Shown in pieces: positions 1 to 34,949 of a stretch of DNA of 34,949 bases (the stretch's first letter is position 1; every line of letters starts with the position of its first letter). The notes beneath the pieces are model-generated. The model saw nothing but the letters and a program-made list of their open reading frames with translations, searched no databases and was not told the origin of the DNA. Source of the DNA: Verrucomicrobiota bacterium (GTDB lineage Bacteria; Verrucomicrobiota; Verrucomicrobiia; Limisphaerales; SIBE01); assembly GCA_016871535.1 (NCBI GenBank), contig VHCZ01000039.1, positions 1 to 34,949 on the forward strand, written 5' to 3'. The position numbers and the translations under genes are program-made.

Positions 1-148
1 GCGCTTGCACGCCCGGTTTCTCATCCACCGATACGGTCACCGTCCGCAGCGTGCCGGGGGGCGGCGGCGACTCGACCAGTTGGCTCACTTCCCGGTAAAC
101 GATCAGCACTTCTTTCATTTTGCGATCGATGGCTTGCTTGACAGGACA
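1..148 (-). pseudogene. IS630-family transposase fragment (edge of window)
   Basis: On the minus strand an open frame runs from a TGA at 149-151 down to the window edge. It reads VKQAIDRKMKEVLIVYREV near its start and VTVSVDEKPGVQA at the edge. The second motif matches the segment around the first catalytic aspartate of IS630/Tc1-type DDE transposases, where DEKPG(I/V)QA is typical, and the helix rich in VYREV normally precedes it. The N-terminal helix-turn-helix half is absent upstream because vapB begins within 30 bases. The rest lies outside the window. It is therefore a 5'-truncated copy, or the second frame of an element split by a frameshift. The family call rests on two motifs only. 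Confidence 0.6.
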
Positions 149-175
149 TCATTTTGGTTTCAGTTTGGTGGCGCC

Positions 176-415
176 ATGAACGTAACCATCAAAGACCTGC
201 CGGCGCGGCTCCATCGCAAGCTCAAGGCACGGGCTGACGCCAACAAGCGAAGTCTCAATTGGGAGGTCATCGACATCCTGGAAAAGGCGGTGGAACCCAC
301 GCCCGTGGATGTCGAGGCGATTTTGGCCGACATCAAGAAAATCCATGCGCGTACCAACTTGCCGCCGTTGACGGAGGAATTCCTCCGCGAAGCCAAGAAT
401 CAAGGGCGACCGTGA
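176..415 (+). CDS. vapB: VapB/FitA-like antitoxin
   Basis: A 79-residue protein. Its first ~40 residues (NVTIKDLPARLHRKLKARAD, then SLNWEVIDILEKAV) have the strand-helix-helix pattern of FitA/VapB ribbon-helix-helix antitoxins. The acidic and proline-rich tail would wrap the toxin. Such antitoxins bind their own promoter and neutralise a PIN ribonuclease. I start at the ATG at 176; the open frame extends further upstream, but that part runs antisense to the transposase fragment and is not protein-like. The stop codon overlaps the toxin's GTG start (GTGA at 412-415), the usual coupled arrangement, and the pair is probably autoregulated from a promoter just upstream. Assignment to VapB rather than another RHH antitoxin depends on the neighbour. 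Confidence 0.82.
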   Translation: MNVTIKDLPARLHRKLKARADANKRSLNWEVIDILEKAVEPTPVDVEAILADIKKIHARTNLPPLTEEFLREAKNQGRP

Positions 416-810
416 TTGTAGTGGACACCAGCGTGATCAGTTACTTCCTGATCCCGGGCCCACTTCACGACGCGGCATGCGCCGCGGCCCGAAAAGACGA
501 ATGGTGCGCACCGATTTTGTGGAGATCGGAATTCCGCAACGTTCTGTCGATTTACGTTCGGCATCAGAGGCTGCCGATTGATGAAGCGAGAGGCTTGATG
601 CGGCTCGCCGAGAATCTCCTCTGGGGTCGCGAGTTCACCGTGCGTTCTTCAACGGTCCTGGACTGCATCAGCCGCTCCCACCGCTCCGCCTACGATTGTG
701 AGTTCGTCGCTCTGGCCTTGGACCTGGGCATCCCGCTCGTGACCACGGATGATCCGGTCGTGGACGAATTCCCAAACACGGCTGTCCATTTGCGCGCTTA
801 TGCGGGTTAG
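412..810 (+). CDS. vapC: VapC-like PIN-domain toxin (ribonuclease)
   Basis: A 132-residue protein, the normal length of a single PIN domain. The acidic residues expected for Mg2+ binding are in place: D5 (VIVVDTSV), E40 (WRSEFRNVL), D95 (AYDCEFVALA) and D113 (LVTTDD). PIN toxins of this type cleave RNA, commonly initiator tRNA or rRNA, when released from the antitoxin. The start is GTG at 412, overlapping the vapB stop by four bases; the longer frame back to 259 only shadows vapB. The cassette sits beside a transposase fragment, which fits horizontal mobility. The RNA target cannot be read from the sequence. Confidence 0.85.
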   Translation: MIVVDTSVISYFLIPGPLHDAACAAARKDEWCAPILWRSEFRNVLSIYVRHQRLPIDEARGLMRLAENLLWGREFTVRSSTVLDCISRSHRSAYDCEFVALALDLGIPLVTTDDPVVDEFPNTAVHLRAYAG

Positions 811-822
811 GGCGCGCGAACC

Positions 823-1647
823 TCAGTAATCCACTCGGACGCGGTAAAAGCGGGTTTGCCCGCGCGCTCCGGCATCAAGGAAACGCAGCATTCCGCCATT
901 GCCGTTGGTCGTGACCAGGATTCGCCACGGAGAGGACGCGGCTTCACTGAATTCGATGTGATTCGGCCGATTGCTGATGCTCCGCCAGGACAACGCGGCG
1001 CCGCCGGGCACGGGCACGACCTGGAGTTGCAGCAGCGAAATATCGACATAGACCAGATCGTTGAACGTCGGCGTCTGAGAGAGCACCGGGAGTTCGTTCA
1101 ACGGCGCTTCGAGCAGGAGCCGATAAATGCCATTGGTCGCGGAGACGTTGTTGAAGCGGTTCAAAACGTTGGTCCCACGCAAGACCCGGCCGAACACAGT
1201 GAAGCCGCCATCGACGGCGTCCAGTTCCCGATTGTCGCGCAAATTGAAAAACCATTCCGAGCTGGCCGAGTTGGTCAGGCCGGACACACGCGCCATGGCG
1301 AGCGTGCCGTAGGTGTTGCTGAACGTCCGGCCCACCCCATACTCGTTGGGAATCGCAGGCTGGCGTGACACGGCATCGATCACCGTGCGATTCGAAATCA
1401 CCGCCGTATGATAACCTCCGCCCTGGACCACGAAGCCTGGCACCCAGCGATGCATGAACAGGTTGGTGTAAGCCCCGTTTCCCACGTAACGCAGGAAATT
1501 CTCGACCGTGACCGGTTTATCCTCGCGGAACAGTTCTACCTCGATGTCGCCGAGCGGCGTTCGAAATTGCGCGAGAGTGCCTGCCTGGCAGGAGGCAAAA
1601 CCAGTTGACAACATCAGAAACACAATCCCACCCATGATGCAATTCAT
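823..1647 (-). CDS. Secreted cyclophilin-type peptidyl-prolyl isomerase with C-terminal extension
   Basis: A 274-residue protein with a signal peptide over about residues 1-22 (hydrophobic core GGIVFLMLSTGFA). Residues ~25-200 form a cyclophilin domain: IEVELFREDKPVTVENF, then FMHRWVPGFVVQGGGY with the catalytic arginine, MARVSGLTNSASSEWFF and DGGFTVFGRVLRG. It should isomerise X-Pro bonds of exported proteins. The last ~65 residues are not cyclophilin. They contain ISNRPNHIEFSEA, a Trp, a TTNGNG turn and end in TRFYRVRVDY. This resembles the short beta-rich C-terminal modules ending in FYRV that are frequent in secreted verrucomicrobial proteins (recalled, not searched). It converges with vapC, leaving only 12 bases between the stops. 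Confidence 0.88.
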   Translation of the reverse strand: MNCIMGGIVFLMLSTGFASCQAGTLAQFRTPLGDIEVELFREDKPVTVENFLRYVGNGAYTNLFMHRWVPGFVVQGGGYHTAVISNRTVIDAVSRQPAIPNEYGVGRTFSNTYGTLAMARVSGLTNSASSEWFFNLRDNRELDAVDGGFTVFGRVLRGTNVLNRFNNVSATNGIYRLLLEAPLNELPVLSQTPTFNDLVYVDISLLQLQVVPVPGGAALSWRSISNRPNHIEFSEAASSPWRILVTTNGNGGMLRFLDAGARGQTRFYRVRVDY

Positions 1648-1697
1648 ACGTAAACGATGCCGTGAATGAGCGCATCAATTCAAGCTTTGGAACCCCA

Positions 1698-1791
1698 GCC
1701 GGAGCGTGGCGTTTAGGCGCTTGCACCGCTTCAAGGTCCGGCGCGGCCCGAGGCTTTGGATGTGGAAGCGGCGTAAACGCCGCGCTCCGGC
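1698..1791. repeat. Imperfect palindromic repeat, ~94 bp
   Basis: The left arm (from GCCGGAGCGTGGCGTTTA at 1698) is answered by the inverted right arm ending at 1791 (GTAAACGCCGCGCTCCGGC). The arms are about 30 bases with a few mismatches and a single-base gap, around a ~34-base centre. It lies in the 362-bp gap between the divergent cyclophilin and DUF192 genes. Only one copy is seen in the window. Confidence 0.7.
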
Positions 1792-1843
1792 AGGATTTAG
1801 AGAATCGGAGGTATTCAAGGGGTGTTTCTGAGCAGCCATTCCG

Positions 1844-1952
1844 CCCATGAACCCGGTAGGGCGAGTCCGTCCCGGCGAGCCGCTCGACGTGCGTGGAACA
1901 CGTTCGACTCGGCTCGCTGGGGACAGGCTCGCCCTACCGTCTGGTTCATGGG
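1844..1952. repeat. 109-bp palindromic repeat, family A copy 1
   Basis: An imperfect inverted repeat running from CCCATGAACC to GGTTCATGGG. The arms carry GGTAGGGCGAGTCCGTCCC and its partner GGGGACAGGCTCGCCCTACC, around a variable centre near 1883-1910. The same unit recurs at 24383, 24755 and 30958. This copy extends slightly further, with CCATTCCGCCC before and GGGCAGAATGG after it. It lies in the divergent promoter region between the cyclophilin and the DUF192 lipoprotein. Confidence 0.9.
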
Positions 1953-2009
1953 CAGAATGGCTGGTTTCTGAGGATTGAAAATTCAGGGCGCTTCCTCCAC
2001 GCTGCGAGA

Positions 2010-2534
2010 GTGAAACTTCTGACGTGCCGTTGGCTCTTGATCATGATCGCTGGACTCTGGTTGGGCTGCAATCGAACCGAGCGCTTGGCCAGCGCGCCGC
2101 TGGCAGCCAGCCCGGGTGAACCCACTCAAGCCCAGGGAACTCTCCCGACCCTCAAGCTCTGGCTCGGCGCCGAAGAGATCACCGCCGAGCAAGCTCTATC
2201 ATCGATTCAGATTCAGACTGGATTGATGTTTCGCAAGGAAATGCCGGAGAACCATGGAATGCTGTTCGTGTTTGACCATCCGCACCGCGCGTCGTTCTGG
2301 ATGCGCAATACGGTTCTGCCGCTCACCTGCGCCTATATCGACCCCGACGGAGTCATCCTGGAGATTCGCGACATGAAGCCACTCGATGAGGCCGCCATTC
2401 AAGCGGCGTCGGATCGGGTGCAGTTCGTGTTGGAAATGAACCAGGGCTGGTTTTCACGCCACAAGGTCTCCGCCGGAATGGTCGTGCGCACGGAGCGCGG
2501 CTCGCTTCAGGAAACTTATTTCGGAGGCAAATGA
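2010..2534 (+). CDS. DUF192 (UPF0127) family lipoprotein
   Basis: A 174-residue protein. The N-terminus has a basic and hydrophobic stretch ([15 protein letters not shown]) ending in a cysteine that could be lipidated, so a periplasmic lipoprotein is likely, although the residue at -3 is unusual. The DUF192 domain covers about residues 50-165: [20 protein letters not shown], then [18 protein letters not shown] and [11 protein letters not shown], which follow the family pattern of GLM.R, GMLF.F and FWM.NT..PL. The biochemical role of the family is not established. I chose GTG 2010 because the longer frame from 1893 is translated palindromic repeat; ATG 2043 is an alternative. The stop overlaps the hemL start (ATGA), so the two are translationally coupled. 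Confidence 0.85.
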
Positions 2535-3820
2535 GTATCTCGCGCGCTAAATCCGAACGATTGTTTGCCGAGGCGTTGAAACACATTCCGGGAGGAGTCA
2601 ACTCGCCCGTGCGAGCGTTCCGCGCCGTCGGCGGCCAGCCTTTTTTTGTGACGCGCGCCCGAGGCGCCCGGGTCTTCGATATCGATGAAAATCAATACAT
2701 CGATTACGTCGGCACGTGGGGCCCAGCTATCCTGGGCCACGCCCATCCGAAGATTATTCGGGCCGTTCAACAAGCGGCCGAACAGGGCACCAGTTTCGGC
2801 ATTCCCAATCCGCTCGAAGTGCAGATGGCAAAACTGATTTGTTCCGCCGTGCCGAGCGTTGAAAAAGTGCGTATGTGCAATTCAGGCACGGAAGCCACGA
2901 TGTCGGCGATCCGCCTGGCGCGCGGTTTCACCCGGCGGAACAAGATCGTCAAATTTGAGGGCTGTTATCACGGCCACGCGGATTCATTGCTCGTGAAGGC
3001 TGGATCGGGCGCGCTCACGTTCGGACACCCCGACAGCGCCGGTGTGCCTGAGGCATTCACGCAGCACACGATCGTTTTGCCGTTCAACGACGCCGATGCC
3101 GTGCGGCAAGCCTTCGCGGCGAATCCTCGCGATATCGCCGCCGTCATTCTCGAAGCGGTTCCGGGAAACGCGGGCCTCTATCTCCCGAAACCAGGCTACC
3201 TGGAGTCGCTGCGCCAAATCACTTTGGAAAACGGCGCGCTGCTGATTTTCGACGAAGTGATGACGGGCTTCCGGCTGGCCTGGGGCGGCGCGCAACAACG
3301 GTTTGGAATCACGCCTGACCTGTCCTGCTTTGGAAAGATCATTGGCGGCGGCTTGCCAGTGGGGGCGTTCGGAGGCCGCACCGAGGTCATGGATTGCCTG
3401 GCGCCGTTGGGGCCCGTGTATCAAGCAGGCACGCTCAGCGGCAATCCGGTGGCCATGGCCGCGGGAATCGCGGCGCTGGAGGAGATCAAGTCCGGCGACG
3501 CTTATGAAAAGCTGGAAAAACTGGGAGCCGCCCTCGAAACCGGGCTGGCTGAGGCCGCGAAAATGGCGCGGGTGCCCGTGCAATTCAACCGTTGCGGCTC
3601 GATGTTCTGCGCTTACTTCACCGGTGAGCCCGTGCACAACCTGGCCGACGCCCTGAAGAGCGACCGGGCGCGGTTCGCGAAGTTTTTCCACGGCATGCTG
3701 GCCGGGGGCATCTATCTCGCGCCGTCGCAGTTCGAGGCGGGGTTCATTTCGTTGGCGCACAGTCCCGAAGAGATTGATGCGACTGTGACAGCAGCGGCAA
3801 AGGCCTTGGCGGTCCTTTGA
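2531..3820 (+). CDS. hemL: Glutamate-1-semialdehyde 2,1-aminomutase
   Basis: A 429-residue protein, full family length. This PLP enzyme turns glutamate-1-semialdehyde into 5-aminolevulinate in the C5 route to heme. Recognisable segments in order are [80 protein letters not shown] and the PLP-lysine motif [18 protein letters not shown] with K269, followed by [16 protein letters not shown]. It starts at the ATG overlapping the DUF192 stop. The C5 pathway is expected here because no ALA synthase type feature is seen. There is nothing irregular in the frame. Confidence 0.97.
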
Positions 3821-3880
3821 CGGTTCAGGCGTTGTGGCGCTGCCCTTGCGAGCGGATTGAAGATTGAATAAGCTTTCGCC

Positions 3881-4447
3881 GTGCCTGTAGAAACGATCCA
3901 TCGGTTCACCGTTGAAGAATACCATCGAATGGGCGACACCGGCGGCTTGGGTCCCGAGACGCGTGTTGAACTTCTCGACGGGCAGATCATCGATATGATG
4001 CCCATTGGTCCATTTCATGGAGGTGTGAGCAAACGCCTGATCCGCCTTTTCGCCCGGCTTTCGCGGGAGCGCTGGGTGGTTGCCGCCCAGGATCCGGTGC
4101 GGTTGGACGAGCATTCGGAACCGCAGCCGGACTGGATGCTTCTGAAGCCTGCCGCGGACGATTACACCCGGCGTCATCCCGGGCCCGACGATGTATATCT
4201 TTTGATAGAGGTATCTGACAGCTCTGTGGTCTATGACCGCACAAGAAAGCTCCCTGCTTATGGCCGTGCAGGCATTCAGGAAGTTTGGATCATCAATCTT
4301 CCAGAGCAAACCATGGAAGTGTACCGTGAACCGCATTACGTTGGTTATGCGTCGAAGCAGGTGTTGCGCATTGGAGATGAAGCAAGGCCGCTGGCATTCC
4401 CGGATGTCGCCATCGAAGTCCGGTCTCTTCTGCAGCAAGCCGTTTGA
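3881..4447 (+). CDS. Uma2 family (DUF820) restriction-endonuclease-like protein
   Basis: A 188-residue protein with the Uma2/DUF820 pattern: FTVEEYHRMGD, VELLDGQIIDMMPIGPFHG, the PD of EPQPDWMLLKP, YLLIEVSDSSVVYDRTRK, and YGRAGIQEVWIINLPEQ. These correspond to the E, D, E-x-S/K acidic core of a PD-(D/E)XK nuclease fold. The family is abundant in cyanobacteria, Planctomycetes and Verrucomicrobia, often near mobile DNA, and its function is unproven. The start is GTG 3881. It lies 15 bases before ruvX and may be co-transcribed with it. It is probably a recent arrival between hemL and ruvX, but base composition gives no clear sign of this. Confidence 0.85.
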   Translation: MPVETIHRFTVEEYHRMGDTGGLGPETRVELLDGQIIDMMPIGPFHGGVSKRLIRLFARLSRERWVVAAQDPVRLDEHSEPQPDWMLLKPAADDYTRRHPGPDDVYLLIEVSDSSVVYDRTRKLPAYGRAGIQEVWIINLPEQTMEVYREPHYVGYASKQVLRIGDEARPLAFPDVAIEVRSLLQQAV

Positions 4448-4462
4448 TCCGGGACGTTCGCC

Positions 4463-4882
4463 ATGCGCATCCTTGCTCTGGACCACGGCACCAAACGCGT
4501 CGGCGTCGCCGTCAGCGATGAACTGAAAATGCTCGCGCATCCGCTGGAGTTCATTCCCGCGGAGCCCTTCGCCGCCTTTCTGGCTCGCCTGAAAGAAATC
4601 CTTCGCGAGAAACAGGTCGAATTGATCCTGGTCGGAATGCCGCGGAACATGGACGGCAGTTACGGGCCGGCCGCGTTGAAAGTTCAGAATTTCGTGGCGG
4701 CGCTGAGGCAGGCCGTCACCACTCCCATCCGGACGCTCGATGAAAGACTCACCTCCGTGCAGGCGAATCGATTTTTGGCCGAAGCCGAAGTTCGAGGCCG
4801 CGCGCGCAAAGAGAAGGTAGATAAGATGGCGGCGGCAATTCTTTTGCAGAGTTACCTGGACAGCCTGTCGGGTGGGGGATGA
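4463..4882 (+). CDS. ruvX: RuvX/YqgF-type putative pre-16S rRNA nuclease
   Basis: A 139-residue protein, the standard length. It opens with ILALDHGTKRVGVAVSDE, which carries the first catalytic Asp of the RNase H-like fold, and continues with ELILVGMPRNMDGSYG, RTLDERLTSVQANRFL and the C-terminal KVDKMAAAILLQSYLD with the last acidic residue. YqgF proteins act in maturing the 5' end of 16S rRNA. The start is ATG 4463 with no obvious Shine-Dalgarno. It is followed by a 260-bp gap containing an inverted repeat and then truA. Confidence 0.95.
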   Translation: MRILALDHGTKRVGVAVSDELKMLAHPLEFIPAEPFAAFLARLKEILREKQVELILVGMPRNMDGSYGPAALKVQNFVAALRQAVTTPIRTLDERLTSVQANRFLAEAEVRGRARKEKVDKMAAAILLQSYLDSLSGGG

Positions 4883-4940
4883 ATCACGCAGGCGTCAACT
4901 CCTGACAACAGCGCGGAAACCTCGATAGACGTCCGTTCGT

Positions 4941-5014
4941 TTAACAGGAGCAAACAGAGGCAACGGAGTCGCGCTCCCCATTCATTCTCAGTTGACTCCG
5001 TTGCCTCCTGTTAA
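4941..5014. repeat. Inverted repeat with a 7-base interruption
   Basis: The left arm TTAACAGGAG, an inserted CAAACAG, then AGGCAACGGAGTC (4941-4970) mirrors the right arm GACTCCGTTGCCTCCTGTTAA (4994-5014). Without the insertion the arms pair perfectly over 21 bases. A related sequence (GTTACCTCCTGTTAAGA) occurs near 27364. It lies between ruvX and truA, where a terminator would be expected, but no T-run follows. Confidence 0.8.
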
Positions 5015-5142
5015 GGTGTTTCGGTTCTGGGCGAACACCACGCTCAACACGACGGCTTCGCAAGCCCCGTTTCCGCAGTCCAAAACGAGTCCAAAACCTG
5101 CCGACGTGACGAACGGTCTTCAAAGCCGTAAAGTCTCGCTCC

Positions 5143-5916
5143 GTGGACTCGGTTAAATTCAAGCTGACCATTGCGTACGACGGCACGGATTACGCCGGCT
5201 GGCAAGTGCAGCACACTGGCATCGGTGTGCAACAGCGCATCGAGGAAGCCTTGCGGAAGCTCTTTCCCGGTGTTCGGCATATTCACAGTTCCAGCCGGAC
5301 GGATACCGGTGTGCACGCGCTTGGCATGGTCGCGCACGTCGAGATTTCCAAAGCCGAGTTCAAAATGCCGGTGGCGAAGCTTCCGCTGGCCATCAACGCC
5401 CATTTGCCACACGACATCCGCGTCATGGCGGCCACACGCTGCCGAAGCGATTTTCACGCCCGCTTCGACGCAACGGGCAAACAATACCGCTACTTCGTCT
5501 GGACTCATCACTTTATGAACCCTCTCCTTCGCCACCAGGCGTGGCTCGTGCACTACAAGCTGGACCTGGCCGCCATGCGGGCCGCCGCGCGCCATTTGTT
5601 GGGCAAGCATGACTTCGCCTCGTTCGCCGGAACGCGAAATTATGAAATGGATTCGACCGTCCGCACGTTGACACGCTGCGACCTCCTCAAACGCGGGGCG
5701 CTCCTGACGTTCATTATCGAAGGCGACGGTTTTCTGTACAAAATGTGCCGCAGCATCGTCGGCACGCTCGTGCAGGTGGGCCGGGGAAAATTCAGTCCGG
5801 GTGAGGTCAAACAAATGCTCGCCCGAAAAGACCGGCGCGCTGCCGGGATGACCGCGCCGGCGCACGGCCTGGTTTTGTGGAAAGTGATCTACGAACGGAA
5901 ACCTGATCGAAGCTGA
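5143..5916 (+). CDS. truA: tRNA pseudouridine(38-40) synthase TruA
   Basis: A 257-residue protein of family length. It isomerises uridines 38-40 in the tRNA anticodon arm. The N-terminus FKLTIAYDGTDYAGWQVQ is diagnostic, and the catalytic aspartate D54 is in HSSSRTDTGVHALGMVAH. Further matches are DFHARFDATGKQYRYFVW, HDFASFAGTRN and FLYKMCRSIVGTLVQVGRG. The start is GTG 5143. It runs two bases short of the trmL start region, so two tRNA-modification genes sit together and are probably co-transcribed. Confidence 0.96.
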   Translation: MDSVKFKLTIAYDGTDYAGWQVQHTGIGVQQRIEEALRKLFPGVRHIHSSSRTDTGVHALGMVAHVEISKAEFKMPVAKLPLAINAHLPHDIRVMAATRCRSDFHARFDATGKQYRYFVWTHHFMNPLLRHQAWLVHYKLDLAAMRAAARHLLGKHDFASFAGTRNYEMDSTVRTLTRCDLLKRGALLTFIIEGDGFLYKMCRSIVGTLVQVGRGKFSPGEVKQMLARKDRRAAGMTAPAHGLVLWKVIYERKPDRS

Positions 5917-5924
5917 CCGTGGAA

Positions 5925-6392
5925 ATGAACATCGTCTTGATCGAACCCGAGATCCCGCCGAACACCGGCAACATCGCGCGCCTTTGCGCCGCCACAAAAA
6001 CGCGGCTGCATCTGATCGAACCGTTCGGATTCAAGCTCGACGACCGTCAACTGAAGCGCGCCGGCATGGATTACTGGCAGCACGTCGAATGGCATCGCTG
6101 GCCCAGTTGGACCCACTTCGTCAACCAGGTTTCCGCGTCTTCCCGCCTTTGGTTCATCGAGTCTCAAGGCCCGCGCCCCTATGCCGACGCGCGCTACGGT
6201 CCCGACGACTATCTGGTATTCGGACGAGAGACGGCGGGCCTGCCGAAAGAACTGCTTGCGCAGCATCGCGAAACCTGGTTGCGCATCCCGATGTTCAACC
6301 CCAAGGCCCGGAGTTTGAATCTTTCCAACTGCGTCGCGCTGGTCTTGTACGAGGCCTTGCGGCAACATGATTTCCAGGGCGAAATCGAATAG
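5925..6392 (+). CDS. trmL: tRNA (cytidine/uridine-34 2'-O)-methyltransferase TrmL-like
   Basis: About 155 residues: a minimal SPOUT methyltransferase without an N-terminal RNA-binding extension, as in TrmL/YibK. It starts NIVLIEPEIPPNTGNIARLC, with the conserved N, NTGN and R. It then has DYLVFGRETAGLPKEL (the SAM-binding knot, FG.E..GLP) and RIPMFNPKARSLNLSNCVAL, where the knot-closing S-LNLS motif is clear. It 2'-O-methylates the wobble base of certain tRNALeu. I prefer ATG 5925, which gives the usual MNIVL start; GTG 5919 in frame is possible. It follows truA by a few bases. Confidence 0.93.
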   Translation: MNIVLIEPEIPPNTGNIARLCAATKTRLHLIEPFGFKLDDRQLKRAGMDYWQHVEWHRWPSWTHFVNQVSASSRLWFIESQGPRPYADARYGPDDYLVFGRETAGLPKELLAQHRETWLRIPMFNPKARSLNLSNCVALVLYEALRQHDFQGEIE

Positions 6393-6435
6393 CAGCATCG
6401 CGGCAATTCTCATTCTGCCGGCATGGGGACCATGA

Positions 6436-7254
6436 AGCCGTAGCCGACGACGTGAGGAGGCGGATTTCCGGGTTAACCAAAACCTGGCGTTCCATAAACT
6501 TTACGGCGGACTTGGCGTAATTCTTGGGCCGGCCAAGCCGCCGCACAACTATTCTGGGTCCCTGCAGGCGTGGGATCCGATCAAGCAGAAGTCTGCATGG
6601 TCCATTCCGCAGGATCACAACTGGAATGCGGGAACCCTCTGCACGGCGGGGAACCTGGTCTTTCAAGGACGCCCCGATGGAAAGTTGATCGCCTATAGTG
6701 CCACCACGGGAAAGACCGTTTGGACGGTCGATTTGGGCCTGGGAATTTCGGCGCCGCCGATCACCTATCGCCTGAATGGCCGTCAGTACTTGGCGCTGCT
6801 CGTAGGCTGGGGCGGTGCGGCGGCGGGATTGGGACAGGGCCTTGAGGGCTGGGCCTATGGCGTGCATCGGCGCCGTCTGGTGGGCTTCTCGTTGGAAGGA
6901 AAGGCAGAACTCCCCAAGCAGCCCGCTCCGTATTTCCCCAAGCCGATTGTGATTCCAGGCTACAAGATTGACCCGGCGCTGGCCGAGAAGGGTGGTTCCA
7001 TCTGGGGCCTCTGTGGATCCTGTCACGGCGGGGGAATGATTGCCGGCGGCATGGCGCCGGATCTGCGCGCGTCCGGAGTTCCGCTCGCCGCGCCGGTATT
7101 CGAGCAGGTGGTGCGCGGTGGCGCCAAGGTCAATCGCGGCATGCCCTCCTATCCAAACCTGACCGACGAAGACTTGCTGGCGCTTCAGCACTACATCCGA
7201 AAGAAAGCTCACGAGCCCGAAACCACGGCTCGACCCGCGTCCGGAGGCCAGTAG
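6436..7254 (+). pseudogene. C-terminal remnant of PQQ-dependent dehydrogenase fused to cytochrome c
   Basis: From just after an in-frame TGA (6433-6435) the frame reads NYSGSLQAWDPIKQKSAW, NWNAGTLCTAGNLVFQGRPD, AYSATTGKTVWTVDLGLG and APPITYRLNGRQYLALLVGW. These are the last blades of the PQQ propeller of quinohemoprotein alcohol dehydrogenases. A linker follows, then a cytochrome c domain with GLCGSCHGGG (CxxCH) and a possible Met axial ligand in RGMPSYPNLTDED. Intact proteins are about 650-700 residues with a signal peptide, and roughly the first 400 residues are missing. No start codon or upstream propeller blades exist before the junction at about 6436-6470, immediately after trmL. The first in-frame ATG is 6685. 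A reduced protein would have no PQQ site and no export signal, so I call it a remnant. Confidence 0.8.
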
Positions 7255-7521
7255 CCTGGATCGCATCGTCAATTGACGGACGTTTTTCCCACAAAGCCAA
7301 TTACTAGACATGGCCTGTCCAGAAACGTGACAGGGCTGGATCCTCCGTCGTCCTCGCGCCAATCGGTTGACGGATTGGAAATGCTTCCGCGGTTTCGGGT
7401 TGGCCTCACACGGCGCTAATCTGGACGCGATTTCGCGAAGAGTCCGGCCCGAGGTTCCAGCTTCCTGAATTCGCAAACCGTCCCGGCAAGTTTGGCATCT
7501 CGCCTGCTTGAGCATACTGAC

Positions 7522-7935
7522 ATGGCGACCTCAGCAGAACTTGATGAGCTGGTCCAGTGCGTGCGCAGAGTTTTGCCGGCACAACGGCAGTTCACCCGCC
7601 TGGAACAAAACCTCCCCGCAGGAATCGTCGAAGTGACCTGGCATTCGCGGAACTTCGCCGTGACCCCGAGGCTGGAAGTTGTCGAACTCAAAGGGCGGAC
7701 TCTGGTTTGCACCGGCGCTTCGATGCTGCTGCAAACGGCGCTTCGGACCAAGGAGCGAAACAACCGGATGCTCAGCGCGCTGATTGAGACGCTGCGCATG
7801 GCTGAGGACAGTATGCGGTTTAACCCGGAAAGAGGATTCGCCTTGCTTGAGGACGTTAAAGATACCTTGCTGAAATCGTCGGGAGGCGCCAGGGTCAGCA
7901 AGCCCAAGGAATCGGAGGCCGTCGCCGCCAGTTAA
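7522..7935 (+). CDS. Conserved-looking hypothetical protein
   Basis: I do not recognise this ~137-residue protein. It is soluble and mixed alpha/beta by eye: an N-terminal helix (SAELDELVQCVRRVL), a beta-rich middle (GIVEVTWHSRNFAVTPRLEV) with ELKGRTLVCTGASML, then a long charged helix (LRTKERNNRMLSALIETLRM) and a Ser/Lys/Glu tail. There is no signal peptide or membrane span. I prefer ATG 7522; TTG 7492 would add ten residues. It stands alone between two decayed genes and converges with the sialidase-like pseudogene. Regular codon usage through the frame supports it as coding. Confidence 0.55.
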   Translation: MATSAELDELVQCVRRVLPAQRQFTRLEQNLPAGIVEVTWHSRNFAVTPRLEVVELKGRTLVCTGASMLLQTALRTKERNNRMLSALIETLRMAEDSMRFNPERGFALLEDVKDTLLKSSGGARVSKPKESEAVAAS

Positions 7936-7947
7936 CTCGTTCAAGAT

Positions 7948-8514
7948 TCAATAGAGGATGGCGAAACGGCCGTCTGGCTTGGCGATCGCCGCGGCGAAAC
8001 TCCAAACCGGAATCCCATCCTTCCTGGCTTGCTCCGACAGGGTTGCCCTTCCCGGTCGAAAAGTTGCCAGGCGAGCGCTCCGCCTTTTTGCCATCCGGTT
8101 CCTTCCGTCCACACCAAAAGGGTTTCTCCTTTCGCGTTGCTGACCACGACTGGATGTTTGCGCTTGCCCTTTCCCGGAGGCGCGAAGACTTGCGTAACCT
8201 GGGAACTCCCGGACGCGACGCGAGCGCAGTACACCTGGCCCTCCGTTTCCCAGGCGGCGAGGGTCGCCATGGGGCCCTCGAAGAACGAAGCGCTGCTCAT
8301 CGGGCAGGCGGGAATGATCCAGCGATGCGTGTGGGCAGTCTCGAACGATTCGCTGCGATCGTTGGAAATCAGGAGAACCTCGTCGCGATTCACTTGGCTG
8401 GATGCCGTTCTCCGGCACCCGCATCAAATCAATCGACGGTGCAGCGACGGCGGACGAGGGGATCGACAGCAGGGCCATTGCGACCAAGGGTAAGACCGAG
8501 GCGAGTGATTTCAT
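7948..8514 (-). pseudogene. Secreted sialidase/BNR-like protein, internally deleted and frameshifted
   Basis: The gene starts at 8514 with a clear signal peptide (MKSLASVLPLVAMALLSIPS) and mature start DLMRVPENGIQPS. Near 8395-8410 protein-like sequence jumps to another frame: VNRDEVLLISNDRSESFETA, IIPACPMSSASFFEGPMATL, AAWETEGQVYCARV and GETLLVWTEGTGW. At about 8040-8042 it returns to the first frame (LSEQARKDGIPVWSFAAAIA, ending KPDGRFAILY), consistent with loss of one base in a CC(N)CTG context. The middle pieces look like the last blades of BNR/sialidase-type propellers. The expected ~200-250 intervening residues are missing. Assignment to sialidase-like is tentative, but the broken state is clear. 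Confidence 0.7.
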
Positions 8515-8622
8515 TCGCGTGGCTCGACTTTAGTGACGCTTCCTTTGCCCTCAAGGTCCGCAAGATTCAGCTTGGTTATTCACGGGCAAGGTGTATGGAC
8601 CTTTCCCATCAAATCCAATCTT

Positions 8623-9618
8623 ATGAGTTTCTCCAGAATGCCCATTCTCGCACTCTGCTTTCCACTTTTCGTTGCCTGGCTTTGGGCGCAAGACGATCAA
8701 CCTCTGCCGCGTGGGGCCAAGCCCAGGAACGAGGGCGTCACCGGCGCGGGCGAGGGGCCGGCGTGGGATCGCAAAGGGAATCTTTACTTCACGGGCGGAA
8801 ATCGCATTACGCGCTTCGATTCCGCCGGTCAGACGCACACTTTTCGCAGCCCATCCGGCGGGGCGAACGGCTTGCTCTTCGATTTCCAGGGTCGATTGGT
8901 GACGTGCGAGGCGGGTAATCGCCGCGTCACGCGAACCGAAGCCGACGGAACGATCACGGTGCTTGCGGATAACGACGGCGGCAAACGGTTCAATTCGCCC
9001 AATGACCTGACCATCGACTCCAAGGGCCGCATCTATTTTACCGATCCGCGTTATGGGAAACGCGACAGCATGGAAATTCGGGACGACCAGGGGAACCTGG
9101 TCGAAGGCGTCTATCGGATCGATGCGCCTGGCAAGGTCGCGCGCATCATCACGCACGAAGTCGATCGGCCGAACGGGATTCTGGTCTCGCCCGGCGATCA
9201 ATACCTATACGTCGCGGACAATAACAACAACACGGTAGGCGGCGCACGCAAGCTCTGGCGCTTCGATCTCAAAGCCGCCGGCAGCATTGATCCGAAAAGC
9301 CGGCGGTTGATTTTCGACTGGGAAACCGGCCGCGGCCCGGACGGTCTGAAAATGGACCGGAAAGGACGTCTTTATGTGGCCGGCGGCTTGAATGTCGCGA
9401 ATCCTCCTTCCGAAACGGCGGACAAGTTCAAAGGCGGCGTCTATATCCTGTCGCCCGAAGGCAAGCTGCTGGATTTTGCGCCGATTCCAAAGGATGAGGT
9501 GACGAACTGCGCCTTCGGTGGCGGAGATCTGAAAACTCTCTACATCACGGCTGGGGGAACGCTCTGGAGCATCCCGGTGAACACCGCAGGCTGGAGTCTG
9601 TCCGGCGCTAATCAGTGA
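8623..9618 (+). CDS. Secreted SMP-30/gluconolactonase-type protein
   Basis: A 331-residue protein with a signal peptide at residues 1-22 (MPILALCFPLFVAWLWAQ), so it is periplasmic or secreted. The SMP-30 six-bladed propeller is visible: GAGEGPAWDRKGNLYFT with metal-binding Glu 44, NGLLFDFQGRLVTCEAGNRR, FNSPNDLTIDSKGRIYFTDP with the metal-binding Asn, DRPNGILVSPGDQYLYVADN with the metal-binding Asp, and GPDGLKMDRKGRLYVAGG. The family hydrolyses sugar lactones such as gluconolactone; the substrate cannot be read. I chose ATG 8623 because it begins the signal peptide; the frame from 8533 adds 30 residues antisense to the neighbouring pseudogene's start. It diverges from that pseudogene. Confidence 0.9.
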   Translation: MSFSRMPILALCFPLFVAWLWAQDDQPLPRGAKPRNEGVTGAGEGPAWDRKGNLYFTGGNRITRFDSAGQTHTFRSPSGGANGLLFDFQGRLVTCEAGNRRVTRTEADGTITVLADNDGGKRFNSPNDLTIDSKGRIYFTDPRYGKRDSMEIRDDQGNLVEGVYRIDAPGKVARIITHEVDRPNGILVSPGDQYLYVADNNNNTVGGARKLWRFDLKAAGSIDPKSRRLIFDWETGRGPDGLKMDRKGRLYVAGGLNVANPPSETADKFKGGVYILSPEGKLLDFAPIPKDEVTNCAFGGGDLKTLYITAGGTLWSIPVNTAGWSLSGANQ

Positions 9619-9687
9619 TCAGTAATCAGTGCTCAGTAAAGGGGAGGCGATGGAATTCCTCCAGGGACATTTTCTCCCGGCGGCTTT

Positions 9688-11877
9688 TCACAACGGCTCC
9701 CGCGTTTCAACGCCTCCGGTTACGGCGCTTCTCGCCGTCTGTCTCGCCGCGCGGAAGATCCGCAATTGGCCATGCGTGTACTTGCCGCCCAGGAATTCCA
9801 CCGCGCCGCTCAAATTCCCGAAGCCGAAGCGGGCGAACGCCGCTTCGATCTCGCGCCGCGCGTTTTCGTCCAGCAAGCGGTTCAGCTCAACCATCTGGCC
9901 GGCCTCGACGGCTTCACACAAGTGTCCGTAGATCGTGCTTTCCTTGAGCCCGCGCATGCGGGCGATGTCTTCGACCGAACGGCCTTGCCGGAACGACTGC
10001 AGCGTCGCGAAAACCGTCTCCGTGAGTCTCGAACGCGTCGGCGCCGGCGGTTCAGAGAAAGAATCGTCCGCGAAGATTTGTCGCGGATTCAACTGCAAGT
10101 GCGCCGTGATTTCCGCCATGAAGACCTCGCCGAATTCGCGGAGCTTCTTCTCGCCCACACCGCTGATCCGGCTGAACTCGGCCTCGGTCTGCGGATAAAA
10201 CCGCCCCATCTGGCGGAGGGCGACGTCGGAGAAAACGATGTAAGGCGGCATGCCCAGTTCATCGGCGAGCTTTTTGCGCAATTGGCGCAGGCGTTCGAAC
10301 AATGCTTCATCGCAAGTGATGTCGCCAAAGCGATGCTTCTCCGGTTCGGGCGCGGTCACGGGACGCGTGAGCGGAATCTTTTGTCGCGATTTGAGCACGG
10401 CGCGCCCGGTCTCGGTCAGTTCGACAATGTTGAACTTGTCGGCATTCTGATGGAGGTAACCGAGGCGGACGAGCTCGCGGCCAATGGCTGCCCATTCGGC
10501 ACGGTTGTGTTCCCGGCCGATGCCGTAAGTCGAAAGCGTGGTGTGACCCCACTTGCGAGTCTTTTCCGTATCCGCGCCGCTGAGCACTTCCACGATGTGC
10601 TGGATGCCGACGCCGAACCCGCTTTGTTCCCGAACGCGATAAACGCACGACAAGAATTTCTGGGCTGCCAGGGTGCCGTCCCAGGTTTCGCGCGGGGCGA
10701 GGCAGTTGTCGCAGGCACCGCAGTTGACCTGGGCAAAAACCTCACCAAAGTATCCCAGCAAAAACGCCCGGCGGCACGTGGCGCACTCGGCATAATGGAC
10801 CATCTGCTCCAATTGGGCGCGCGCAATCTCGCGTTCTTTCGGATCGGGCTTCTCATCGATGAACCGGCCATACTTGATGCGGTCGCCCGGACTGAAGAGC
10901 AGCAAGCATTCGCTGGGCAAACCGTCCCGGCCCGCGCGGCCCGTCTCCTGATAGTAGCTTTCGATGTTCTTGGGCAGGTCGTAGTGAACGACGAAGCGGA
11001 CGTTGGGCTTATTGATGCCCATCCCAAACGCAATCGTGGCGCAGACCACGCGCACTTCATCCCGAAGAAAGGCTTCCTGGTTGCGCGTGCGATCCTCCGA
11101 TTCCATGCCCGCGTGATAAGGGGCGGCGCGAATGCCGTCCGCATTGAGCTTCTCCGCCAGGCTGTCGGCGGTCTTCCGCGCCTGGCAATAAATGATGCCG
11201 CTGTCGTGCGGACGCGACCGGACGAAATCGAGCACCTGTTGATACGCGCCGGTTTTGGCGGAAACGCGGTAGGAGAGGTTCGGGCGATTGAAACTCGCGA
11301 TGTAGCACCCGGGCGAGCGAAGATGAAGCTGGACGACAATATCCCGGCGCACTCGCTCCGTCGCGGTGGCGGTCAGCGCCAGCACGGGAATCTCCGGAAA
11401 CTGGCCGCGCAACGAGGAGAGCTGACGGTATTCGGGGCGGAAGTCATGCCCCCATTCGCTGATGCAATGCGCTTCGTCGATGGCGAAAAGGCTGACGTTC
11501 CACTGTTTCAAATCCTCCAGGAATCCCGCCAGCGTCAATCGTTCCGGCGCAACGTAGAGCAGCCGGTATTCGCCGTTGTGAAGGCCGCGCAGGCGCGGTC
11601 GCGATTCACCCGCCGCGAGCGAAGAATTCAGAAAGGTCGCGGCCACTCCCGCAGCTTCGAGCGAGTCCACTTGATCTTTCATCAAAGCGATCAGCGGAGA
11701 CACCACCACCACGAGTCCGGGGCGCACCAGAGCCGGCAACTGGAAACAGAGCGATTTGCCTCCGCCCGTGGGCAGCACGGCGAACACGTCCTTGCCCGCG
11801 AGAACGTCGCGAATGATTTCTTCTTGCAGCGGGCGGAAGGAAGTGAAGCCGAAGTATTGCTTCAGCAGCGCGCGCAC
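9688..11877 (-). CDS. recQ: ATP-dependent DNA helicase RecQ
   Basis: A 729-residue protein. Motifs in order are FTSFRPLQEEIIRDVLAGKD, Walker A LPTGGGKSLCFQLPAL, VVSPLIALMKDQVD, the DEAH box FAIDEAHCISEWGHDFRPEY, LALTATAT, ATIAFGMGINKPNVRFVVHY and QETGRAGRDGLPSECLLL. The zinc-binding RQC cysteines follow in CATCRR and NCGACDNC. An HRDC-like domain (LFERLRQLRKKLADELGMPP) comes next, then a C-terminal helix-turn-helix (SVEDIARMRGLKESTIYGHL) as in longer RecQ proteins. RecQ unwinds 3'-5' in recombination repair. I prefer GTG 11877, which has AGAGGTGA upstream; GTG 11898 is possible, and the longer frame to 11988 has no homology. It is divergent from lpxC-fabZ across a repeat-rich 366-bp gap. Confidence 0.95.
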   Translation of the reverse strand: MRALLKQYFGFTSFRPLQEEIIRDVLAGKDVFAVLPTGGGKSLCFQLPALVRPGLVVVVSPLIALMKDQVDSLEAAGVAATFLNSSLAAGESRPRLRGLHNGEYRLLYVAPERLTLAGFLEDLKQWNVSLFAIDEAHCISEWGHDFRPEYRQLSSLRGQFPEIPVLALTATATERVRRDIVVQLHLRSPGCYIASFNRPNLSYRVSAKTGAYQQVLDFVRSRPHDSGIIYCQARKTADSLAEKLNADGIRAAPYHAGMESEDRTRNQEAFLRDEVRVVCATIAFGMGINKPNVRFVVHYDLPKNIESYYQETGRAGRDGLPSECLLLFSPGDRIKYGRFIDEKPDPKEREIARAQLEQMVHYAECATCRRAFLLGYFGEVFAQVNCGACDNCLAPRETWDGTLAAQKFLSCVYRVREQSGFGVGIQHIVEVLSGADTEKTRKWGHTTLSTYGIGREHNRAEWAAIGRELVRLGYLHQNADKFNIVELTETGRAVLKSRQKIPLTRPVTAPEPEKHRFGDITCDEALFERLRQLRKKLADELGMPPYIVFSDVALRQMGRFYPQTEAEFSRISGVGEKKLREFGEVFMAEITAHLQLNPRQIFADDSFSEPPAPTRSRLTETVFATLQSFRQGRSVEDIARMRGLKESTIYGHLCEAVEAGQMVELNRLLDENARREIEAAFARFGFGNLSGAVEFLGGKYTHGQLRIFRAARQTARSAVTGGVETREPL

Positions 11878-11969
11878 GTCGTTGGATTCACCTCTCACGG
11901 CCGGATTTTTAGCAAAGCCGGACCTGTTTGTGAACTGAGAATCGCATCTGTCCAGATTGCTCCGCGGAT

Positions 11970-12074
11970 GATTCAAGAATCGAGCCAAAGGAGCGCGGGC
12001 AGCCTGCCCGCGAGTTTTTCAAGAATCTCGCCATCGCATCGCCCGGGCAAGCTGCCCGCGCTCCTTCTTGAATC
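11970..12074. repeat. Palindromic repeat between recQ and lpxC-fabZ
   Basis: The left arm GATTCAAGAA (11970) plus GGAGCGCGGGCAGCCTGCCCG (11990) mirrors the right arm CGGGCAAGCTGCCCGCGCTCC and TTCTTGAATC (to 12074). The left arm has a ten-base insertion (TCGAGCCAAA). Each arm contains its own hairpin (CGGGCAGCCTGCCCG). It lies in the intergenic region of two divergent genes, where their promoters should be. Confidence 0.82.
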
Positions 12075-12102
12075 AGCCGTCCGATTTCGCTTTTCCAAGA
12101 AA

Positions 12103-12150
12103 CCCCTCTCTCCAACTCTCTCCCCACTCGTTCCTCGCAGGGAGAGAGGG
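12103..12150. repeat. Short inverted repeat CCCCTCTCTCC / GGAGAGAGGGG
   Basis: Perfect 11-base arms at 12103-12113 and 12140-12150 around a CT-rich 26-base centre. It directly follows the larger palindrome and precedes lpxC-fabZ by about 90 bases. It looks like a second dispersed repeat type placed side by side with the first. Confidence 0.7.
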
Positions 12151-12243
12151 GGGCCAATCGAATCGCGACTGACCGACACGCGTAATCGCACCTGCGCCGC
12201 GCCGCTGCTTGCCAAGCGCGCGGCCGGCCTGTTTAATGGCGCT

Positions 12244-13596
12244 GTGTCACATCAGCAGACCTTAGGCAAACCCGTCAGTTTCTCCGGCGTGGGCCTGCAT
12301 AGCGGCAACCGGGTGAGCGCGACGTTTCTGCCGGCGTCGCCCAACACGGGGATTCGTTTCCGCCGGGTTGACCTGGAAGGCAAACCAGAACTGGAAGCGC
12401 GCGTGGAGAACGTCTGCGACACGACCCGCTCCACCACGCTGGGCCGGGGCAACCTGCGCGTTCACACCGTCGAACACGTCCTGGCCACGTTCGCCGGATT
12501 CCAGATCGACAACGCCATCGTCGAACTGGATTCCAATGAACCGCCCGTCGGCGACGGCAGCGCGCAGCCGTATTGTCAAATGGTGGAGAAATCCGGGGTC
12601 GTCCCGCAGAGCGAGCCGCGCGAACCGTACCGCGTGGGCGAGCCCCTCGAAGTCCGAAACGGCGACACGACGATTTCCGTGTTTCCCGGCGACGGATTGA
12701 AGATCAGTTGCACGAGCGCGGACAAACACGGGCGTTTCACACAATTCTTTTCGGCCGAAATCTCCCCGGAAACCTGGAAGCGCGATCTGGCGCCGGCGCG
12801 CACTTTTTGTTTCTACGAGGAAATCGAGTTCTTGATCAAAAATGGGTTGATCAAAGGCGGCAGCCTGGAAAACGCGGTCGTCATTCGCGACGACGCGGTC
12901 CTCACCGCGGAGCCGTTGCGTTTTCCCGACGAATTCGTGCGCCACAAGATTCTGGATATTCTGGGCGACCTGACCCTCGTCGGGCGGCCGGTGTTGGGGC
13001 ACGTCATCGCCGTCAAACCCAGCCACACCGCGAATTGCGAATTGGCTCGCCGCATTGAGGCGCAAATGCGCAAGCCGCTCGTCAAGGCGCAGGCTTTTGT
13101 CCCGCCTCCTCTGGCCAAATCCACTCCGGCTCCGGCGTCGAATGCGGCGGCTGCAGCGCGCGAACCAGTGGCGGTGGACATCCTGGACCTGATCAAGATT
13201 CTGCCTCACCGGTATCCGTTTCTCATGGTGGATCGGGTGTTGAAAATCGAAGGGAACAAACTCACGGCCCTCAAGAACGTCACGATCAGCGAGCCTTACT
13301 TTCAGGGCCATTTCCCGAATCATCCGGTCATGCCGGGGGTGCTGCAACTGGAAGCGATCGCCCAGGCCTCCGGTATTCTGATGCTCAAACAGGCCGAGAA
13401 CTTCGGAAAGATCGCCTACTTCATGTCGGCCGAGAACGTGAAGTGGCGCAAGCCTGTCCGCCCCGGAGACCAGCTCATCATCGAAGTCGAACTCACCAAA
13501 TCGCGCGGCAAGATCGGCCGCGCCCGGGGCGCCTGCTCCGTCGAAGGCGAAGTGGTCAGCGAAGCGGAAGTCACCTTCATGCTGATGGAAAAATGA
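12244..13596 (+). CDS. lpxC-fabZ: Bifunctional LpxC deacetylase / FabZ dehydratase
   Basis: A 450-residue fusion. Residues ~5-275 are LpxC (UDP-3-O-acyl-GlcNAc deacetylase, the committed lipid A step): KPVSFSGVGLHSGNRVSATF, HTVEHVLATFAG with catalytic E77 and zinc H78, and RHKILDILGDLTLVGRP with zinc H234 and D238; H261 is in PSHTANCE. A Pro/Ala linker (~285-308) leads to FabZ, the 3-hydroxyacyl-ACP dehydratase: LPHRYPFLMVDRVLK, catalytic H356 in YFQGHFPNHPVMPGV and E370 in LQLEAIAQASG. Such fusions are known from Bacteroidetes and relatives. The start is GTG 12244, right before the LpxC homology; the same frame is open for 800 codons upstream only as antisense to recQ. The stop overlaps lpxA (ATGA). 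Confidence 0.96.
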   Translation: MSHQQTLGKPVSFSGVGLHSGNRVSATFLPASPNTGIRFRRVDLEGKPELEARVENVCDTTRSTTLGRGNLRVHTVEHVLATFAGFQIDNAIVELDSNEPPVGDGSAQPYCQMVEKSGVVPQSEPREPYRVGEPLEVRNGDTTISVFPGDGLKISCTSADKHGRFTQFFSAEISPETWKRDLAPARTFCFYEEIEFLIKNGLIKGGSLENAVVIRDDAVLTAEPLRFPDEFVRHKILDILGDLTLVGRPVLGHVIAVKPSHTANCELARRIEAQMRKPLVKAQAFVPPPLAKSTPAPASNAAAAAREPVAVDILDLIKILPHRYPFLMVDRVLKIEGNKLTALKNVTISEPYFQGHFPNHPVMPGVLQLEAIAQASGILMLKQAENFGKIAYFMSAENVKWRKPVRPGDQLIIEVELTKSRGKIGRARGACSVEGEVVSEAEVTFMLMEK

Positions 13597-14369
13597 TTCG
13601 AATGGTTCACCCCACCGCGATCATTCATCCGAAAGCTCAGCTTGCCCCGAACTGCGAAATCGGCCCCTACTGCGTCATCGGCGAGCATGTCGTGCTCGGG
13701 GAGGGTTGCCGGTTGCACTCCCACGTCGTGATCGACGGCCACACGACCCTGGGCCGCGCCAACGAGGTTTTTCCCTTTGCGAGTCTCGGCCTGCAGACGC
13801 AGGACCTCAAATGGAAAGGCGGCATTACGCGCACGCAGATTGGGGACGAAAACACGTTCCGCGAATACGTCACGATCCACAGTGCCACCGGTGACGGCGA
13901 AGTCACGGTCGTCGGTTCACACAATCACATCCTCGCTTACAGCCACATCGCTCACAATGTGATCCTGGGAAACCACATCATCATGTCCAACGTCGCCACG
14001 CTGGCCGGCCATGTGACCGTGGAAGATCACGCTGTAATCGGCGGTCTGGCCGCGGTCCACCAATTCTGCCGGATCGGAAAGATGGCGATCATCGGAGGTT
14101 GTTCCAAAGTCGTGCAGGACGTGCCGCCGTTCATGTTGGCCGATGGCAACCCGGCGGAGACGCGCACCATTAACAAGGTCGGCCTGGAGCGCAACGGGGT
14201 CTCCGACGAAGCGCAGGCGGCGTTGAAGCAGGCGTTCAAAATCCTCTTCCGCGACGGACTGACTGTGTCGAACGCCCTGGATCGGATCGAAGCGGAATTG
14301 CCGCCGCTGCCGGAGATCCTGCACCTGGTTCGTTTCGCCCGATCGAGCGAGCGCGGACTCAGCAAGTGA
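13593..14369 (+). CDS. lpxA: Acyl-ACP--UDP-N-acetylglucosamine O-acyltransferase
   Basis: A 258-residue protein of family length. It catalyses the first step of lipid A synthesis, moving a hydroxyacyl chain from ACP to UDP-GlcNAc. Residues 5-190 are left-handed beta-helix hexapeptide repeats: VHPTAIIHPKAQLAPNCEIG, then GPYCVIGEHVVLGEGC and GNHIIMSNVATLAGHVTVED. The catalytic histidine is H121 in AYSHIAHNVILG. The C-terminal helical part has KVGLERNGVSDEAQAALKQA. The start is ATG 13593, overlapping the lpxC-fabZ stop by four bases, so the order is lpxC-fabZ then lpxA in one operon. ATG 13602 is an alternative. Confidence 0.96.
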   Translation: MIRMVHPTAIIHPKAQLAPNCEIGPYCVIGEHVVLGEGCRLHSHVVIDGHTTLGRANEVFPFASLGLQTQDLKWKGGITRTQIGDENTFREYVTIHSATGDGEVTVVGSHNHILAYSHIAHNVILGNHIIMSNVATLAGHVTVEDHAVIGGLAAVHQFCRIGKMAIIGGCSKVVQDVPPFMLADGNPAETRTINKVGLERNGVSDEAQAALKQAFKILFRDGLTVSNALDRIEAELPPLPEILHLVRFARSSERGLSK

Positions 14370-14426
14370 ATTGGTTCCTCGATCCGAGCGTTGCAGCAGC
14401 ACGCGGCTCAGGTTAAGCTTTGAGCC

Positions 14427-15428
14427 ATGATTGACTTAACCGAGATTCAACCGCGCGGGGTGGATCGCTTTGAAACGCGTCGGCCGGCGCCCCCGGCGAA
14501 GCTGGATGCGCTGTCCAAGGAAATCCTCGCGCTCAAGAAAAAGCTCAACGCCGTCATTCTGGCCCACAATTATCAGGTCCCGGAGATTCAGGACGTGGCG
14601 GATTTTGTGGGCGACTCCCTCGGACTCTCCCAGCAAGCCGCCAAAACGAGCGCGGAAGTCATCGTGTTTTGCGGCGTTCACTTCATGGCCGAGACCGCCA
14701 AGATTCTCAATCCGGGCAAGGTCGTCGTGCTGCCAGACAAAGACGCCGGTTGTTCGCTCGAAGAAAGCTGTCCCGCGCCCAGACTCAAAGCGTTGCAGGA
14801 AACGAATCCGAATTTCTGGACCATCGCCTACATCAACTGCAGCGCCGAAGTCAAGGCGCTCAGCGATGTCATTTGCACGAGCGGCAACGCGGTCAAGATC
14901 GTCAACGCCGCGCCGAAGGATCGCGACCTTCTCTTCGTGCCCGACGAAAATCTCGGCGCGTGGGTGATGGAGAAGACCGGCCGTCCGATGACGCTCTGGC
15001 GCGGCAATTGTTACGTGCACGTCGAGTGGACGCACGCGAGCATCGTGCGCATTCGCGCCGAGCATCCGGGCGCGCCGCTCGTTGCGCATCCGGAATGCAC
15101 GCGCGCCGTCCGCATGCTGGCGGACGAGGTTTGTTCGACCGAGAAAATGGTGGGCTATTGCCGCCAAAGCCCGGCCAAAGCCATTATCATCGCCACCGAG
15201 GCCGGGATGCTGCATCGGCTCAAGAAAGAATGTCCGGAGAAGGAGTTCATCGCCGCGCCCACGGACAATTGCCGCTGCAACGAGTGCCGCTTCATGAAGC
15301 TGAACTCGCTGGAGAAGCTCTACGACTGCATGGCCAACCTTGAGCCACGGGTGGAATTGAGCGCGGAGACGCTCCAGCGCGCCCGCCTGCCGATCGAACG
15401 CATGTTGGAAATCTCGGCAAGGCCATAG
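14427..15428 (+). CDS. nadA: Quinolinate synthase (iron-sulfur)
   Basis: A 333-residue protein. It condenses iminoaspartate with dihydroxyacetone phosphate to quinolinate in NAD synthesis, using a 4Fe-4S cluster. Visible segments are LNAVILAHNYQVPEIQDVAD, GDSLGLSQQAAKT, FCGVHFMAETAKILNPGK, PDKDAGCSLEESCPAP (C109), WRGNCYVHVEW (C195), VAHPECTRAV, SPAKAIIIATEAGMLHRL and APTDNCRCNECRFMKLNSLE, which holds the third cluster cysteine (282-287). The start is ATG 14427, 57 bases after lpxA. nadB and nadC are not in the window. Confidence 0.97.
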   Translation: MIDLTEIQPRGVDRFETRRPAPPAKLDALSKEILALKKKLNAVILAHNYQVPEIQDVADFVGDSLGLSQQAAKTSAEVIVFCGVHFMAETAKILNPGKVVVLPDKDAGCSLEESCPAPRLKALQETNPNFWTIAYINCSAEVKALSDVICTSGNAVKIVNAAPKDRDLLFVPDENLGAWVMEKTGRPMTLWRGNCYVHVEWTHASIVRIRAEHPGAPLVAHPECTRAVRMLADEVCSTEKMVGYCRQSPAKAIIIATEAGMLHRLKKECPEKEFIAAPTDNCRCNECRFMKLNSLEKLYDCMANLEPRVELSAETLQRARLPIERMLEISARP

Positions 15429-15550
15429 GCCGCGACCTTCGCGACCGGACTCGTTACAGCGTTACAAGGTTAAATCGGAGAACTTGCGCCCGTGCAGAAA
15501 CCATGGTCGTGGATGAGGACGTGATCGAAGCATTGACATCCGATCTCTAA

Positions 15551-15823
15551 GAGCGTGTCCGAAAATTGCGCGGGGTCCTGCGGCGAGGGATTTTGGCTGT
15601 GGCCAAGGCGGCGAGGTCCGAGCATCCCCAACGCGGGCTGTAAGGACCGAGCCAACGCAGGCCACGGACAAAAGACCCGCCGCCCGGAGGGTTTTCGCGC
15701 CAAAGGCCGCCTGGCTTCGTTGCTCCTCAGTCGAAGATCCAGGGAGGATATTCTCCTTCGTCGCGCCTCGCCATCCGGCCTTTGGCGCGAAAACAGGACC
15801 CCGCGGAATTTTCGGACACGCTC
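15551..15823. mobile_element. MITE-like element with 30-bp terminal inverted repeats
   Basis: GAGCGTGTCCGAAAATTGCG at 15551 and its inverted partner ending at 15823 form 30-base terminal repeats with one mismatch. TAA flanks both ends directly (15548-15550 and 15824-15826), as a 3-bp target duplication would. The interior has no credible gene. It holds two ~100-base modules in opposite orientation. The second is bounded by a perfect 19-base inverted repeat (GTTTTCGCGCCAAAGGCCG at 15691 and its complement at 15776-15794). From memory, the ends and the TNA target recall the IS1031 group of IS5-type elements; I could not check this. The element fills most of the 452-bp gap between nadA and the GNAT gene. 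Confidence 0.82.
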
Positions 15824-15825
15824 TA

Positions 15826-15852
15826 ATCCGTGTGATCCGTGAAATCCGTGGT
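15826..15852. repeat. Three short tandem ATCCGTG-type units
   Basis: ATCCGTGTG, ATCCGTGAA and ATCCGTGGT follow each other with a 9-base period directly after the MITE-like element. This is a short simple repeat with no sign of function. Confidence 0.65.
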
Positions 15853-15880
15853 TATTGGGTTGCGGCTCGACGCGCGGTGT

Positions 15881-16345
15881 TCATTCGCGGTTGAACTCAG
15901 CGCCGCGCTTTTCGAAGGTCAAACAATGCTCTGTGAAACCGAGTTTCTGCCAGAAGGCTCTCGCGGCTTGATTGTGGTAGAGCACGTCCAACAAGACGCG
16001 GGCGTTTGGCGGGAAAACTTCCGTGAGGAGCAACCGCACCGCCTCGCGGCCAATCCCCTTCCGTCGCAGCGGCCGTTGGACAAAGAAGTGCCGCAGAAAT
16101 ATGAACCGATCCGTCGGGGAACGCTCACCGACGCAATAAAGCGCATAGGCGACGAGGTCCTGGCCCTCCTCGAAAATGACTGCGCGATGTTCACCCTGGA
16201 GCCAGGTTCGCATACGGTCCGCCAGTTGCTGCCGCGTCAGATCGTTCGGATGCCCCTCGTCCTGCATGAGCTGTTCGTTGAGGGCAGCCAGTAAATCGAG
16301 GTCCGCCAAAGTGGCCAGGCGGCAGGTCATTCGCTTGGTGTTCAT
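15881..16345 (-). CDS. GNAT family N-acetyltransferase
   Basis: A 154-residue protein with a single GNAT domain. MTCRLATLADLDLLAALNEQ is the N-terminal strand-helix, then DLVAYALYC, FIFLRHFFVQRPLRRKGIGR (acetyl-CoA pyrophosphate loop R-R-K-G-I-G) and VLLDVLYHNQAARAFWQKLG followed by F, the typical last helix (N..A..FW.KLGF). It transfers an acetyl group from acetyl-CoA to an amine; the substrate is unknown. The ATG at 16345 overlaps the stop of the PIG-L gene by four bases, so both are translated from one message. Confidence 0.9.
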   Translation of the reverse strand: MNTKRMTCRLATLADLDLLAALNEQLMQDEGHPNDLTRQQLADRMRTWLQGEHRAVIFEEGQDLVAYALYCVGERSPTDRFIFLRHFFVQRPLRRKGIGREAVRLLLTEVFPPNARVLLDVLYHNQAARAFWQKLGFTEHCLTFEKRGAEFNRE

Positions 16346-17214
16346 GACCCCCTGGTTCGAGCAAAGAGCGGATCTGGATTCAAAGCGGAGGGAATGATCT
16401 TTCCGCCGTCGAACACATTCTCCAGCCGGCCTTGGCCCCAACGTCGCAGACGGTAAAGCGTGGCGAAGGCGAAGTCCGGCGCCGCTTCGCCCTGGCCGCC
16501 GACCAATTCGCTCCCGCGTCGCACGTTGTCCTGCATCCAGGCCGGCAGGAACAGGTGAAATGGATTGCGCGTCACTTCACCAACGTGAAACGAAGTCCCC
16601 GTGACCATGTCCGCGACGTCCTCCGGGTTTGATTCCACCATGAGGTTCGGCGTCGCCATGGCGCCCCAGAATTCCGTCTCGACCGTGAAGCAACTGAATT
16701 CAGGGGCCAGGCTTCTCAGCGCGTCCATGACAAGCCAGTGAGTGCCGATGTGCGTGCTGTTCCAGTCCTGTTCGTGAGGGAAGAAAACAATTCTTGGGCG
16801 ATTGTCCGAGAGGATTTGCGCGATGGTCCGCACGGAGTCCGCCCAGAAGTCCGGCTCCTGCGAACGAGTTTTCGCGTTCACCTTTTCGAGTCCGTTCGCG
16901 CGAGTCTGGATCAGTCCATACCCCAGGTACTCGCACGCCCCTTGCAGTTCTTTGAAACGCGCGGCTTGCCGTTCCTTGTTGCTCCCTTGAGTCACGGCGA
17001 CGTTGAGGACGCGCATACGCGCCTGGCGGAGCAAGCGGAGCGGCAATCCGCCGATGATGCATTCGTCGTCGGGATGCGGGGAGAAGATCAGCACGGTGGG
17101 AGCATCCGCCGACAACGCCAGGCGGGGAGTGTCGCGGCGACTCCCATGCGGCAGCGATTTCCCTTCCTGCAAGAGCCGGACATAATCAGCCGCGAACCTT
17201 TGATACGGATTCAT
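16342..17214 (-). CDS. PIG-L (LmbE-like) family deacetylase
   Basis: A 290-residue protein. The zinc site motif is SPHPDDECIIGG (H47, D50) with downstream HIGTHWLVMDALR. The phrase VAVTQGSNKERQAARFKELQ and ACEYLG are typical of the family. PIG-L enzymes de-N-acetylate GlcNAc-type sugars or small conjugates; this subgroup's substrate is not known to me. There is no signal peptide, so it is cytoplasmic. Its stop overlaps the downstream acetyltransferase start. A deacetylase paired with an acetyltransferase suggests remodelling of an amino-sugar conjugate, but this is inference. Confidence 0.9.
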   Translation of the reverse strand: MNPYQRFAADYVRLLQEGKSLPHGSRRDTPRLALSADAPTVLIFSPHPDDECIIGGLPLRLLRQARMRVLNVAVTQGSNKERQAARFKELQGACEYLGYGLIQTRANGLEKVNAKTRSQEPDFWADSVRTIAQILSDNRPRIVFFPHEQDWNSTHIGTHWLVMDALRSLAPEFSCFTVETEFWGAMATPNLMVESNPEDVADMVTGTSFHVGEVTRNPFHLFLPAWMQDNVRRGSELVGGQGEAAPDFAFATLYRLRRWGQGRLENVFDGGKIIPSALNPDPLFARTRGS

Positions 17215-17342
17215 AGGAAGCTTGTATTTTTCTTTTCCGGCATTCTGAGCGGTGACGGCTCAAGCCGGGATTGACCTGGGTCAGAGGAATTGTGGCGGCG
17301 TCGATCGCAGGCCGTGTCTGAATGCGGGTTTCTCGATCGAAC

Positions 17343-18752
17343 TCATAGTCCCTGGAACAAACCAGGCAAGCTCGCCGCCGCGATTGCCTGGCCGTGGCGT
17401 TTCTCTTTCTCGTCCGGCGAATGGAGCGTGATCTTCTCGGACAACTCCGGCGCCTCGGAACTCAGAACTTCCCGGGCACCGGCTGTAATCACATCGCCTC
17501 CAACCCCGGAAGTCACCCGTCCCAGAATGAGCACGTGGTGGAAGTCGTAGAACTCGGTGTAATGCAAAATCGCGTACCCGAGATAAGCGGCGATGGTTTG
17601 AAAAATCTTCGTCGCGCGATCGTCGCCGCCCCGCATCAATTCCTGAACGTGCTTAAGCTTTTCCGGCAGGGGAAGCGCCCAATCCATCTCGATGCCGGCG
17701 GCGGGCAGCAATCGCCCTACGCATTGCTGGGAAAAGTATTGGACGCCACAACCCGCGTCGCCGGACCATTCATCGACCGCAGCGTGAGGGTTGTAATCGA
17801 CCGGAGCGAACGCCAGTTCATTCAGCCAGGTGGTGATATTGCCGCTCGGATTGACGTAACCACCCGCCATGCTCGTGCCCATCGCAATGCCGAGCACACC
17901 GTTCTTTTCCAGCGCCATCGAACCCGCCAGCGCCGTCACTTCGCCGTCGTTGGCGACCTCGAACGGAATCCCGCCCCACGCTTTCCTCATCTCCAGAAAC
18001 AGGTCCTTCACCCTGGAATTGAAAAGAGCCAAAGGCACTCCTCGGAAAAGCGACGCGACTTTGATCCGGTTGTTCACGATCACCCCCGCCGAACTGCCGC
18101 CAATCGCATCGACTCTGGGCAAATGCCGCGCCGCCAGTTTGAGCGACTCCATGATTTGATCGAAGTGCCACTGTGGGTCGGCCTGCGGAACCGGATTCCA
18201 GATGGTTTCCTCGCTGAAGACGCATTGGCCGTCGATCACCGCCGCAACCTTGCGATCACTGCCGCCCAGGTCAAACCCGATGCGGCAGCCTTTCAAATAC
18301 CGGCCCAAAGGTTTGCTGGTGGACCGGGCGGGCGGAAGTTGTGGCGTGTGCACAATCTCAAAAGGGCGCTCATAGACGCGCTCGCCCATGATACTCGCAT
18401 CGAAGCGACCGGTCGGCGTTTCGGCGTAATGTTTGCGGAGTTGTTCGGCCAGGAGCTTCGGGCCGTCGAAATGGATGCGAAATCCGCCGCGCGACCAGAG
18501 AAGGAATTTCACCAGACGTTCAAGGTGAGTGAAATTCGCGCTCGCGCCTGGGTCATGCTCCGGAAGAATGCTGGTCGAATGATGGAAGATCGAACCGTCG
18601 GTTTGCTCCACCGCGAGAGAGACGCGGATCGGACTCTTGGAAGCGCTGGCCTGGGCCGCGAACGCTCGGTTCCAGAGGAACGCAGGTCGAAAGTCCGGAT
18701 CCAGGGTTGGGATTACTTGCGGGCGAACCAGGAGCGCACGGTCACTTGCCAT
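17343..18752 (-). CDS. ROK-family-like sugar kinase with N-terminal extension
   Basis: A 469-residue protein. From about residue 155 it has the ROK/ASKHA core: CRIGFDLGGSDRKVAAVIDG (phosphate loop DLGG), DAIGGSSAGVIVNNR, FEVANDGEVTALAG, and VLGIAMGTSMAGGYV (the second phosphate motif). The canonical ROK zinc motif CxCGxxGCxE is not evident; DEWSGDAGCGVQYFSQQC stands in that region. The first ~150 residues (hydrophilic, with FTHLERLVKFLLWSRGGF) are extra, since ROK kinases are ~300 residues. I use ATG 18752; the frame extends 12 codons further. It may phosphorylate a sugar or act as a regulator without catalysis. No DNA-binding helix-turn-helix is apparent. Confidence 0.75.
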   Translation of the reverse strand: MASDRALLVRPQVIPTLDPDFRPAFLWNRAFAAQASASKSPIRVSLAVEQTDGSIFHHSTSILPEHDPGASANFTHLERLVKFLLWSRGGFRIHFDGPKLLAEQLRKHYAETPTGRFDASIMGERVYERPFEIVHTPQLPPARSTSKPLGRYLKGCRIGFDLGGSDRKVAAVIDGQCVFSEETIWNPVPQADPQWHFDQIMESLKLAARHLPRVDAIGGSSAGVIVNNRIKVASLFRGVPLALFNSRVKDLFLEMRKAWGGIPFEVANDGEVTALAGSMALEKNGVLGIAMGTSMAGGYVNPSGNITTWLNELAFAPVDYNPHAAVDEWSGDAGCGVQYFSQQCVGRLLPAAGIEMDWALPLPEKLKHVQELMRGGDDRATKIFQTIAAYLGYAILHYTEFYDFHHVLILGRVTSGVGGDVITAGAREVLSSEAPELSEKITLHSPDEKEKRHGQAIAAASLPGLFQGL

Positions 18753-18812
18753 GGCGCTTCTATACCATGCGGGCCGCGACGCCAGCAAGGGGCAGCTAAT
18801 GGGCGCTGCTTA

Positions 18813-18945
18813 GTAGCGCAGACTTGCAGTCTGCCGCATCGCCGATTTGCAGTCGGCAGCGCGCCGACGAGTCCGAGGCACCGGAACTTGCCGCCACGCC
18901 GCAGAATGCAATTCTGCGATACAGCAGGTTGCAAATCTGCGCTAC
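18813..18945. repeat. Four-hairpin repeat, family B copy 1
   Basis: A 133-base palindromic element between GTAGCGCAG and CTGCGCTAC. It contains four 17-base hairpins with 7-base stems and 3-base loops at 18818-18834, 18841-18857, 18901-18917 and 18924-18940. The loops are TGC in the left pair and GCA in the right pair. Stems 2 and 4 contain a G-T wobble. A second copy is at 28001-28134. It lies between the ROK-like gene and the glycoside hydrolase. Confidence 0.9.
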
Positions 18946-18969
18946 AAGGCGAGAACTCTGTCTCGCCCG

Positions 18970-20919
18970 TCAATCCTTCAAAACGAATTTCCCTTTCCAA
19001 TCGACTCGATAGCCCTGGCAATGGGTCAGGAGCGTGGACGCAAGCTCGACGGAATCTCCCGCCTCGAATCCGTCTTTCCCGAACCATTTCGCCGGCAATT
19101 CGACGGCGGCGATATTGCGCACGTCAAGGTTCACGCCGGAGAGATTGACGATGCGCACGCCGCGCTCGTTGATGATCGGTTCGACACCCGCGCCGATCCG
19201 GGCCCGGATGGTTTTTCGAGACCGCCCCGCGGTGATCGACCATTCGGCGCGATCGTTCTTCGGCACGGTTTTGCTTCGGTAAAAGGCGTCCTCGACAATG
19301 TCGTGCGAATAGAGCCCGAGATAAATCGCCTGTTTGCTCCAGCACACGTAAAGATCGGCCAAGGGGAATTCTGAAGCGGGTTTGACAAAGCCGCGCTCGC
19401 GATCCCAGTGCTGCAACGCGAGCGTTGGCTGGAGCGGCTCGAAAGGACTCGGAGGCGCAGGCGGCACGCCTTGCGAAGCGTCGGAACGTGTCCGGGCAGG
19501 CAGGCTCCTTAAGGCGATCGGATCAATCCCGTCCGCCGCGGAGGTGAGTTCTTCGTAAGGCTGGTCGTGAATATCGACCAGGCCGAAGTTGAAGTTCTCG
19601 CCGTCGCCGCGGCCATGCGTTGGCTCGTCAAAGTATTGGAACCAGTCCGCGCCGATCACGTAAGGGATCCTGAGCAAGGCCTGGAGCGTGCGCTGAAAAC
19701 CCGCGGCGCGTTCCTTCTGCGTGGCGACAACCGGGAAAACGCCGTGATTATTCTTGTTGCCGGTCCGGTTTTCCATGGCGGCCATGTAAAATTCGCTGAT
19801 GAGAATCGGCTTGCGGGTCAGGGCGTGGAGGGTTTCCAGATAAAACCGAGCGAAAGTGCCGTCGCTCCAACTGGCGTTCAGGTTGCTGGAAATAGCATCC
19901 ACGTACGGCGCTGCCGCGCGGGCCACTTCGGGATAGTAGAAAGATTGGTAGCGTTCTCCCAGAATCAGCGCGCGTTGGTCGTATTTGCGAATGATCTCGT
20001 GGACCAGCGCATAGTAACGCTCGGCCAGCAAACCGAGGAACTGGCGCATCGTCCGGATGCCTTTGCCTCCCGGACGGAGGTAGAGCATGCCGCGCTGTTC
20101 CAGTTCCAACCAACGGTTCGCGCCTTCCGGCTCGAAGTCTTTCAGTAATTCAGACCACCGGTTGCGATACGTCTGGCGCAGGAAATCCAGGAGCCGGCGG
20201 CGTTGGCCGCTTGTGGGCGCTTGCTCGAGCGTCATCTTGAACAGCGTGGCGTTCCACCAACCCATTTCGTTGTCGCTGTAGTATCCGAAAAGCCGCGGAT
20301 CATCGCGCAACGCCAGGATTTGCTCCCGCGCCACCTCGTCCATGCGGTCGGTGATTTTCGGGTCCCACATGTCCCACCACGGAGCGCCCGCCGTCGATCC
20401 GATGTGCAGCACGGGCGCGAACATGACATCCGGGTCGCGGCATTGCTTGAGCGCATCGAAGTCGCTCCAGCCGCCAATGGTGTTGAAGCCCCAGGATTTG
20501 AGCCGCTTCAGCGTGGCTTCGGCCCACTGGTTGGAGTCGGCGTAGTGTTGCCACGCCGCGTAGCCGGGATTATCGGGATCGAAATCCTTGCGAGTGGCTC
20601 CCATGCCGACGCAGCACACGCCGAGCGGGAACGTGCGGGAACCGTCCGGTTTGATCAGCCAAAAGACTCCGTTTTGCCTTTGAATGGAAAAGGAGCGACC
20701 GGACAGGAGATTTTCCGGCAGAATCTGCGGATTCCCCGAGGAAACGCTGGCCGCCGCCGGATCGTCATGCGTCCTGGCCGGTGACATGACCGGGACATAC
20801 GAAAGAATGAGCGCAACGGACAGAACGGGTGAGATCCAGGAGAGCCAGCATCTCTGAGCCGGATGGACCGGACCGTGAACTGGATTAGCCGCTGGCATCG
20901 ACGAACGAGCGTTGTCCAT
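18970..20919 (-). CDS. Secreted or anchored glycoside hydrolase (clan-A-like barrel) with CBM9-like C-terminus
   Basis: A 649-residue protein. A hydrophobic span at residues ~28-46 acts as signal peptide or anchor. Residues ~75-465 look like a TIM-barrel hydrolase: GRSFSIQRQNGVFWLIKPDG, LGVCCVGMG, LKSWGFNTIGGWSDFDAL, and GYYSDNEMGWWN with likely acid/base E218. Then comes LILGERYQSFYYPEVARAAA and ILISEFYMAAMENRTG with likely nucleophile E376, and IGADWFQYFDEPTHGRGDGE. This pattern resembles agarase/GH42/GH86-type clan A enzymes. Residues ~490-645 (LYVCWSKQAIYLGLYSHDIV) resemble a CBM9-like sugar-binding module. The substrate, perhaps a galactan or agar-like polymer, is inference. Confidence 0.82.
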   Translation of the reverse strand: MDNARSSMPAANPVHGPVHPAQRCWLSWISPVLSVALILSYVPVMSPARTHDDPAAASVSSGNPQILPENLLSGRSFSIQRQNGVFWLIKPDGSRTFPLGVCCVGMGATRKDFDPDNPGYAAWQHYADSNQWAEATLKRLKSWGFNTIGGWSDFDALKQCRDPDVMFAPVLHIGSTAGAPWWDMWDPKITDRMDEVAREQILALRDDPRLFGYYSDNEMGWWNATLFKMTLEQAPTSGQRRRLLDFLRQTYRNRWSELLKDFEPEGANRWLELEQRGMLYLRPGGKGIRTMRQFLGLLAERYYALVHEIIRKYDQRALILGERYQSFYYPEVARAAAPYVDAISSNLNASWSDGTFARFYLETLHALTRKPILISEFYMAAMENRTGNKNNHGVFPVVATQKERAAGFQRTLQALLRIPYVIGADWFQYFDEPTHGRGDGENFNFGLVDIHDQPYEELTSAADGIDPIALRSLPARTRSDASQGVPPAPPSPFEPLQPTLALQHWDRERGFVKPASEFPLADLYVCWSKQAIYLGLYSHDIVEDAFYRSKTVPKNDRAEWSITAGRSRKTIRARIGAGVEPIINERGVRIVNLSGVNLDVRNIAAVELPAKWFGKDGFEAGDSVELASTLLTHCQGYRVDWKGKFVLKD

Positions 20920-21056
20920 AGAATCAATATTCCTCAGGACAAAGCAATCTTTGTTCGCGTAAACGCAGCCCAGTCTTGGGTGCAGCGACGACGACAGGTG
21001 TCGCTCAGTAATTTTGGGATTACCATTCAGTCGGAATTCGCCTAAGCATTCCCGTC

Positions 21057-22595
21057 ATGAAATGTCGCGTACTCCAAACCGCCGTCGCTTCGTTTCGCAT
21101 AACTCTCCTGGCCTTGCTGGCACGAGAGTCCGCCGCCGCAGATTCAGCTCTCGGAAGTACGTCGATCGTCCGTTCGGTGGACCTGAACGTGAACGAGGCG
21201 CAGGAAATCCAGATCGCTGATGGGACCAAGGCCCAGATCAAACTCCTCCGCCTGGACGAAGCCCGCGACGCCTTTCGCAATGCCGTCCGCCAGGCGCGCG
21301 TCACCGTCGAACTCAACGGGCAATCCCTGGTGTTAACTTCGGCAACGTACAACCTGCCGGTAACGTTCGCGGGCGTCCAAATCGATTGTCCGATCACCAA
21401 AGGTTACGTCGGGAACAGCAGCCAGGGCAACGCGTGGGGATTGGTCAAGGACGCGCGGCTGCGGCTTTGGCCGGCGGGTTCGCCCTGGATTGAGCCGGGC
21501 ACATTTGCTTATCCGCTCAAGCAACGCTGGTTTGCCAGCAACACACAAATGGCCAACGAGCCCACGTTCGTCGATGGCGGCGAGGCCCCCGGCGCCAAGA
21601 ACGTCTATTACCACTACGGACTCGATTTTGGCGGAGCGGAAGGATTGATCGACGTCGTGGCGGCGACGCATGGGAGAGTGATTTCTTCCGGCAAAGAGAT
21701 TCTGCCTGGCTACGAGGACAGCCCGGCGAAACCGCGCTACGACGTTGTCTATCTGCTCGACGAACGCGGCTGGTACTATCGCTACAGCCATCTCTACTCC
21801 ATCGATCCCGCCGTCCGGCCCGGATCCCAGATCGCCATCGGCCAAAAGATCGGCGTGCTGGGCAAGGAAGGTGGCAGCGGCGGTTGGTCGCATCTCCATT
21901 TCGACATCACGAGCCGCCAACCGTCCGGTCTTTGGGGAATCCAGGAGGGTTACGCCTTTGTTTGGGAGGCGTACCAGCGACAATACGCGCCGAGAATCAT
22001 TGCTGTGGCGCGGCCGCATCACTTCGTGGGCGTGGGCCAGAAAGTCCTTCTCGACGGTTCAAAATCCTGGAGCGCTTCAGGCCGAATCGCTCGGCATGAC
22101 TGGACTTTCTCCGACGGAATGACTGCCCGCGGTTCCACCGTCGAGCGCACGTACTCCCGGCCAGGTTTCTACAGTGAAATTCTGAAAGTCACCGACGCAC
22201 GCGGCGAAGTGGGCTGCGATTTCGCGTACGTCGATGTCATTGACCCGGCTGGGCCCGACCAATTGCCTCCGAGCATTCACGCCGTCTATGCTCCGACGTT
22301 CGGCATCCGGCCGGGCGACCCCGTGACGTTCAAGGTGCGAACATTCAAAACGACCTTCGGCCACGAAACGTGGGACTTCGGCGATGGCACCGCAAAAGTC
22401 ACGGCCAAATCGGACGGCAACGTCCAGAGCCTGGCCAAGGACGGCTACGCCGTGACGGAACATCGGTTCGCGAAACCGGGTCATTACCTCGTGAGCGTCG
22501 AGCGAACGAACGAACGCGGCCACAAAGCCACCGCTCGCCTGCACGTGACTGTTGAGGCCGAAGACAAAGGAGCGGCGAAACAGGGCAACGGCTGA
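21057..22595 (+). CDS. Secreted M23 family metallopeptidase with PKD-like region
   Basis: A 512-residue protein with a signal peptide (residues ~1-28). Residues ~150-300 are an M23 (lysostaphin-like) domain: YYHYGLDFGG gives zinc ligands H186 and D190, GWYYRYSHLYSIDP has the conserved His 245, PGSQIAIGQKIGVLGKEGG is typical, and GWSHLHFDI gives H279 and H281. M23 enzymes cut peptide bridges in peptidoglycan. Residues ~310-400 resemble a PKD domain (VLLDGSKSWSASGRIARHDW then TFSDG), and a second such segment follows (ETWDFGDGTA, HRFAKPGHYLVSVER). All metal ligands are present. It is divergent from the glycoside hydrolase. Confidence 0.9.
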   Translation: MKCRVLQTAVASFRITLLALLARESAAADSALGSTSIVRSVDLNVNEAQEIQIADGTKAQIKLLRLDEARDAFRNAVRQARVTVELNGQSLVLTSATYNLPVTFAGVQIDCPITKGYVGNSSQGNAWGLVKDARLRLWPAGSPWIEPGTFAYPLKQRWFASNTQMANEPTFVDGGEAPGAKNVYYHYGLDFGGAEGLIDVVAATHGRVISSGKEILPGYEDSPAKPRYDVVYLLDERGWYYRYSHLYSIDPAVRPGSQIAIGQKIGVLGKEGGSGGWSHLHFDITSRQPSGLWGIQEGYAFVWEAYQRQYAPRIIAVARPHHFVGVGQKVLLDGSKSWSASGRIARHDWTFSDGMTARGSTVERTYSRPGFYSEILKVTDARGEVGCDFAYVDVIDPAGPDQLPPSIHAVYAPTFGIRPGDPVTFKVRTFKTTFGHETWDFGDGTAKVTAKSDGNVQSLAKDGYAVTEHRFAKPGHYLVSVERTNERGHKATARLHVTVEAEDKGAAKQGNG

Positions 22596-22649
22596 ATCGG
22601 GGGAAATTGCGTGATCTGAACCCGGCTTGCTGGTCAAACTAACGCCAGC

Positions 22650-24359
22650 ATGACGTTTCTGCCCATCGTCGATCGGGAATTGCGGGTTTTGGCCCGCCGG
22701 CGAGAAACCTATTCCATTCGCGTCCGCATCGCGCTCGCCGCGGCCATCGGCGGAATCGGCGCCATGGTGGCCTACAATTACTTTGGCGGCGCGTGGACAG
22801 GTTTTTCCATGTTTCAAGGGCTGACGGAGATTCTATTCGCGCTCTGCATGTTCGGCGGCGCTCACGTCGCGCATGATTGTTTGAGCGAAGAAAAGCGCGA
22901 GGGAACGCTGGGCTTACTATTCCTCACGAACCTGACCGGCCTTGACGTGGTTCTCGGAAAACTCGTTTCGCGATCCATCGGTGTGGTGTGCGCATTCCTG
23001 GTCGGCATCCCGGTGCTGGTCCTGTTGATTCCTTTGGGTAAGGCGCAGCCTTCCGCAGTCGCGCGAGTGTCGCTGGCCCTGGCGAATACGCTTTTCTTCT
23101 CGTTGAGCGTGGCTTTGTTGGTCTCCTCTCTTAGCCGGAAGCAAAGCCGCGCCAGGACCGGCGCACTGATCGTGATTTTGTGGTCGTGGTTCATCATGCC
23201 GGAAGCCGCGCAATGGCTGATTAGAAAAGGGTTCCCCGAAGTCTTTTACCTGCCGTTGCAGTATCTGAGTCCCAAAACCACCTTTCTGCGGGCGGGGATT
23301 CCGCCCTTGGGACCCCTGGGGAATTCATTTTGGATGTCGCTTCTTTGGACCCACGCGCTGTCGTGGGGATTGGTGGTCCTTGCCGGAATGATCTTGAGCC
23401 GCGTGTGGCAGGACAAAGCGAGCGGACCCGCCGGCGCCAGTTGGCGCGAACGATTCCAGCAATGGTGCTACGGGAACGCAGAAGTCCGGAGCGCGCTCCG
23501 AAAGCGGTTGTTGAGTCGGAACCCAATCCTCTGGCTCATGGCGCGCGACCGCTTGAAGCGGCTGTGGTTCTGGCTTTTCCTGGCTGTCGTCGCCGGGTTC
23601 GGCGTGAGTGTGGTGACCGCGAATCCGATTGTGCTGATTACCCCTGGTTTCGTTTCGACGCTCATCATTTGCGCCTCGCTAGTGGTCAAGCTGTGGATCG
23701 GTTCGGAAGCCAGCCGGGGGTTCGCCGAGGAAAAATGGGCCGGGACTCTGGAGTGGCTGCTTTGCACACCGCTCAGCGCGCGCGAGATTCTCCGAGGGCA
23801 ATGGCTCGCGTTGCGCTGGCAATTCCTCGGGCCGCTTTGTTTCCTGCTGGCGGCGCAAATCGGCGTCGCGGTGTTTGGCTTGCACACGGGTGAGTTCAGG
23901 CAGGACGCGGACAGAATTCTCTGGATCTGGGGATGCCTCGGCTATGTTGGGACCTGGGCACTGGATCTGTGGGCGCTCGGCTGGACCGGCATGTGGTCGG
24001 GGATGTCTGCGAAGAATCCGCGCGTCGCGCGCGGAGGCGCGGCGGTCCGCATCGTGGTCATTCCGGGATTGGTTTTCTATGCTGCTATGGTCTCGCAAGC
24101 GCTCTGGACCGCGTTCGGAACGAACAACAATGGGCCGTCGCTGGCCTTGAACATGATTCTATGGTGCGGGCTGGGCATTGCGAATTCGCTCTTCTGGGGA
24201 CTCTGGTCGCGGCGGCGATTGTATAAGAGGATGCGAGCGGCGGCGGCGGAACGATTTTCCACTGAAGATTCCGAGCGGCGCCGTTGGACCTTGCGGTTTC
24301 TGAAGAAGGAAGCCGCGCCACTTCCCGCGATGCTGCGCGAGCGGGGCCTCCGTGGCTGA
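22650..24359 (+). CDS. ABC-2 type transporter permease
   Basis: A 569-residue membrane protein. It opens with PIVDRELRVLARRRETYSIR, typical of ABC-2 permeases that start with a cytoplasmic helix. Then come about a dozen hydrophobic spans, including IALAAAIGGIGAMVAYNYFG, ILFALCMFGGAHVAHDCLSE, SIGVVCAFLVGIPVLVLLIP and WFWLFLAVVAGFGVSVV. The loops carry EEKREGTLGLLFLTNLTGLD and a second equivalent, EEKWAGTLEWLLCTPLSARE. This duplication indicates two fused permease halves. No ATPase gene is adjacent, which is unusual. It lies 54 bases downstream of the M23 peptidase and may be co-transcribed. Confidence 0.88.
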   Translation: MTFLPIVDRELRVLARRRETYSIRVRIALAAAIGGIGAMVAYNYFGGAWTGFSMFQGLTEILFALCMFGGAHVAHDCLSEEKREGTLGLLFLTNLTGLDVVLGKLVSRSIGVVCAFLVGIPVLVLLIPLGKAQPSAVARVSLALANTLFFSLSVALLVSSLSRKQSRARTGALIVILWSWFIMPEAAQWLIRKGFPEVFYLPLQYLSPKTTFLRAGIPPLGPLGNSFWMSLLWTHALSWGLVVLAGMILSRVWQDKASGPAGASWRERFQQWCYGNAEVRSALRKRLLSRNPILWLMARDRLKRLWFWLFLAVVAGFGVSVVTANPIVLITPGFVSTLIICASLVVKLWIGSEASRGFAEEKWAGTLEWLLCTPLSAREILRGQWLALRWQFLGPLCFLLAAQIGVAVFGLHTGEFRQDADRILWIWGCLGYVGTWALDLWALGWTGMWSGMSAKNPRVARGGAAVRIVVIPGLVFYAAMVSQALWTAFGTNNNGPSLALNMILWCGLGIANSLFWGLWSRRRLYKRMRAAAAERFSTEDSERRRWTLRFLKKEAAPLPAMLRERGLRG

Positions 24360-24382
24360 GGTCGGGAAATGCAGCAGTTCTG

Positions 24383-24491
24383 CCCATGCACCTGGTAGGG
24401 CGAATCCGTCCCGGCGAGCCGCTCGGCGTGCGTGGAACACGCGCAGACCGGCTCGCTGGGGACAGGCTCGCCCTACCGTCAGGTTCATGGG
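24383..24491. repeat. 109-bp palindromic repeat, family A copy 2
   Basis: The same layout as at 1844: CCCATGCACCTGGTAGGGCG at the left, then a variable centre, then CTCGCCCTACCGTCAGGTTC ending in ATGGG. It lies 23 bases after the permease stop, in the convergent gap before rhaA. Confidence 0.9.
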
Positions 24492-24754
24492 CGGAATCGC
24501 TCAGGTAATGGCTGATTGCTCGCGAGTGATTTCACGCAACCGTAAATCGGGGTGCCTCGACCCAGGCGCTGCGAGAGCATGGCGAAGGTGTGGCAGCGGG
24601 TTTTGATGTTTGTAAGTCCACGCCAAACCGAAGCCCGCCCGCCACACCTTTTCTTTTTCCACCCACAGCGCGCTTGCCAATGTGTAGAGCCATGGAGAGG
24701 TGGAGTGGTGTGGGATCATGGGAAGCTTCCTTGGTCTGATGACCATGCTCACGC
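24492..24754. other. Intergenic spacer between two family A repeats, no gene supported
   Basis: This 263-base stretch separates repeat copies 2 and 3 in the convergent gap between the permease and rhaA. Open frames exist on both strands (for example 24501-24686 minus), but none has a start site, protein-like composition or a recognisable domain. It could be a decayed segment or the inside of a larger composite of the two flanking repeats. Confidence 0.5.
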
Positions 24755-24863
24755 CCCATGAACCAGGTAGGGCGAGTCCGTCCCGGCGAGCCGCTCGACG
24801 TGCCTGGACCACGTCCGACTCGGCTCGCTGGGGACAGGCTCGCCCTACCGTCAGGTTCAGGGG
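24755..24863. repeat. 109-bp palindromic repeat, family A copy 3
   Basis: CCCATGAACCAGGTAGGGCG through GGTTCAGGGG. The 12-mer TCCTTGGTCTGA stands just upstream (24728-24739), as it does before copy 4, suggesting the mobile unit is longer than the palindrome. The right end abuts the 3' end of rhaA. Confidence 0.9.
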
Positions 24864-24874
24864 AAGCTTTCTGG

Positions 24875-26194
24875 TTACACCCCCCTTTCGTGTCTTTCGT
24901 GGGCCGAAACTTCGCCTCGCTTGCTCAACACCTCGCGCTCGTAGCGTTTCACTTCGGCCAGCCACGCGTTGCTCACCGGAACGCCTTGGGTTTCGCAGTA
25001 GTAATCCCAGATCGCTCCCACCGGCAACGCCTTGGCCTCCTCCAGCAAAGCCAGGCGCGCCGTGAAGTCGCCTGAGATTTCGGCGTCGCGGATGGCGGGC
25101 GGTTCCAGCAGCGCCACCAGAAGGGCGCGCAGCAGGTTGCGCGCACCGACGATCCAGGCGGCGATGCGGTTGATGCTGGCATCGAAGTAATCAAGACCGA
25201 TGTGGACGCGCGTGAGGTAGCCGTTGGCGACGATTTCACGCGCGATGGCCTGGAGGTCATCGGTGAACGTAACCACGTGATCGCTGTCCCACCGGATGCC
25301 GCGGCTCACGTGCAGCAGTATTTCCGGCAAGAACTGGAGCACGCTCGTGAGCTTATCCGAGATCGTTTCTGTCGGATGGTAATGTCCGGCGTCCAGGCAA
25401 AGCAGTTTGCGGCGCGTGATCGCGTAGCCGAGGTAGAATTCGTGCGAGCCAACCACGTAACTTTCGCTGCCAAGCCCGAAGAGTTTCGGTTCGACGGCGT
25501 CGAGGTTGTGCTTTGGGGAAATGGGGCTTTCGAAAATGGCGTCGAGAGATTCGGCCAGGCGCTCGCGCGGACCGGAGCGATCCGCGGGCGTGTCTTTCAT
25601 CCCATCGGGAATCCAGATGTTGGTGACGCAAGGCGAGCCCAGGGCTTTTCCCATCGCGGCGCCGATTTCGCGGCAACGAGTACCGTGCTCGATCCAGAAA
25701 CCCCGGATGTCTTTGTCGCGGTGCGAGAGCGTGAAACCGTCGGCGGCATTCGGGTGGGCAAAATACGTCGGATTGAAGTCGAGTCCCAGGCGGCGCTGAC
25801 GCGCCCAATCAATCCAGTTCCTGAAATGCGCCGGCTCAATTTCGTCGCGGTCCACGCGCCGGCCGCCAAACTCGCCGTAGCAGGCATGGAGATTCAAACG
25901 ATGCCGGCCAGGAATGAGCGAGAAAGCTTTGTCCAGGTCGGCGCGCAACTCGTCGGGAGATCGCGCTTTCCCCGGATAATCGCCCGTCACAGCCAGGCCG
26001 CCGCCCAGGTCGCTTCCCGATTTCTCGAACCCACCGACGTCATCGCCTTGCCAGCAGTGCAGCGAAATGGGGATCGTGGCAAGGGTCTTGAGCGCACGGC
26101 GAACGTCCACGCTCATCGCGGCGTAGCGCTCGCTCGCGAGCCTGAAGGCCGAATCAATCCGGCGTGCCGTGGCTGCCTTGGATGAAGTTTGCAT
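24875..26194 (-). CDS. rhaA: L-rhamnose isomerase
   Basis: A 439-residue protein very close in pattern to Escherichia coli RhaA. Segments in order are [136 protein letters not shown] and [19 protein letters not shown]. It interconverts L-rhamnose and L-rhamnulose in the cytoplasm using Mn2+ or similar. I start at ATG 26194; the longer frame to 26248 has no homology. The last nine residues (AHERHERGV) come from an ACGAAAGACACGAAAGG-type repeat, so the native end was probably a little earlier. No rhaB or rhaD is nearby. Confidence 0.96.
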
Positions 26195-26227
26195 TTCAGT
26201 CAACCGGGAAATAGCGGTTAAGGTGGA

Positions 26228-26269
26228 CTCCTGCCGAGCCAATGCCATCGAGGAAAGGCTCGGCAGGAG
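26228..26269. repeat. Perfect hairpin upstream of rhaA
   Basis: CTCCTGCCGAGCC (26228-26240) pairs perfectly with GGCTCGGCAGGAG (26257-26269), a 13-base stem with a 16-base loop. It lies in the 132-base gap between the SDR gene and rhaA, upstream of the rhaA start. It could attenuate or process the message, or be a small dispersed repeat; the following GCCTCGCCCCACCGTC resembles the arm of family A. Confidence 0.75.
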
Positions 26270-26326
26270 CCTCGCCCCACCGTCGTTAAGTGGTTGGTCA
26301 AAAAACGCTGGGACGCGCGGCCACTC

Positions 26327-27094
26327 CTACTGCGCCGTCCAGCCGCCATCGACGGTCAGCGTCGTTCCGGTCACGTAGCTGGAGGCATTCGACGCCAGGA
26401 AAATGACGGCGCCGTGGATTTCGTGGAGGTAACCCCAGCGGCCCAAAGGAATCTTTGCCACGAACGCCTTATAGACTTCCGGATTCTGCAGGAGCGGCAG
26501 GTTCATGGGCGTCTCGAACGGGCCGGGACAAATCGCGTTCACGGTGATGCCATTCGCCGCGAATTCCAATGCCTGCGTCTTCGTCAAGAGCACGATCGCG
26601 CCCTTCGTCGCCGTGTACGCCGGCCGTCCCGCCAGGCCCACGTGTCCGAGGATGGACGACAAATGGATGATCCGGCCCCAGCCTTTTTGGATCATGTGCG
26701 GCGCGACGGCTTTGGTGCAGAGAAACGGCCCGGTCAAATTGATGTCCAAAACCTTTTGCCACTCTTCCAGGGGCAGATCGATTGTGGGCTGGCGCACATT
26801 GATGCCCGCGTTGTTCACGAGGATATCGATGCTCCCGAATTCCTGGATTGCGCGTTCCACGGTTCCCGCGATTTCCGCCGGGTTCGTGACGTCCGCCTGA
26901 AGTCCCAGGGCGCGGCAACGGTGGGTTTCCGCGATCTGTTTGGCGGCCGTTTCTGCCTCGGCGCGATTGCGGCTGTTGATGAGGATATCGGCCCCGACGC
27001 TGGCCAGGGCGTTGGCCATGGCAAAACCCAGGCCTTTGGTGCCGCCGGTGATCCAGGCGACTTTCCCGTTCAGTTTGAAAAGTTCCAGGCTCAT
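26327..27094 (-). CDS. SDR family oxidoreductase
   Basis: A 255-residue classical short-chain dehydrogenase. The cofactor loop is TGGTKGLG (residues 16-23), then NNAG (94-97), then the catalytic S147, Y160 and K164 in IIHLSSILGHVG and AYTATKGAI. ICPGPFETPMN and the C-terminal YVTGTTLTVDGGW are typical. The pattern is like gluconate 5-dehydrogenase or 3-oxoacyl reductase relatives that act on sugars, and the place next to rhaA favours a sugar substrate. AGGA stands upstream of the ATG. It is probably co-transcribed with rhaA (132-base gap with a hairpin). Confidence 0.92.
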   Translation of the reverse strand: MSLELFKLNGKVAWITGGTKGLGFAMANALASVGADILINSRNRAEAETAAKQIAETHRCRALGLQADVTNPAEIAGTVERAIQEFGSIDILVNNAGINVRQPTIDLPLEEWQKVLDINLTGPFLCTKAVAPHMIQKGWGRIIHLSSILGHVGLAGRPAYTATKGAIVLLTKTQALEFAANGITVNAICPGPFETPMNLPLLQNPEVYKAFVAKIPLGRWGYLHEIHGAVIFLASNASSYVTGTTLTVDGGWTAQ

Positions 27095-27447
27095 GACGCG
27101 CGCATCCTGCGGGAACGATTTTTGAAACGCAAGGGCAAGCGGCCCAGCATGGCAAGACCCGGCAAAGCCGCGACCGAGCCGTTACAACGTTAAAAGGTTA
27201 AATCGTTAAATCGGTTAAATGAGTGGGGTGACAAGTTTCACCTCGGCCTGCGGGCAATCTGGGCGTTTGTAGAACACGGGCTTTTTCGCAGACCCGGCTG
27301 CGAGGAAGTGGCCTCGCAGCCTTTACGAAAGGGGAACTAAGAAAATGAATCTCCGTTCCCTCTGTTACCTCCTGTTAAGATCCTCTCTTCTTGCGACAAC
27401 AACTTTGAACTTGGAACCTTAAACTTTGAACACCGCAGATGCCGCCT
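27095..27447. other. Repeat-bearing intergenic gap of 353 bp, no gene seen
   Basis: The gap lies between the SDR gene and dtd. It holds AT-rich near-tandem GTTAAA units (27191-27220), a perfect 9-base-stem hairpin (GCTGCGAGG at 27297-27305 with CCTCGCAGC at 27312-27320), and a GTTACCTCCTGTTAAGA motif shared with the inverted repeat at 4941-5014. A similar GTTACAAGGTTAAATCG occurs at about 15461. No T-run follows the hairpin on either strand, so I do not call a terminator. Confidence 0.6.
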
Positions 27448-27900
27448 TCATTCCTTCATCTTCGTATCGATCAGAATGGTCACCGGCCCGTCGTTGGTCA
27501 GGCTCACCTTCATTTCTGCGCCAAACTCGCCCGTGAGGACGGGGCGCCCCAAATCTTGCGTAAGCCGCCGTACGAAGGCCTCGTAAAGCGGGACCGCCGT
27601 CTCGGGACGCGCGGCTCGGCTGTAGGACGGGCGGTTGCCTTTGCGCGTGCTCGCGAACAGGGTGAACTGGCTGACCACCAAAATGTCGCCTTGCGCCTCC
27701 TGCACGGAACGGTTCATGACGCCCTGATCGTCGGGGAAAATTCGCAAGCGCACGATTTTTCCGCTTAACCAATCGAGGTCCTCGGGTGTGTCGGATTCTT
27801 CGACGCCCAGAAGCACCAGCAGGCCCTTCTGGATCGCGTTCTTGATTTGACTTTCAATGGCGACGGAAGCCGACGAGACCCGTTGGATGATTGCGCGCAT
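27448..27900 (-). CDS. dtd: D-aminoacyl-tRNA deacylase
   Basis: A 150-residue protein of exact family length. It removes D-amino acids (and glycine from tRNAAla) from tRNA. It begins MRAIIQRVSSASVAIE and contains GLLVLLGVEESDTPEDLDWL, KIVRLRIFPDDQGVMNRSVQ, the active-site motif SQFTLFASTRKGNRPSYSRA, and the C-terminal gly-cis-pro motif SLTNDGPVTILIDT. A good ribosome binding site (CAGGTGA) lies six bases before the ATG. It stands alone among sugar genes. Confidence 0.97.
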   Translation of the reverse strand: MRAIIQRVSSASVAIESQIKNAIQKGLLVLLGVEESDTPEDLDWLSGKIVRLRIFPDDQGVMNRSVQEAQGDILVVSQFTLFASTRKGNRPSYSRAARPETAVPLYEAFVRRLTQDLGRPVLTGEFGAEMKVSLTNDGPVTILIDTKMKE

Positions 27901-28000
27901 AATTCGTCACCTGGAGTGCAGGGCAGGCATCTGGCCTGCCTGCTTGTTTCCTTGCCATCTGGAAGCCGTGCGCATCTCCAAATGAGGACGGGCACAGGCC

Positions 28001-28134
28001 GTAGCGCAGATTTGTAATCTGCCGTATCGCGGAATTGCATTCCGCAGGGGCCCGACGAGTTCCAAGGCTCTGGAACTTGTCGAAGCGCCGCCGATTGCAA
28101 ATCGGCGATACGGCAGAGTGCAACTCTGCGCTAC
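28001..28134. repeat. Four-hairpin repeat, family B copy 2
   Basis: A 134-base element with the same order as at 18813. Its four perfect 7-base stems with 3-base loops are at 28006-28022, 28029-28045, 28090-28106 and 28113-28129 (loops TGT, TGC, GCA, GCA). The linker GACGAGTTCCAAGGCTCTGG between the pairs is shared with copy 1 in altered form. It lies between dtd and the DUF6807 gene. Confidence 0.92.
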
Positions 28135-28192
28135 GCTTGGTGAGGTCCTTGCGCAGCACCCTCGTTCAGAGATGCGCCCCTGAAAACCTGCC

Positions 28193-29128
28193 CTACTTCT
28201 CAGAGGCGTATTTCTCAAATTGTTCCTCCAGCCATTCCTTCGACGCGCTTCGCTGGTAGATCAGGACGCGATAGCGGAACTTGCGTTCGCTTCCGGCCGG
28301 CAACGACCAATCCCCCAGCATCGACACCGCCGGATTGATCAAGCCTTGTTCATCGACCCGCCAGCCGGAGGGATGATTCGGATTGCTCGGATGATCCAGG
28401 ATCGCGATGCCGAACGTTTCGTTGCCGAACAGGCGCTCCACGTTGCACCATTGGGCGCGCTTCTGTTCGCATTCCCGGCCCCGCAAGCCATTCGAATTGA
28501 GATGCGTCTGCTTCGGATTGGCCTGGTCCCAGGGCATTCGAGCCGCCAGGCCGCCCACGCCGAATTTGCCGAACGTCACGTCCTGGCTTCTGGCACGAAG
28601 GAGAAAATCAAAGTCAATGAAGTAGAACCCGGCGATTCCAGCGCTGCCCTGTTCCCGGGCGCCAGGTTCTCGGGCCGCATGCACAGCAACCGACTGCTCT
28701 TGCTCCAGGACTACACGGCCGCCGGGATCGACCAATTCCGTGAGCGATTTCCAAGACACTCGCGAGTCGGACTGATTCGATTCCAGCAGCTTCACGAAGC
28801 GCTGCCGGCCTTCGTCTTCCTTCCAGTAATTGAAGCCGTTGACTCGGTGGAATCCGGTGAAGATGCCGTGCTGCCAGGGATGATCGGCGGGCCGATTGTC
28901 CGTGAGCACGACGTGGCCGGAGAGATCGCGCACCGGATGAAGATACGGGCGCAACGCCGGGTCCAGGACGTGGGTGAGCAGTTCGAACCACGCCGCGCTT
29001 CCGGCGCTTTGTGCCAGGAGTCGCAGTTCTTTCGCGCCCCGCTCAAGCTTCAGCTTCACCGGGCCGGGTCCAATGGCAACCCTGAGCTGGAGCACGCAAT
29101 CCCCTTGGGATTGGCGAGCGCCATGCAC
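28193..29128 (-). CDS. DUF6807 (PmoA-like) family protein
   Basis: About 311 residues. The domain runs through GPGPVKLKLERGAKELRLL, LRPYLHPVRDLSGHVVLTDN, DHPWQHGIFTGFHRVNGFNY, FYFIDFDFLLRA, GGLAARMPWD, AILDHPSNPNHPSGWRVDEQ, the segment LINPAVSMLGDW and FRYRVLIYQR. The family (DUF6807, labelled methane oxygenase PmoA in databases by old naming) is common beside Gfo/Idh genes in Verrucomicrobia and Planctomycetes and probably acts in sugar metabolism; the reaction is unknown. The start is uncertain. I use GTG 29128, because everything upstream in this frame is repeat DNA. A signal-peptide-like stretch lies in another frame from 29193, so the 5' end may be damaged. Confidence 0.78.
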   Translation of the reverse strand: MHGARQSQGDCVLQLRVAIGPGPVKLKLERGAKELRLLAQSAGSAAWFELLTHVLDPALRPYLHPVRDLSGHVVLTDNRPADHPWQHGIFTGFHRVNGFNYWKEDEGRQRFVKLLESNQSDSRVSWKSLTELVDPGGRVVLEQEQSVAVHAAREPGAREQGSAGIAGFYFIDFDFLLRARSQDVTFGKFGVGGLAARMPWDQANPKQTHLNSNGLRGRECEQKRAQWCNVERLFGNETFGIAILDHPSNPNHPSGWRVDEQGLINPAVSMLGDWSLPAGSERKFRYRVLIYQRSASKEWLEEQFEKYASEK

Positions 29129-29190
29129 AGATCCGTGTAAGGCGCAGAGAGGACTCGCGCACTCCAGAAGCTGGCGGTGAGATCTTGCTT

Positions 29191-29478
29191 CATGGGAAGT
29201 TTCCACGGCCCTAAAGCCGTGCATACAGCCCATGAAGCGAAAACCGTGCGAACCGCAGCCTTTAAGCTGCTTCCGGCCCCGCTCTGGAGTTCGGCGTTGA
29301 AGCGGTCTAAAGGCCGCGGTCCAAAGAGACGGTTCAGGGGAAGCTTCCACGGCCTTCGAGCCGTGCACACGGCCCATGAACCTGAGACCGGGCGGACCGC
29401 AGCCTTCAGGCTGCTTCCGCGCACTCTCCGGAATCGGGCGTTGAAGCGGCCTAAAGGCCACGATCCGGGAGACGGGTT
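29191..29478. repeat. Two 144-bp tandem units with internal hairpins (family C)
   Basis: The unit starts at 29191 (CATGGGAAGTTTCCACGGCC), again at 29335 (CAGGGGAAGCTTCCACGGCC), and a third start (CATGGGAAGGCC) at 29479. Each unit has three short hairpins: CACGGC..GCCGTG, GCAGCC..GGCTGC (GCAGC..GCTGC in unit 1) and a GGCCTAAAGGCC-type stem. Loops differ between units while most stems are kept. The tract lies between the DUF6807 gene and the Gfo/Idh gene. Confidence 0.88.
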
Positions 29479-29531
29479 CATGGGAAGGCCTGATCCGTCG
29501 GCTCGGCTTCATGGGCGCGATTGGTAGTGAT

Positions 29532-30863
29532 TCAGGACAACCCCGCGACTTCCCACCCCTTCCGATATTTCCTCCGCACGAATTGGCTCGCCTCCTTCTC
29601 GTTCGTGAACTTCAACGACTTGGCGTTCCACTTCAGCGTCGTCTTCGGGAAACGCGTCGCGACGCTGCCAAGCAAGACCGCTTCGGTGAGCGGCCCGGAA
29701 TAATCGAAGTTCGCCGCAGCCGTGCCCTGGCCGCGAATCGCATCGACGAATTGGTGCCAGTGATTCGAGCTTTGAATGGCGGGAGGTTTGAAATCTTTGA
29801 AGTCCGCTTCCGGCAGCAGCTTGGGCTTCGCGACGTGGGGCAATACCATCACCCCTTTGGCGCCCAGAAACACCGATCCTTGATCCGGAATCTTCCCGCC
29901 GACCAGCGCGATGATTTCCGCCGGCGGACGCTGGTCGCCGTCGTACCACGTCACTTTCACTTCCTTCTCCGCCGTGAACGCCGTGCCTGGGAAAACGTAA
30001 TGGATGATCGCGTCCGTGGCCCACGAATGATTGTTGGGCGGACCGCCTTCGCTGCGCACGCTGATTGGCGCGGTCAGCGCGAGCGCCTTGAACACCGGAT
30101 CGTAAATGTGACACCCCATGTCGCCAAACGTCCCGGTGCCGAAATCGAGCCGCTTGCGCCAGTTGCCCGGATGGTACCAGCCGCCGCCAATGAACGGTCG
30201 CGGCGCGCACACGCCGATCCAGAGATCCCAGTCAAAGCCCGCCGGCACGGGATCGACGCGGGCGGGCATGGGCCCTGTGTCGCCCCACTTCTTGCTGCTC
30301 CAGGTGTGGACCTCTTTCACCTTGCCGATGGCGCCGTCCTGAACGAGTCGCACGGCGAGCCGATACTCGGCGTTGGAATGGATTTGAATGCCCATTTGTG
30401 TGACCAGATTCTTGCGGCGGGCGACTTCGGTGAGTTTGCGGGATTCGTAAATGTCGTGCGTGAGCGGTTTCTGGCAATACACGTGCAAGCCGCGTTGCAG
30501 CGCGCTCATGGCGATGGGGCCGTGCATGTGGTCCGGCGTGGAGACGTTCACCGAAGTCAGGTCCCTTTCCTTGTCCAGCAACACGCGCCAATCCGTGTAA
30601 ACTCGAAGATCGGGCCATTTCTTTTTCAAATCGTCCGCTTTGGCCGGTTCCACGTCCGCGACGGCGACAAATTGAACGTTGGCGTGGCGGGAGATTTCCG
30701 TGAGATCCGCGCGCGCCATGCCGCTGGCGCCAAAGCTGGCGTGCAACACGCGTTCCGAGGGTGGAGCGCTGAGCAAGCGCGGCAGAAAAATCGGAGCGCC
30801 TGCGGAAGCGAGAGCCACTTGCTTGAGAAAGGAACGGCGAGTGCATTGGAGCGATTGGTTCAT
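29532..30863 (-). CDS. Tat-exported Gfo/Idh/MocA family oxidoreductase
   Basis: A 443-residue protein. The N-terminus has a Tat signal (TRRSFLKQVALASAGAPIFL), so it is folded with its nucleotide cofactor before export. The Rossmann part includes ASFGASGMARADLTEISRHA, VQFVAVADVEPAKADDL, SVNVSTPDHMHGPIAMSALQ, and VYCQKPLTHDIYESRKLTEV with the EKP/QKP catalytic lysine motif. C-terminal parts include GTFGDMGCHIYDPVFKAL and QSSNHWHQFVDAIRGQ. Such exported Gfo/Idh proteins act on sugars with bound NAD(P). It is probably linked with the DUF6807 gene downstream, although 403 bases of repeat DNA separate them. Confidence 0.94.
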   Translation of the reverse strand: MNQSLQCTRRSFLKQVALASAGAPIFLPRLLSAPPSERVLHASFGASGMARADLTEISRHANVQFVAVADVEPAKADDLKKKWPDLRVYTDWRVLLDKERDLTSVNVSTPDHMHGPIAMSALQRGLHVYCQKPLTHDIYESRKLTEVARRKNLVTQMGIQIHSNAEYRLAVRLVQDGAIGKVKEVHTWSSKKWGDTGPMPARVDPVPAGFDWDLWIGVCAPRPFIGGGWYHPGNWRKRLDFGTGTFGDMGCHIYDPVFKALALTAPISVRSEGGPPNNHSWATDAIIHYVFPGTAFTAEKEVKVTWYDGDQRPPAEIIALVGGKIPDQGSVFLGAKGVMVLPHVAKPKLLPEADFKDFKPPAIQSSNHWHQFVDAIRGQGTAAANFDYSGPLTEAVLLGSVATRFPKTTLKWNAKSLKFTNEKEASQFVRRKYRKGWEVAGLS

Positions 30864-30957
30864 GGGCCTCTTCTAGCCGAACCACGTTTGAAAAACAACT
30901 TCGCAGCTTGGCGGACTTGGCGGAGCAAGCGACGTTCCTGGAAAACCTCCTTGGTCT

Positions 30958-31063
30958 GACTAACCTGGTAGGGCGAGTCCGTCCCGGCGAGCCGCTCCAC
31001 GCGCGTTGAACACGTCGGTTCGGCTCGCTGGGACAGGCTCGCCCTACCGTCAGGTTCATGGGA
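30958..31063. repeat. Palindromic repeat, family A copy 4
   Basis: It begins near GACTAACCTGGTAGGGCGAG and ends CAGGTTCATGGG. The left terminal CCATGAACC is degraded and the right arm lacks one G compared with other copies. The 12-mer TCCTTGGTCTGA precedes it (30948-30959), as with copy 3. It sits in the divergent promoter region between the Gfo/Idh gene and the gamma-glutamyltransferase. Confidence 0.88.
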
Positions 31064-31150
31064 ACGGCCAGACGCGAAAGAGTCAAAAAAAGCCCAACAG
31101 GAAAATGAAATGGATATCCGCAGGCCTTGCCGTATTCTAGAGGCGCTGCT

Positions 31151-32851
31151 ATGCGCAACCGATTTTCTAGCTTCTGCGTTCTCCTTATGTGGGCGTTTAT
31201 CACGCATCCGGCTCAGGGCCAGGACCGGGTTCAAGCGCGGTCCATGGTCTTGTCCCGACACGGTATTGTAGCCACGGAACATCCGCTCGCCTCCCAAGCC
31301 GGCGTCTCCATCCTCGCCCAGGGCGGAAACGCGATCGATGCCGCGGTCGCCGCGAACGCCGCGATGGGTGTTGTCTCTCCGATGATGTGCGGCATCGGCG
31401 GCGATTTATTCGCGCTGGTCTATGACGCGAAAAGCCGAAAGGTCTATGGCCTCAACGCCAGCGGTTGGGCGCCCGCCAAACTGACACCCGAATTCCTGAA
31501 GGAGAAAGGGCACACCAACATGCCGCAAAACGGCATCCACTCCGTGACCGTTCCCGGCGCCGTGGAAGGCTGGCAGAAACTACTGGACCGATTCGGGGAA
31601 ATGAAGTTTGCCCAGGTCCTCGCGCCAGCGATCAGGTACGCCGAAGAAGGCTTTCCGGTCTCCGAACTCGTGTCCGCGTATTGGGCCGATTCAGAGAGCT
31701 TGCTCAAGAAAGATACAAACGCGGCGAAGACATTTTTGCCCAAGGGCCGCGCGCCGCGGCTGGGTGAAGTTTTCCAGAATCCGGACCTGGCCCGATCCTA
31801 TCGCGAGATCGCCCAGCAAGGCCGCAAAGCCTATTACGAAGGCAGAATTGCGCAGCGGCTGCTGGCCTACTGTCGCCAGCAAGAAGGCGCCCTGGAGGCG
31901 GCCGATCTCAAGGAATTCTCCGCCGAATGGGTCGATCCGATCTCAACGACTTATCGCGCCTGGACGGTCTATGAAATTCCGCCGAACGGCCAGGGCATCG
32001 CGGCGCTGTCGATGCTCAATCTCATGGAACAATTCCCTCTCGGCGAGTGGGGCCACAATTCCGGAAAGGCCCTGCACGTGATGATCGAAGCCAAAAAGCT
32101 GGCTTACGCCGACATGCTTCGCTACGTTGCGGACCAGCGGTTCAGCAAAGTGCCTGTGGCTGGAATTCTTTCCAAAGATTACGCCAGGCAACGTGCCAAG
32201 CTGATTGATCTAGACAAGGCCAACGCGCACGTGGCGGCAGGCAAACCGTTCGAGGGCCGTTCGGACACGACTTACCTTTGCGTGGTGGACAACGAGGGCA
32301 ACCTCGTTTCTCTGATCCAAAGCAACTTCCACGCGTTCGGCTCCGGCTTGGTCGCCGAGGGCACCGGCTTTGCCCTGCAAGATCGCGGCGCGTTGTTCAC
32401 CCTCGAAGCGAACCACCCGAATATTCTCGCGGGACGCAAAAGACCGCTCCACACCATCATCCCCGGTTTCATGGAACGCGGAGAACTGCGAATAGCTTTC
32501 GGCATTATGGGCGGGTGGAACCAGGCGCAAGCGCACGCGCAATTCGTTTCGAACGTGATCGATCATCGCCTGAACATTCAATCGGCTCTGGAGGCGCCCC
32601 GCTTCACCAAGCTCACCTTTGGCGGCAATGACGTCCGAATGGAAATCCGCGTCCCAAAGGACGCGCGCGCGGATCTGGAGGCTAAAGGACATCAAATCGA
32701 ATTGCGCGGGGACTTTGCCCAGGCTGTGGGCGGCGGACAGGCCGTGATGCGGGACTTCGCCTCCGGCGTGAACTATGGAGCGTCCGATCCCCGCAAAGAC
32801 GGAGCGGCCATCCCGGAGCCATCGGGCAAACCAGGCCGCAGAGGCCGGTGA
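31151..32851 (+). CDS. ggt: Gamma-glutamyltransferase
   Basis: A 566-residue protein of family length with a signal peptide (residues ~1-24, SFCVLLMWAFITHPAQG). It is synthesised as a precursor that cleaves itself before the nucleophile threonine, here T373 in GRSDTTYLCVVDNEGN. Other landmarks are VATEHPLASQAGVSILAQGG, NAIDAAVAANAAMGVVSPMM, CGIGGDLFALVYD, IHSVTVPGAVEGWQKLLDRF, YEIPPNGQGIAALSMLNLME and the C-terminal HTIIPGFMERGELRIAFGIM. It hydrolyses or transfers the gamma-glutamyl group of glutathione-like compounds in the periplasm; some members are cephalosporin acylases. The start is ATG 31151, at the signal peptide. Confidence 0.95.
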   Translation: MRNRFSSFCVLLMWAFITHPAQGQDRVQARSMVLSRHGIVATEHPLASQAGVSILAQGGNAIDAAVAANAAMGVVSPMMCGIGGDLFALVYDAKSRKVYGLNASGWAPAKLTPEFLKEKGHTNMPQNGIHSVTVPGAVEGWQKLLDRFGEMKFAQVLAPAIRYAEEGFPVSELVSAYWADSESLLKKDTNAAKTFLPKGRAPRLGEVFQNPDLARSYREIAQQGRKAYYEGRIAQRLLAYCRQQEGALEAADLKEFSAEWVDPISTTYRAWTVYEIPPNGQGIAALSMLNLMEQFPLGEWGHNSGKALHVMIEAKKLAYADMLRYVADQRFSKVPVAGILSKDYARQRAKLIDLDKANAHVAAGKPFEGRSDTTYLCVVDNEGNLVSLIQSNFHAFGSGLVAEGTGFALQDRGALFTLEANHPNILAGRKRPLHTIIPGFMERGELRIAFGIMGGWNQAQAHAQFVSNVIDHRLNIQSALEAPRFTKLTFGGNDVRMEIRVPKDARADLEAKGHQIELRGDFAQAVGGGQAVMRDFASGVNYGASDPRKDGAAIPEPSGKPGRRGR

Positions 32852-32855
32852 AAAA

Positions 32856-33091
32856 CCAAACTTTGAGCCAGATGCATCGTATGTGTCTAGCGTGGGGTAG
32901 GGACGGATTCCACTCCGTCCCAAATCAGGCCTCAAGGCTGATTGCCGCCCAGGACGAGACGATGGGCCAACGGAGGCCCCTGGTTTTCCGTTGTCCGTCT
33001 CTCCGTTCGGAGGACGCCTCAAGGATTAGTCAGGGACGGAGTGGAATCCGTCCCTACCAACGCTAACCACATGCTGTGCATCAAAGTTTGG
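32856..33091. repeat. Nested inverted repeat element
   Basis: A perfect 25-base inverted pair lies at 32897-32921 and 33033-33057. Each arm is itself a hairpin (GGGACGGATTCCACTCCGTC with final CC, 8-base stem). Outside it, an 11-base inverted pair CCAAACTTTGA / TCAAAGTTTGG (32856-32866 and 33081-33091) marks likely outer ends. The element fills almost the whole gap between ggt and the HEAT gene. Confidence 0.88.
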
Positions 33092-33118
33092 TCCCGGACT
33101 GATTCTGTGCGCATCGGC

Positions 33119-33566
33119 ATGAAGAAATGGCTTCTCGTGAGTCTTGTGTGCGTCATCGCGGCGCTCGTGATCGTTCCACGCGCCTTTTCCGCCAAAGAAC
33201 CCGTTCACAAAGGCAAGAAGGTCAGCGCCTGGATTCGTGATTTGGCGCGGCCCTCCGCTCCACACCCGGCGGCTGAAGACGCTCTGACCGAAATGGGGGC
33301 AGCCGCAGTGCCTTATCTGATCGCTGCCCTCGACAATTCGCAATTGTTCCGTGACAAACCCGAGAGTTGGTTTGGCCCCAAGGCGCCCGTGCCAAACCAG
33401 CGCTACCTGTTTCCGCCTCGGAACGGCGCCATGGGGCGGCTTCACGTTGCAACGGTTTTGGGACGGATCGGTTGGCCAGCCACGAATGCGGTGCCGCGGC
33501 TGATCCGCCTGTTGACGGCGGACGTCCCCGCCGTGGTCAAAGGCACGAACACGATGCGACCAGAAC
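33119..33566 (+). pseudogene. HEAT-repeat protein, N-terminal part (frameshifted)
   Basis: ATG 33119 opens a signal peptide (MKKWLLVSLVCVIAALVIVP with a later AFSA cleavage site). Then come KKVSAWIRDLA and the first HEAT-type helices: ALTEMGAAAVPYLIAALD, HVATVLGRIGWPATNAVPRL and IRLLTADVPAVV. Near 33540-33560 the frame turns into nonsense (TMRPERAPGSSHGAQ), while the next HEAT repeat (DQNVRQAAATALKEIG) continues in the +1 frame. Removal of one base, for example the A at 33554, would join them. The two parts are surely one gene of about 590 residues in origin. Confidence 0.78.
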
Positions 33567-34895
33567 GTGCGCCAGGCAGCAGCCACGGCGCTCAAGGAAA
33601 TCGGGATTCCAGGCCAGGACGCCGCTCCACCGTTGACCGACCTGCTCACAAACCGGGATCCGCGAGTGCGCTGGTACGCTTCCGAATTGGTCACCAATGT
33701 TCAACCGCCACTGACGCGCGAGTTCATCCTGGGTCTCGCCGGCGCTTTGCGAATGGAGGATGGACGCAACCGCCCCAACATTCTGGCCGCGTTGAAAGGC
33801 TGCCAGCCCGCCGCCCACACAGCCTGGCCGGATTTGGTCGCACAACTCCAACACACGAACGCCGCCGTGCGCGCCAGCGCGGCCGAAGCGCTCGGCGTTT
33901 GCGCTCCGGCAACGGCGTCCGTGACCGAAGCGTTGGAACAAGCTCTCTGCGACGTGCAACCCCAGGTCCGCCTCGAAGCTGCCTTTGCGCTCTGTCAAAT
34001 TGACCCGAGCCAGGAACCGCGCTGCACCCCGTACCTGCTCGATCGACTTCAGGACCCGAAAGTGTTCTGGAGGCGCAAAGCCGCGCGGTACCTCGCGGAG
34101 ATGCGACTGACTTGTCCCGCAGCCATCCCGACGCTGAAATTCGTGTTGAAGGACCTGGACCCGGAAACTCGCCTGCTGGCGGCTCGCGCCATCGTTCAAA
34201 CAGATCCTGATCAAGCCGACTCCGTGATCCCGGTCTTGCGAGACGCGTTGCTCGATCGCGGTCCTCAGCGCCGGACCCTGGCCGCAGCCCAAATCCTGGG
34301 TGACCTGGGACCCCGCGCGCGCGGCGCGGTTCCGGCGTTAGCCGAAGCCATCGACGACGCGTACGCGCCGTCAGCCTCGGCCGCAGCCGACGCGCTGGAA
34401 AAGATCGAACCCGGTCTGCTCCTGAAATTGAAGAACGATCCGGCTGCCAAGCGAAACCTTGTGTTGCCGGAGCTGATTCGCGCGTTGGCGGGAAGCCTCG
34501 AACTGCTCGGGTTCGCTCTGCAGTCGCTCAAGCGTTTTGGCGTGAACGCCCGGGACGCGGTGCCGCACATGATCGCCGCTCTGGAGCATCCCGATCTGAA
34601 AGATTCGCGGTATGATTGGGTCTGGCTGCGGGCCTTGGACGCATTTGGCGCGATTGGCCCTTCGGCTTCCCCGGCTGTTCCCTTGCTGGTTCAAGCGCTC
34701 CGCCACAAGACCGTCGCGATTCGCAGCAGTGCTGCGGCGGCGCTCAGGCGTATTGGGCTGGCCTCGACTGAGGTCATTTCCACCCTGGTCAAGTGCCTTA
34801 GTGGTCCATTTCATAAATACGCTCACGTTCGCGGCAAGGGATTTTTCGGCCAGACGAGGCGCGAGCGACGAGCATATCCCGAAGTGGATCTGTAA
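33567..34895 (+). CDS. HEAT-repeat protein, main part, with repeat-derived C-terminus
   Basis: 442 codons in the second frame. About ten HEAT/PBS-lyase-like repeats are visible, each with a VR or ARxxAAxALxxI core: VRQAAATALKEIGIPGQDAA, VRASAAEALGVCAPATASV, PQVRLEAAFALCQID, FWRRKAARYLAEM, TRLLAARAIVQTD, RRTLAAAQILGDLGPRARGA, SASAAADALEKIEP and IRSSAAAALRRIGL. Such solenoids bind proteins, and the upstream signal peptide suggests a periplasmic scaffold. Translation alone would begin at GTG 33567, but the real start is in the frameshifted part. The last 31 residues, from S at 34800, are encoded by a repeat element, so the native C-terminus is lost. Confidence 0.8.
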   Translation: MRQAAATALKEIGIPGQDAAPPLTDLLTNRDPRVRWYASELVTNVQPPLTREFILGLAGALRMEDGRNRPNILAALKGCQPAAHTAWPDLVAQLQHTNAAVRASAAEALGVCAPATASVTEALEQALCDVQPQVRLEAAFALCQIDPSQEPRCTPYLLDRLQDPKVFWRRKAARYLAEMRLTCPAAIPTLKFVLKDLDPETRLLAARAIVQTDPDQADSVIPVLRDALLDRGPQRRTLAAAQILGDLGPRARGAVPALAEAIDDAYAPSASAAADALEKIEPGLLLKLKNDPAAKRNLVLPELIRALAGSLELLGFALQSLKRFGVNARDAVPHMIAALEHPDLKDSRYDWVWLRALDAFGAIGPSASPAVPLLVQALRHKTVAIRSSAAAALRRIGLASTEVISTLVKCLSGPFHKYAHVRGKGFFGQTRRERRAYPEVDL

Positions 34896-34949
34896 GGAGC
34901 AAGCAACGAAGTCTGGCGAAAAAGAACTGCCGCCCTTCGGGTTGCGCCG
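34801..34949. mobile_element. MITE-like element, partial, running off the window
   Basis: From about 34801 (GTGGTCCATTTCATAAATAC) the sequence stops looking like HEAT coding DNA. From 34831 (GCGGCAAGGGATTTTT) it matches the module layout of the element at 15551-15823 (GCGGCGAGGGATTTT at 15580). Shared marks in the same order are GAGGCG, GAGCAT with CCC, CTGTAAGGA, CAACG.AG and GCCGCCC followed by GGGTT. TTA precedes the putative left end (34798-34800), matching the TAA target seen at the other element. The right end is outside the window. Confidence 0.7.

Follow-up and report, generated by a model that had tools for sequence, protein, structure and literature searches.

What kind of element changes the letters of its stems in matched pairs, and what spreads it, are the questions raised by two copies of a repeat found in the 34,949-nucleotide stretch of DNA analysed here (the window), which is contig 39 of a 6.67-Mb Verrucomicrobiota genome assembly of 460 contigs. 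Each copy consists of four 17-nt hairpins, with GTAG or GTAT feet, flanking a spacer of about 44 nt (Table 1). All eight of the 17-base hairpins named in a preliminary description of the window were located; the stem differences quoted there between the copies were exact, and the loops were as given (left arm, TGC or TGT; right arm, GCA). The stems had been described as paired, which held overall, except for the G.T pairs in the 18813 copy. The whole element had also been called one palindrome, and its arms are indeed inverted, but their complementarity is only 75-80%. Read outward-in on either strand, an arm has the form GTAGC, hairpin (GCAGA..TNN..TCTGC), one base, GTATC and a second hairpin (GCNGA..TNN..TCNGC), a tandem pair with a period of 23 in which the outer REP has the GTAG foot and the inner hairpin the GTAT foot; each outer REP has a 7-bp stem and a 3-nt loop with T first. 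The hairpin pattern was matched 13 times in the window against 2.0 expected, a number reached in none of 100 shuffles.

Table 1. Positions in the window of the two four-hairpin copies and of the repeats surrounding the 28001 copy.
Feature	Position	Strand
Full four-hairpin REPIN copy, 134 bp (GTAG...CTAC)	28001..28134	
28001 copy, outer REP: GTAGC foot + hairpin GCAGATT-TGT-AATCTGC	28001..28022	+
28001 copy, inner hairpin, GTATC foot: GCGGAAT-TGC-ATTCCGC	28024..28045	+
28001 copy, central spacer hairpin, 12-bp stem, seen in this copy	28053..28082 (about)	
28001 copy, inverted inner hairpin, GTATC foot: GCCGATT-TGC-AATCGGC	28090..28111	-
28001 copy, inverted outer REP: GTAGC + GCAGAGT-TGC-ACTCTGC	28113..28134	-
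28001 copy, four hairpins proper	28006-28022, 28029-28045, 28090-28106, 28113-28129	
Second full copy, 133 bp; hairpins 2 and 4 with one G.T pair each	18813..18945	
18813 copy, four hairpins proper	18818-18834, 18841-18857, 18901-18917, 18924-18940	
Larger inverted repeat around 28001 copy, left arm (GCGCATCTCCAAATGAGG)	27970..27987	+
Larger inverted repeat around 28001 copy, right arm (CCTCGTTCAGAGATGCGC)	28160..28177	-
Older two-hairpin REPIN, left remnant (GGGCAGGCATCTGGCCTGCC), whole in sister species	27916..27940	+
Older two-hairpin REPIN, right remnant (AACCTGCCCTAC)	28185..28196	-

Other repeats were also seen in the window. A family of about 131 bp with inverted ends GGTAGGGCGAG...CTCGCCCTACC occupies four places (1832-1962, 24371-24501, 24743-24873 and 30962-31064), and a palindromic repeat TTAACAGGAG...CTCCTGTTAA occupies two (4941-5015 and 27350-27379). 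An inverted pair at 32896-33058 (GGTAGGGACGGATTCCACTCCGTCCC) has a GTAG-footed hairpin of another type, which also occurs close to the C165 RAYT. A 31-bp inverted repeat, 97% complementary and 213 bp apart (15550-15580/15794-15824), encloses an inner inverted pair (15691-15715/15770-15794) and looks like another MITE.

The window's genome (G000) holds about 200 copies of the four-hairpin element, usually exactly 134 bp long. Exact outer half-sites numbered 175 in this genome (reversed control pattern, 0), and 21 of the 25 full copies in a 1.1-Mb sample were exactly 134 bp, with none in a shuffled control. The same half-sites were counted 72 and 86 times in two genus-mates, a few times in the rest of the family and 29 times in one genome of another family, with none in most others. 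With a looser loop the counts were 317, 120 and 247 for the window's genome and the two genus-mates, and at least one match was present in 47 of 320 genomes of the order, so that element copies range from hundreds in some genomes to zero in most. Among the matches listed in a collection-wide scan, nearly all were MAGs named Verrucomicrobia, with few under other names. Most copies are intergenic, 7 of 30 being called within genes by a crude gene call.

This anatomy and distribution agree with REP elements and REPINs on several counts: a GTAG-type tetranucleotide (outer GTAG, inner GTAT) lies 5' of a short stem-loop, the units form an inverted pair with conserved spacing, though with four hairpins instead of two, the copies are many and mostly extragenic, and the ends lack a target-site duplication. 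Both window copies very probably belong to a REPIN family, that is, to a non-autonomous element made of REPs (repetitive extragenic palindromes) and spread by a REP-associated transposase of the Y1/HUH type (RAYT, TnpA_REP), here in a four-hairpin rather than a two-hairpin form. Elsewhere in the order, RAYT genes are flanked by their own repeats, as in a REPtron, the repeats being the four-hairpin element (G013, L217/L226; G262, L143/L256; G003, L221/L227; G117, L257). In G013 (L217) full copies bracket the gene, a pair to one side and a single copy to the other; tandem repeats at the same locus also take in the start of a neighbouring gene along with the four-hairpin element and the RAYT (910-987, 1149-1226 and 2300-2377). 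The RAYT protein matched the REP-associated tyrosine transposase model NF047646 (REP_Tyr_transpos; E 2.8e-22, 79.2 bits, just under the cut-off of 80), Y1_Tnp and the solved E. coli TnpA_REP (PDB 4er8, E 2.3e-6).

Phylogenetic analysis of 46 RAYTs from the order gave a 19-member clade (SH-aLRT 97) accompanied by GTAGC-GCAGA (or GCCGA) REPs, nearly all arranged as tandem hairpins, and the N-H-x-H (HUH) and Tyr-x-x-x-N-P motifs are conserved throughout this clade. An automatic search gave no GTAG-footed hairpin near four of the 19 members; of these, L227 and L271 show GTAT-footed hairpins, and L227/L221 has full elements. In the sister clade the REPs are of GTAG or GTGG type, and those of the outgroup are two-hairpin REPs of GGAG type. 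Inspected by eye, members of the 19-member clade plainly show the four-hairpin layout, as do some of the sister clade (e.g., L229 and L281); L234, like the GGAG-footed outgroup, has two hairpins. REP foot and type follow the RAYT tree, so the enzymes and their repeats evolved jointly. Presence of the element was associated with presence of the RAYT clade (OR 6.2, p 0.0014, not corrected for kinship); a simple rule by which the element follows RAYT presence did not hold.

The window's genome itself contains 13 PF01797 matches, none with a four-hairpin element within 1.5 kb, and its RAYTs were therefore rejected as direct owners of the element. A close cognate RAYT was found neither in this assembly nor in those of the two genus-mates; the window's genome offers at best a match of 54% identity, whose REP is of another type. 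Both loss of the gene and an assembly gap are possible in this genus, the latter because the assembly is in 460 contigs, and REP families without a cognate RAYT in the same genome have been reported (PMC3733652). A search for a Y1/RAYT gene, as advised in the preliminary description, thus yielded, in relatives within the order, a gene with the element on either side of it, but none close by in the window's own genome.

RAYT-like sequences were also observed inside host genes. Y1/RAYT-like segments share the open frame of alanyl-tRNA synthetase (PF01411, E 2e-156) in G000:C141 (L039 397-3267, and L043) and G002:C166 (L434 694-4032, minus strand), with two inserts in G000, around which a REP-encoded peptide was seen, and two places in G002; these are in-frame transposase inserts in an essential gene of two species. 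RAYT domains lie in frame in a DinG-like helicase (Helicase_C_2) and in a type I restriction R subunit as well (G000:C42, L037 1-2580; G006:C339, L236 1-2214, minus strand).

A RAYT would recognise hairpins in single-stranded DNA from their foot, their loop and the paired shape of the stem, not from stem letters, cut near the element ends, and move or copy the unit. As pairing rather than letters would be read, stem letters may change if both sides match. TnpA_REP binds single-stranded REPs and cleaves at CT under the guidance of GTAG, and the S. maltophilia substrate has a perfect 8-bp stem and a 3-nt loop, some positions of which tolerate no change (PMC8266576). Compensatory stem changes are known in REPINs (PMC3116915), and the GTAG foot and REP dimers have been described (PMC3733652). 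From this published E. coli and S. maltophilia TnpA_REP work we infer binding, cleavage and transposition by the present RAYTs, and the element fits a reading in which foot, loop and pairing are fixed and the stem letters free.

The assessment of stem pairing covered 243 unique arms, of which 97.5% had a Watson-Crick pair at outer stem pair 6, against 34% expected from column composition, with all four pair types present, and inner pairs 3 and 6 were Watson-Crick in 92% and 91% against about 35% expected; the column pairs with the highest mutual information were stem partners. Among 76 dissimilar arms, in an alignment built regardless of structure and with counts not corrected for the tree, 96.2% of cells were paired against 83.0% after shuffling, 148 cells carried double changes, and the covariation score was 0.357 against 0.103 in shuffles (none of 500 as high). 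Covariation collapsed when stem partners were slid. Recent changes gave the same picture: where two arms differed at exactly two columns, these were stem partners in 35 of 265 cases against 1.7 expected. A lack of covariation once many copies were aligned, the outcome that would have refuted the preliminary description, was thus not seen, and the suggestion that paired changes imply selection on structure or a REP/RAYT-like, structure-reading enzyme is supported in kind by the covariation together with the RAYT linkage in relatives.

The same pairing could have a mutational origin, either through template switching (quasipalindrome correction) within each hairpin at replication or through exchange of whole hairpins between copies, rather than through selection by an enzyme. 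Short perfect stems are classic substrates for such correction, and variants often differ by a matched pair alone. However, the loops were never flipped: the loop types listed for 243 GTAG-oriented arms include no GCA-type loop, and nearly all these arms have T at the first loop position. The GTAG foot and RAYT linkage would also be left unexplained. As the full cause of the covariation this origin is unlikely, though it deserves weight; it concerns only the cause of the paired changes and is compatible with REPIN identity, and template switching in the hairpins may contribute to them.

That selection instead acts on the whole long palindrome, as a cruciform, might be supposed from the predicted energy optimum of the 134-nt strand, which is one long hairpin and not four short ones (for the 28001 copy, -53.8 kcal/mol against -42.9 with four hairpins enforced). 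This is very doubtful, as 96% of cells in stem columns pair locally and 75% across the whole element, and the two arms match at inner pair 3 in 1% of 119 elements against 37% expected. The corresponding value at inner pair 6 is 11%, also against 37%. By its sequence, this is a REPIN of paired-tandem form whose two arms are unlike; its local stems are kept paired and its whole palindrome is not. Ancestral asymmetry could explain part of this unlikeness; by eye, the REPINs of other RAYTs of the order likewise have unlike inner hairpins, and REP dimers are described as preferring heterodimers, without firm explanation, by Di Nocera et al. (PMC3733652).

The history of the 28001 locus was examined in the sister species G001, in which both neighbouring genes are conserved (81% and 84%). 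The intergenic gap measures 111 bp there and 284 bp in the window, and the 28001 copy is therefore absent at the syntenic site. The gap in G001 contains a whole two-hairpin REPIN (GTAGGGCAGGCATCCTGCCTGCC...GGCAGGCAGGAAGCTTGCCCTAC), remnants of which flank the 28001 copy, so that, in this one comparison, the copy would most simply be a younger insertion into the older REPIN; loss in G001 is the alternative, and the intact older REPIN there speaks for insertion. Neither the syntenic comparison nor a BLAST search with joined flanks gave a base-exact empty site, the intergenic DNA of the genus-mates being too diverged and the joined-flank matches being self artefacts. Direct repeats at the GTAG ends occurred at a rate close to that of permuted flanks, with none of at least 5 bp, and the base immediately outside these ends is C in 67%.

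These observations also bear on whether the repeat is a structured RNA or transcription terminator retained for host function. Strong predicted folding (z -11.0 and -4.8) and the mostly intergenic placement would suit such a role, which is nonetheless highly improbable: the element has no Rfam match, G-U pairs occupy few cells of the 76-arm alignment (about 7 of 1053), neighbouring genes are tandem in 18 cases, convergent in 2 and divergent in 2, so that there is no terminator-like bias to convergent gene ends, the 28001 copy is missing from the syntenic site in the sister species, and copy number varies between genomes of the order as described above.

Many copies in the window's genome are centred in larger inverted repeats, 39% of flank pairs lying at or above the 99th percentile of shuffles. 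The commonest larger unit is of 208 bp, CTGTGCAGACCGTGGGATTGACGACA...[134-bp element]...TGTCGTCCATCCCGCGGACCAAGCAG; it measured exactly 208 bp in 14 of 18 cases and had TA on both sides in 16 of 18, with no longer match, and, as in a TA-target MITE, terminal inverted repeats CTGTGCAGACCGTGGGAT. Its end pattern gave 192 matches, or about 95 copies, in this genome (e.g., L343, L354 and L357), so that about half of the element copies sit inside this carrier; the two copies of the window do not. Related MITEs of about 267 bp with the same ends lack the REPIN (L324 and L285). No cognate DDE transposase was found for the carrier; an IS630-like gene, the single PF13358 gene in the genome, was rejected as its owner since it lacks the carrier's ends. 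The carrier is classed as MITE-like only, because its transposase may lie elsewhere or be unassembled. The 208-bp unit looks like a TA-target MITE that captured a REPIN and multiplied it and, given that no close cognate RAYT was found in the assemblies of the genus, carriage by the MITE may now account for part of the REPIN's spread. In a fuller scenario, the HUH transposase belonging to the REPIN was lost from this genus, a TA-flanked MITE took the REPIN up at its centre, and a DDE transposase now spreads roughly 95 REPIN copies, about half of the total, as cargo. This is tentative and falls somewhat short of an even chance; if true, a single-strand element would have switched to a double-strand transposition pathway. 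That the 134-bp unit is itself a DDE-type MITE, with GTAGCGCAGA ends as ordinary terminal inverted repeats, can be dismissed as extremely improbable, since despite inverted ends, fixed length, high copy number and the location of about half of the copies inside a TA-flanked MITE, its GTAG ends lack target duplication, its internal hairpins covary, and the genes between copies are RAYT and not DDE.

REPINs, RAYTs, compensatory stem changes and REPs within palindromes are already known. The four-hairpin REPIN shares with the REPIN/BIME elements of Pseudomonas and enterics the GTAG foot, inverted short stem-loops, fixed spacing, high copy number, intergenic placement, RAYT linkage and compensatory stem changes (PMC3116915), but has two hairpins per half (GTAG then GTAT), four in total, systematically unlike arms and a Verrucomicrobiota host. 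The GTAG REP families of Di Nocera et al. 2013 (PMC3733652), including Opitutus terrae GTAG-17/19, likewise show the GTAG tag, head-head dimers, heterodimer preference and some dimers within larger palindromes; no fixed four-hairpin unit was found in the passages of it consulted, and O. terrae dimer partners are 1-2 bp apart. A perfect short stem (there 8 bp), a 3-nt loop and the GTAG foot are shared with the S. maltophilia group 3 REPtron (PMC8266576), whereas the Verrucomicrobiota stem is of 7 bp and tandem-paired. On motif reading only, the Verrucomicrobiota RAYTs (NHVH, WQ, Y...NP) look nearer subclass 2.7/2.4 of PMC6006769 than its short-REP subclass 2.5. The 208-bp carrier resembles TA-target (IS630/Tc1-mariner-like) MITEs in its flanking TA and terminal inverted repeats, and differs in bearing a whole REPIN centrally and in that no matching transposase was found. 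As far as a non-exhaustive literature search shows, the fixed unit of four hairpins together with the RAYT clade belonging to it in this Verrucomicrobiota group, and the multiplication of a four-hairpin REPIN inside a TA-flanked MITE, are new.

A hairpin-reading enzyme, the gene for which is present in related genomes, probably spreads this element and would explain why its stems change letters in matched pairs, and one clear rule emerges, in that each hairpin is kept and the arms are kept unlike. The element also provides a case of one mobile element multiplied within another. Across a single bacterial order, changes in the RAYT protein go with changes in REP foot, loop, stem and hairpin number. 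With this natural series, comparison can test which features a RAYT recognises and whether the inverted doublet is the smallest unit able to move.
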